Positions 1 to 64,000 of a stretch of 64,000 nt of DNA are shown here, piece by piece. Source of the stretch: Ceraceosorus guamensis (Eukaryota; Basidiomycota; Exobasidiomycetes; Ceraceosorales; Ceraceosoraceae). The notes beneath the pieces are model-generated. The model did not search any database, had not been told where the DNA came from, and worked only from the letters and a program-made list of their open reading frames with translations. Positions within the stretch are counted from its first letter, which is position 1. The number at the start of each line of letters is the position of its first letter. The translations under genes were made by a program, and so were the position numbers. The stretch spans positions 124,001 through 188,000 of the forward strand of contig NW_020290028.1 in NCBI RefSeq assembly GCF_003144195.1. Reading direction: 5' to 3'.

Positions 1-703
1 GACACGACTTGGCCATATCATGCCGCTGATGGATGGATAGACGTGCACCGCCACGCTCTACTCCACACTTTTGACTGTATGATGGCTGCTTTGCGATCGA
101 TGCGATATCTTTATAGGACACGCGCGATAAGCAGCAGCACTCACGACTCGCGCGTGACTCACACTCATGGCCGCATGCCCACGGGCAAGCATGCACGCTC
201 CCATGCGACGGACATGTCGACTTCAGAATGCCAAACGACCCACCAATAATATTCTTGACTATTATACCGATACTTCATATGACATCCTCATTTTATGCCT
301 CGTGAGTAAGGACCTATTGCCGACCCACCAAAAAATCATCACAGCACTAGCGCACGAGCCTTGTGGAGTATCGCCGCGAACGAGGGAAGGCGTGCCCAGC
401 TCCGGGTGATACTTGCCATTCTGGTCGGATGCCAGCTCAAGTGCGCTGCCGCAACGCACAGAAGGCAGTCAATTAGGTCTTTGCCTCATGTTCAAGAGAC
501 CACATTGCAGCGCATCTCAGAAACTCCCAAGTAGATCCAGCGCCTGACCACCTCTACTTGAAGCATTTGGTCCTTTCAGCTCTCCTTCCAAGAGCATTCC
601 TTCTCTGTCTCTGACACTGATCGCGCAATACGGCTGCATTCCAACAGATAGCGGGATCGATTGCTGGAAGGTTGTAGTGACATCCTACCATACAATATAA
701 GGC
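1..703. other. Intergenic, upstream of the guanine deaminase gene
   Basis: No reading frame here looks like a known protein. The stretch holds an ACTCACGACTCGCG segment near 139 and ATTCTTGACT near 251, both variants of motifs that recur in other intergenic regions of this window. The right end should contain the promoter and 5' UTR of the deaminase gene. No clear TATA box was identified. Confidence 0.5.
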
Positions 704-3700
704 ATGGCGCACTCCGGCCCGCGGCCTGTGCCGGCTAATGCAGGAGCTTCCTCAGGCAGCTATAGAGAAGCGGTCCCGGAATACGCGCCATCTCCTTCAC
801 TTCGACCAGCCCTACCCGCCCCCTCTCATCTTCCTAAGCGAGTGTTTGTGGGTAGCATAGTGACTCCTGTCAACTTGACTCACCTCAGACTCATAGAGCG
901 CGGTATCCTGGGCGTCGGAACGGGCGGGGTGATTCGGTTCGTAGAGGATCTGGCGGAGGTGGAGCTGAAGCTGGCTCAAGAAGAGGCGCGACAAAGCGCC
1001 TTTGTGGCTGAGGAGGAGGCGAGAGGTCGATCGCAGCACAGACAAAGCCGTGATCAGTTCAAGTCTCATGCTGGGACGGATGAGGACAGCTCAGGGCACA
1101 GCGATGACGAGAGCCATGAGGAAGGAGGGACCACCCCCGGGGCGCCTGCGAGGAGTATGACTCCAAAACCGCTACCAGTGCTAAGTAATGGCAAGACACA
1201 AACGTCGCAGCTTCCCACTACCTCTACGCGGGATGTATCAGCCGGCGGTCTTCAGAATGGTTCAAAGCGAGAAGTGTCGCTCCCACCCCCTGCATTGCCG
1301 ACGGACATGCCACTGGACTGGACGACTCAGACCGCTGCTGCACGCGAAGCTTCTGCATCGCGGTCGCGCTCTGTGGGCATCGGACTGCCACCCTCCCAAC
1401 AACAAGCACTGGAGAGGAAAGCCATTCTCTACGTGGTCAAGTCACACGGATGGAACATCGCAGATTGCGAGGTCGTGCGTTTAGATCCAGGTGCATTCTT
1501 GCAGCCGGGCTTCATCGATACGCACACGCACGCATGTCAGGTACCCAATCTTGGCCTTGGTCAGCAGTACGAGCTGCTAGACTGGCTACAGCACGTCACT
1601 TTCCCCAGAGAAGCGCGCTTCGAGGATCCTGTGTATGCACGCAAGACTTATGACAGCGTTGTCCAGCGGCTGCTGGACTCGGGCACTACGTGCGCCGCCA
1701 TCTTCGCCACAATTCATCGTGAGTCAAGGGCATACCCTTCGGACCCTGCTTCTATGCTGACCCGGCTACTATCCACCCGTTTGCAGAGGAGGCTACGTCT
1801 ATTTTGGCGGAGATCTGTAATGACAGGGGAATGCGCGCCCTTGTGGGTAAATGTGCAATGGACAGGAACGCTCCTATCAATTACATCGAAAAGGTCGGTA
1901 TGCATTCCCATCAGAGGTCTACCGATGCCTTGACTCCCGCTGACTCGGCGTCATTTGTCGCTGCGCAGAACGCTAGCGTATCTCTCGAGGCGACGAAGAC
2001 TTTCATAAAACACGTGCGATCCTTACGACCGCATGGAGAATATCCTGACGCCTTGTCGCCAACAATGACCCCAACGCATACTTCCGGATCCCCAGAGATG
2101 GACGCCAGCATTGCCCGCCTATCGGCGACGATGTCTGAGATAATGAGCAGCGGCGACGCTAAGGAGCGACCTAAGAGTTGCGATCGACACAACGACGCCC
2201 TGCAACTTTCAACGGGGACATCGCCTCCCGAATCTCACGTTGATTCGGGGAGATCTGAGAATAAAAGGCTGTCGCAATCTGCAATTCTTGATAAGCAGCT
2301 GCCTTCCTCTGGCTGGGCTTCGCATCGAGTCGAGCGTACAAACAGAGCCAGTGCGCCCTCGTCCGCCGCGCTGACTCGTAATCACAGCAGCAGCCGGTCA
2401 TCCCACAAGCCAAAGATCAGCGCCCCTCTCGTTCAACCAATATTGACACCGCGGTTTGCGATCTCTTGCAGCGACTCGATGCTCGCGAGCATTGCTGCGC
2501 TTTGGTCGCGGGATCCATCTCTCCGTATCCAGACACACTTGTCCGAGAATGAAGGCGAAATCGCATTCACCAAAAAGCTCTTCCCCTTCGCGGAAAACTA
2601 CACGAGCGTGTACGAGCACTTTTCGCTTTTGACTCCAAGAACGATTCTAGCTCATGCCATACATCTCGAAAGTTCCGAGATGGATCTCATTCGAAAGCGA
2701 GACTGCGGAATCTCGCATTGCCCGAACAGCAACTTCAATCTACGCTCAGGCACGAGCCGGATCGGAGAAATGCTGAACAGGGGGATCACCAAGATCGGCC
2801 TCGGCACAGATGCAAGCGGCGGCTTCGGACTCGGTATCTTGAGCGCGATCAGGGAAGCGAGCGTAGTTGCCAAGGTTCTCAGCTTTCCACAACGCGGCAA
2901 GCAAGAAGGTGAATTGTTGACAGCTCAAGGTCTCGGAGACTGCGCGCCAGTCGGCTTACTACTCAGGAAGGCGAAGGAGCAAACGAAAGAGTCGGAAGAG
3001 CCGCGTACAAGCCGAGAGCATCAAACGCCTCCTGAGGATGGCAGACACCCCATGCCTCCTGTGGACCATCAGCACAAAGTCAAGAGACCCGCCATCACGC
3101 AGAAGGGCCCTGCTACGCCCAGCGGCGCGGCGACGACTCCTCGAAAGACGAGTGTCAGCACAACTGGAAGTTCCACCAGCAGTCATGCGAGTGACTCTGC
3201 GAGCACGTCTGGCACGTCCGCTGCTGAAGAGGAATCTCAGCTCGGAAGCGATGAAGGGAAAAGCACAAAGGCTACGCTGCCTGAGGCGCAGGACGGTACC
3301 CCGACAGACTTTTGCGCCGGGCCCCTGAGCATCGCTACGTTGTTCTACCTCGCCACTCTCGGAGGCGCGCACGTGTGCAGCTTGGCGGACACGATCGGAA
3401 GTCTAGACGTAGGCAAGGTGAGGGAATAGCAGCGCGAGGTCGGGCCAACAGAAATTTTGGTGCTGAGGACTTGCCTTTTGTTCCCGCGACGTGTTAGGAA
3501 TTTGATGCCCTTCTGATCCGGACCACCTCAAATTGGGATCCGATCAAGGGCTACAGAGGCTGTCCCAACCTCTTCATCGAGGAGGAGGACACCATCGAGA
3601 CTCGTCTAGAAAAGGTGTGTACTCCGAAGCTGGGTCTCGCTGTGGAGAGTGCATGCCTAGAAGCCATGTGTATTGCACTGATGCCTTCCGTTTTCGACCA

Positions 3701-3790
3701 ACGTAGTTCCTCTTTTGTGGTGATGATAGGAACATCTCGTCAGTCTTCGTGCGAGGTCGATGTGTCGGCGGGGCGGATCCCATCAGCTGA
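704..3790 (+). CDS. GUD1: Guanine deaminase with large low-complexity insertions
   Basis: Deaminates guanine to xanthine in the cytosol (purine salvage and breakdown). It belongs to the metal-dependent amidohydrolase family. Four exons join in phase: 704-1718, 1787-3417, 3498-3614 and 3707-3790, giving about 948 residues. Visible family motifs are PGFIDTHTHACQ (HxH metal ligands, near residue 270), LVGKCAMDRNAP, LTPRFAISCS, IQTHLSENEGE, HAIHL, ISHCPNSNFNLRSG, GLGTDASGG (metal-ligand Asp) and LGGAHVCSLADTIGSLDVGK. The last exons add the usual C-terminus with FLFCGDDRNI. Guanine deaminases are usually about 450-500 residues. The excess here lies in Ser/Glu/Thr-rich blocks at about residues 95-235, between the MDRNAP and LTPRF motifs, and before the SIATLFYLATLGG motif. 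All catalytic motifs are present, so the gene looks functional. Confidence 0.9.
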
Positions 3791-3966
3791 GCGTTGACGC
3801 ACGAGATGGATGAAGAGATCACGAGGAGGAGAGAACTGCAAGTGCGCATCGCAGAACGATAATGTACAATAATACTGCAGAGCGGAATCGTGGTACAACA
3901 TTGGACGACGATTCATGGTGCGGAACTCGAATGCCGCTCACATCATGACTTCGATACGTTTGACGT

Positions 3967-5573
3967 TCAGATGATTCTGTACTTGGTTCGGCGCAAACCA
4001 CCGGATATCCCGCCGCCACCAACGCCCAAGGCAGGCCTTTTCCTCTGCAGACGAGCAAAGGCCTCTTGGATGTGGCTGAGATCCAGTCCTGAAGTTTTGA
4101 TGGGGGGCATGGTGAAGAGCGTGCAGGATTCGTCGTGGTCTGCTCGGCTCGGAGAAGCACGCATAGCTTGAGGAGCTTGAGGCGACGAAGCTCTACCGAT
4201 GTTCTCGTGCAGATTGAGTGCAGGCGTCGAAGCCGATGTAGTCATTCCGCTCAAATGCGCGCGCCTCTTGTTGGGAGGGAAAGCGACACCTACAGTGGGA
4301 CCGTTGAGTCCCGTAGGATCCGAGCTGGACTCTATCATCTTTCGCTTATGGGGACTTGTGGAGAACGATCGATCGGCGCTTGTTCCCATGACGCCTTGTC
4401 GAGCTTCCGCGTCTCCAATGTTCTCGCTCGCGCCATCCTTGCCATCGACGAGTCTGCTGCTTCTTTCGACTAGCCCGGCTCTTGCCTGCGCATTCCCACT
4501 GCGAAGACGCTTCTCTCGCCCCAGCCCTCGCTTCTTCTCTTCAGTCTGTTCTTCGATCTGTTGCTTGATCTTCAACGCTCCTTCGCACAACTCCCGCACT
4601 ACTTCGAAAGCCAAGAATCCGAGAATGTCAATCATGTCGTCATTGGGCTTGCCATCTAGGTAAGCACCTGCATTGATGAATTCTCTGAACTTTTTGGCTT
4701 TGGGTGGGGGATCCAGTCAAAGTCAACGTTTGGTAGAGACGAAGTGCTCTCATCTTCGATGTAGGAGACTCACCCTTGCGGAAGGTGAAGGAGGCTTGAC
4801 GACATTCTGAATAGTGCACGTATTCGTCGCGAGTCATCTTGCGCGTCGCCTCATCAGCATCCTATCAGGCAGGGCAAAGCGAACAGGTCAGTCTTGAGAT
4901 GATAAGTGGCACGAGGCTTTCGCCGAGCAGGTCTAGCTCAGAGTCGAGGCCCACTCACCTTTAACCGTTGCAAGCTCTCCTCGAGCGCCTCGACGTCCTC
5001 CTCATCCTCTTCGTCTTCCTCCGCAGCATTACTGACCAGATGTTCGGTGAACACGGTGCTGATTTCCCAAGGTAGACGGATCTTTTTCGCTCTCGTCTTG
5101 GGTACAGCATCCGCTCCTTCCTCTTCAGGTCCCGCAGCGGCAGCATCACCACCTTCCGAATCCTTTGCATTCTTCCGTACATCCTTCCAGCTCAAGTAGG
5201 TCTTCAGCCTGTTCACCTTGGCCCGATCATCCCTGATCAAGAAGATGAGATCCTCCGCATTCACGAAACGCGATCCTCTTCGTTGAGATAGCGCTCTGGA
5301 TTGGATGATCAGCTCCAGCACCTGACTTCGCACGATGTCCTCCACCAACTTGACGACGTCTGGATGCGGATCAGAAAGATCGGCAAATACGAACATCTGT
5401 CACAGGGAGCAGCAGCTAGGATCAGTCGGAACGTCGAGCATGCAGCATGCAACTTGCAACTTGCAGCTCGAGCAAGGGCTTTTGATTCGAGATGACTTTG
5501 CTCGCTCGTGCGTCGCTGAACTCACCATCTGCGAAATCTCTTGCGAGTAGCGGTACTCATAGGTTGAAGCCAT
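3967..5573 (-). CDS. SPT3: Spt3, SAGA complex histone-fold subunit
   Basis: Spt3 is a TFIID-18-type histone-fold protein that helps SAGA deliver TBP to promoters. The exons are 5573-5526, 5396-4959, 4861-4774 and 4697-3967, giving about 434 residues. The N-terminus [12 protein letters not shown] plus [12 protein letters not shown] matches the Spt3 start. The family signatures [38 protein letters not shown] and [16 protein letters not shown] appear in order. The first coding exon is only 48 nt. The last exon was placed so that FRK joins AKKFREF across a 76-nt intron. The C-terminal third is longer and more Ser-rich than in the roughly 340-residue yeast protein. The tandem neighbour upstream on the same strand is the GSK3 kinase. 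Confidence 0.93.
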
Positions 5574-6770
5574 GTTGGTCTCTCTGGCACAGTTTCACCT
5601 AGAGGCTGCGATTCGAGGACAAGGAAGACTAATCGCAGCGCGGTGGGAGAGCTCACTGAAGCATGCAGCCTTGCCAAGCCGGATCAGCAGCTGTCTAATT
5701 GTCCGAGACGTTGCGTCTGGAGACAAAAGGGGCTCAAAACTGAGCGTGGAAAGAGAGCCACGGTCCTGATGAAATCTCGATGCGTTATGCGCATACGTGT
5801 GCTTGTGCTGCCCTCTACGGACGAGAATACATGGACGAGCGTTGGATGCCGAGAGTCGCAAGGGCGGTCAATCCGGAAAAGTGATGGTGGATGCTGAAGC
5901 ACGCCGAGTCCAACGCTTCACGCCGGCATGCGCGCGCGGATCAAGGTCGGTCGCGCATGCGTGGGACGTCGCGAACAGACCTGCAAGCTCCACTTTGGAG
6001 ATGGAGCGCCGCCTGAACCTCTTGAATAGTATCGACCTGCAGAATGTGGCACCCTTCGAATGGTTCCGGGGGCAAAGCTGTAAAGTCTGACGAAGAGGGC
6101 ATCAAGCTCGTCGACCGTGCACACCCCACCAGTGCCCCACAGCGAGGTCAACTGCACTGGACTCGAACCTTCACATCGCTCCTACGTTTGCGGGTCCAGC
6201 TCAAAGCACAATACGGAAGCCGACTTGCATCATGCCGACGTCGAAAGCCCGCGATGCTTTCCTCCCCCGATTTCGTAAGACTTGCAATGCCTCTTGCGCC
6301 GCGGGCCCATCACGCACAAAAGCGGCAAGAAGTAAGAAGACTCTGGACATTGAGACACCGATGTGGATGGAACGAGCATCGCTTCTTGCTACACGATTTG
6401 AATTCTTGATAGAGAATTGGATGGAGGAGAACGATCAGTGGTGGAGCGTGTGTGAGAGAGGCAAAGTCGAACAGATCTGACCCTCGAGTATGTGAGTGGG
6501 AGGAGGCGAAGATGGAGTATGGCATAGTCGCACTTCTGCAGCAGCACCCCGTATGTTTCCTGGTCCAGCTGCATGCACACAGCTCTCTCCCGCAAATCGA
6601 TTCCTAGCCATCTGCATTCCTCAAGCATCAGCAGAGCACCGGACATGAATGTCCGCGCGGCATCGACCATTCTCCCCGTCCTTGCTCTCTGCTCTCCACA
6701 CGTTCCTAGTGATGGGCCCTTTTTATCGCCGTTGCCTTCGCATTGCCGCCTCCTCGCCCGTCGCACAAGC
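5574..6770. other. Intergenic between GSK3 and SPT3
   Basis: This holds the 3' side of the GSK3 gene and the upstream region of SPT3. A minus-strand reading frame at 6766-6389 contains a protein-like stretch (EECRWLGIDLRERAVCMQL) but matches no family I know, and I could not build a convincing spliced gene around it. An ACACGATTTGAATTCTTGAT segment near 6391 combines two motifs found in other intergenic regions. Confidence 0.35.
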
Positions 6771-8275
6771 CTACTTGAGAGTCACTCGCATCGACTCTGG
6801 TGAGAGCGGCGTGAAGTTGTGGACATCGATACCTCTGCTGAGCAATTCCGCTTCGGCGTGAGGAGGCACCAACTTCGAGATGAGGTCAGGTCGAATGGAG
6901 AGCTCTGTGGCGGAGCGGGAGAATCGAGGTTGCGTGAGCACTAATGTGCGCCTTGAAAATACACGTGCGATTATCACTTACCCTCTTTCGTGAAGTTGAA
7001 GAGCGGCGGCATGTCACGGCCGTTGGGCATGCGACCTTCGCCGGTTCGGAGCTCGTCAAAGAACGGCTGGGTCAAGGCCTCGATTGCGGTAAATCTGGCG
7101 CTGGGCGTGTACTCTAGCAAGCGGCTGATTAGGTCGATGGCATCGGTTGGGGTCCTGGGTCGGAAGACCTTGCTGAAAGGGTGCGGTCTGATTTGCGGGA
7201 ATTTGTGCTCCATGTAATTGGGGTTCATCGTCTTGATTTGTTCCCTAGTAGGGGTTCCTAACACTTTGATGATCTCCACAAGCTGATCAATACCACTCTC
7301 TCCAGGGAACAGAGGCTGTCCTTGCATGAGCTCTGCCATTACGCAACCGGTGGACCAAATGTCTGGAAACGTATTGCGTGCCGCATCAGCATCGTGCTTG
7401 AGCGCAGTAGCTCGAGTGTACACTCACCAATGTTCGTCGTGTAGTTTGTGGCTCCAAAGATCAGCTCTGGTGCTCGGTAGTAGCGTGAACAGATGTAAGA
7501 GACGTTAGGTTCGCCCGCAACGAGGATCTTCGCTGAACCGAAATCGCAAAGCTTCAAGACTCCAGTGAGCGGGTTCAAGAGCAGATTCTGCGGCTTGATG
7601 TCTCGATGGCAAATGCCGATGCTGTGAATGTAGGCCAAGCTTCTAAGCAATTGGTACATGTAAAGCTTGATCAGCAGCATGGGCATCGTCTGCTTCAATT
7701 TGGCGTAGTGTCTTGAAGCGCGGTAGACTGTCTCCGGGACAAATTCAAGCACAAGATTGAGGAAGACTTCGTCCTTCTTGTCTCCATTGGAATAGAAAAA
7801 TGCACGCAGATCTACGACGTTTGGGTGCGCAACAATCCTCATGATCTGTAACTCTCGGTTCTACAGATTTGAAAAGCAGCGAGAGACCTACAGTGAGCGA
7901 GCGAGCTTGACGTAACGGGCCGTACAGCCTGATCCGGTCTCGCAGCTGATGCGCAAGCTCTCACGCCTGTAGCGCAGCTCATCTACATCATCGTGCACAC
8001 ACGAGCCTCACCTTGAATCGAGCGTCCTGCAGGACCTTTTTGATGGCCACATCTTCTTGTTCCTCCTTTGGTGTTTTAGACGCCTCTCCAGCACCTGCGC
8101 TTGCTCCGGCACCCTCTACGAGATTTCCGTTCCCTCCGCTGACTAGTCTAGCTTGGAAGACCACACCAAAGGATCCATTGCCGATCAGCTTGCAATTCGT
8201 GTAAGCCAGCTCACGCGGCTCGCCGCTCTTTCCATCCTGCGCTGACACGCGGATCACTTTTTGGCCGTCATCCAT
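6771..8275 (-). CDS. GSK3: GSK3/shaggy-type serine/threonine kinase
   Basis: Glycogen synthase kinase 3 family kinase (CMGC group). Four exons, 8275-8012, 7860-7428, 7362-6982 and 6904-6771, give about 403 residues. Kinase landmarks are the glycine loop [18 protein letters not shown] lysine, [10 protein letters not shown] helix [11 protein letters not shown] catalytic loop, DFGSAK, the activation loop with [13 protein letters not shown] (the Tyr that is autophosphorylated in GSK3), [12 protein letters not shown] and the GSK3-specific tail ending [19 protein letters not shown] Gly/Ala-rich insertion of about 25 residues lies between the glycine loop and the catalytic lysine. An in-frame upstream ATG at 8320 would add 15 residues; the start at 8275 ([15 protein letters not shown]) is chosen as more family-like. 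Fungal relatives act in meiosis, stress and Wnt-like signalling; the exact role here is not shown by sequence. Confidence 0.94.
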
Positions 8276-11200
8276 CGCTGCGGGGATAGGCGGGCTAAAG
8301 GAGTCAGAACGGACGACCAAGCTGAGGACGAGCTAAGTGCATCGCATAGCAGACGACTAGTAGCACACTCGCGGACCAGTTTAGCTGCTGACATGACAAG
8401 GGCTGAGTACAGCCCGAAACGCTCGGCTTGTGCTCGAGAAAAGGTCTCCGCTCTAGGGCATTGCTCAAGCCATGAGCGCGAAGCATCTGAGAGCAGAGCC
8501 TGGGCCCTTGCAGCATGGAGCGCTGAGAGATTATTGTCGCGCTTTTGTCATGGGCACGCTCTTTGTGCCGAATCCAAGCTTACCAGCGGGTGAAGGTGAG
8601 GTCACAGATGAGCACTCACAGTTAAGCCCTCCAGATCGAGACATGTGAGCTGATCTGCTTGCTTCGGCCTCTATGAGACGATGGAGATGTTGAGCGCAAG
8701 ATGTACAAACAAGGAGCTGAGTGCTGGCACTGGGGTAGGCCGCGTTTGGTCGTGTGATGCCAAGAAGTCGAGATGGTGGGCTGGCCGAAGGTCGGTCTTC
8801 CGGCTTCAGTGATACGTCAGTGACGTACGAGTAGAGTTCGCGCGGGTGAAAGGTGGGCGCGCCAATGGCGTCAGTGCGTAGAGTGATGAGTTGTGAAGAT
8901 GGTGAGCGTAGCGGTCTGAAAGTCGATGAAGCCTGTACGCGAGGAATGAGGGAGACGAACGCCGGTCGCAGCGACGGGTTCGTGAGCGTCATGCACCACA
9001 GTCGCAGTCGCAGTCGCAGTCCCACAAAATCCGCTGGGTGTGAACCGAGCGCTGCACAAATGCGCTGCTGCAATGGCCTTGCGCGTTGCCTGGCCTGGGC
9101 TCAAGCCAGGCAGCGGAGCTACAGCAGCGCGCAGCTGCTGCATGCTGTATGCAAGCCTCCCAACTCAAAGGCACCAGCGCACGCAACTTGAACGCGTCTT
9201 ACGTCGCAGCTAGTCATGGATCATCAGCGCAGCTATAGGTGCCCCACAGCAGCACCACGGATTGCTGGCAACGCGGCAGAGGGCGCCCGCGGCGCCGACT
9301 CACGCGTACACGCGCGGACGCGCACTCGTGACTGTGACTGCATGCTGCTGATGATGCTGCTGCAATGAAGTGCCGCACCACCGCGACGCGCGAGCGTGCG
9401 GCGGGGCGAGGCGGAACGCGGGTCAGACGAGCGAGCCAACAGCAGCATCAGCAGCAGCCCTCCAGCTATGTATAGCCTGCGCAGAGCGTGGGGCCGTGGG
9501 GCCAGCGAGCAGTCAGCACAGTCACGCCGCTGTTCGCGCATGGTCCTAGCTCAGCTGATGATGCTGTGGGGCATCGTTCTCCAGAGCTTCCCATCCGCCA
9601 CCAGCAGCGGCGGCGGCAGCAAGCACATCATGCATGCTGCAATCTGGATGCGCTCAAAGCTCTCTCTGATGGCTACGCCGGTTGCAGTCACGAAGTCACG
9701 AGTGTACTGAAGAATGTACGTGCGTCGAGATTCTCAAGAGTCTAGTCACACATGTTACGAGTTCTCTGCGAAGCATGAGCCATGAGCATCAGAGGTACGG
9801 TACGCGCACGTGCATGATGGGTTTGCGTTCTTCATCAGCTCTACGCCAAGAGGTCCTGGCTGTACAATTACTCATCCATCTTTGAATGGACACCCACCCC
9901 CTTTTCACACCCCTCGTGATTGTGTGTGTCTCTTGACTTGACCGCGAGATGAGGCTCGTTTATGCTTTGAGGAACATGTGGATGGAGCCTTTGAAAAGGA
10001 AGCGCGGGAGCGGAGATCTGCAGGTATCAAAATCAAGAATGCATGGTGAAATGGGAATCAGGAATGAAACGTATGTAATCCCAAAAGAGGTTGCTTGCGG
10101 CCCCAGCATCAGGTGCCGGTGGAGTGGCGCCGCGGGCCTATCGTAAATGCCAAGGCGCTTGAGCACGCCGCAACGAGGCGTACAGTATACGCCCGTGGGG
10201 TCACGAGAGGGTTCAGCGGCGTCATGCCCATGCGACTTATTTTGCTCTATATAGCTGCTGACAGCGGAGCGACACTCAGATCAGCCTTTTGCCTGCTGAC
10301 AGGGGCTGGCTTAATCTGAATCTTGTATCGTGAACGCTTTGCAGATTTGTAGCGACATCCTCGTGATTTTGATGCTCTCGCGGAGCTGTGGCTTCTCCGC
10401 CAATCCCCCAAATGACGTGCAGCAGCGAGCAGCTCAGCAGACCGAGCAGCGCGCGCTCGCACAAGAGGGTGAGGCTGCGAACCTCAATGAGGGCCAGCCG
10501 CGGGCGCACAGCCTCAGTGATAGGATGATAAAGAGCTTCACCCTGCAGCTCTAAATCAAGAATTACGCACGGCGCTGATAGAAGACACACAGAACAAAAT
10601 AAGCCCCACATCTGATGCCCACCTAGACCCTTGCTTTTCGGCTCGTGTCTGTTGTATCGGTACCGCACGTGAAGCATGACGCAACAAGGATGCCTATAGC
10701 TCCTCGCAATAATTTGAATCAATTGACGATCGACGCTACCTGGAGGAGCTGCCGACCTTGCGTCGTATGGCTTCACTCACGGCTGTCAAGGTCATGCGAG
10801 TCGGTCGCAAGCGAGCCGCAGCGATCAGGCATCCGAGAACGACCCAGCATCGACATGAACTTCAGCGATCCAATGCGAAGGCTTCGCATTCAAGTGATTG
10901 GGTTTCACAACGATTCAAGATTGCATTCGCACTGAATGTCGTGCAACCCATTCAAGAGCCTGAAGTGCTCGGCCCATCAGATCCAGATTCAGAATCGGCC
11001 ATTGCGAGGTCGATGACTTGGAGGTAGAGCTCCTTGCTGGTCGTGCGATCTATGACCGCCTGGCCATGGTGCGTTCACCACACCTCGAGCTGTACAACGA
11101 AGTCTCCTCGCCTGAGTCGGTCAGTGTTGTCGTGTCGTCCGGGAAGGCTGTCAGGCAGGCAGACTGCGGTCCTCTTTGAGTGCGAAATAGACTCATCAAG

Positions 11201-12262
11201 ATCACAGCAGATCGGATCCGGTGGCTCGTCACTCGACTAGACATCTATGTCTCCCGACTAGAACGCGGTGCGTAATTGCGACTGCTACCATCATCAAGCG
11301 CTGGCCAAGTATTCGTGATTCTGGTCAGACGGATGTGGCAAGCTACACATACGTATTTCTCTTGACTGAGTGACTGACTCCCTCGATAGCGGACTCCACG
11401 GACATGCGAGGACTGAGCTGGGCTCATCCCACCCTTTGCGACTGTTCACCGTTGCATCGCCCCATTGAGCAAGGTGCGATTGAATGTTCACTCGTCGTTG
11501 ATCACTCACGACTGTATTTGCGAGTATGTACAGATCTGATCTACGAGTCCTTTAGCATGACGTGGCACAGCGGTGCGGTGCGTTGATGTGGTCGATCCAT
11601 GGGGGACTACGCGTGCTCGGGCGGGCAGTCTTAGCGGTACAGCAGCGCTTTGCAGACACGACTTACCGGCCGCAAGCTCGGACAGATGAGTCGAGGCACG
11701 CAAGTCATCAGGTGGAGCAGCGCGCGGAGGCCTGCTGCGAGGCAGCCTGCAGAGAAAGGCGATGCTGGGCTCACGTTAGGCCCTGCCTGCCTGCTGCCTG
11801 CATGTATGCATGCACGAGCCTCTTTCTACGCACATTCACGATTCACGATTGTGTGATTCGTGTTGGTGACGGCGCTCGATCTCGACCGATTTTGGTGCTC
11901 GCTTTGACCTCTTCCCCGAGCCGCTGTCTGCATCGTCACCTGTCCATGGACACCACTCGCACACCACTCAAAGATTGCGTTCTCACACGAGCCCACGAGG
12001 ACGAGCACGGACCTCTGCGCCTCCCGTCTTTCTGTAGCGCAACCGCGTACTTGTCCCTCCTACTCTTGAGAGTCAAACACAGGATCCTCAGATGCGCAAA
12101 TCGACCTGAACATCCCGCCATTTCATCCCTGATCACACGATCACATTCATCCTGATTCGCATCCTCTTCACCTCCAGTCTGTCCAAGGCTAGACCACTGT
12201 CACTCTTTTCGGATCGACAGACCATCAGTCAACGAACACTCTGCTCGGCTGTCGAGCGCAAG
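8276..12262. other. Gene-poor 4 kb between divergent GSK3 and the CoA-binding gene
   Basis: The longest gap in the window. Reading frames of 160-200 codons exist (for example minus 9073-8531, minus 10776-10276, plus 11562-12155), but they are Arg/Ser/Cys-rich, lack recognisable motifs and look like chance openings in GC-rich DNA. The gap contains a short CAGTCG tandem repeat near 9000, CAGCAG-rich segments at 9440-9620, two perfect AATCAAGAAT decamers (10031, 10554) and clusters of TCACGA-type motifs (9685-9712, 11834-11862). It may hold regulatory DNA or a non-coding transcript; nothing shows which. Confidence 0.45.
8999..9021. repeat. Short CAGTCG hexamer tandem repeat
   Basis: About 3.8 head-to-tail copies of CAGTCG in the gene-poor gap. 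It is a minor microsatellite with no evidence of function. Confidence 0.7.
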
Positions 12263-12991
12263 ATGTCTGTGGATGCTGCCAAGGAGGGCTTTTTCAAGGC
12301 CGATCACTTTGCTGTCGCAGGAGCGTCGTGAGTTCTTATGTGAACGTTATCCGCGATCGAGCATGCGAACGTCTCAAATCAGAATGCATCGCTTTGCAGC
12401 AAGGACCCTTCAAAGATCGGCAACAAAGTGAGCATTCATGCGTAGCCTGCGCTGTTCTCCAACCACCCTGCTCATCGCTCATTCGCCTGTCAAGCGAAAT
12501 GGTCATGCCCGCGACTGACCTACACCGTCTTCTTACTGCGCTTGCAGGTGATGAAATGGTACAAAGCGCATGGGTTCGAGCCGATTCCCATTCATCCCAA
12601 GGAGGCTTCGATCGAGGGCGCATCCACAATTTCGAGCGTCTTTGACATCTACGAGCCCAAGACGACGAGCGTGTCGATCATCACTCCGCCGCATGTCAGC
12701 ATCAACATTGTCAAGACTGCTCTGCTGGAACTGGATGTTGCAGGAATTTGGCTTCAGGTGAGTAGGACGCCGCCACAGGACTTGCATGCCTCGTCTGGCT
12801 TTGCTGAATCTTTGCCATGCTCCTCGCTTCACACGCATTGGAACGCATACCCACAGCCTGGAGCAGAGAATGCAGAAATACAGCAGTATATCGACACGAT
12901 GCCAGATGAGCTCAAGAACAGGGTGGTACTTGGCGGCCCATGCATTTTGGTCGAAGGAGCAGCGCTCGCAAAAGCTCAGGGCAAGCTGTAG
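12263..12991 (+). CDS. CoA-binding domain protein (YccU/CoA_binding_2 family)
   Basis: A small Rossmann-fold protein of the CoA-binding family related to bacterial YccU. Four exons, 12263-12327, 12400-12427, 12548-12757 and 12857-12991, give about 145 residues, the normal family length. The spliced protein reads AVAGASKDPSKIGNKVMKWY (the nucleotide-binding turn), then IPIHPKEASIEG, SVSIITPPHVS, GIWLQPGAENAEI and VVLGGPCILVE, all in family order. The second exon is only 28 nt. It is supported because it supplies exactly the missing SKDPSKIGNK segment and keeps phase. The biochemical role of the family is poorly known; binding of CoA or a similar nucleotide is inferred from homology. Confidence 0.88.
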
Positions 12992-13802
12992 CGCATGCTG
13001 CTCGCAAGGTCCTGGCCGCGTTTAGTAGGACTGCTTTCTTAAGCAGAAAGTTGTCCCTGGTCTTGTCGCGCTTTCTATTTGTCGTCTCTCGCCGGCAATG
13101 CATGAGGTTTATTCTGCTTACCCCCCTCTTACACACGAAGCAAAGCACTCGCCACTCGTGCTGGAATCGGCTCTGCCAACGACCTAACGACATGCTCTTT
13201 TCTGTCCGTCGCCGAGGCCCATGCATGTCTGAGGGCAAAGGCGTTGCAACGAATTGCTGGTACTCGCCCTCGCGAGCGTGACATTGTGATGAGTGGCAGC
13301 CAAGGCAGCGTGCCATGACCCGTGCTACATTTCGTTTGCTGAGAAGTGAATGTTAATCGATGCTGTTGTCTGAGGCGCTGCTGAAGACTTGGGATCAATG
13401 TGCTAGCATCGGAAGCGTGCTAGACAATGACATCCCACCCCACGATGATGTGATCATGAAGTCGAACTGGAATTTTGATTCCTGAATGAGGCTACATGCG
13501 AGCCAAGAGGAGGCACGGGCTCGATCTCGTCCTGCACGCATTTGAACAACCCACGTGGGTGTCCAAGCCAATGCACGGACGCTTCATTCAGCAGCGCCAT
13601 ACACGGTATCGTGCAGCCCTTCCAACGCCGAGCATCCACACGCGCGCCCCGGGTCTACTGTATGATCAACACCTGCAGCTACCCCTTTGACATTCACGAT
13701 TGTAGCTGCGCACCCACCTAGACGGCACAACATCCTTGCTTGTCTCCACATCATAACAACCCTTCTGAGCCCGCTTCCCTCACCACACAAATCAGATACA
13801 AA
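12992..13802. other. Intergenic between the CoA-binding gene and GDI1
   Basis: Tandem spacing of about 0.8 kb. It holds the 3' region of the CoA-binding gene and the promoter of the Rab GDI gene. An ATTCACGATT element lies at about 13691, roughly 110 bases before the GDI start. No further gene is seen. Confidence 0.5.
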
Positions 13803-15691
13803 ATGGATGAAAAGTGAGTGCGGATGCTTTGCGTATGCGCAATCGCGAGCGCAGTCTGACTATGCCCTATTATGATCGCCCCTTCCCCGCACAGGTACGA
13901 CGCCATCATTCTCGGCACAGGAGTGACGGAATGCGTCCTGTCCGCGCTCCTGTCCGTCGAGGGCAAGAAAGTCTTGCACATTGACCGCAACGACTACTAC
14001 GGAGCAGACTGCGCCAGTCTAAACTTGACCCAGCTTTGGCAAAAGTTTAGACCTGGTCAAGAGCCACCAAAGGATATCGGTCGTGACAGAGACTATGCAG
14101 TTGATCTCATTGCCAAATTTATGATGGCCAATGGGGAACTGACAAAGATGCTGGTTCACACTGATGTGACCAGATACCTGGAGTTCAAACAAATTGCGGG
14201 CTCCTACGTTTTCCGCGATGGTAGAGTGGCCAAAGTGCCGGCTACGGAGATGGAAGCGGTCAGGAGCTCCCTCATGGGTCTCTTTGAGAAGCGCAGAGCA
14301 AAGAAGTTCTTCGAGTTCCTTCAAAACTGGAAGGACGATGATCCTGCCACACACCAGGGTGAGTCCGACTTCACACTGCGCTCCCCGGCCCCTAACAGCT
14401 CTTCAGGCGGCCACAGTCCGCTTACGGACCTGTACGACACCTCGATGCGGTACTTGTCTGTTGCTGATGTCCCTTCGGTTGTGTAATCCTGCAGGGTTGA
14501 GTCTGGATAACGACAACATGACGAAAATTTTCGACTACTTTGGTCTTGAGCCTGGCACACGCGACTTCATTGGTCATGCTATGGCCCTTCATCTCGAAGA
14601 CTCGTGAGTTCCTGTGTCGGAAGGTATGCCCCGCGAGAGCCAGCACATCGCTTGACAGCAAGCTGACTGGCTCATGTCTCCCACAGCTACATGCAGCGAC
14701 CTGCGAGAGAGACGTATGACCGCATCATCTTGTACACATCCTCAATGGCGCGTTACGGCAAGTCGCCTTACATCTACCCTCTTTACGGGTTGGGCGAGCT
14801 CCCTCAAGCATTTGCTCGTCTTTCCGCCATCTACGGAGGTACCTACATGCTTGACAAGCCTGTCGACGAAATCGTGGTAGATGAAGAGACTGGAAAGTTC
14901 AAGGGAGTCCGAAGTGGCGAGGAGACTGTCTATGCGGATCTAGTCATTGGTGACCCAAGCTACTTTAGACAGGGCGTTGGAGCGGCTGACAAGAGGAAAC
15001 AGCTGGTCAGGGAGACAGCCAAAGTTGTCAGAGCTATTTGTTTGCTCAAGCATCCCATTCCAAACACGGACAACACCGACTCCACTCAGCTCATCATCCC
15101 TCAGAACCAGGTCAACCGCAAGCACGGTGAGTAAGTGTGCGTATGGGTCGCAGATTGAGTTTCTTGCTGAGTGTCGGCGATCCTACTTGTAGACATTTAT
15201 GTTGCCGAGGTCTCGAGCGCTCAGAACATTTGCGCCAAGGACATCTACGTTGCGCAGGTGAGTACAGGAGCTGGAAACTACACGATCGAGCTTGTCACCT
15301 GAAAGACCGATACTCTGTGCCGCGCAGGTCTCGACCATCGTCGAGAGCTCTACACCCGAGTTGGAGCTTCGACCGGGTTTCGAACTTCTTGGTCCCATCT
15401 TTGAAAAGTGAGTTGTCTCTACACGGTATCGCGCTCCGTCGCTTCACTTTCCTGCTAGCGCGTGCTTACGCTGCTGCGCCTTGTGTGTCTGAAATCAGGT
15501 TCGTCACTGTTGCGCCAGTCGAAGAGCCCTTGGAGGACGGCAAGGAAAGCAACATCTACATTACGCGCTCCCTCGATGCTACTTCTCACTTCGAGACGCT
15601 TGTGGATGATGTTCACTCCGTCTTTGAGAGGTGCATGGGCAAGGGTCTCGTCCTCAAGAAGCGAGAGGAGGGAGCTCAAGTTCAGGAGTAG
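13803..15691 (+). CDS. GDI1: Rab GDP-dissociation inhibitor
   Basis: Rab GDI extracts GDP-bound, prenylated Rab GTPases from membranes and recycles them through the cytosol. Seven exons, 13803-13813, 13895-14358, 14495-14603, 14687-15126, 15193-15257, 15328-15407 and 15499-15691, give about 453 residues, the usual GDI size. The N-terminus [20 protein letters not shown], then [59 protein letters not shown] and [13 protein letters not shown] are the conserved GDI/REP segments. The first exon codes only MDE plus two bases of Lys (11 nt). The start is secure because it restores the canonical MDEKYD N-terminus in phase. Confidence 0.95.
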
Positions 15692-15979
15692 AGGTGAAGG
15701 CGGCCTGTACAAATTCGGAAAATTTCTTGCTTGCATTCCACCGCGCTGGTTTTGACACCTAACGGCTATCACGGACGGAAGCACCGCCCGCTTCCTTGGC
15801 ATAGCCTCCCTCTGTCAAGCTTCGATTGAAGCGACCTCGGCACTGACCAATTCGCTAATGACAACATCGATCTTCGAGCCCGTACATTCGTTTGCGCTTG
15901 CGCTCGTCGTCGAAGTTCGTGTCCATCATCGCAGTCACGGCCCGGTGATCATCGATGTCCCGACAAAAGGTCATGCATT

Positions 15980-17227
15980 TCAAGCCCTGCGAACCTTGGG
16001 CATACCAGGCACGATGACCTCCCCAAGAACAGCCCTGGCTTCGAGTCCGACGCGCGGCAAGATGGCCTCGAACCTGTTCTGATCCTTTTTGAAGAGATAT
16101 TTGAGGAGCTTGGCTCGTTGTTGAACCAGGTTGGACATGCTGCGTCGATTTGAATGATCCTTGCGGTGTCCATCATTAAGATGGAAAAGGAGGGAACGGA
16201 TGCGGTAGGTGAGGACGGCAGCTGTTGGCGTGCGAAGCGAGTGAGAGACAGCAAAGGAGAAGGAGTGAGATGCGTGCTACTTGGCTATGCCCCAGCTTTG
16301 ACGTGTCAAGCCTCGACACTACGCACCTTGTACCTCGACGCTGCCCGTATCTCTGGGAAGTCGAGGACCGCGATTGCCAAAGTGATCAATGATCCTACGA
16401 ATATTCTCCACCTGAATGCCCTTAGCGCTCGCATTTCGCAGATCCAATATCCTCGAGAGCGTATCGCTCTTGACTTTTTCCGCCTCTTCCATCCTCTCCA
16501 AATCCTCTTCTGCCGCTTTCAAAGCTCCCGAATCTCCTCTTGATAATTGGAGAGCGTGAGCATTGAGCACATTATCCTCTGCCACTATGGTCGGCAAATG
16601 ACCAAACAACGTCTTTCGATCCGACAGTGTCAGGCCGAAATTCAGACGAAGTGGGCCGCCCTCTCTCTCAGCTTGAAGTCGCTCCTCTTCGCGAGCAGCC
16701 TTGACGGACTCGGGCAGATCTTCCAGTTCCGAAATGGGCACCAAGTTGCCTCTTCGATCTTCTTTTATACCCCACACTACGTCCCTATCCAGTAACAGTC
16801 CTGCCAATTCACATTCCTTCCACAAGCTCTCTCCCTTGGCGTTGAGTTGATGTCCCAGAATGGGATCAGGCTTGGAAGCTTCAAAGAGCCGCCTTTTGAG
16901 CTCTTGCGTATCCTGATTGCGCTGCTTCTTTAGCTTGGCAGCTTTTCTCTGTCGAGGAGTCCGCTGAGCGAAGACATGGCAGGTACTGCTCGTGTGGAAT
17001 GGAGATGATGCTGAGGGCGTGACTTGCCGAGCAGGAATGCGAGAAGTTGAGGCGAGTGCATCGGACAGCGATCGAAGGGATGACAAGCCTGGGGCAATGA
17101 GCACAAGTCAGTCGTGGGGCGCTATATACGAATGAAGCCATGAAAGACAATATCGGCTGCACTGGATCGAAGACTGACCTTGCTCGAACTGCCCGCTTAG
17201 CCTCATTCCTCCTCGTAAAGCACACAT
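15980..17227 (-). CDS. MRPS28: Mitochondrial small-subunit ribosomal protein uS15m
   Basis: Component of the mitochondrial ribosomal small subunit. Three exons, 17227-17179, 17088-16327 and 16221-15980, give about 350 residues. The S15 fold is C-terminal and is split by the last intron: GSVEVQ joins AAVLTYRIRSL, followed by DGHRKDHSNRRSMSNLVQQR and AKLLKYLFKKD. The long N-terminal extension carries a basic, Ser-rich start consistent with mitochondrial import (inference) and a Lys/Arg-rich coiled region. Bacterial S15 is about 89 residues and yeast Mrps28 about 286, so an extension is normal for the mitochondrial form. It is convergent with GDI1, leaving under 300 bases between stop codons. 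Confidence 0.9.
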
Positions 17228-18036
17228 CCTAAAACCTGACTATTGCGAGGCACGGTAGAGCCGCCTGCTCGGTGCTGTTTGCGATCCTGCGCAAATGGAC
17301 AATGCGCTGATGATGCGCTGCCTCTTGAATGATCACGACGTGCGGGGAGGATTTGGACGAGGCCGGCAGTGAAGGATTGGACGATCCCGCCGATTCTCAC
17401 CCTTCTAGCCTCTTGCAAATCAGTCTGAGTGAATCAACAATCACGGAGTGTGCACGCTGATGGAGTCGAGAAGGTGGATTCGTGATTTGATTTTGGTGTC
17501 AGCCTCACCACGTGGCAGAGTGTTCGATCACGTGGCCTATCTACGAACTGACGCGAATACCCGCCTCGGGCATCGGACACGACGCGGCACCGGAGAGCGC
17601 GTCAGGGTGCATAGAGCCGCTTGCATGGACGGCGACAGGAGCGAGGCTTGATGACTGAGGGGCGCTCTCTGGTTCGCTCGCCAAGGGAATCACGACCGCG
17701 ACTGACTGAAAGCGGAACATGTCGGTTGTGGACGTTCGGTGGTCCGGTATGGCTGTATCCCCGTCCGCCCCGCTGGATTCGGCTTGTCTGTCTCCTTTCG
17801 TGAGGCTTTGAGCAGCTCTGCTAACCACATTCACAGTTAGTCCACGAGCTTTGATCACCTCGCCACCAACCCCACCCACCACACTTCTTGCGAACGCGAG
17901 CCTCGCGTAACCGCAACGCTTTGAACGCGACACTCTGCTTGTGTCCCACACACAGCGCAAGCAGTCTCTATCTGCTAGTCACTACATCACCCGTCACAGT
18001 GGAAGCGCAGGCCTCTTGCTCCGCATCTAGTCGACA
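17228..18036. other. Divergent intergenic region, uS15m / ETF-QO
   Basis: A shared upstream region for two mitochondrial genes read in opposite directions, so it may act as a bidirectional promoter. It contains ATTCGTGATTTGATTTT near 17471, a copy of the recurrent TCACGA-type motif. No gene is recognised. Confidence 0.45.
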
Positions 18037-20243
18037 ATGATCGCTCCCAGGCTCGCAGCGGCAGCCGCGGGCTCTTCTGGAGCTCTGAGCAGCGCCTCTT
18101 CCTCAGCAGCTCGCACCACAGCGCCACGCACGCTCTCTGCCTTGCGCTCCGGCACCACCTTTGGCCTTTCGCGCAACTTGTCAAGCAGCGTCATCTCGAG
18201 CCCCCGATCGGATGCACGCGCACATGCTTCTCGCACCCCTCTCGAATCTCGACGATTCTTGAACACATCCGCTTCTGCTCACCAAGCTACGCCCGTAGAC
18301 GATGCGACTGCGAGAGTGGATCAAGAAGCTGCAGATTCCGACGCTGGTTTCAACTTGGAGGATGTTGAGAGAGTGACGGATGTGGCGGATGTGCTCATCG
18401 TGGGAGGTGGACCGGCTGGTCTGTCCGCTGCTATTCGTATCAAACAGTTGGCGGAACAAAAGGGTGAAGAGATCAGAGTCGTATTGCTCGAAAAGGGCGC
18501 GGAAGTTGGTAAGTAGACTTGGCAGCGCGCAGAGCCTTGCTTGAACAATGCAGGACCGAGCACCGTCAAGGCGGTATGGTCTCTTCGCAAGCAGCATCAC
18601 TGACCCACTCGACTGCTTTTCCTGTTTTGGTAGGTAATCACATCTTGTCAGGCGCAGTGATCCAGACCAATGCGCTGGATGAGCTGTTCCCCGACTGGAA
18701 GGAGTTGGGCGCGCCGTTGAATCAACCGGCCACAGAGGATCAAATGCGCTTCCTCACTCCCACGGGCTCCTTTCCCATGCCCAAGCCGCCTCAGATGTCC
18801 AACGAAGGCAACTACATTGTCAGCCTGTCGCGCTTCACTGCATGGCTCGGAGAGAAGGCCGAGGAGCTGGGCGTCGAGATTTACCCTGGCTTTGCTGGTG
18901 CCAAGCTGGTGTGGGAAACAGATGAGGCTGGTAACAAGATTGGGATCAAGGGTGTGACCACCAACGAAATAGGTCTTGGTAAAGATGGCCAACCCAAGGA
19001 TTCGTTCGAACCTGGAATGGAGTTCCATGCACCTCTGACGCTCTTTGCAGAGGGAGCACACGGCAGCTTGTCCCAGCAAGTCATCAAGGATCTCAAGCTT
19101 CGCGAAGCGGTGGGGGCAGATGAACAGACCTACGGCTTGGGAGTCAAGGAGGTTTGGAAGGTCAAGCCCGAGAAGCACAAGGCTGGACTATGCACCCACA
19201 CCTTGGGTTGGCCCTTGCCACTCGACACGTACGGTGGCTCTTGGTGCTACCACATGGAGGATAACATGGTCTCGGTCGGCTTGGTAGTAGGGTTGGACTA
19301 CCCCAACCCTTACCTGAGCCCATTTAGAGAGTTTCAGAAGATGAAGCATCATCCTTTCTTCGCTGATCTGCTCGAAGGTGGAGAATGCGTGGCGTACGGA
19401 GCTCGGGCTCTCAATGAGGGAGGATATCAGAGCATTCCTAAACTGCATTTCCCCGGAGGTGCTCTAATCGGATGCTCTGCCGGCTTCCTGAACGTTCCGA
19501 AGATCAAAGGCACACACAACGCCATGAAGAGCGGCATGTTGGCTGCGGACGCCGCTGTTGATGCGCTTCTTGCGCAGAAGGCCTCGGCCGCAGATGGCGA
19601 GGCGGCAGCACAGTCTGAGTCCGAGTCTGACGAGGAAGAGATCGAGCTGAAGCCGAGAATCGACTTGGCAGAGTACAAGAAGCTGCTGGACGGATCTTGG
19701 GTGATGGAGGAGCTGAAAGAGGTGCGAAACCTTCGACCTTCCTTCCACTCTCCGCTTGGATTCTGGGGAGGCATCGCCTACTCGGGATTGGACAGCTTGA
19801 TCCTCAAGGGACGCACGCCTTGGACTTTCCACCACGCCGGCGAGGACAGGGCGCAGACTAAGCCGGCATCGGAGTGCAAGCCCATCGAGTATCCTCGTCC
19901 GGATGGCAAAATCTCCTTTGACATCCTGACCTCTGTGAGCAGGACTGGAACGAACCATGCGGAAGATCAACCTGTTCATCTACACGTCAAGGGTGGAGAT
20001 TATGCGGGTCACACGGAGAGGAATGTGGGAACGTACGATGGGCTGTTAGGAAGAGCTTGTCCGGCTGCCGTTTATGAGTATGTGGATGCTGAAGGTGGAG
20101 AGGAACACGCCAGAGGGACGAAGTTCAACATTTCCAGCCAGAACTGCATCCACTGCAAGACTTGCTCAATCAAGGTTCCTGATGCTAGCATCGAGTGGCG
20201 CGTACCAGAGGGCGGTGGAGGTCCAAAGTACTCCCTCACCTAA
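18037..20243 (+). CDS. CIR2: Electron transfer flavoprotein-ubiquinone oxidoreductase (ETF-QO)
   Basis: Inner mitochondrial membrane FAD and 4Fe-4S enzyme passing electrons from ETF (fatty-acid and amino-acid oxidation) to ubiquinone. Two exons, 18037-18508 and 18634-20243, give about 693 residues. The N-terminal Ala/Ser/Arg-rich stretch (RTTAPRTLSALRSG) is consistent with a mitochondrial presequence. The FAD motif DVLIVGGGPAGLSAAIR sits near residue 120. The ubiquinone-binding and flavoprotein regions include GAEVGNHILSGAVIQTNAL across the intron. The C-terminal cluster motif NCIHCKTCSIKVPDASIEW provides cysteine ligands of the 4Fe-4S centre. A Ser/Glu-rich acidic insertion (SESESDEEEIEL) near residue 520 makes it somewhat longer than the usual 600-640. 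Confidence 0.95.
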
Positions 20244-20542
20244 TTTTTTTGTGCGAGCAAGCCATATCGCTCCAGGATTACTTGCTCTTGCAATCACGTC
20301 GCTTTTCCCACTTTCGCGCACAAGTAATATCGATGCATCTAGAAAGTGCGCCTGTCGTGCTTGTTGACTCATGTAGTGCAGCCAGTCCAATCTGCTGATC
20401 AAGTCGTTTGCACTAGAGGGCTATCTGATGTGATCTTGCAATCTCAATGTCTTGGTCGTGCGCAGATGAATGTGTGAGGGACGGCATGTGGATTGAATAT
20501 GGATACATGGATGAGAGGGTCGAATCATTCACCCGCTAAAGG

Positions 20543-23500
20543 TCACGCGATAGGCTGACGACAACTAGGACAATTCTTGACCGATCTGAGCAGCTGCAAA
20601 GCGCAGCTCTCGTGGAAGATGTGCAAACAAGGGAAAATGCAAGCTTCTTGAAGCGGCCTGAATTGGTTCAAGCAGATCGTGCACTTGTCCACCCTCACAC
20701 CGGCCACTCCCAACTTTTGCTTGATCTTGCCTTCCTTTGTCGTCCTGCGACTCAGAAGCTCCACCCGAGCCACTGCCAAGTTGGACATTTCTTCGACCGT
20801 AGCGCGAGTCTCTTTGCCCGGTCCCAAAAAATCTGCTAAAGTAGCAAGCTCATCATAGTGATCTCCTGCCTGTTCTAGGCGCGAAGCCAGAAAATCTAAA
20901 TCGGTAAAGCCGATAGACGCTTGTCTCGTGGGGCGCTGCAGCGCATCTGCCACCTCAGCAGTTGGCACTGCTTCACTTTCGGAAGCAGAAGATCCTCCTG
21001 ATGGCAGAGCAGGAGAGTTCCTTGCATCACCGTTTGCTGTTCCGCTCCCTGTCTGAGCTTCGAAGACATCATGCGCTGTGCTCGCTGCAGGTCTCTTCGG
21101 GCCATGTGACGGAGCGTCTTGCTGGGAAGGCGAGCTGGTCCCCACCGGAATGGTAGGAGGATTTGGCAGAGGACGTCGGGCGGTGAAGGAGCCAAAAAGA
21201 GGTTCACGCCTGGGCTCGAATGAGCGCACGTCATCCGAAACAAAGGTTTCAACAGCTGACGCATCTGTTGAACTGGGCGCATGTGCATTCTGGCTTGAGG
21301 TGACAGGGCTTTTGTCAGAGCTTTGTGGCTCGGCCATGCGTGACGCTCGAGTGGCTCGACTTCGAGACAAAGCGCCCGGTGGAGGAGGAGGCGGTGGCCG
21401 CCTGCGAAGTACGCTCATGCGCCTGTCCAAGCTTTGTGTATCGACGGATTCCTTGGACGCCAGGGCGGCACCACTTGCTTCATTGCGAGATGGATTGCGC
21501 TCTGGAACCTGGACTGGTCCATCGTCTACCAACTGCACCGGGCTACGAGATTGCGAAGGTGCGGCACTCTCAAATCGCGAGATGAGCGTAGATACGCGTC
21601 CTCCATTGTTGCTCATGGCACGATCAGGCGAGAGCGGTTCTTGCAGCGCGTCTTGCTCTTCCTGAGGGATGTAAGCCAGCCAAGATGGAGTGCCGCCTGG
21701 TCTTGGAGGCGCACCATTGCTCGACCATGAATGCTTTTCCGGAGCGTAATGCCTCGTCTCTGCCGTTATGGTGGGCAGGCGGCCGAGCGGTCTGGGTGCA
21801 CCGCTCGAACGTGGATTGACAAAGCTAGTGGGTCGCAGCCCAGCGTGAGTGGGAGCTGAGAGGTTTAGCGCTGAGGCGGGAGTCGCTGTCGCACCACGAA
21901 CGAGCAACGCCTCCAGAGCGGTGAGAGAGTCGTTGTTGGAGCCATTGGTGGTCGTTCTTAGGCGGGTCAGCTGGGCAAGGGCCTGTGCTCGGGCTTTGTC
22001 GGGATCGGTAGAGGATACAGGCGGTCGCGGAAGCGCCTTTGGTCCGCTTTGTCTAGGCTTGACGGGCTCGGTCAGGGGCTGTCGGAACAAAGACCGACCG
22101 TCCCTACCAGATCGAACACTCGCCTCGTCTTGCATCGGCTCTGGCGGACTGCGTTCAGTGAAGCTGTCTGTCACCTCACCAGCTCTGCCATCGTGTAATG
22201 GGGTGACGAAGAGACCCTTGAGGCGAGAGCTTACAGCAGGTCGGAGCGTGCCTTGCGTGTCAACAGCATTGTGTGCCATTCGCGGTGCTGCCGAAGCTCT
22301 TAGCGTCGCGTTTGCGTCTTCCAAAGATTCGTCCGAGAAGCTGCCGCTGCTGCCATCGTCCTCTTCGAACGTGCCAGCAGCAGTAGCCATGGAGGAAAGG
22401 GGTGGCGCATCATGCCCACGACTCGGAGGCAAAGAGTCCGGTGATTGTGCTGGTAGCCACCTTTCGGGTCGCATCGGAGTCTTGCCCTTGTCTACGCGGC
22501 CGGGAGACAATGTGCGCAAGACGCTATCGGCAATTTTGTCGTCCTCGACGGGATCTTCTACGAAATGAGCGCGGCGACTGCTTTGCGTGGATGTGCTCGT
22601 AACGGACGAAGCACGAGACAAGGAAATATTCGCAGGATCTACTCTACTCTGCCTTTCGGCGCCGTTCACCAGTCTAAATTCGAGTGGGTGCCGTTGTCGA
22701 GTTGGATTAGCGGCGGTAATTCCATCTTCTTCGCTCGAAGAATCGTCTGGACGGCCCATTTCATCGCTAGACGACTCGCTGCTCGAAGAATAGGCAGCGC
22801 CTCCTCGAGACCGTCCAAGAACAAGCGGAGGTGGTGCTCGCGGCACAGGACCAGAAAGATCAGTATAGTTGAGAGAGTCAGAGCGAAGTCGAGCAAATCT
22901 TCCTGGCACTTTGAGTTCCTCATCCGTATCGCTATCTGCTACTGCCGAAGGTGGAGCTCCTGCTCTTTGTAGCGCTTCTATCGCGCGTTTGTCTGCTTGC
23001 CAGTCCTCCTCCGAATCATCTGATTCAGAGAGAGATGTAGCACGCTCGATTTTATGTTGCGCTAAGGCGTACAGGGCGGCATTGTCTTCGCCAGGCGCGA
23101 CGTTACTGGACACAGAGGAGATACGACCAGGAGCTTTGACGAGCTCGACAGGTTGTGCCGAGGCAGCGGCCCACAAAGCACCACGGCGCTGCGCTGCGGC
23201 AGTCGCATCATCCCTGAATCTTGTGTGACTCTCACTCGCAGGCCGTGACCTCAGTCGAGTCGCCTTGCCTCTTGCCATTGACCTGGTAGTGGCAGTCTTC
23301 TTGGGCAGCTCTTCGTTTCGAGAAAGAGGAGATGAGACAGCTCCATTCGCTCTGCTGTCGGATACGACTCTACGATGTGACGCGCGCCTCGAAAGCCCTT
23401 GTGCGCCCTGAGCGGCTAGCGTCCTGCTGCTGAAGGAAGTCGAAGCGGCCTGCTCGACCGCGTCGACTGGAGCTGGTGCGCTTACCGACGTCCTAAGACC

Positions 23501-25125
23501 GCTGCCTGGGGTTGTACTTTGCAGTCGGAGTGCCTCTGCAGGCTTCGACCCTCCCGCTGGCTGCGTAGGGCGAGGTGCGGATGCTGAGTGTGCTTGGCTG
23601 GACGCAGCCGAGGATTCTGAAGCTCTATCAGAGCCTGTTGCATGAGCGCGCTCGCCACTTCCGTTCGCTGGTGGTGTGACAGTCGACAGGCGGGGGCTTT
23701 GGGCCTCTGTTAGTTGCGTCCACGAGTCTGCATTTCCTCCTACTTCTTGCAACAAGGTGTTCTGGTGTCGCCGGTTCCGAGCCTCTAAGACCAACGCCCC
23801 CAGATCGACGGAATTCACGGCGCTTCGGTCTGTGTCGTCCGCTTGACCTTCCTTGTTCTCAACCGGTGTCGCCGCCGGCAGGGTGGAAACTCCATCAAGC
23901 GGCGCACGCTCGTCGAGCGCACTCTCATGCGGCGGTGCATGGGAGCTATCTGGCTGGGCGCCTTCAAGGAATCTACCATCCGCGAACGACTGGAGATGGC
24001 CTCTCCTCCGTGCTTCCCTTTCCATGCGCTCCTCGAAAGGTAGCCCCTCCTCGACGTCCCTCTCCCACGCGCTCAAGAGTCTTGGTGCCTTATCGCCCGC
24101 TTCGCTCTCAGATCCAGAGCTGCTCTCTTCGCTTCGAAATTCGGGAGGCGGGGAGTTTGGTATTCGAGGCTGACTTGGTGGTCCGGGCGCCTGAGGTGGA
24201 GCCTCACCAGCAGGATAAATAGGAGGCAAGTCCAATTCGCCGAGGTCATCCACAAGAATGTCGTCGGCGCCTGGTACCTGGCCGAGAAAAGAGGCGCTAT
24301 AAATGTCTGTGCGTTGCCGTGCTGTGCTGAAGTCGGCGATCTCGGCCAAAGCAGCGGCATCTGCTGCCGCATATGCCGCCGCTGTGCTGTCGGGTGCTCG
24401 AGTCGTGTCGTCTGCTGGATGGCCACCTGAGGGGCGTGTAGATGGACTGCTCGTGGTGTGAGCAGGTAGCGATCGAGTGCTTGAGCGAGAAGTGGGGCGA
24501 GGAGTGCCAAGCTGAGTGAAGCTGGCCGAGCTTGGCGGCCGAACGTCTTCCAGAGCAGGCCTTCTCCTTCTACCATCTGACCTGTGCGTAGCGCTATGAC
24601 CATTGCGGTCGGAATTTGGACCCTCTGAAACGGAGCCTCGCCTCTCTTCTCCGCTTATTCGAGCGCTAGCACTCGCACTACTAAGTGTCGCAGACGCGAC
24701 ACTTTGGCCCAGTGAAACTCCAGCCAAAGCGCTGGCAGCAGCATTAGCAGCTGCTGCTTTCTTCTTCTTCACTTTGGCACGCTTATCCCGAGCTTCTTGT
24801 CGCTTGCGTCTCATGTTGTCTGGTGCTGTTAAGGCGACTCGTCTATCGTTGACATCGATATTGGGCTCCGAGCTCGACCCTGCGACCGCTCCACCGGACG
24901 TGGGAGCGGGGAGGGTCGCTACCAAGGATGAGGATGACGCATGATGCTGCAAAGTGTAGAGTTGATTTCTGGACGAGACTGTCCGCATGCCTGCGGAGGG
25001 GGGCCGCAGTCCGGCTGCTCATTGGCAAGAGGGAGATGTGGTCAGCGTGATCAAGTACGTGCAGCGTTATGCGCTTCCACAGACTCACGCCCGGTGCCTA
25101 TCGCCTCGCCTCGTCTTGGCGGCAT
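20543..25125 (-). CDS. Large disordered protein with C-terminal RING finger (probable E3 ligase)
   Basis: A single long exon (24990-20543), preceded by a probable 37-nt first exon (25125-25089, MPPRRGEAIGTG), gives about 1494 residues. If that exon is not used, translation could start at 24988. Most of the protein is Ser/Pro/Ala/Arg-rich and looks disordered, with a polyproline run (RRRPPPPPPPGAL). The last 45 residues form a RING finger: CTICLNQF, then FPCLHIFHESC and CPSCRQPI, the C3H2C3-type ligand pattern. A conserved-looking helical segment (FTDLDFLASRLEQAGDHYDE) lies just before it. RING fingers of this type recruit E2 ubiquitin-conjugating enzymes, so E3 ligase activity is inferred. 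I cannot name an orthologue. Confidence 0.82.
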
Positions 25126-26156
25126 CTTGGTGACGTCTGACTTGAGGTCGCGGTCAATCAACACTTGCAGTTGCGTCGGTCGTTGTAACACTCTGTGTTC
25201 CGTCAATCATGCCGTCTCATGCTCAGAGTGGGGACGGCGGGGTCGTACTATTCAAGCTCGAAGTGGATGGAAAAGGTATGAGAGACTAGTGGAAGACCCG
25301 ATCGATTTGCAGATTGCGAAAGAGGAGAGAGAGAGGGCGACCACAATCCTGATGAGCGCCTGCCCGTCTTTTGGCGGGCTTGTGACTCAAGGGAATAGCA
25401 GTCGCTGTGATTCAGAGTCGTGAGTGCGAATGTTGTGGAGAAGCGTCTCCACTCGTGATTTCCAAGCTGCGCCACGCGTTGAGAGCCGTTCTGCTGCTGA
25501 GGTTGATGATTCCCTCATGCGCTGTGATATGTGATAGGGACGTGGTGCGGGGGGCGGTGCGTCTTGCAGCAGCAGCATGGAGGAGCAGCTTAAGCGTGTG
25601 AGATCCTATAATCGTGAATAGCCGTGGTGCTGCGTGCCTCTGCTGCTGCGTACATGACATCGCTGCCGTGGCGCTGTTGCGAATCACGAATCAGCAGCAG
25701 GCATGCAGAGTCACGAGTCGCGCGCATGCTGCTTGACGGTCGTCGATCCAAGGGCGGCAGCAGCGAAGCGACGCACGCGTGTTGATCTTCCGGATTTGTG
25801 ATTTGTGATTAGCTCTCGATGTGCGACGAGGCGGTCGAGTAGCCACTTAGCAGTAGACTCAGACTACCATCATCATCAACACCACACACCTGGAAGACAG
25901 CTCTTCGTGGGCATCAGCACATCGGCAAGTCCATCAGCAACCCAAATTTCACGCTGCGCTCAGCGGGTGAGCCACGGTTTCCGTGCGCAGTCTTGAGATG
26001 AGACTGTGAAAGCACATCCTCAACACAGCAGACTTTGGCCCAGTACTTCATATTTACCTCATCCGGGAGTCGAAGCGGAGCGTCTCGCCTTGTGCACGTG
26101 CATACAGGGGTAACAAGGAGCTTGTGTCAAAGGGTCCTACTTCGGTGACCGTCTAG
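25126..26156. other. Divergent intergenic region, RING gene / LIS1
   Basis: About 1 kb with many copies of the TCACGA-type motif in both orientations (about 25430, 25452, 25608, 25682, 25711), making it one of the densest clusters in the window. CAG/CTG-rich patches occur at 25560-25700. No protein-coding signal is seen. Confidence 0.5.
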
Positions 26157-28204
26157 ATGAGCAGGATGAGCGCCGGAGCAACGAACGGCATGGCGCCGTT
26201 GAGCAGCCTCACAAACAGTCAACGAGAAGAATTGTGAGTAATTGCGGTCGTGTATGCGCTGCTTCTCCATCTGTTTCGCAATTCGTTCAGCAGTGCTGAC
26301 CCTGCCGTTGGTGATTCATACTGCAGACACCAATCCATACTCGAGTACATGCATAGATCTGGCTTCGAGGATGCTTATGAAGCGCTAAAGAAAGACGCCG
26401 ATATGCCAGACTTCTCTCCAAGCACAGCGCCTCAGAAGGTAGTGGGACTGCTCGAGAAAAAGTGGACCGGTACTGTGCGCTTGCAGAAGAAGGTGAGTGT
26501 GCTCTTTTGAGAGCTGATGTGCAGCTCTCATCCAAGCTAGGCCTGGTGGCTTGCTGCTGTCTGCTTGACTCAGCTATCGGCGCCAGATCGCATAGCAGTA
26601 CTGTATGACGAACCATCTGCGCCCTAATGACAGGTCATCGCGTATGAGCAGCAAATCACAAATCTGGAAGCGGAGCTCAAAGCGGCGCCGACCGGAAGGA
26701 GGGCAGCTTCTCAGGCGGACTGGCTCCCCTCAAACGACCCGTCCCGCATCTTGGAGGGTCACAGGAAACAAGTCATCAGCGTCGTCTTTCACCCTACTTT
26801 CTCCATCGTTGCTACTGCCAGCGAGGACTGCGATGTCAAAGTGTGGGACTGGCAGAGCGGGGAATGTGAGGCGACCTTAAAAGGCCACACGCAATCAGTG
26901 AAGGATGTGGATTTTGATGCAAAGGGACAGTTCCTGGGTGAGTGGACAGTGTTTAGATTCGTCGATCGTAACTACAGACTAAATCAAGAGCTCGAAAATA
27001 GCTACATCTTCTGCCGATACACAGATCAAGCTTTGGGACTCAAATAACCAGTGGCGCTGTACGAAGACTTTGGCTGGACACGAGCATGTCGTCAGCGCAG
27101 TGCGCTTCTTGCCCGGTGGCGCGCAGCTCGTGAGCGCTAGTAGAGATGAGACGATTCGAATTTGGGAAGCTTCCAGCGGGTGAGACTGGATCGGCGTGTG
27201 TCAAAGCACTGCCACCTCACATGGACTGAATAGATTGACCACCAATGGCAGGTACTGTGTGCGCACAATCCAAGGAGGCGCTTGGATCAAGTGCATGTCC
27301 TTGGCTGAAGATGGTCAGACGCTAGTCACAGGAGGTGACGATCAAGTGGCGAAAGCTTGGAACCTCAATAGCGCTCAGAGCAAGGCGGAGTGCAGGGAGC
27401 ACGCACATGTAGTGGATGCTATCGCTCTTGCTCCTGCTGCCGCATACCCTGCCCTCAGACAGCTTGGGGGAATGCCAGTGAGCTTCTGCACCCGTCTCGC
27501 ACACCTAATCGTCTGGCCTGACACTGACACACTATCCTTTCAAACGCTCCAGGCAAGCAATCAGAACGCGCCAGGATTGTTCGCTGCATCCGGTGATCGA
27601 GATAAGACCATCATCATTTGGGACACAGCTAGCGGTCAGCCGGTCAAAAAGCTGGTGAGGAAGCGCATAGAGGTGGTAATTTCACCTACTGGGTGCTGAG
27701 CATCCATCTCCCTCCTGTCTAGCTTGGCCATGACGGGTGGATCCGTGGATTGTGCTGGGCACCAAAGTGAGTAGTTACAGCACCCTGGCTTACTGCACTC
27801 CTCTCTGTGCTCACCTCACCGTGACACTCTCCTTCTTTTTCTTCAGCGGCAAATTCTTGCTCTCGTGTGCGGATGATGGCAAGCTGAAAGTGTGGGATCT
27901 CAAGCAAGGGGGTCGATGTTGTCGAACAGTAGAGAATCCGCACGACGAGAATGGGCGGTCTAGGTTTTGTGAGTCAGAAGGGAAAAGAGCAAGATCTCAA
28001 GGTACCGAGCCGGGCCGGGCGCACGTAACCTGAACGTGTGCCATCTCATCAACCTTCTGCACAGTGACGAGCATGGCTTGGGCTCGGGCGAAAGTGGATG
28101 CTGGACCGCGACCGGATGGCGAATCGGCCACTGCCGTTGTGCCGCGCATCAATGCAGTCGCCACGACTGGCTCCGATACGAGGATATGTATCTGGACTCC
28201 ATAG
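26157..28204 (+). CDS. PAC1: LIS1/PAC1/NudF dynein regulator
   Basis: LIS1 binds the dynein motor and is needed for nuclear migration and spindle positioning. Nine exons, 26157-26233, 26327-26492, 26634-26937, 27002-27179, 27252-27477, 27553-27654, 27723-27766, 27847-27968 and 28065-28204, give about 452 residues. An N-terminal LisH motif ([20 protein letters not shown]) is followed by [16 protein letters not shown], a short coiled coil ([15 protein letters not shown]) and seven WD40 repeats. WD signatures include [82 protein letters not shown] and a final DTRICIWTP stop. Length and repeat number are normal. The first two ATG codons (26157, 26166) are both plausible starts. Confidence 0.95.
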
Positions 28205-28671
28205 GTACCGACATGCGACGTTTGAAATGTCCTCGCAAGCTTGCCTGCTCGTGCGACCTCGAAGCGTCCTCACAAGCTCGAACTCCTGCGCGACATGAGG
28301 TGTGGCACAGTTATTAGATCACATACCCGGGCCCGACTAGTCACTTTTTTGAATGAACGGCAAATTCTTTTGGGGGAAAAAGGGAGGAACCGACGAACGC
28401 GTCGCTTGCGCGTCTTTCTTCTCCGCCCTAGGCTCTCTTCACAGCCGACTGGACTCGCGCCGTTGCACGTGCACAGCTTGCGTGCGCTTTAGCAGTCATC
28501 TCGGACAGAGGCCAGTCACCTCCATGCACTCTCAAAGTGGCAACAAATTTTTCTTTTTCTTTTTCAACATGTATAACAGTATTGAAATTGATCTCCTTCC
28601 CATGCAAGCAAGGCACCGCACCGCGAGTGAGACGCATTTGTTGCTGAGCCCGAGCGCAGCATCAAGAGCTT
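28205..28671. other. Convergent intergenic region, PAC1 / pirin-RIB7
   Basis: The 3' flanks of two converging genes. It includes a T-rich stretch at 28547-28565 (AAATTTTTCTTTTTCTTTTT) that may serve in 3' end formation. No gene is recognised. Confidence 0.5.
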
Positions 28672-31213
28672 CTATCGAGCGGGCTCGACGTCAAACAATA
28701 CGCTGTGCGACGATGCGTCGGCATGATGGAAGGGGAAAAAAGAACGAAGTGAGTATTCTGCTTTGCAAGGCTGAGCACGAGATAAAGTTGTCCTCGAAGG
28801 TGGGCTCTGATCACAGAGCTTGAGCGGGAGACGCGCTTGCATTCGCCTCGGCCCCGGCTCGTCTGGTCTAGTCTGGTCTCACTCACACTTCCGCATCCTT
28901 TGCTACCAAATTCCTCACAAAAAGTTCCTGTCCGCTCCTTGCGCCTCTAATAAAGACGCCATCTCCCTCTTCGAGCCTGACCTCTTGCTCTTCATCCCGC
29001 TGCTGGTCGTACGAGCCCAAAGCGATCTGTACGGTAGCTTGAGAAGAAGCGCCCTCCTCAGCATCCAACGCAGCTCCTCCCCAAACCATGACAAAGTCTT
29101 TTCCAAAAGGCTCGGGCGCGAGCGTTTGTAGAGGCAGTGCTGTCGCGCACCTCGTCTTTCCCTTTCGACTAAGAGGTTTCATAGGGGACAATACCCTGCT
29201 CAACCAAGCAGGTGCGTCGTACGACACTCCTTTGCCTAGCCGGGTGCGCGAAATGGTCACGATGATCGTATCTATCAAACCTTCGACATCTCCCAAAGCT
29301 CGCGTCGATGCGGAATCGGAGCTGCGCGCATCGCTCGTCGTCTCTTCGTGCGCCGCTAACAGACTACTGATCACATCCGCCCCTCCTTCCACCATCAGAT
29401 GTTCCACACCCGCGTCTTTCAATCCCGATAAGACCTGCACCCAATCCAACTTGCCATCTCTCGTTCCTACTTCCAAAACATCAGCTCCTGCGCTCTGCAA
29501 CGCTTCTTTGCGCGCTGCTCCTTCATCATTCGGTGCCGAGGAAGTTGCGACGGAGCTCGTCACTATCAAGGGCTTCGCACCTGTGCCCGCACTGTAGTTG
29601 GTCAGAATCTTGCGGTCTAGCGGAGTGCGAAGGTGCGTGTCGAGGATGATAGGTCGAGGCAGATCCTGGACGGAGATGGTCTGATCTGTTTGCAAGGGCG
29701 AGAGGAGGCGAGCTACACGTCCCGATGCGCCATTCTCGAAGCGTCAGGAAAGGTGTCTGACTTGTGCTTGCGAAACTACCAACAAGCTTTCCTCACCATT
29801 GAGTTGAGGATTGTCATTGATAAGCGTACCTACGCCTACAAGGATTCCATCATGCATCGTCCTCAAGCTGCAAAGCCAGCAGGAGGAGAGAGCGAAGTCA
29901 GCAGAGATGACGCGCGGCGTATGCAAGCTCAAACATTTCGGACCCACGCGTGCGTCATGACGAAGCTTTCAGAACTACTCAGCGCGACCTGCTCCTTTCC
30001 CTCTCCGGCTATATATCCATCGATACTCTGAGCAAAAGTCAAAGTGACCCTTGGTCTCTTCGCTCGAGAGCTCAAAGCCTTTCGAGTTGGGCGGTAGGAT
30101 CGGTTGGAAGGGGCGGGATAGCTAGCCCACGAGGCAGTACGAGCATAGACACCTCGAAGGAACTGCGCCGCGTGCTCTAATCTCGTCTGGTGAGGTTGAT
30201 TGGGGACGACGTATTTCCTGATATGCTGAGCGTGCAAACGAGGTTCTTTCCAGCCCGACGTCATGGCCAGGTGAATGTAGATCCATCTTTCGCTCCCCGC
30301 CTTGCTTTCGGTCTGAGAACCGATGGCGTACTTTACCGAAGCGCCTGCGCTTAAAAGACTGACGGAGGTGGATAGACTGCAGTGAGCAGGGATGGCTCGA
30401 CCCGCTGGCAAGAGACCAATTTGTGATAGCTCTTGAGCGCTAAATGTGCATGCGGGCTTGATGAGCGTCAGGAAGCGATTGCGCTTTTCCACATCGTCGA
30501 TGTGAGGTGTAGAGTAGTACTTGGGCGTCAAGTTGCGCTCATCTGGCGTGTACCTTTGAAGCGAAGCAGAGCAAAGCATCCAAGTCGTCGCAGCAGGGTC
30601 AGTGCATGAACTGTGGAGATTGTGCAGAACACTCGACAGACGCACCAAATCTGCAAGAAGTGCACCTCTTCATTCGCATGGTCGTTGTACTCGCTGTGTC
30701 GAATGCCCGACCCAGCACTGGTGAACTGCACTTCTCCCCGCTTGAGCACCTCCACATTGCCCATAGAATCACGATGGGTCAGCTGCCCAGAGATGATGTA
30801 GGAGAACTTGTCGGATACACCGTAGGGATGAAAAGGTCAGCATCGCAAGGAGCACAAAGATGGGAAGCCAAGACGCGCTCGCGTGCCCGCAGCTCGCTCA
30901 CAATTTCTGCATTATTGTGAGCGTGGGTTGGAAATCCAGTCTTTGGCGCTACTCTGTCCTCATTGAGCACTCTGAGCGGTCCGAAATCTTCAAATCTGGC
31001 ATCGTAGTAGTTTGCAAAGCTGACAAGAGGAGGTGTTTGTCAGCGCGTCTGAACGTGGGAGCGTCTTGAAGAGCAAGTGTCGACTTACCTAAAGGTATGA
31101 AAAGTCTTCAACCAGCCGTGATCTGCTGAGCCCCTCTCATGCCATCTGCGAGGCTGCAATATCGACATCGGCCCGGAGGCCCTTTGGCTTTTGGCAGTGT
31201 TGCCGTTGGACAT
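28672..31213 (-). CDS. Pirin with in-frame embedded RIB7 (diaminopyrimidine-phosphate reductase) domain
   Basis: Seven exons in phase, 31213-31089, 31019-30902, 30806-30646, 30553-29948, 29867-29797, 29712-28887 and 28702-28672, predict about 645 residues. Residues 1 to about 240 are a YhhW-type pirin (cupin): HTFSFANYYDARF, GPLRVLNEDRVAP, GFPTHAHNNAEIFSYIISG, LTHRDSMGNVEVL and SAGSGIRHSEYN. Residues about 250-585 are a complete RIB7: VTLTFAQSIDGYIAG, HALRTMHDGILVGVGTLIND, RPIILDTHLRTP, HLMVEGGADVISSLL and TISRTRLGKG. RIB7 makes the ribitylamino-pyrimidine phosphate of riboflavin synthesis using NADPH. Residues 586-645 return to pirin: TVQIALGS, VRLEEGDGVFIRGARSG and VVLFDVEPAR, the last in its own exon. 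No in-frame Met precedes the RIB7 part after the pirin sequence. Alternatives are cryptic splicing or a separate RIB7 start in another frame. Confidence 0.85.
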
Positions 31214-31827
31214 GCTTCGAGAGGTCAGATTGAGTCTTTTGTAGAGCGTGAGAGCGAGTGAGCTGTGATGAGGTGTGACGATGAAGTGGCGTTCAGCTCA
31301 TGGGCAAGTCCAAGTGAGCGCAGTGGCGAGCATGGGAGTGGGAATAGAGCTTACAGAGAGTGGCCAGAGAGTGGCGAATGCTTGTGAAGAGGCGATGGCG
31401 AGGAAAAGGGAAGCTGTGATGTCGAGTGCGCACTCGACGATCATCACCATCAACACCACACAGCGCAGCGCATCTGAATCACAATTCAGGCGGCACTTCC
31501 ATGCAATTAAGCAATCACGAATGTGGAGCGGTGCCGGTCAGCTCGGTGATGATGGATGCGTGCATGCACCACCGAGGGCTGCTCGTTCGGCGTTAAGCAC
31601 CTTTTCACCCAACAAGTCACGTGAAGCAAGAAACAGCAGCAGCTCATACGCGCGCCCGCATACAGTTGCGAAGCAGGTTCGTGCGTTGTCCCACCAAGGA
31701 CATCTTCACCTTCGCCTGCAAGCGAGGGCCAGCAATCAAGAATGTCTGCTTCCAAGTCGACCTCACTCTCACTCCTCAGCAACGCCCTTCCATTCATGCT
31801 CAGACTGGCATCGATGCAAGATTCGAA
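31214..31827. other. Divergent intergenic region, pirin-RIB7 / eIF2B-beta
   Basis: About 0.6 kb shared upstream DNA. It contains CAATCACGAAT near 31508 and a perfect AATCAAGAAT at 31734, part of a 17-base match with 48717-48733. No gene is recognised. Confidence 0.5.
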
Positions 31828-33704
31828 ATGACCAGTCTAGCGTCGTCGTCCAAGTCGGCAAGCTCGTCTTTCATCCCCAGCCATGCCCATTCCAAGCTTC
31901 TGCAAAAATTGGGAGATTCGCTCAAAGATGGAACGATAGCTGGACCGGATGCAGTCTCTGTCGCCACCGCTCGAGCTTTGAGGAGCGTGGTATTGGCAAG
32001 CAGAGAGACTGCTTTGAATGAGATCGAGAGGAATATCAGATCGGCTGGTGCTTGGCTCGGACATTGCTCGGATGGTGAGTCGCGCAATCGACGAGACCGC
32101 GTTGGTAGTTCTTTGGCTTGAGGAACCGACAGCTTGGTCTTTTTGGGTCGCTATGTAGCCTCCTGGGAGAACGTGTGTCTATGATGTCACCATCGCAGCC
32201 TACTGATCTCAAAAATGTTGACCATTGCTGGATTTTCCTGCCAGAGCAAGCCATTGCGAACACCACATTGAGGGTGCTGCATTTGCTGCACGAAGAGGCA
32301 AAGGTGCTCTACAATGAGCGAGAAGGCGAAGCTGCTCAGTCTGTCAAACCAGCGCTCTCAGGCCAGAGCCAAGCTTCTACTTCGTCCGCGTCCACTCACG
32401 CGCCTGGTGCTACCTCGACCACGATGCCAGGATCAGCTGCAGCGCATGGCGCTTCTGCTCCTACTTCTGCACGTCCGGTGTTATCTGCCTTCAGGCCTGG
32501 TAGCACTTTTAGTATTGCTGATCTGGTAGCTGCGGGAATGGGGGCTAGTCAAAGCGGCATAACGAGCAACGCAGCGAGCGGAGCAGGCACGCCGGTAGGG
32601 GGACACGGTGCCAGCATCAGCGGTCTAGAAAAGACCTTGACAGGGCTTTCAATGACTGATTCCAAGAAGGCGTCATCTGAAAGTCAAAGGACCGATCAAG
32701 ATGTAAGCGAGGAGAATAGCGAGGAAGGAGATGATGAAGAAGTGGAGGAGGATGAAGAGGCGGCAAATGTCGAGGAGAAGGAGAAGGGAAATGAAACGGA
32801 ATTGAAACAATTGTTGTCGCAGGCCATCCTGGAACTAATCGATGAGATCGGAGAGGTGGATACCAACATTGCGAGAGATGCGAGGGATCACATACACAGC
32901 GGGTAAGCTTTGGCAAGATCGCGCAGCATGTAGCACGCCTTTTGCTCGACTGACCCTGCTGCGCCTCCACTGTGCTGCGATTCGATTGCAGGGAAATCAT
33001 ACTCACCATTGGCAATTCCGCAACAACCGAATCATTCCTCAAAGCTGCCAAAGATCGGCATTTTACCGTCATAGTAGCCGAAGGGGCACCCAGGTGAGCT
33101 CAAACTTTCTGCAAGATCGCAAGGTGCCGCGCGCGCAATTGTATGCGATGACCAAATACCCTTTGCCATCTGATCATTTGGCACCACACTTCTTCCGCAC
33201 ACAAGCATGTCGGGACATGCGCTAGCCCGATCCCTCTCCACCTCTCCCAACCTAAGCGTACTGCTGGTTCCAGACTCCAACGTGCACGCGCTCATGCCGC
33301 GCATTTCCAAGATCATCCTCTCTCCTCACGCAATTTTGCCCAATGGAGCGCTGTTGTGCGCACCAGGTTCTTCGCTGGTTTGCAGTATCGCGAGAGAGAG
33401 AAGGGTGCCCATCGTAGCATTGGCAGGTCTACATCGACTCTCTGCAAATTGGGATGTGGTAGGATTGGCAGGAGCGAGTGCGGGGCAAGCTGCGCCAATG
33501 GGCCCTGGAAGCTCAGTAGGAGCAATGGCGACGCAAGATCTAATCTTACCTAGGGAATTTTCGAGGCTCAAAGAAGAGGCTGGATTGAACTTTAAAGCAT
33601 TGGACTATGTCAATCTGCCCGATCTCATCATCACAAACACTGGCGAACATCCTCCTGCCTTTGTCTATCGTCTCATCAAGGAGAATTATAGAGTCGACGT
33701 TTGA
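31828..33704 (+). CDS. GCD7: Translation initiation factor eIF2B subunit beta
   Basis: Regulatory subunit of eIF2B, the GDP-GTP exchange factor for eIF2. Four exons, 31828-32074, 32245-32902, 32992-33093 and 33206-33704, give about 501 residues. The N-terminal helices read ATARALRSVVLASRETALNE and IANTTLRVLHLLHEEAKVLY. The catalytic-like Rossmann part reads EIILTIGNSATTESFLKAA, FTVIVAEGAP, SGHALARSL, ILSPHAILPNGAL and the end DLIITNTGEHPPAFVYRLIK, typical of the beta subunit. A Ser/Ala/Gly-rich and then Glu-rich insertion of about 115 residues (about 32330-32800) separates the two halves; the family is usually 350-390 residues. The upstream region has other in-frame starts, but 31828 (MTSLASSSKSAS) gives the most sensible N-terminus. 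Confidence 0.92.
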
Positions 33705-34455
33705 TCGATCGAATTCGATGCACTGCAGCCTCACTTCCAACGCCATCCCTTCGCTTGTCCTGCTCTGCGTCTTGCGGTGGCATGCCGGCAATTTTGTGAT
33801 GGCCTGCTTGAGCTGAGCTTGAAGTCTACTGGGCCTCGAAATTTGAGGTTTGATTGGCACTCCCACAGATCGAAGCGAAATTTGTTGGATGATCCTGATT
33901 CGCGCTTGTTGAAGATGATTTACCGTTGCTCACAACTCATAGCTTGTTGATGTGTTATCATTGCTGCTTCATGGTGAGCGTGAAATCAAATTCAAGCACA
34001 AGGCGAGAGGGCCCCAATAGTCACAGTTTGATTGAGTGGAAGTTGATGCGCTGCTACGAGCGATTGTAGTAGTATCGCGCGCTGGTGGTGCATATATGCT
34101 GCTGGTCACGAGCTTGATGCATGTATAGAAGACTCATCAAACTGCAAGATGACTCGATCGATCGGCATCGCATATCGTGAAAGCCGCGAATCGAGAAGTG
34201 CGAAGCGATGCTTGACTCCAACCCCGCTTGACCTGATCATTCATTTCCTCTCGCATCATCGAAGCCGCACTTTCCTCTTACCGCTAATTTGGCTGGCACG
34301 ATTCTCTTGGCGCTTCAAATTACTTGCTGCTAGGCTTGCGCTTCCTCTACGTCAGCCGCCGATCAATCCCTGGATCAGCACTCCGCAGCACGCAACACAC
34401 CAAATTGGCATCGCATCCGTCACTGCAGCACAATTCCCCTCCAGAGTGACAAGCA
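33705..34455. other. Intergenic between GCD7 and the histidine phosphatase gene
   Basis: The 3' region of GCD7 and upstream region of the next gene on the same strand. Only short reading frames without motifs are present. GTCACGAGC near 34109 is a weak copy of the recurrent motif. Confidence 0.45.
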
Positions 34456-36110
34456 ATGTCAACGTCTCCAATACCCTCGGGCACCACCACCACCACCAGC
34501 AGCAGCAGCAGCAGACCCAAAAGACTAAGAATATTGGTGGTCAGGCACGGCGAGACGGATCACAATGTCGCCGGAATCATTCAAGGACAAATAGATACGG
34601 ATCTGAACGTGATTGGTAGGAAGCAAGCCGAACATGTTGCGAGAGCTTTGAGAGAAGAGAATATAGACGAGGTCTATTCGAGTCCGCTTAGACGCGCCAG
34701 GGATGTGAGTCCGAGTGGCCCTTTGCCCTAGTCGCATAGCCTTTGCGGGTTGGTACGTGTGGTGCGGCTCTGGGTCGCACGCACGCTTAGACCATCCCCT
34801 TCACCCATCGACGGATCATGTACGCGCCAACCTTCGACATCAGACGGCAGACGCAATCGTTCAAGCTCATCCCAAGCTCAACAAATCAGCATACAACTAC
34901 TGGCTCGATGATAGATTGATGGAAAGGGGCTTTGGAACGCTGGAAGGAAAGAAATACGGAACGCCGGGTGCTCCGAAGCCCGACACTATCGAAGGCATTG
35001 AGCAGGGCAACGAGTGAGTGTCCGGAGCTTGCATTTCCACTCGTACTCGGTACAGGATCGCTGTGCGCTTGAAGCTGGGTCATGCACGGCGCACTCAAGA
35101 GCAAGGGAAATGATAGTCTGGAGCAGTCCGCAGGCCGCAATACGCTACGGTGAATCAGCTAAAGCCATGTGGCTACATCTATCCTTTTGCTTCTCGTCCT
35201 TTGCAGCTTCCGTGAACGTCTAGCGTCCATTCTGAACGACATCGTTCAAGGTCCAGCACCATGGGCTTCCGATTCTCTCCCTGTGGATACGCAAGCGAAT
35301 CCTCAAGTCATCTCTCCCTGCTCATCAGGTTACAAAGATGGTACACGTCTAGCTCCTTTGTCCTTGTCGAATTCCAGCGCATCTTCAGGTCAACATCCTT
35401 TTGCGCCAGGTGCGGTGGCGACCCAGCAAGAGTCGCGCGTGGCCAACATCGCACCTGGCGGATACACGAACCGAGATCGGACTGTCCTGATTGTTGGGCA
35501 CGGCGCTAGCATAAGTGCGATGCTTGGGTGAGCAGTCTCGCGTTCCATTTGCTGCCCAGCCCCTTCTGAACGTGCTCTTTCCTTTCAACTACCATCCTGA
35601 CCTCTGTGCTTTGTCACTGTCGACACACATCAACAAAAGCGATGTGCTCTTGTCGGGCAATTATGCCTACTTGGCCCCCGCAATCTCTCGTACTAGAATA
35701 TGGAATTGTTCCATCTGCGAAGCCATCGTTCGCTTGCCCCTCTTGCTGACCGATTACGATGCCCAAGAGAGGAGGCAAGTGCAAGCAGGTCATCAATCTC
35801 TGAGACGAACATGGCCTATCAGACCTCCTCATCTGAATCCACCTTCGAACAATCCAAAGGCGACGGGCGAAGGGAGCATCATCATAGAAAGATGGGCAGG
35901 TGCGCATCTCCGAGAGACCTGGAGGGGGGAGAAAGTCCGGAGCATTTCATTCTCTGCGCTGGCGATTCTTCGCATCGAAGAGACGCTGACCATTTCCTCC
36001 CCCTTTGTCCACTTTCCGCACGATGCTTGACAGACGTCAGGCACTTGCCGCAGCAGATCGATGGCGAAGGTATCACAAATGTGGACGAGGAGATTCAGAA
36101 AGCCAACTAA
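34456..36110 (+). CDS. Histidine phosphatase superfamily (phosphoglycerate-mutase-like) protein
   Basis: Five exons, 34456-34704, 34844-35013, 35207-35527, 35640-35899 and 36034-36110, give about 358 residues. The catalytic RHG motif is LRILVVRHGETDHNVAGIIQ, with the phosphohistidine His near residue 31. The second conserved segment is VYSSPLRRARDTADAI, then DDRLMERGFGTLEGKKYG and the second catalytic His in TVLIVGHGASISAML. The N-terminus begins with a Thr/Ser homopolymer run coded by an ACC/AGC repeat. About 75 Ser/Gly-rich residues are inserted between ERLASILNDIV and the second His motif. Relatives include TIGAR, fungal Det1-type proteins and fructose-2,6-bisphosphatases. The substrate cannot be read from the sequence. 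Confidence 0.87.
34483..34514. repeat. Coding ACC/AGC trinucleotide repeat
   Basis: A run of ACC followed by AGC triplets in the first exon of the histidine phosphatase gene, coding consecutive Thr then Ser residues just before the catalytic domain. Length polymorphism would stay in frame. Confidence 0.8.
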
Positions 36111-36419
36111 GCGCATCGAATGGCTTGGTTGTGAACACCACAGAATGGCAGATCGCAAAGGGCTATAGACAATCATCTTGCTCATTGTATGGTTATGATG
36201 TCGACCAATGCATCGCAAAAGTAATCTGTCTCTGGGATGTTGTGAGACTGATGCTGTGAGGGGTCGCGACGTGAAGGCAGATAGTACAAGACCGGAATAG
36301 CGTGCAAGAAGTCAAGCGGCCTGATCGCAAGACATGCGTAGAATTAGGCCAGCACGCCTTTGAGGTATAAACGAGTATGTGCACCAAAATGTTAGGCCCA
36401 GCGCTCCTGCAGCGCTCGG
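36111..36419. other. Short convergent intergenic region
   Basis: About 300 bases between the stop codons of the histidine phosphatase and JmjC genes. It holds 3' UTRs only; nothing else is seen. Confidence 0.5.
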
Positions 36420-39400
36420 TTATTCAGCGAGAGGAAGCTGTTCCAAGGAGTTTGGCGTCGACACCTCTTTGGATTCAGCACCTCCATCAGCTCGAACGCC
36501 ATCGCTCTGATCAGGTGCGCCTGACGCCTTGCCAGCTGCCTCATCTGCCAGCGCCGCCTCCGCCTCCGCCTCCGCAAGCCGTTCCATTTGTTCATAGCTC
36601 CTGCAGGCAGCCCACGCGAACCACAATTGAGCTCTGAGCTGCAATACGTCCGCTTTCCAGCTCTTCTGTATCCCATCTGTCATGCCTCTGAATTCTTGCG
36701 TCAATTTAAAGCACCTGTCGACGTTATGAGGAGAGATGAAATCGACGGCGACCTTGATGCAATCTGTCAAGTTGCAGACTTGGTGTGCACATCCTGCGGG
36801 AATGAACACTGCCTCGTTGGCTCGCTGATAGACCCTCCACGGCTTCACTCGATGCTTGTCGTACAGCTCGCTCAGCAAGCTTTCGTCCAAGTAAAAGTTC
36901 TGCGTGTGGATAGGATCTTGCGCTGTGCACTGTTCTGGAAATCTTTGCCGGATGAACGAACGCAACGCGTCCGAATCCTCGGCCCGAAAAAGATCCCACG
37001 CTGCACCTTGCGGGACTCCATCGGCCGAGGGAGCAGCATAGAGCATGATGTTGACAGCGTCTGCCATATCCATATGCAAGAGCGTAGATCCCTTGCCTCC
37101 AGCAGCTGCAACCACGAGTGTGAAGTAAATCAGCATCAGTCGCTGCGCTGCATTGCGTTGCATTCCGTTCCCAAGGCCCATCCAACTCACTCAAGTCTCC
37201 AGGCCAAGCGCAGTACATCTTTGGACCAAGATCAGGAGCGTTGGCGTTGGATGGGAACATTGCAGAAATGTTCCTTCGTCCATCTCTGCGTGAGAGATCA
37301 GGCGCTGGCACGGCTTCTTGAAACTCCTTGTACAGCTGGCCGAATTCGTCCGCAAAGTTGGCGCTGTCTGGCCAGTCCTGTTCGCGCCTCACGAAGTTAG
37401 AGACAAGCACACACACCTCGGCTCGACCCATCAACGCACCTTGAGCTTCCAAATGCCCTTTCCGAGGGCACCCGTCTTTTCCTCTGCGCTTTTCCCAAAC
37501 GTGCTGAAAAAGTCTGAGACCATGACCTGCTTGAACGCATTCGTCTTATCGCACCGGACGATGTATGCTCGGTTGCCCTGATTTTCTTGCGCAAAACGTG
37601 CGGGACTCCAGACAGATGCTGTGATGACATTCGTGATCACCAACGGCTCCCCTCGGCTCCAAGCGGCGTGGAATGAGTCTTCCGTCAGATTGGCTGTGTC
37701 CATGTAATTGATGACAAGTGATCGAACTGGTGCACGGCCTGGGCCAGACGATACACTACTCTGATTCAAAGCTGCAGCATCAGGGTCTGTGCCCTCGCCG
37801 AGTACTTGCTCGAGTGGTCCGGGTCCACGATTGGGTTCGCCTGGTGATTGACTCGCAAGGCATTCTTTCATCGCGGTGACTTCACCTTCAAGATCTGCTC
37901 GTCGAAATCGTGTCACAGGCACCATCATGTCAAGTTCGTGATGCACTGTAGAGCCCTTCCTGTTTGCCCCAAATCTGCATTTCGCGTATGCAGGTATCTT
38001 GTTGCTTCTCCAGACCGCTTGTGCTCCCTGCTCCACTTCGGCCACTAAACGAGCCTGGCATTCCCTACACAGCTCCCTCCCGCACAGCTTGCAAAAGAAG
38101 CTGGCAGAGAAGAGGCTGGTATTGCAGGCGTCGCACGAAATCGCTTCCTTTAAGGATCGGCGACGAACTAGGCAGCCCGGCAGAGAGGCGTGCGCCAATT
38201 CTTCCTCGAGTAGAGAGAGTAAATGTTTTGCTGCAGTGATCTGCATTCGCATGGAAAACCATTTATGAGCGGCACACTAATTGTGTGGTCATAAGCGCAG
38301 CACTCACCTTTGTGACTTTGCGTATTTCCCTTGTCATCGGCAGATTGTATCCATGCCCCGGATCGGGAAATATGGCTGGCTCCTCGGGTTGTACCTCAGA
38401 GGCGAAGAAATGCTCGTTATCCACCTCTTCCCTAAGTGTACCTTGCAAGGTGCTCGGCTCCGCTTTGAGTGTAGACAATGGAGGCTTGAGATTGCCGTCG
38501 CCATCGAGAGGAAGACACCGCAGATATCTGAAGCGGCATCCATCACCTGTCAATTTCGCAATACAAGCCACGCATCTTGCAAAGTGAGAGATGGAGCGAT
38601 TCTGACAGGACGTTGACTGATGCTCCCACAAATTTCCATCGATCATTTTGCGCCACTCTGTACGGAGGTAGGGGCTGTCAACGGTGCTGAAATGCCGACA
38701 AACATCGGAGATAGCCGACAGCGACTTACCGCTCCTATTGTGTGCTGGCTTGTTGGCCGGTTTCCTAGGCGACTTGGTCTTTCGATCTTCAGAGCTTGGC
38801 AAAGCCGCACTCGTAGCCGCGCCATTGCTCTTGCGCTTCGCAGGTTTCGTGCGCGACTTTGAAGGACCCGCATCATTTCTCACTGCTTCCTCAATGGGCA
38901 GGTTCAGGTTCCAGCTCAACTTTGAGTTGAGTTCACGCGCCAACACACTGGCTTTGCGCTTGCTGCCAGCAGTCGGTGTAGATAGCGGAGCCGAGGTGAG
39001 CTGACCGGACGAGCTGGGCGGCTCAACAAGCTTCACATCTTCCGAAGAGAATTGTCGCGTAGGCGGGGCTTTGCTCTTGCGATCGAGCGTGGGCGTAGCC
39101 TTTGCGTCTGAATCGTCGTCGTCATCGATGACGACCACGCCTCGCTTCCTTCCAGCCTTGCGCGGCGATACCTCGTCTTCGTCATAGTCCATCTCGCTTT
39201 CGCTGCTTACACTCAACGGCCTCAGTATCTGGGCCTCTGTATGTGCCTCCTTGCCTGTTCGACTCGAAAGCCTCGTCCGCTTGAAAGTGGAGACAAATCC
39301 TGAGCCGAGCATCGAGTGTCCAGACGACGATGGCGCTCTAACATCTCGATCTGTACGGGTCGAATCTTTGAGAGAAATGGAGCTCACGCGCGACGGGGTC

Positions 39401-39729
39401 ATCGCTCCCTCTGATGTTTTACTTGCGTTGCTTCTGCGTGAGGGCGCTTTTGATGCGAAAGAGGACGCTTCGATCAGCTGTACTTCATCCTCATCCGATG
39501 CAGCAGAGCTGATTGCCGTGAGTGGAGAACTGCGCCTAGATGCGTCATCAAGTCGCTGATCCGCTGCGTCCCTCTGGACCGGACTGATTGAGGAGATGTC
39601 GGTGCTGGCCTCGCTAGTGCTTGCTGCTGCGGAAGCACCATTCATCTTGCTAAGTGGCGATGGCAGACCAGTTGCACGCGGGAGGGGCTGGCTGCGCAGC
39701 TTGGGCTCGACGAATGCTCGGGTGCTCAT
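36420..39729 (-). CDS. KDM3/JHDM2-type JmjC histone demethylase
   Basis: Nuclear Fe(II)/2-oxoglutarate oxygenase of the KDM3 family, which in animals removes H3K9 mono- and dimethylation. Four exons, 39729-38308, 38240-37440, 37377-37191 and 37105-36420, give about 1031 residues. The first 300 residues are Ser-rich with basic clusters (RKAGRKRGVVVIDDDDDSD). A KDM3-style zinc-binding segment follows: CDACNTSLFSASFFCKLCGR then ELCREC. The JmjC domain reads EPLVITNVI, DWPDSANFADEF, PDLGPKMYCAWPGDL, LLHMDMADAVNIMLY (H-x-D iron ligands), DPIHTQNFYLDESL, EAVFIPAGCAHQVCNL (second iron His) and CIKVAVDFISPHNVDRCF. All iron ligands are present, so activity is expected. Substrate choice is inferred from family only. 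Confidence 0.9.
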
Positions 39730-40988
39730 ATGAAGAGGCAAGCCAGCGAAGCCGCTTCAGTGCCTGCTGCGATGGTGACGAGTCGTGGCGTTCCCAGGTC
39801 CGCGAAGTATGACTGTCGCCAGGCGGGCGGGTGCAGATTATCAGATGAATTGTAGCAAAGTGAGGCTAATACTAATGCTGCCCGAGGCAGTGTGGTGAGG
39901 TGCAGGCAATCGCAACAGTCGGCACAAGCTCTGCACACCGATCAGGACTGCTGTGGGTGATGAGCAAGAAAGGGGCTGCGAATGAGCAGTGGTCGCACGA
40001 GGGTCGATTAAGGGATGGAAGTCGTGTGCATGCTACTGGCGTGTGACAAAGTTGCCAAATATATCAAGTGGCACGGGCGGGCAGCATGTTGCATGCCTGC
40101 TGCGCGGCGGGCTTCAGCGCACGCACGCCGGCAACTGGTCACGTGATCAAACGCGCACTTCAAATAACACCTGAAATGTAGTGTGCAACAGTCCACTTTA
40201 GGTCAGTGGTTTCCAGTGCAGGGTGCGCGATATGCTCCATCCAGGGTGATGAACCCTGGATGAAAGCAGGAAGACCTCGGTTCGAGCCCGAGGAACTCCT
40301 CCTTAAACACACTGTCGAATCCCCTCTCAAGCAGCGACAGCCTCTGAAGGATCACTGGCTGCTAGCGGGTGTGCGAAGGGAGCCACCAACCAGCAGTAAC
40401 AGCACGCCAGTCGAAGACAGAAGGAAGAGATGCCGGAGACCCTCGCAACTAAAAATAAAGCGAGGGCCTACGGCCCCTGATCTTTTGCACCTATCATTGC
40501 CGAACATGAGCATTCGGCGTGAGAGATCTTTTGCTTCTCCTTTGGAGTTGCATTGCCAGTCTTGGAGAGTCGGATAGGCTATAGCGTCGCGCGGGCGGCC
40601 ATGCTACCCATCGATGGACGCACTCGCTCCACTTTCTATTGTGTTCGCGTCAGCTCGTCAGCATGTCCAAAGTCGGATGGCACCATGCATCCAATAAGCG
40701 CCGCTGTACCTATCGTGACGTGAATGGCGGTCCGGCGCTGGCGCGGGATGCGCGTCTTTGCGCGTGCTCCTCAGACGCGCGTTTCGCGCAGGCTGCCTAG
40801 CCCCGCCTCCCCGCCTCCCCCCACGCCACCATCCTACACTGTATGCAAACCTCGAGCCCGAGTGCGCTTCGTCGGGCATCGGTTTGGAACATCTTTCTTC
40901 GGGTGATTACGCATCCTCAAGTGCAACAGTCCCGGTGTAATCTGGGTTCCTCGATCCAATGTCGATCCACGATTCTTAGCACATGCAT
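39730..40988. other. Intergenic between PRP6 and the JmjC gene, with a tRNA-like hairpin pair
   Basis: About 1.26 kb on a minus-minus boundary. Apart from the structured element at 40199-40293 (separate entry), I see only short reading frames. One at 40206-40577 (plus) spans that element and has no recognisable motif. Confidence 0.5.
40199..40293 (+). other. tRNA-like element: A-box-like, two perfect hairpins, B-box
   Basis: TAGGTCAGTGG at 40199 resembles a Pol III A box and GGTTCGAGCCC at 40279 matches the B box consensus. The latter forms a perfect 6-bp stem with a 7-nt TTCGAGC loop (40275-40293), exactly a T arm. Upstream, 40239-40261 forms a perfect 9-bp stem with loop GATGA. A weak acceptor pairing (40206-40212 with 40294-40300, one mismatch) is possible, but there is no convincing D arm and position 33 of the would-be anticodon loop is not T. 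It could be a decayed type II tRNA, a SINE head, or chance. TTTT lies about 190 bases downstream. Confidence 0.3.
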
Positions 40989-43919
40989 TCAAGTGGTGAT
41001 GACAAGAGTCTTTGCCGTAGCTTCCAAGACCTCGGCTGTGGGTCTGTGGGGGAAGTTAGGGTCCTTGTTCTGCTGTTGCCATTGCTCGCCATGTCTTGGT
41101 TCAGCCTTCTTGCATCTTTCCCTCACTGCCAACCTGCTCTCTTCCGTTCCCTGTGCCGTCTCGAACTTGTACCACCAAGCCCATCCATCTCCCCAGTCAG
41201 GATTTGCCTTTGTACACCTTTCGAACCATTTCCTGGCCTGCTCGTACTTTCTGTCGTTCCACATCATTCGTGCGATGGTGCCAAGGATCTGAGCATCTTG
41301 ATCCGTCTTGTTCAGAGCGTCCGCGCTACGTGTTCTGCGAGCTGCTCGCGATTCCAGCCAGATGTCCGCCGACCACAAAGCAGCGGCATTGGGGTATTCT
41401 TGCAGTCCTCTCGCTATCAAAGCTTTCGCTTGGGGCGCATTTCCGCTCCTCTCCTCCACTCGGGCAGCTTCCACCCAGATAGACACCTTGTCCTCTGCCT
41501 TTGACAAGCGCGCCTTCTCTAGCAGCGCGCGAGCCCGAATGGAGAGACCAGCACGTTCCTCTAATCGACTCGCATTGATCCAAAGCGGAGTGCTGGATGG
41601 ACAGGCTCGCAAACCCGCGGATAGAGCTTCCCTTGCAGCTCTGAGATGCGCATTATCAGTTCCAGGCGGTGTGGTAACTTCAACCAGCTGAGCATGCATG
41701 AGGTGCAGTTTCCAGAAGGAAGGAAACACCTTGATCGCTTGCTTGACCAGATCCAACGAGTCTGCAAGCTGTCCTTCTTCTCGTGCAAATACTGCGCTTT
41801 TGAGCCAGACCCTCTGACTGTTCACCTCTTGCCTCGCACGCTGCAAGAGCATAGCCGCTGCCTGTTTCTGACCATTTTCGGCTTCCAGCTTCGCAGCAGC
41901 CAGAGAGATCTCCTCGGAGCCCAGGTTCTTCTCGAAGGCGCGAATGAGCACCTGTCTTGCGCCGGCCACATCTTTTTGCCCTTGCCACTTCTCCTTGGCG
42001 TAGATGAGCCACAGCGTCTCGGCTTTGGGACACATGGTGACTGCCCTTTCTAAGATTGCTTCTAGCGAATCCGTCGTGCCGTATTTGCGCTCCACGTCCA
42101 CCGCGATCCTCCAGATGCTCTGTCGATCTGGATACTCACGCAGCGTGAAGGCGAGAATAGCGCGCGCAGTCTCGACGTTGCCATGTTCCAAGCAGGCCTG
42201 AGCATCTTCTACCCAAACTGTGCGCCGATCTTCCTCTTCCACGTCGATGGTGATCGTGGCCTTGACGATAGCCGCACAACTCATGGGGCTACCTTCGCGC
42301 TCGACTCTCTCAGCTTCTTTGAGCCACTGGTCTCTGGACAAGACAGCGCCAGCCTTCTGCAAGCGCTTGACAGCCGTCGAAAGAGTTCTGTCCAGCAAAG
42401 TCTGCGTCTCATCGACAGGCTTGCCTTGATCGGCATTCGTCTGCTCAATCAGCCTTGCAGCAGCTATCCAGATCTCGTGACTACTCGGTAGCGCCTTGCG
42501 AGCCTCGTTCAGCACCTTTTGTGCTTCTTCTGGAGACGAGAGGCGAGCGAAGGCAAGCCATAGATCCACAGATCCAGGGACTGCAGTGACCGCACCGCTG
42601 AGCAGAATCCTTGCATCCTCGTGAGACTCTTCCAAGTTGACGAGCTCCTTCCACAGTTTGATAGAATTGGGGACATATTCCAAACTCTTCCTCAACACTC
42701 TCTTTTTGCTGTTGGAATCTGTTTCGAGCTCTGTAGCCTTCAGCCAGATCTTGACAGAGGTCGTGAGTCCAGCTGCGATTGACTTTGCCAGAATGACTTT
42801 GGCATTGTCGCGCGTGTTCAGCCTAGCAGATTCCAGCCAAACATCTTCCGACAACTTGCACTGTTCACATCCTTGCGCGATGACCTTTCTTGCTGTCACC
42901 ATCTTACCGGCCACTTCTTCCAGTCTTGCAGCTGCGATCCATCCAGGGGCGTGTTTTGGGTTCGTTTTTATTACGCTATCAAGCAACGCCCTGGCTTTCT
43001 TGATATCTCCAATTTCAGCGCTGCTTTTGATCTCCGTTCCCGCCAGACCTGTCAAGTATCCTTGCGTGTCGATTGAAGAAGCGGTGCCTAGTGTCGATTG
43101 GGTGCCATCGGACGTGCGACTGCTCGAACCTGCTTGATCCAGGTTGTGGGAGAAAATCTTGTTCCTCGCCTCTCCGATCTCTGTTAAGCTCGTCATGGCG
43201 CCATTGAGAGTAGATGATGTGCCATTGCTGTTCATTTGCTCTTCGCTCAGCGCCTGCTCGGTCATGTTACGGTCCCGATTCATGAGCAGCACGCTGTCCG
43301 GTACGTTGTACGTCTTGTCGTTTCCAGCTCGAGCAGCCGCCGCCTTCCTCCTCTTTCCCGTCAGGTTACCGGCTTCTGGCAAAGCGCTCCAGTCATCGTC
43401 GCTCATTGTTGACAAATTGCGCTTGAGATCCGCGAATTGAGCCTGAATCTTTGGTCTTTCTATACGCAGCTTTTCCAGCTCTGCCTTTTCTCTTGCCTCC
43501 CTTTGCTTCCTTCTCCTGGCATCCATCTTATCATCGATGTTGGCCCAAATACTATCGGCTTCCTCATCATCACGCTCATACACCGTCCCTGCAAATAGAC
43601 CAGTCTCGTTCTCTGGATCTTGATCTTCATTCGTGTCTTCCTCCTGCAGTGTCTCTTCTCCACGACGCGCACGGGCTGCATTGATCGTCTCTAGGCTCGG
43701 ACCCTCACGGGCTGGACCAATGTCTGACCGAGTGGTGAAGCCTGATGCGCCTCGGCCCAGGCCCGCAACATAATTGGGTGGCGGCGCCTGTACAACGAGA
43801 AGCACAGAGGAAAGCGCAGCAGCGAGTGGCGACAAGTTAGAGCCTGCCCGGTAGGCAGCGGGATACGCAGCACGACTCACCTGGGTCAAGAATGCCAGCT
43901 TGTTGTTCACAGAAGCCAT
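40989..43919 (-). CDS. PRP6: Prp6, U4/U6-U5 tri-snRNP HAT-repeat protein
   Basis: Bridges U5 and U4/U6 snRNPs in the spliceosomal tri-snRNP. Two exons, 43919-43881 (13 codons) and 43787-40989, give about 945 residues, the usual size. The PRP1-type N-terminus reads APPPNYVAGLGRGASGFTTR then SDIGPAREGP. The remainder is a long array of HAT/TPR-like helices such as WIAAARLEEVAGKMVTARKV, VWLESARLN, IWIEAARVEE-like units and IWRIAVDVERKYGTT. Asp/Glu-rich spacers lie near the N-terminus. The intron was placed because the conserved APPPNYV segment must follow FLTQ directly. Confidence 0.95.
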   Translation of the reverse strand: MASVNNKLAFLTQVSRAAYPAAYRAGSNLSPLAAALSSVLLVVQAPPPNYVAGLGRGASGFTTRSDIGPAREGPSLETINAARARRGEETLQEEDTNEDQDPENETGLFAGTVYERDDEEADSIWANIDDKMDARRRKQREAREKAELEKLRIERPKIQAQFADLKRNLSTMSDDDWSALPEAGNLTGKRRKAAAARAGNDKTYNVPDSVLLMNRDRNMTEQALSEEQMNSNGTSSTLNGAMTSLTEIGEARNKIFSHNLDQAGSSSRTSDGTQSTLGTASSIDTQGYLTGLAGTEIKSSAEIGDIKKARALLDSVIKTNPKHAPGWIAAARLEEVAGKMVTARKVIAQGCEQCKLSEDVWLESARLNTRDNAKVILAKSIAAGLTTSVKIWLKATELETDSNSKKRVLRKSLEYVPNSIKLWKELVNLEESHEDARILLSGAVTAVPGSVDLWLAFARLSSPEEAQKVLNEARKALPSSHEIWIAAARLIEQTNADQGKPVDETQTLLDRTLSTAVKRLQKAGAVLSRDQWLKEAERVEREGSPMSCAAIVKATITIDVEEEDRRTVWVEDAQACLEHGNVETARAILAFTLREYPDRQSIWRIAVDVERKYGTTDSLEAILERAVTMCPKAETLWLIYAKEKWQGQKDVAGARQVLIRAFEKNLGSEEISLAAAKLEAENGQKQAAAMLLQRARQEVNSQRVWLKSAVFAREEGQLADSLDLVKQAIKVFPSFWKLHLMHAQLVEVTTPPGTDNAHLRAAREALSAGLRACPSSTPLWINASRLEERAGLSIRARALLEKARLSKAEDKVSIWVEAARVEERSGNAPQAKALIARGLQEYPNAAALWSADIWLESRAARRTRSADALNKTDQDAQILGTIARMMWNDRKYEQARKWFERCTKANPDWGDGWAWWYKFETAQGTEESRLAVRERCKKAEPRHGEQWQQQNKDPNFPHRPTAEVLEATAKTLVITT

Positions 43920-44404
43920 CTTCGCGAACTGGATTCTTGGCGCCCTGTGCGGATTAAGTGATCATCGACGACGTGATGATCGTGGTATGAGCTGGTTTTA
44001 GGGATGGAGATGTTGGATTCGCAGCTCAGCGCTGAACAGTCACAGTCACCAGTCACGATCGAGTGAGCGTGCTGTGAACTCATGACAGAGCTGCATTTCG
44101 ATGCACATGCAGGGCAGCGTGTACGCGTCCCACCCACCCCTACCTGCAGCATGCATTCTTCCTACTTTTGAAACGTGATGAGTCTGCTGCGCCTTCACGA
44201 TGACAGTCTTGACTCCTCATATCTCCCTTCCACCACCGACATCCAAGGGAACATCCACAGCAGCTGTCGAAAGCTTCGTTCATTGCAGTCATTGGTTGAA
44301 ATCGCAGCTTTCCCCTCGGACAGCATTCAAGAAAAGCGATTCCGACTCACGCGCAGTGCAAAGTCCAACTTCATTTACAAACGACCTGCAAGTCTTGGAC
44401 AAGG
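43920..44404. other. Divergent intergenic region, PRP6 / SmF
   Basis: About 480 bases separate two divergently read splicing genes (a tri-snRNP protein and a core Sm protein), so a shared bidirectional promoter is possible. It contains CAGTCACAGTCACCAGTCACG near 44038, a cluster of the recurrent TCACGA-type sequence. Confidence 0.45.
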
Positions 44405-44967
44405 ATGTCAGCTGTGAGCAACATTATCCGCTCAATTCCTTCGGGATGCTACAACGCATGCTGACGTCTACACACACTCCCTTCGTGAGCGCAGCCCGTC
44501 AATCCAAAGCCTTTCCTGCAGCAACAGATGGGCAAGCCCGTGCTGGTTCGTTTGAAGTGGGGCATGGAGTACAAAGGTTTCTTGGTATCTACGGACAATT
44601 ATATGAACTTCCAAGTGGGTTCTCGCTCGCTCGCTCTGCGCTTGGTCTGCTGCACGCGGGACTTCGGAGAGCTGATTGGTTGAGATCGCCGTTCTCTTTG
44701 CTTGCTTATCCTCAGCTTCAAAATACGGAAGAGTTCCAAGATGGAAGGTCGAATGGAATGCTGGGTGAGGTCTTCATTAGGTGAGCTGCGCTGCTGTTGT
44801 CTTCGCTGCAGACATTGGGTTTGCTTGTACATCTCGCTGCATCTCTCATCGGGACGGACGTCCTCATTTGCGTTCAGCGCGGCATCGCTGAACATCTCAT
44901 CTGCACCCTTCGCGACAGGTGCAATAACGTCCTATACCTGAGGGAGCTGGGAGATGGCGGATCATAG
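44405..44967 (+). CDS. SMX3: Small nuclear ribonucleoprotein SmF
   Basis: Core Sm-ring protein of spliceosomal snRNPs. Four exons, 44405-44413, 44495-44614, 44716-44780 and 44919-44967, give 80 residues, the normal SmF size. The spliced sequence starts [20 protein letters not shown], followed by [20 protein letters not shown] (Sm1) and [19 protein letters not shown] (Sm2). The first coding exon is 9 nt (ATGTCAGCT). It is supported by the canonical MSxPVNPKPF N-terminus and a clean GTGAGC/GCAG intron in phase. The gene diverges from PRP6, another splicing factor. Confidence 0.93.
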
Positions 44968-45372
44968 GCGTCGAATATTGTCATCGATCGCTCGCAAAAG
45001 TCGATGAGGCGATCTCAGATAGATACGAAATGCGACCATCACACTTCGAATCATTGGCTGGAGCCAGGCTGGCTGATTGTATGCAGTTGGGACTAGTTCT
45101 AGAAGCTCGAGATATCGACAAAAGTACAGAGAGTTCGCGAACGATTTGGAAGATTCATAGAGAGCGAGAAATCAGAGATAAGTGCCTCCGTACGGTCTCG
45201 GCACTCAACATCCCATCCTGCAGCAAGGGTTGCGTGCAAGGCCATCACCAAGCTTGAGAGTGCTGTCGACGGAAGTCAGCGGCACTCTGCCTTTCTACAT
45301 GCTATGCAAGCTTGGGATCTTCACGAGGAGAGACAAGCATGCCAGACGCTCTTGCTGGCTGCTAACGCAAGC
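44968..45372. other. Convergent intergenic region, SmF / amino-acid permease
   Basis: About 400 bases of 3' flanking DNA. No gene or repeat is recognised. Confidence 0.45.
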
Positions 45373-48273
45373 TTAGAGCATGATCGTGGAGTAGAACCTC
45401 GCTAGCTGATCCTGCTTCTCACGCGCCAGACGCTCTTCTTCGTTGTACCGGACGTTATCCTCCGCAATGGCGTCGACGTGAGTGACAAGATCGATGTTTG
45501 CCTGTGCATCAGATGATTAAGCGATGGCTCATCGTCAACCGCTGGCTCTGTCAGCCTTGCAAGGCACCAGAGACTTACAGCTGGGATGATACGGGTCTTG
45601 AGCTTCAGTCTGAAGAGGATATAGAAAGCAAAGCAGAGCAAAGGTGGAAGGTAGCTAGAGATCAAAATGCCAGCGTCGAATTTGTGAATCACCTCCCAGC
45701 CAGAGACGATGGTCAAGGTGGTCGTCATGCCCATCACGAACCACGCGCCAGTAAGCTGTCAAGAGGCGTCACAAGCGAGGAGAAGGGAGGGGTGGCCAAA
45801 AGGGTGAGCACGCCGACCATTGGAAGGCTGAGTTCTGCGTACTCACCGCACCAACCGCGGTGAAGGGCAAAGATTCGTGTGCCATGCCCTGGGCTTTCAT
45901 TCCTGCTCTGAATCGGATGTATGCAAAAGCAATCGCCCACCATCCCATCATTGCGCTGATGGCCGAAAGTCGTTGCAGGAAGCTGTGAGTCCACATAGAA
46001 TGTGTACATCAGCCTGCAAGTTCTCACTATTGTAGCCCGCGAAGCGGTTCGGTCTTTTGCATCCTTGGCTGTGACGAGTAGTTGCAACTAGCACTCACGT
46101 AAAAAAGTCGTTGGCACCGAAAATATCGCCTAGGAAACAGATACTTGCAAGGACGCAGGCTGCCAAGACGCAAGTCCAAGGCAGGCCATACGGAGTGACA
46201 TACTTGAACTGCTTTGGAGCATATCCTTTCTGGGCCAAGCTATACAACGAGCGAGAGGCGACGTAGAGAGTGGCGCAGCCTGCCGATATGGTTGCTGCAA
46301 CGATGGCCGCGTTCATCTTCCAGGCGCCATCACCAGTGTCCAAAAAGTCTCGATCTGAGCTGCGAAGACTTTCAAACACGAAGCACGAATGAAGGGCCGT
46401 GTAACTCACGAGGTGTGGAAAAGCTTCATTGTCCCAATTTGATGGCAAGCCTTGAACATCAGAGGGCGCTCTTCCGAAGGGGCCAGATATACTTACTGTG
46501 TATGCGCGCATGCTCCATAGCGATGATGAAGGCCGAGGTACCTTTATGCTCCGTCACGAGAGCCGGATCGTCCGCAGGAACTACCATGCCCAGCACAAAG
46601 CTGTGGACAAGCGTCATGCCAGTGAGTCGACTCTTGAGTATCTGTGCTTGAGCAACCATGACCCAGCTCACGTGATTCCAATGTACACGAAACAGATCCT
46701 CATCTTGACGATGCCCAGAGCCTTTGGAAGAACCCTTCGAGGATTCCTCGTCTCTGCTGCTGCTAGCGCCAAAAGTCTGTCGAGAGACGATCAGAGAGAA
46801 GAGGATGATCACGTCATTGAGCCGGCAGTAAACTCACTCAATGCCCTGAACGGTCCAGTGTAAAGGGCAGTCGGTGTGAGCGATATCGGTGCCGTCTTGT
46901 AGCTCCTACTTTTCCTACTCACACTCATGCTGAATGCAGCTTGGATGGTCGCGCTGAGCACGCCAGCCAACCTGCCGAGCGGACCATCAATCTTGTAGTC
47001 TCTGATCGGCGCATATGGGGGTTCCCAATACTTGAAACGAATCACTTTGGCGTTGGGGCCAGCTCCAGCTGCTATCGCGATGCAGATGAAGAAGCAGACT
47101 ACCCTGTTGAACATAACCAGATCCGACGCTCAGCATTTGCTTGTCAACGCTTGGAATCCAGGGTCAAGGCATCGCCACTTACAGTGCGAAAAGCTTGCCA
47201 AGAGAGAACCACATCCTGCAAAATGAAACGCAAAATGCACTGCTTCGATGCTACCTGTCTATCTTCGCCTAGGCCAATGTCACTCACTCGCATTCTCCAT
47301 ACAGCCTAGCGGGAAGACAGTTGATGGACAGGACGGTGACCAAGCCCAGTATCATGAAGAGGGCAGGTGCAAAATCCGTCCAATATCCTACCATGACCGA
47401 CAAAGCGTTGATCTCTGCTGCCAGCGTGAAGCATGCATTCAGCATGATATTCCTGCGCGGCAACGGACGGCCAGATGGTGTGAGCGAGGAGAATCGCCCA
47501 ATCACGAGTCAAGCTTCTGGATGAGGCTATGCTCACCAACCGATCACGGCAGACAATGCAGGATCGACGAAGCGGCCAGCCAATCGAATGTGGCCTCCGT
47601 TGAGCGGCAAGAAGCTGATCATCTCCCCGCTGTAATTTAAGGGTGGAACCGCAAAGGAGAGAGCATTCAGCTTGGAGGTCGGAGGCTTTCTGACACGTCA
47701 AACATACAGGCAATTCATGAGAAGCCACACGGTGAGGCTCATGATCATGTACCCGATCAAGAGTCCCAAAGGTCCAGCATGGGCAAGTATGCCGCCCGTA
47801 CCGAGCCAGATCCCTACTCCAACAGCGTGTCCCCACGAGATGAAAGTGACGTGTCTAGGCTTAAACTCTCTATGCAGCTCGTGCGTTCCGTAGTCCGCTC
47901 GACTGTCTGCTCCAAGGAAGGGCAAAGGTGCGGTAGCGACGCAAGCTGTGGGTCTGTCGCGATCGGAATCAGCACGTCCTGCCCGACTAGAGGTACCAGA
48001 CACGCTGTTGGGGGCTGCAGCGTGGGGTGATTGAAGTGCACCTTCACCACCTTCGGCCCGAGTTCGACTGCTCTCAGCTGCACCATACGCTGGCACTTCG
48101 ATGGCGTCGTTCATGTCCAAGTAAGACTTTTCTTCTTGACCGTTGACGTAGTTGGGAGAGGTATGAGCTGCGGGAGGATAGGCTGGTAAGCCCCTCGCTC
48201 TCATCTCCATCGTCTCGGATGACTTGCGACATGGCGACGCGAAAGCAAAGTTGAGGTAGTGATCGTCCGACAT
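45373..48273 (-). CDS. Amino-acid permease (APC superfamily, fungal AAT family)
   Basis: Plasma-membrane proton-coupled amino-acid transporter by family. Thirteen exons: 48273-47708, 47629-47537, 47452-47288, 47215-47183, 47103-46923, 46845-46838, 46776-46672, 46600-46497, 46450-46410, 46316-46099, 45982-45847, 45755-45579 and 45501-45373, about 651 residues. A cytosolic N-terminus of about 150 residues precedes the first membrane segment (GVGIWLGTGGILAHAGPLGL). Family motifs are MISFLPLNGGHIRLAGRFVD, FSMSGIELLALAAAETRNPR, FIIAMEHARIHSLPS, AGCATLYVASRSLYSLAQKG and AQGMAHESLPF. A hydrophilic C-terminal tail follows. The sixth exon is only 8 nt (GGCATTGA) and supplies GIE of the conserved FxGIEL segment. 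Substrate range is not shown by sequence. Confidence 0.9.
46838..46845 (-). other. 8-nt coding microexon of the permease gene
   Basis: GGCATTGA lies between a CAG acceptor and a GTGAGT donor. It restores phase between exons ending ATGAGT (46923) and starting A-CTT-TTG (46776), giving MSGIELLALAAAETRNPRR, the family-conserved segment. Skipping it would shift the frame. Confidence 0.82.
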
Positions 48274-50365
48274 GCTGCTGGCGTTGCTTTCGCTGCTCTC
48301 GTGTCGTTAGAGGACCTGCAGTGGGAGGCAAGGGGAGCGTAGGGAACGCAGGGAGCAGGAGAGGGGATGGGTGACACGACAGGATTCTGCGAGAATAGCG
48401 GGGCCAGCAGCAGGGATGAAGTGCGCATAAGGGCAGCGACGCTTTGACGACCTTGTACGCGTTGAGCTAGGCCTCTAGCTTTATTCACAATTAACATTGA
48501 CTCACAATTGCAGTGAGCAGAGGCAGTCTCTGACGGACGAGCGGAATTCGAAAAGCGGGGACTCAAAGTTGAGCTCGAGTTTGAGTCACTTGATGTGTCC
48601 ATCGATGGATGTTAACCACTTTGGTCATTCTCGATTGAACGCTGGCACATGGATTTACATTCAATTAAGATTCTGCAGCGGTTGGATGCGCGCTTTGTCG
48701 GTCTGTGGAGACTTTGAATCAAGAATGTCTGCTCATGTGCCATACGACCTTGTGTATACATCATCTGTATCAGCTCAAACGTATGTAGCTGTTGTGAGGA
48801 GCAGACTTTTGACTACAGTGCGCAAAGTACCTCATTTGACCGCCAAATGGTCGTTGCACGAAGCGCGCCTCAACCTGATTACTACTGTTGCCGCGTCCCA
48901 AATTGTGTAATCGCACTTGATGAGATTCTGATTCGAGGGTGGAGATTCTGTAACATTTGAGAGCGTAGAGCAAAGCTTTCTCTTCGATTGGGAGCATCCT
49001 GGACATAGACATGTACAGCCATAAGTTTGAATGCTAACGAGTCGCAGCTGGTCCGACGCGAACAAGGTCTTGTATCTGTATGTCTGAGGAACAGGAGTGC
49101 CCTCTCGAGGCGTGCTCATCTGCGAATGGCGCAATAAAGAGGCTGTACTCGCACGTACAGGGGTCAGGGTGGTATATGTATCCGTCCTGCTTATCATTGT
49201 ATGGCACGTGCTGCGCGAATAAAGAATCAAGACTCAAGACTCAAGACTCGAGCGAGTCGTGAATTGAGTCAGTAGTGAGTCTTGAGTTTGAGTGTCATGT
49301 CGAAATTCGTGATTGGATGTGAGTGTCGAATGCGGTCCAAAAGTCACACTTGTGAGGTTGTGACTGCGGTTGCACTCACGACTCGACGCATCAGCGGGCT
49401 CGAAGATCGCTGTGCAGCAGGAGAACGAGCACACCTGTGAGCTGCGGGCTGCGGCACCGAGGGGCTACAATAATAACTCAGCCGTGATTCGTGATTGGTC
49501 AGTTTCATCTATGCTTTGGGTTCCGCTTCCGCGCGGTCGCAAAATCACGCTGGCTCATCGTTGCGTGGCCGGAAATCTGCGCTTCTTGAAGACGATTGAA
49601 GTTCAGTACACGCTACCGCAATAAGTCAAAGTAACATCACGAGCACGGAGGAGATTGTCGGGTGAGCTCTAGCTGCGATGAGACATTCACGAGTGTCTGC
49701 TACATGGCATAGCGGTACCTAAATGTTGCGCACAGCCATGCCCGCGCATCCATCTCCATACGTATATCCGTCGTAGGTAATATGCGCGTCGGCCCATTCC
49801 ATCCCAGCCAAGCGAAGCCAGAACCATGGACCAGTTTGGTGCAGACGACATGTCCTACTCGATCGGCCCCGCGTAGAGTCAAACTATACCAACACTCTGA
49901 ACAACTTCCACGCACGCACAGCTTGGCTCGTTTTGTGATCGAACAACCGCTCCTCGTTATTCGGGGGTACAGGTACAGAAGAGAAGCGTGGTCGCATGAG
50001 TAGAGCAAGGGAAGTTACAACCGATTTGTCACACGTCAGGACGGGACCCATGAATTGGCCGCTCTGATCGGCTGTTAAAAAAGATCATATCAAGATAGGC
50101 TTGCTGCAACGCGCGCGTCCCGTCCAATCGAGTGCTGAAAAGATGACATTAGGTCAAGTCTCACTTGCAAGGCCAAAATGGTCAAGGGAAACCAAAAGTC
50201 GTAGCCGATGCGTGTTTGTTTCGTGATGGTGACGTACGAATCCGCGTTGCGCAGCTGCCAAAGCACATTCACATGCAGTCAGGTCGTTCCAAGTTTGGCG
50301 GTTGCGCGCGGCAAGCCCCTCGAATGCAAGGTTCTGATAGCGTGTAGGCAGGCATGCAGCTCTCC
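48274..50365. other. 2.1 kb intergenic region upstream of the permease
   Basis: Contains the permease promoter side and the 3' flank of the Arf-GEF gene. It is rich in recurrent motifs: perfect AATCAAGAAT at 48717, the CAAGACT repeat block at 49225-49292, and TCACGA-type copies at about 49255, 49305, 49377, 49484, 49640 and 49688. No protein-coding gene is recognised; frames are short and motif-free. Confidence 0.5.
49225..49292. repeat. CAAGACT tandem copies with inverted GAGTCTTGAG copy
   Basis: Three head-to-tail copies of TCAAGAC (about 49227-49247) are followed within 30 bases by GAGTCTTGAG (49277-49286) in reverse orientation, with GAGTCGTGAATTGAGTC between. The block can fold into an imperfect hairpin. 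Confidence 0.65.
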
Positions 50366-53300
50366 TCAAGCGCTAGAGGGCACAGGCCCCCCTTCTTCCT
50401 CCGGCCTCGTCTGGTTCACCGCATCAGCTCGTTTCATCATGCTCTCCACCGCCCTCGCAGCGCTCTTCTCAGCCCTCAACTTGGCAGCCGCGCGCAGTGA
50501 TTCGACATACACCTGAAATTTGGTGAGCCTAGAGCAGCGTTGATGCAAAGCCACCGTGTCAGTCGTGAAGATTCCCCCGCTGGTGAACACCATCGATACT
50601 CACTCTGCAAGCAACCACTGGCTCTTTGTTTGCCAATTCTGAAGCGCTTTAGCATGATTGTTGCCTTTGGGACTGTAAAGCAAGCGCATCGGCTCTCGCA
50701 ACGCATTGTGTTCTTCCAGCTCCTTCTCAATCGTAGCCACTCTGCGAAGGCAAGCCTCGAGTTGCTCCTCTTCCTTGAGCGTGCTTTGCGTGGTCGGTGC
50801 GATAGGCGCCTTCCAGTCGTTGATGTAGATGCGTTCGTTTGCGTGGACACCAGCAGTCCCTGCGCTCGAAAAGACGCTGGACCCACCCGACGTGCCCTTC
50901 ACAGACAGACCTGGTGAGCCATTGGCGGTACCAGGTGCCAGTGAAGCTGCAGCGTCTGTCCAATTTTGAAACAGAGACCCGCCAATTTTCGCTCGCCCCG
51001 ATCGTCCAGAGCGACCGCTTCGAATGCTGCGGTTATCGCTCGCGACTGCGCTCGCAGATGAGCCGGCAGCCTGGTTGCGCGACGAGGCGGTGAGCGTAGA
51101 GTAGATGCTGGCGTCGGGAGGGGCAGAGCCCAAACGCGCAGGAGTGGCTTGTGTCACGCTCAGCGAGTCCATCGACCCCAAGCTGCCCGCATGACTTGGA
51201 CGACCGTGCACACTCTGTGCCATGGATTCGCGCGGTTCATCGTCCAGCGTACCGCGCTCGCCATCCTCCTCATCGTCGAAATCGTACTGGCTCTTAGGCA
51301 GCACCTTGTTCCAGCCGTACTCCATGTTGCCAACAGCACCTCCCAAAGGCTCTCTGCTTTGTCGGGCGGCCCAGTAGTTACAGGTGGACACCCACTCTTG
51401 CACCAGCTCTTCATGTCCGGCTTGATAGAAGTACACGCCACCAGTAGGCAACGTCAAAGCCAAGACGTGGGGTCGTGCACGGTTGTATCCAGGCGGAGGC
51501 AGCGCATTCGCCAGGGTGTGGGCCAAGGAGAAGTCCCCAAGCGGTGTAGCATTGGACAACCAATTGCCTCCTCCAACTGCAGTGGCAGCTTTGGAAGTAG
51601 AACCGCTGACGGCGCCAAAGCGAAATACGGAAAACAGACCCTTTTGTACAACGACAAAGACTTCGAGCCAATTCTTGTCTTTTGCGCGTCTCTGCGGGCC
51701 TTCCCAATAATGCTTTCGGTTCAGCATGCCTTCTTTGGCCCAGGGTGGACCCATGAGCGCCAGCTCCTCGTCACTCAGCTCGTCATCTTTCAAGCTGGCA
51801 TCGCTCGTGGCGTCGTCCTCGTCATTCGCCTCCTTGACAATGCTGTGAGAAAGCGTGTTTGCGAAGCCCAAGGTCAAAGGCGTTGCGCGTTCCGCAGCGG
51901 CGCTAGAGACCGGAAATTGACTATTTGGCGAGCTCAGTGCGGAGCTAGCAGGTGTCAAGCCGCTCTCCGCAAATGATCGAGATTCGAAGCTGCTCGGCGT
52001 CAAGCTCAGGTTGTCTTCGCTTCGAAGCAGCGTAGAACTGCTGGTGCCAAGTAAGCCTTGGATTCCCCGAATACTACCGCGTTTGAGCGCGCTCACACGC
52101 TCGGAACCAATGGTGAGCGTGTTGCCGCCTCGAAGGGTTCGGCGCTGAGCTCCGGTGAGCATGGGGCTGAGAGCATCCTTGCTTTCCGCAGTAGGCAGTC
52201 TAATCTGGTCGCTTTTGACCGCCGCATATATTTCCTGCAACGGGGAGCAGATGGTACGCGTGAGCTCAAGGACGTTTCGACAAGCTGAACCACATCGCGG
52301 TCATTCACCTTGAGCAGACCTTCAAGCTCCACTTCCCAAGCTCGTGACCTGGCTGCGGTGTGACCCTCTAGGCTCGACTTCTTGCCGATACTTTGCGCCG
52401 CTCCAGACGCGGATGGCGGGTATTTGCCAGATGTCGAGTCACCACCCGCGCCGACAGTGTGCGAGCTTCCAGTCGCAGCAGCGTGATATCCTGCCGACTT
52501 GACGCTGCTACCGCTTTTTGAGGGTTTGCGTTTGAGGCTCGAAGAGCCTAGCGCATCTGAAGGCGTACCGACTCCCGACGAACTGTCAATGGTGACATTG
52601 AGACTGCTTCTAGAGTCGTCTGCATTTGGATGACCGCTCGTCGAAGTGAAGCTTTCGTTCCGTGCACTTTCGCTGATGGCAGAGAGCGTGTTGCGCACAA
52701 ATTGGTTGCGTGTCATCCTCTCGACAATATCAGCGACGTGAAGATCGGTGTTGAGCAGGAGCAAGGAGAAGACGAGCGAATGCACCACGTCCGCGCTCGT
52801 GTAGAGCGGCAAGGGGTTGCAAGCCCAGAATCGTTCGCTGAACGCAAAAAGGATTCGGTCCACCTGTTGCGTCTCTGCGCGGAGGAAGAGCTTGTCGCAC
52901 AGCTTTCGAAACGCATCGTCCACGCGAAGTCCGGTAAAGTCAAAATTGGTCATGTAGAGCGATCTCGCCGTCGACTTGACCAATCCCAGGCCGCCTAGAC
53001 TTTCAGCGACCTTTTCGCGCTTGATGATCGACTCGTCCTCCTCCCAGCAAGCATGCGCGAGCCTTTTCGCCTGCGCCTCGATATCCACCGCAGGATCCGT
53101 TGAATCCATCGCAGTAGCGCTCACACTGCTGCTGGCACTTCGGCGTGGACTCTTGGTGCTGGCGAGTTCAGCTGGAAGGGCAGCCAGTTTGCCTGCGGGC
53201 GTTCCGGATGGGGAAGCCCGTCCAGCGCGCCGCTGACTTGACGCAACAGTCAGCGCACTGGAGGGCAGAGGGCCCAAGTCCGAGACTTCCCTCGCATGCG

Positions 53301-56187
53301 TCTTCTTTCCCTTTGCTCCAGGCTCCGTCTCGGTGGGCGTGGTGGGCTCGTCATAGTCCTCGTTCTGAGGTACTAGGCGTATGGAATGCTCGGCATCCAA
53401 AGATTCATCAGGATCTGGTGAGGAGCTAGCGGCGGCGGCGGCAGCACCATCGAGGAGAGGAGATCGTGGCGGCGGGGGGTCCTTTGTGCCTGCAGCATTC
53501 GCTCTGGCTTGCAAATCTGCCCTCCTGAAAAAGAGCGACCCGGGATCGACGGCGGTTTCGAAGCTCCTTGCACTTTGGGTCGAGACGTTGTCCGAGCGCT
53601 TGCCATGACCCTGCAGCTGCGGATCCACCACGCCGTCGTCCTCAACATCGGCCGGCGTTGTTAGGATCTGCGGAGAGCTTGGCAAGGACGCATCCACTTC
53701 GTGTGTCCAACCAGGCGCCGATGCATTCCGAGGCCTCGGGTCAAGCGCGTATGCGGATGCGGTGGTGTTCGGTGCAGTCACTTCAAACGAGCCACGCCCA
53801 GGCGAGACATTACCGGCGGTACGCTTGCCAAGAGGGGCAATTGGCGATCGCTTGAAGCTGGTCGGCGATCTTGCCCAGCCCTCCGGCGTCTCTACGGCCC
53901 CGAGAATGGCATCAGCTGTCCTGACGCCGCTCGTAGAGCCCTTGTTGTTGCTACGGCGATCAAAACGGTCCAAAGTGGCCGGTTGACTCCAATGTTTTGT
54001 TTCATCCTCATCGCCCATGAAGCTGCCTGACCTGGAGGTGTTGGCATCAATGCCGTGCAGATCCGGTAAAACGGGACTGGGAGTCCAGGAAGGCAGCGGT
54101 GCAGCAATCTTGGTCTTGGTGTCTAGATCTCTAGCCGAATCCGCAAAAGTCTCGTCCATCTGGGTCTGCCAAGCTTTGAGAGTGTGTCTCATTTCGCTGC
54201 CACTGGACGTGGACCCACCGACATTACTATCCACTTTTCGTTTATGGCTTTGATTGGGGAGCCTTGGAAGCTGCTGCGCAAGGTTGTGAGAGGCTGATCG
54301 CTGATTGACGCTGGGCTGCGCATTGGAAGCACCACCAGAAGTCAGAGGAGCAGAACCGGAGCGAGCTTGTGCATCTTTGGCGAGGGGCAAAGGAGGATTG
54401 CCGATTCCGATCGGACTTGATTTGTCCTTCTTCGAAGCCTTGGACATGCGGCTCCCGAACCCCCCAGATGTCTTGCCGAGTGTACTTTGCTCCTGAGCCC
54501 ACTTAGCGGGCAGCGATGGAACGGGCTCCTCTGCGTAGTTTGTAGCCGCGCGAGCATGTTCAGCACGGCTGGTCGGAACGCTCTTGGTGCTGGGTGCTTG
54601 ACTGGCAGCACCATCCGAGACAAAGCTGCTGTTGCTAGATCTCCTTTGCAGCGAAGCATGGGGTCCGACCGGTAGTCCCAGAGGCGGCAAAGCCAAATTG
54701 ACCGCGTTTGCTGCATTTTTAGCATCCGTCTTTGGGTCCTTGTCTCCTCGAAGCTTTCTCAAGAAACCACTCGTCTTCTTCAACCTTTGACTCAAAAAGG
54801 TTCCACCTGGCTTGTCGCTGCCACTCGGGTCGGGGCTACTTAGCCCAACTTCTTGTTCCAACCCCACGCTAGAGCCGCTTGGGCTGATTGGGAATGCTGA
54901 GTTTGACCAGGCTGTCGGGGTCGTATTGACAGTCGCGGCCGGCGACCGCGCCGTTGATTGCGGATCTCCCCGACTACTAGATCTTGGGAACGGAACAGTG
55001 GGATTGAGAGTACGACTTGGGGTTGGGCTCAATGCTGCAGAGCTGTTACCAGTCGCAGGCGGCAAGGAGGAGAGCGCAAGCATGTTGAGATCGTTTCCGC
55101 TCCCAGACTCGTTGGCCGAGACGACGTGCGCGGCGTTTTGCCGACTAGTAGCGGCCTTGGCTTTGCCAGTAGGCGTCAGTGTGGCGCCATTTCTAGCAAT
55201 TCCAGCTGAGCTCGAATTTGCCTTGGCAGAGCCACTGAGTGGGTGAATAGGGAGGCTCGGAGCGGAAAGTTCTGCTGCACTAGCTATCGGGCTAGCACCT
55301 CCGCTCGGAGGTGTTGCATACCTCCCACTTGTCGCGCTCGCTCGCGTGCTCGTACTAGGATTTCGCTCGATATTGCGAGGTGGACGTGCTGGAGTCTGAG
55401 CGCTCTCCTTTGGAGTGGGAGTTTGGCTCGTACTTGCGGAAGCGAACTGATATTGACCAAGACGAGGAGTCTGCTCTGACAGTGGTCCTCGACCACCTGT
55501 CGAATCCGGCGAGTTCTGCGCTTCGCGGGCGTCGTAAGTAGTGTTGGGAATTCTAGGCGAGCTCCGGTCCTGACCCGCAATCGAGTGAGTGGAGCCCCGA
55601 CCTGCCCCACCAAAGAAAGTCTTGGCCTGGTTCGCAGATAGCCTGCCGTCCTGATCGTTATCCGCGCGGTGGCGAGTGCTCGAGTAGCGAGGCGGGACAT
55701 CCTCCTCAGGCTCCGCGTCTTCGATTGGCTCATCTCTCATCGTGTCCTGTATATCGCCGCCCACATCCGACGACAGCTTGTAGGTCTCGTCCGAGGCCAA
55801 GAGCTGCTCGAACGTCTTCCCAGTACGTTGACCCGTCGTTGTGGTGCCGGAGGAAGAGCTGGTGTTGGATCTGGAAGGCTTCAGCGTTGCGACGTTGGAC
55901 AGACCCGCTCCTAATTTCGTCGCTGTAGATGCGCTGTGCTCGCTGCCCGTCAAGCTTCCATCGGCGGCGCTCGCAAAGCTTGTGTTGCTGCCAATGGTGC
56001 TAGCTGTACCAGGTCTTTGCCGCGCTCCAAATCTGCTGGACCCTTCGTTGACAGAGCCTCTCTGCGCGCTCCTGCCGTATGGTCCTCGACGCTGCGAAGA
56101 GCTAGATTGCGTAGAGACGTCGGACGGTCTTCTCACCTCCTCAGGTGCTGGTGCTCCACCGGTCTGAATGGTACCTGACATGGACAT
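50366..56187 (-). CDS. Sec7-PH Arf guanine-nucleotide exchange factor (EFA6/PSD, Yel1/Syt1 type)
   Basis: Three exons, 56187-52309, 52234-50604 and 50528-50366, give about 1890 residues. The first 1000 are Ser/Thr/Pro/Asn-rich and predicted disordered. The Sec7 domain (about residues 1030-1170) reads DEDESIIKREKVAESLGGLG-like N-terminal helices (here EEDESIIKREKVAESLGG), then LFLRAETQQVDRILFAFSER and SLVFSLLLLNTDLHVADIVE. The Glu in RAETQQ is at the place of the catalytic glutamic finger; the ETQ form resembles EFA6/PSD GEFs rather than PGEAQ of ARNO. A PH domain follows (KNWLEVFVVVQKGLFSVFRF to QAGHEELVQEWVSTCNYWAA) and a coiled C-terminal helix (EEEQLEACLRRVATIEKELE) completes the EFA6-like layout. 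It should activate an Arf at membranes. Confidence 0.9.
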
Positions 56188-57929
56188 ACCGCCGCCGATG
56201 GAAGTGTATGATGAGCGCTAGCAATCTCGGGCTGGAATTGAATGGGTCTCCTGGATGTGGGCGGGAGACTTGGATAGAGCTGCAATTCAAAACTCCAAAA
56301 GCGCTTCAACGGAAGGCGTTTGTGCGGTAAACTTTTGCGTGAAGTGGCACTTTGTGGCCGCTGCCGCTCGCTTTGTTGAGGCAGACGAGCGATGTGTGAC
56401 GATGTTTCGATGTGGACGCGAGCTGGTGTAAACGCCGCGTGAATGGTGAGGCGCTAGTGGTGGACTTGAAGGGCGGACGAGAGGCTGTATGCGGTCGTTG
56501 AAGCGCCCGAGCACAGTTGCAAATGAGATGAAGATGAGCTTAGGAAGCAAAGGGTGGGATGTGGCTGCCTCTGCAAGGACGGCCCGTCTGTGTGTGCTGC
56601 TGGTTCCACGACTGGCGGTGTGTGGTGTGATGGAAGCCAGGGGCGCTATCTTGACGCGGGCCGACGAGGCTTGTCCCCTGAGCCGCGCTGGGTATTGCGA
56701 ATGCTGCTACTCGCTCACAACGGAGCACGAAGAAAGCTCGTTGGAGAGCTCGGGCAGAGCTGACCAGTCGCTCAGATTGCACGCGTCGCGGCTGCACCAG
56801 TTACGAGCGCAAGTGTTATCAAGTATACGCGAGCCAAAAACGGACCGGCAGTCGTGTGATGTCCGTCTGTTGTCTTGAGAGATCTAGGTTTCCGATTTGC
56901 TTGCGCCGACGCCCATCAGGGATCGCGTGTGGTGCGACGGCTGAGTGGATATAGCGCATCAGAGATCGGGTTGGGAGACAAAGGCTAAGCAAGAAACATC
57001 AAGAATGAAGAATGAAGAGTGCGAATCTGAATGCTCACAACTCCATATCACGACCTTGCTGCCACATGTAAGCTAGTAGTGTAAGTCCACCCCACGCACG
57101 CGCTGCGACGACTAGGCTCAGACTGTAGGTACTCCAGCACACTTTGCATCCCACGCGACTCATTGATCAGAGGCGGTGACGGGTGACTCTTTGCAGTCAT
57201 CATCAGCAGCAAGCAGAGTATAAGAGCGACTGCATCAGGGAGAGCTTAAAATAGCGTGCACGGCCTCCCTGCTCCAGCACGACGAGTGCAGTATAGTAAG
57301 TGAGAGTCTGAGTGCGCAGGAGCCGTGACCGCGCTTGCTTCGCACGCGCGACGTACGCGGTGCTTCGCCTCAATCATGGCTGGCGTCGCGGTACTTACCG
57401 AACACTCACAGACTCTTGACTTCAATGAGCAGGCTGCTGCTCCAATTTGAATTCTTGATTGTAGCATTTGCGTGACTTCGAGCTTACCACTCGAGGCTAC
57501 ATCTCACTCACGACTGCAGCGTCGGTCCACTGATTCGGAATTGTTAGAAGCTATTGTCGATGGGCACCTTGCGATGACTCGTGCCTTGGGGGCAACGGAA
57601 GATGCGCATTCTCGAACAATCTTTTACGTGGCCTGTGTCACGAGTTCATAAGAGTCACGAGTCGTGAGTGCTGCTTATTCAAGATTGGAAGAAGTCGGCC
57701 AGCCGTGCGCAATACAGCCGCTAAGCTCGACTTTTCCGAAGCGCGCCGCGCGTGGTCGGGTCCATTCGCAATTGTGCAAAGTCGAGAGCCGCGCGGTATT
57801 GTTGGAACGACCTTGCACGCTTCTCTACCCTTTGGTCAATCACGAAGCTCATCCATCCAGCCACTGCGCTCGATGTCCAAATTTCAGGCCACCTATTAGC
57901 CTCGAGCAAAGGCATTGTATATTGCAGCC
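56188..57929. other. 1.7 kb divergent intergenic region, Arf-GEF / PPR gene
   Basis: The upstream regions of two divergent genes. It holds ATTCTTGATT at 57451 (reverse complement of AATCAAGAAT), CTCACTCACGACTG near 57507, and a tight cluster GTCACGAGTTC plus GAGTCACGAGTCGTGAGTG at 57637-57670. Short reading frames on both strands lack motifs. Confidence 0.5.
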
Positions 57930-60900
57930 ATGAGCGCTCGAGCGGTGGCTAGACGAGCACGGATCGCTGTTCGGCACGCAGGACTTCAACCATGGGTATC
58001 GCAAGCCACAACTACGGCGGCAACCACATCCTCGGCACTTCCATCCACTTCGCGAAGCTATGGCGGCTCCGTCACTGCCAGGCAGCAATTCCAAGATAGT
58101 GCACCTAATGCTCATGACGAAGCTCCTCAGCCTCGGGATGCATCAGGCAAGGGTGCTCCGTCCAGTCCAATCCCGGCGCAGACCACCGCAAACGATGGCC
58201 AGCCTGCAGGCGAGAGCGCTGCTTCAGATTCTTCAGTGGGGCAAGCAGGCCCAAGCGAGCATGTGCTGGGCATGACGGCTCCACAACAGTCCAATCATGC
58301 TGCTGCCTCAGTCGCCGAGGACGTCTTCAAGATCCGAGCTCCCGCCGCCTCGATTGCCGGCGGCGCCACACCGCGCCCAGTCGAGCGAGCTCAGTTCAAA
58401 TCGAGCGACTTACGATTGGGAGTCAAGATGGAGAGCTCTTTGCTGCAGGCTCGAGAGACAACGAGGGCTAAGCAGGAAAAGCAGAACAAGCGAGGCACTG
58501 CCGAGTCAGGTCATAGCAGGAGTCAAGGTCCAAGCACGGGCGGCTCTAGGGCGCCAGCGGTCCGTCCAAATGTTTCAGAGGTGACGACGAGAATCAGATC
58601 TGCCATCATGGCAGAGGATTGGAAAGCCGCGGAAGCTGCCGTCTTGCCGAAAGGTTCAGCCTCGCTCGATCAAGTCAGCCTTCTCAACTCGCCCAATCTC
58701 GACCTGAGGCTCGTTCCGAAAGAAAAATCATCCCTTTTGGACCTCTTCACCGAAGCGGTGGACAAGCAGCAGCCCTGCCTGAAAGCGCTCATCGTCCTCA
58801 CTAATCACGCCTTACGCACATGCGACACCACTGCCTATTCAGCAGATCAGCTAGTCAGATGGGTTCAGCTCGTCTTGCGACTCGATCCCACTTTGGACCT
58901 AACCTCTTTCGCTCTCCAATTCGGCGAGATTCGCAAGCAGGGACCTCATCTCGGCCTTGATTTTCAATTGGCAAAAGTACTCGTCCTTTGCTTGTTGAGC
59001 AGCGCCGCGAGGTTTTCGAGATCAAGCAAGGGCGAAGAAGCGAGATTGTTGGCGAAACGAGAAGCAGAATTTGCGATGAGCTTGGCCAGGGGTCAAGCTA
59101 GACTTCGGAGATCTTCGCTTCATCAACAAGCGCTATCGAGCTTGATCATGAACACCAGCAAGAGCTGGCCGGGAGAAGAAGCTTTGAAAGAGGCTGTATC
59201 CAGAACGAAGGAGCTCCTGCCTGTGTTGGACGCAGTGTGGGGTCTGGATGGGGAGGAGCCAGGAAGCGAAATGGCTCGCGATGAAGAGGACAGCACCGCG
59301 ACGCATGCAGCACCCTCGGAAGAGGCTAGCGATGTGCAGATTCAAGGCGCGCCTGTACGCAACGCTTTGGCAAGGCGCTTCGGAGCACTCGTAGAGACGA
59401 AATCGTGGAGTTCAGTCGACGATCTTGGCAAGGGAGCCCGGAGAGCGATCGATATGGGCTTCCTCACGCACCACACAGGCGATCGAGGAACCTCGGATGC
59501 CGACTGGACCGACTCCACGTCGGCAATTCAGATTCGATCATTGTTGCAGCTAAAAAGACCACGAGAAGCCGCGATGGCATGGGATACACATGTGCGCGCT
59601 TCAGGAGGTGATCGACCTTCTGCACTTGTTTGGTCCGGCCTCTTGTCCGGCTATCTAACGATGGGCAATTGGGAAGCTATGAGGGCGACGTGGGACTCGA
59701 TGAAGGGACAAGAGAGAGACAGTCATGGTCTCACCACCATGATCGCTGGTCTCTTCAGAGCTCGATTGGTGGATGAAGCCCTAGGACTGTTCGATCAGTA
59801 TCGCAAGAGCAGTTTCTGCGTCATTGCAACATACAATGCCGTCCTGCATGGACTTGCAACGCATGGGCAGATATCGACTGCGGACTTGCTCTTCAACGAT
59901 ATGCTTGCTGGACCGGAGCACTTGAGGCCTAATCAGGCAAGCTTCAACACGCTGCTACGTGCCAATGCTAGGAGGCAGGATCTGCGCAGCGTGTCCAAGA
60001 CGCTGGAGCAAATGGACGCGGCGGGCGTGGCACCGGATGTCGTCACCTTTACGACCATCCTCGATGGGCTACTCAGAGCTGGACATCCCAACGCGACGAA
60101 AGACGTGATGAACATTATCAAAGAGACGGGAGTGGAGCTGAATGCGCAGCTCGTCACTGCCTTGATCAGGTGCACCCTGTTCGACCAGACTCCCATCACT
60201 GCCCAATCCGAGGGTCTCGATGTGCTGGGCAGCAGAGACGAAAATGCGAGTGGAGATCTGCCTCGGGCTAGAGAAGCTTTGCTGATGCTGCTGGACATGG
60301 AACGGCATGGACCTGCACCTACTGGCATCACCTATACGGCCATCATGTCTGGTCTGGGCAAGATGCAGCTGGCAGATTTTGCCAGATCCATGAAAATGTT
60401 TCCCGCGACGTTTGCGAAGAGCGTGCCTCGACTGAACAAAGCCGAATCGACGAGTGTTTTGGAAAGCATCGCGCAAGTGGCGCCTCAGACTGCGTTCATG
60501 CTGAAGTTGAGAGATCACATGCATCACCGATCCTTCATCCCTTCTAGAGCGCAGAATCACATCGTGTTGGATTCGCTCTTGATGCCTAGATGGACCAGAG
60601 AGGCGCTTTTGGATGCTTCTCTTGCTCGACTGATCAACGATGCGCAGCAGCTCTTTGATCAGAGGGCCATCAACCTGCTGAACGCGATGATGCAGAGAAA
60701 TGGCGGAATGGATGTGCCTTCTTATAGGACCTGGCTCTTGGTCCTACGACACCTGATCGACCGCCTCAGATCGGGCGATTCGAGCGCAGCTTCAAAACTG
60801 AACAAGGCGCTGGAAATGTACGGAAGAGGTGTGGATGGCCTCTCCACCTCCACCTCTACCGCCGCCACCCCTGCATCGACGACGGAAAGCAACAAGGAAA

Positions 60901-61295
60901 AGTCGACGCTGAGAAGGATGGTGGCGTTGGCGAGGGAGGAGAGCGTTAGGTACAAGAAGGGAAAGGTGCAGGCGCAGAATGAAAAGAGTGGTGGTGCGAA
61001 GGTGGAGGGACAACGGGGCAAGAGGATGGGTGGGAGCGCGAAGGATAACGCTGGAGCGGGCCAGGAGCGGAATGCGGTGCGTGGACAGGAGCTGCAGGAG
61101 CAAGAAGGAGAAGAGGAAGAAGAAGGGGAAGAAGAAGGAGGAGGAGCGAAAGCTGATCCGAATGCAGTCTCGATGCCGTCGCGAGAGGGTGCGGCTGGAG
61201 CGCGATCGACAATGCACGCCTCCGCTTCTGCCGCTGGTGAGGCTGATGGAGCGCAGAGACTTCGAGCTGCTGCTGGAGACGACTCCTCTAGATGA
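57930..61295 (+). CDS. Pentatricopeptide-repeat (PPR) protein, probably mitochondrial
   Basis: A single exon of about 1121 residues. The start at 57930 (MSARAVARRARIAVRHAG) gives an Arg-rich, acid-free N-terminus typical of a mitochondrial presequence. The middle contains PPR units such as VWSGLLSGYLTMGNWEAMRA, HGLTTMIAGLFRARLVDEAL, TYNAVLHGLATHGQISTADL, SFNTLLRANARRQDLRSVSK and TFTTILDGLLRAGHPNATKD. PPR proteins bind specific organelle RNAs and act in their stability, processing or translation. The RNA target cannot be predicted here. The C-terminal 100 residues are low-complexity: a Lys-rich part, then a Glu/Gly-rich run. It is convergent with the WD40 gene. Confidence 0.87.
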   Translation: MSARAVARRARIAVRHAGLQPWVSQATTTAATTSSALPSTSRSYGGSVTARQQFQDSAPNAHDEAPQPRDASGKGAPSSPIPAQTTANDGQPAGESAASDSSVGQAGPSEHVLGMTAPQQSNHAAASVAEDVFKIRAPAASIAGGATPRPVERAQFKSSDLRLGVKMESSLLQARETTRAKQEKQNKRGTAESGHSRSQGPSTGGSRAPAVRPNVSEVTTRIRSAIMAEDWKAAEAAVLPKGSASLDQVSLLNSPNLDLRLVPKEKSSLLDLFTEAVDKQQPCLKALIVLTNHALRTCDTTAYSADQLVRWVQLVLRLDPTLDLTSFALQFGEIRKQGPHLGLDFQLAKVLVLCLLSSAARFSRSSKGEEARLLAKREAEFAMSLARGQARLRRSSLHQQALSSLIMNTSKSWPGEEALKEAVSRTKELLPVLDAVWGLDGEEPGSEMARDEEDSTATHAAPSEEASDVQIQGAPVRNALARRFGALVETKSWSSVDDLGKGARRAIDMGFLTHHTGDRGTSDADWTDSTSAIQIRSLLQLKRPREAAMAWDTHVRASGGDRPSALVWSGLLSGYLTMGNWEAMRATWDSMKGQERDSHGLTTMIAGLFRARLVDEALGLFDQYRKSSFCVIATYNAVLHGLATHGQISTADLLFNDMLAGPEHLRPNQASFNTLLRANARRQDLRSVSKTLEQMDAAGVAPDVVTFTTILDGLLRAGHPNATKDVMNIIKETGVELNAQLVTALIRCTLFDQTPITAQSEGLDVLGSRDENASGDLPRAREALLMLLDMERHGPAPTGITYTAIMSGLGKMQLADFARSMKMFPATFAKSVPRLNKAESTSVLESIAQVAPQTAFMLKLRDHMHHRSFIPSRAQNHIVLDSLLMPRWTREALLDASLARLINDAQQLFDQRAINLLNAMMQRNGGMDVPSYRTWLLVLRHLIDRLRSGDSSAASKLNKALEMYGRGVDGLSTSTSTAATPASTTESNKEKSTLRRMVALAREESVRYKKGKVQAQNEKSGGAKVEGQRGKRMGGSAKDNAGAGQERNAVRGQELQEQEGEEEEEGEEEGGGAKADPNAVSMPSREGAAGARSTMHASASAAGEADGAQRLRAAAGDDSSR

Positions 61296-61530
61296 TCACC
61301 AATGCATGCAATGCCCTTGTCCCCCCCCGGACGAATTTCTGAAGCATTTTGCATGTTCCTACTGGACAGCGTGGTCCAAAAAGCGCCGGTGAGTGACCGC
61401 GCAGCGACAGCAGTCTCTTGATAGGGCCAACGACACGCGTGCGAGAGATGCGCACATGCTCAACATGGGTTCCAGCTCGTCACTCTTTGATAGCTCGGCA
61501 AAAGTTGTCCACATCGATGAAAGATGGCAT

Positions 61531-63199
61531 TCAATAAGGCGTATGTCTTGATTTTTTCTTGTTCATCCTTCCCTCTCTCTCCGCCCCGACCAAGATCTGC
61601 GCCTCTTCCTGCTGCACCTGCCTCTGCTGCATTCCCACATCCACATCCATCACCAGCTGTTGCCTCGTATTCTCATCCGAAGAAATCATTTCCAAAGCCG
61701 TCGAGCGCGAGTTCAAATCCTCGGCGGAGGAGAGGAGATTGGCATCTGCTTGCCAGCGCATCAAACAACCATCTTCTCCGCCCGTAAAGATATCTCCTTG
61801 CCGCGCTTCTCCTGCTTGATGAATGGACCGAACGATGTCGGAATGACCTTTGGGGCGGAGAGTGGAAGGAGTCTGAGGAATTTGGACGGCGTCGTAGGCG
61901 GCAGAGTCCGAGTCCGAATCCGACAGAAGAGTCTTCATAGTCCAGCCGGTCGAACCGTCTTGCCCGTCCAGCTCCAGATCGATTCGTAGAGCTTTTCCTC
62001 TTTCGAATCACAGAGAGAGAGCACGAGGGTATGGTGTTACTTGCGTTCCAGTTCAAAGTGCATGATACGCGCATGCACGGGCCAAATAGATGGCAGTGAG
62101 GAAGCATGGGGTGACACGAAAGACTCACGAGATGGTGCCGACCCAGAAGATGAGATGAGTAGCTTGCGCATGGCTGCTCGTCGGTCCATCCGCGCGCGAA
62201 TTCCGAGGACTAAACGCATCGATGATGTAATCCGTCTGCCACTCTCTACATCCCACCGATCTGACATCTAGCGGCTGCAAGACCGCATCGAACTTTTCGA
62301 ATGCGACAATGTGGAGAGGGGGGAGGCGAGGGAAGAATATTGTCAGTCATGTAGATTCATCGAATACAAGAGGGGACCACAAGGTTGTATGCCGATCCAA
62401 ACGACAACGAATGCAGAGTCGGACAGGGCAGTGCCAAGTCGAAGATGGAAAAGGCACTCACATTTTCGTTCCAGATGGCTACACTCTGCATATCACTGAC
62501 CGACCAAAAGTCTCCCATTCCCTTCGCTCTCTCTTCCTTTACACTCAGCTCCTCTTCCTCCTGCGTGTTCATCGCTGCATCCACACCGCTAAACACCGCT
62601 TCCTCCTTCCTCGCTCGCAACATCCCAGACTGATCGGAAGCGGATGTTTGTGCACACCATCCAGCTCTGGCAATGCTGGCGTCCATATTGCAAACTCCAA
62701 GAACCGCATCATCTTCGTCCGTGGTGCGCGTATCCAACACGGACAATAGTCCATCCGTACTACCGCTCAGCAACAAATGTCGATGAGTGTGAGAAGGATG
62801 AAAGGAGAGAGAGGTGATATCGTCGGAGTGCGATTCGGTGTATGTGAATTGAGGAGAAGAGGTGGAGGAGAGTAGATCCCTGAATTTGATTTGATTTGAT
62901 TTGATTTGATTTGATTTGATTTGATTTGATTTGATGCGATGCATCATTGAAGGTCGATCCGGATGTGATCGCGTGCATCGTCAGCCACTCGTGCGTCTGT
63001 CGAAGCAAGACGCTGGCCACAGATGCGCCAACACGAGATGCCCACTCACCACAGATCTATCACAGCTTCGTAATTCTTCAGTTCCGTCCCAGCTGCCACG
63101 TACCTTCCATCGCTGGAACAAGCCAGACAAAGATACGGCGCTCCATTTGAGCTTTTCAACTGCTTGAGCAAGTTTTGAGAAGGGCTTGCGCTGTTCTGT

Positions 63200-63237
<38 letters not shown>

Positions 63238-63687
63238 TTCGGAGAGATCCCAAAGGATAGCTCCGTCACCCTGATTGGTGGCGCACAAGACACGAATGCT
63301 CTGTGGTGATTGCCCGTTCGAGATCGAGCTCGGGCCTGTGCTCGCGCTCGCGCTTGGAAGAGTCAAAAGCGCAGAGGTGGCTCCTTGGTTGCTTGAAGCG
63401 GAGGAGGAGGGGGAGGGGAGGAGATGCCATGGAAGCTCAGCCATAGGCTCGAGGGTGGCGCACTGATGTAGTCGCACAGATCCGTCCGATGATCCCACCA
63501 CCAAGTGCGAGCATCCTTGCTCTGCATATCCAGCCTGCACTGGCACAATGTGGGTAATGTAAGGTGTGCATGGCAGGTGGATGGATGCGGAGGGAGAAGA
63601 GATGCGCTGTGCTTTGCCGCTCTTTAGTGTTGCAGCACCAGCACCAGCACCAGCACCAGCACCGCGGTTGGTAGCAGCGGAGCTCAT
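61531..63687 (-). CDS. WD40-repeat protein, WDR89-like
   Basis: Four exons, 63687-63050, 62879-62462, 62292-62129 and 61999-61531, give about 562 residues. WD-type segments are GCSHLVVGSSDGSVRLHQ, IRVLCATNQGDGAILWDLSE, YLCLACSSDGRYVAAGTELK, SHSDDITSLSFHPSHTHRHL then LLSGSTDGLLSVLDTR, and GHSDIVRSI with FTGGEDGCLMRWQADA near the end. The order and the HSDDITSLSFHP unit resemble WDR89, a little-studied conserved WD40 protein. Simple repeats code (Gly-Ala)n at the N-terminus and 13 Ala after LWDLSET. The intron at 63049-62880 contains ten TTGAT units. An in-frame ATG at 63795 would add about 36 residues with a run of 14 Arg. Confidence 0.85.
62886..62935. repeat. (TTGAT)10 microsatellite inside a WD40-gene intron
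   Basis: Ten perfect head-to-tail TTGAT units (ATCAA on the gene strand) end only 5 bases upstream of the AG acceptor of intron 1. The array replaces the usual polypyrimidine and branch region. On the gene strand it has no stop codon in any frame and would code a repeating IKSNQ pentapeptide if retained. Confidence 0.92.
63200..63237. repeat. CAG/CTG trinucleotide repeat coding polyalanine
   Basis: Twelve CAG units on the plus strand are read as GCT on the minus strand and code most of a 13-Ala run in the WD40 protein, in the loop after a WD repeat. Confidence 0.9.
63632..63664. repeat. CAGCAC hexamer repeat coding (Gly-Ala)n
   Basis: About five hexamer copies near the start of the WD40 gene code alternating Gly-Ala residues (GAGAGAGAGA). 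Confidence 0.85.
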
Positions 63688-64000
63688 CTTGCTTGCACCT
63701 CGCTTGCACCTTGATCGCCTCCTCCTTCTCCTCCTCCTCCTCCTCCTCCTCCTCCTCGTCGCACGACTACCCAGAGCTACTTCGCTGCGACGCAAAGCGA
63801 CACTGTCACTCTACTCGTTCGAATCTTGAACAGAATCACGAATGAGAAGTGCTGATGATGATGCACAAGCACGATGCATTTGCATGGCAGGATGATGAAG
63901 GGGGACAAAATTGTCAATCACGCGTGAATTAGGCAAGACTGACTCCTGACTCACAACTCACAATCAAGAATCACGACTTTTCAAGCATCAGCTATAGCAC
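63688..64000. other. Upstream region of the WD40 gene
   Basis: Holds a CTC-rich tract (63717-63757) that is read as polyarginine if the upstream in-frame ATG at 63795 is used. It also has GAATCACGAATG at about 63836, CAATCACGCGTG near 63916 and a joined AATCAAGAATCACGACT at 63962, where both recurrent intergenic motifs are fused. No other gene is seen. Confidence 0.55.

Follow-up and report, generated by a model that had tools for sequence, protein, structure and literature searches.

A RIB7 reductase apparently nested in frame within a pirin of Ceraceosorus guamensis and related fungi

We analyzed a 64,000-nucleotide stretch of the genome of Ceraceosorus guamensis, a smut-like fungus living on leaves (contig NW_020290028.1; hereafter the window), and found on its minus strand, at 28672..31213, a gene of seven exons whose predicted 645-aa product reads pirin, RIB7, pirin. 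Our preferred reading, to which we assign a probability of about 0.88 on the strength of the sequences, is that one gene gives one polypeptide with a complete RIB7 inserted in the second-cupin loop of a YhhW-type pirin and with both activities on the chain. The conserved architecture supports the domain-insertion fusion put forward in the original prediction: at least 12 other proteins repeat the order of the parts and the insertion point, six of them complete, and this identity of order and site excludes chance. As the nested arrangement is also found in related fungi, pirin–RIB7 gives the impression of a genuine double protein that has been maintained over a long time.

Gene model, domains, and junctions

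Splicing the re-read minus strand from 31213 to 28672 joined the seven exons in frame into 645 codons and a stop, and the coordinates, exon number, and length of the original prediction proved exact. Exon 1 (31089..31213, on the minus strand like all features below) begins with Met1 at 31213 and contains an alternative Met16 at 31168, the start of the public C. guamensis model. The N cupin of the pirin is encoded by exon 2 (30902..31019), holding H74 and H76, and exon 3 (30646..30806), holding H118 and E120. Exon 4 (29948..30553) carries the second cupin up to SGWKEP (residues 234–239, ending at 30241), which closes the first pirin part, followed by linker 1 (30061..30240; residues 240–299), which contains the RIB7 N-terminal region (RLEHAAQFL), and the start of RIB7. 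Exon 5 (29797..29867) is RIB7 throughout, and exon 6 (28887..29712) holds the remaining RIB7 to its closing KDFVMVW (residues 565–571, ending at 29081), linker 2, and the pirin again from ATVQIALG (residue 586; 29038). The pirin finishes in exon 7 (28672..28702) with the C-terminal strand VLFDVEPAR and the stop.

The six introns (69, 95, 92, 80, 84, and 184 nt) are all of the GT..AG type, and every one contains a CTNAC branch-like motif starting 24–51 nt from its 3′ end. For intron 5, the boundaries GTAGTT..GAG (658 aa) were dropped for GTGAGG..TAG (645 aa), which restores the LNAR reading found in 12/12 relatives. The public C. guamensis protein (P0122) corresponds to exons 1–4 from Met16, continuing into intron 4 (window 29929–31168; 327/327 residues identical), where it stops at a stop codon. 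It contains the start of RIB7 only, and the public annotation is without most of this riboflavin reductase.

A domain search agreed with the proposal of a YhhW-type pirin around RIB7. Pfam Pirin (PF02678, N-terminal cupin) matched residues 29–135 (E 5.6e-28) and RibD_C residues 302–481 (E 1.1e-26); a Pfam scan of the 645-aa protein returned Pirin, RibD_C, and Cupin_2 only, with no deaminase domain, unlike bacterial RibD. The best solved chains for the pirin part were 6uts and 1tq5 (YhhW), to which the N cupin aligned over residues 21–158 with the H, H, H, E pattern. The residues H74, H76, H118, and E120, which we take to be the pirin metal ligands, are retained in the fusion rows spanning them (11/11 rows for H74 and H76; 12/12 for H118 and E120). 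Of the 47 RIB7 positions at which 95% or more of 71 alignment rows agree, 12 of those rows being themselves fusions, 46 are kept; the exception is Pro to Arg at 516. Parts of the second cupin are present on both sides of the insert by alignment, while the Pfam model for this domain, PF17954, gave no match anywhere in the genome. Toward its C-terminus the pirin reads DAEVVLFDV, similar to the closing SEVLLFDL of YhhW 1tq5. The earlier identification of VVLFDVEPAR as the expected pirin end holds insofar as it aligns with separate pirins, but the profile piece of about 1 bit is by itself not significant.

Both junctions lie within exons, junction 1 after residue 239 (position ~30241) in exon 4 and junction 2 at residues 585/586 (position 29038) in exon 6, and the coding frame is open across both stretches. 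The non-coding frames are both stopped in the exon 4 stretch and one is stopped in the exon 6 stretch; the remaining one is open by chance. We confirmed that GTRAGT is absent from 30280–30140. Residues 226–300 contain nine GT dinucleotides, one of which fits GTRNG, at 30130 (GTGGGC). With GT/AG pairs counted regardless of quality, 42 are in phase; a single weak one couples GTRNG with YAG and could skip RIB7, through an intron of 1154 nt and at the cost of one pirin strand. The statement that neither a stop nor a Met lies between the pirin and RIB7 parts also stood: M232 (window position 30264) belongs to the pirin, a few residues ahead of junction 1, and the next Met is M334 inside the RIB7 core. 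At its natural ends, RIB7 in the window has neither a start nor a stop codon.

The genome (23.8 Mb in 199 contigs) was searched in six frames, exon by exon, an approach by which split genes or a second RIB7 could be missed. Within this search, the RibD_C profile and a separate RIB7 query each matched this locus only, and an Acaromyces pirin query likewise matched the window locus only (4/4), with no other YhhW-type pirin found. The second pirin of the genome, on another contig (C8), reads as a different subtype as judged by eye. On this reading and the Acaromyces query matches, we rejected the idea that the uninterrupted Acaromyces pirin is a paralogue also present here. Homologues of RIB1, RIB4, and RIB5 are present elsewhere in the genome. 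Outside the gene, the window contains on the minus strand (20543–25018) a 1491-aa open frame ending in a stretch of Cys and His that looks RING-finger-like by eye.

Fusion proteins in related fungi and their history

We searched ~5.8 billion proteins with the 645-aa query; 8000 candidates were scored and 120 of the 124 matches were listed. Among the matches listed, 12 further proteins have pirin, RIB7, and pirin at the same insertion point. Eleven of them (P0001–P0011) carry both domains by precomputed Pfam, and P0015 shows the same junctions in its sequence. P0006 is a protein of Exobasidium rhododendri; public databases list the Exobasidium fusion protein as hypothetical. Half of the 12 (P0001, P0002, P0003, P0006, P0007, and P0008) are complete from the pirin start to the C-terminal LFD motif. 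P0004, P0005, P0009, P0011, and P0015 terminate in AEL or AEV, at the point corresponding to the start of the last intron of the window gene, whose open frame likewise ends there in that intron; the proteins with source codes jgi, lgn, and ena presumably come from intron-naive gene calls. Part of the pirin N half is lacking in P0010, P0011, and P0015. The 12 represent fewer than 12 independent lines, P0007/P0008 and P0004/P0005/P0009 being near-copies. P0005, whose record names the fern Adiantum nelumboides as its source, is probably a contamination of the fern record by a leaf fungus. In searches for the fusion at the DNA level, viral contigs gave none, and genome contigs gave 88 matches, of which the best 80 all had bacterial titles and matched mainly in the RIB7 part.

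An alignment with 16 separate pirins, picked from the listed matches, placed the insertion site at KDP / NEA, where the insert takes the place of a loop of ~8–10 residues in the separate smut pirins. Linker 1 is found in 13/13 fusion rows (the window protein and its 12 relatives) with a length of 46–62 aa, and aligns with separate RIB7s. Averaged over all pairs of the 13 rows, identity was 0.74 in pirin N (residues 30–237), 0.41 in linker 1 (238–299), 0.60 in the RIB7 core, and 0.54 in pirin C; between the window protein and the other rows, the corresponding values were 0.66, 0.26, 0.51, and 0.36. The higher conservation of pirin N than of the RIB7 core (0.74 vs. 0.60) indicates that the pirin is under a constraint of its own and is not a passive carrier.

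In Ustilaginales and Tilletiaria, pirin and RIB7 are encoded separately, and Acaromyces ingoldii, which belongs to Exobasidiales like Exobasidium, has an uninterrupted pirin (P0242). PMC11687029 places Ceraceosorus next to Entylomatales. In a pirin tree of 13 fusions and 31 selected separate pirins, the fusions formed one side of a branch (support 76/90; 74% of 200 bootstrap trees), with Acaromyces and Parajaminaea as flagged long branches next to them. In a RIB7 tree of 40 rows selected by the same approach, 14 fusion rows, including the fragment P0121, formed a group (89/88) that also took in one RIB7-only ORF (P0147, 259 aa; placed among the fusions at 85/82). The 14 rows formed one group in just 16% of bootstrap trees, and a strict clade was not rejected (p-AU 0.315). 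Trees of the 13 rows only, in which P0015 spans 40% of the pirin columns, had six of 10 splits in common between pirin and RIB7. One conflict, P0005+P0009 in the pirin tree vs. P0004+P0005 in the RIB7 tree, was well supported, and the trio P0003/P0006/P0010 was resolved differently in the two; both cases concern close rows.

We read the trees of the two parts as largely agreeing, which would mean one old origin of the fusion and joint descent thereafter. Given the uninterrupted Acaromyces pirin and P0147, the fusion is, as far as these sequences tell, not universal in the group. A loss or release of RIB7 from the pirin is possible in Acaromyces ingoldii; for P0147 and P0242 together, a later release of RIB7 is possible and so are ORFs cut by introns. 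P0121 (339 aa) consists of RIB7 with pirin flanks altered or cut at both ends, perhaps a decaying or alternatively spliced fusion. A further observation concerns P0098, a 662-aa protein with source code ena that matches 7kyx (E 1.5e-32) and is on this basis a coronin, with RIB7 at residues ~230–478. Its RIB7 groups with Ustilaginales, and this single record may represent a second, independent insertion, into a beta-propeller, a nested gene, or a calling artefact; it is a hint of more than one RIB7 insertion.

Alternative readings and proposed function

Against a single protein one may hold that the public model P0122 ends in intron 4 and that the C-terminal pirin part of the window protein has diverged (0.36 to the other rows). 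The same model, which leaves the pirin halves unjoined, and the separate genes of Ustilaginales and Tilletiaria would also suit a nested gene, with RIB7 lying in a long pirin intron and transcribed apart and the frame through the junctions accidental. Both junctions are open in the window and in its 12 relatives, however, and an accident would not repeat; RIB7 lacks codons to start and end such a gene, and the sole GTRNG/YAG pair spans 1154 nt vs. introns of 69–184 nt here. We consider a nested gene very improbable. That assembly or gene calling joined two genes is barely credible: the assembly is a draft in 199 contigs, but the same joint appears at the same place in independent sequence sets, including the named Exobasidium genome, and an assembly join would not preserve frame and insertion point. 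The original prediction would have yielded to ordinary separate genes in related genomes combined with a local error of the assembly; the separate genes exist, but the 12 relatives contradict the error. A second product alongside the full protein, starting at M232, with RIB7 preceded by a short stretch of pirin and followed by the pirin C-terminus, strikes us as unlikely. The site is Met in 13/13 fusion rows and has G at –3, and among 21 separate pirins checked it is Gln in 17 and Met in two (pattern unmatched in two). The two with Met, Acaromyces and Parajaminaea, suggest that this Met is older than the fusion or unrelated to it, and the in-frame upstream ATGs (Met1, 16, and 96) would need to be bypassed.

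Under the single-protein reading, the product would most likely be bifunctional, with domains that fold and work separately. RIB7 would fold on its own within the pirin loop and, with NADPH, reduce DARP, the product of GTP cyclohydrolase II, for riboflavin; the pirin cupins would still be able to close around it. With the activities of pirin and RIB7 on one chain, their ratio would be fixed at 1:1 under a single promoter, and the likeliest benefit would be plain co-expression and gene linkage, which we place ahead of a redox link. Since RIB7 is needed, the pirin reading frame would not be easily lost. The two active sites may be directly coupled, and a tie between flavin synthesis and redox chemistry is thinkable, at most; the coupling to redox or quercetin-type chemistry suggested in the original prediction is neither borne out nor contradicted by the sequences. 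One form of coupling would be an allosteric switch, the iron centre of the pirin sensing oxidants and altering RIB7 activity through the loop, such that flavin synthesis tracks the redox state. Consistent with this, the metal ligands are retained in the fusion rows spanning them, Candida albicans lacking the pirin Prn1 had more ROS and lower H2O2 survival according to PMC11118716, and the RIB7 substrate DARP is described in PMC7138843 as a scavenger of nitric oxide or its derivatives. The long and variable linker 1 (46–62 aa; identity 0.41) argues against rigid coupling, however, and according to PMC7138843 the deletion of RIB7 in yeast left nitrosative tolerance unaltered; we find such a switch unlikely. 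For Prn1, PMC11118716 mentions riboflavin purely as the authors' speculation. A further scenario has RIB7 captured repeatedly, early into the pirin loop of Ceraceosorus and Exobasidium and independently into the coronin P0098, possibly freed again in P0147 and Acaromyces, with the iron cupin tuning the enzyme as an analogue of engineered domain-insertion switches; we give it little chance.

Comparison with known systems

The predicted protein is like the YhhW-type pirins or quercetin 2,3-dioxygenases (1tq5, 6uts) in the H, H, H, E of its N cupin and in its LFD-type C-terminus, the latter too short to count on its own; it differs in having an entire RIB7 enzyme set into the second cupin. It is like fungal RIB7, the 2,5-diamino-6-ribosylamino-4(3H)-pyrimidinone 5′-phosphate reductase (PDB 9l1f and 4ha7 by molecule name), in RibD_C and 46/47 positions; it differs in that RIB7 here is without its own start or end, inside another protein. 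Bacterial bifunctional RibD is an end-to-end fusion of RibD_C. Among our matches, P0115 is a protein of GTP_cyclohydro2 and RibD_C by its sequence, and P0117 and P0118 are so by their domain lists only. These fusions also join RibD_C to another domain in one chain, but in tandem and with riboflavin-pathway partners, whereas RIB7 here lies within an unrelated cupin protein.

Among the open-access papers listed for the fusion, no description of the pirin and RIB7 pair was seen; the kind is known, inserted domains being common. According to PMC13114784, domain insertion occurs in 20% of multidomain proteins, with a typical insert of 50–200 residues; its main text makes no mention of cupin, pirin, RibD, or dihydrofolate reductase. 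As in the natural domain-insertion proteins covered there, one domain interrupts another, and pirin sequence continues on both sides of RIB7 in one frame; the RIB7 insert, of ~345 residues, differs in exceeding the typical 50–200. The fusion would physically link a pirin to flavin synthesis. In at least two fungal orders (Ceraceosorales and Exobasidiales), a metal cupin thus carries in one of its loops an unrelated vitamin-pathway enzyme, apparently the sole copy in the genome studied here, and the fusion offers a natural test case for the tolerance and retention of a large insert.
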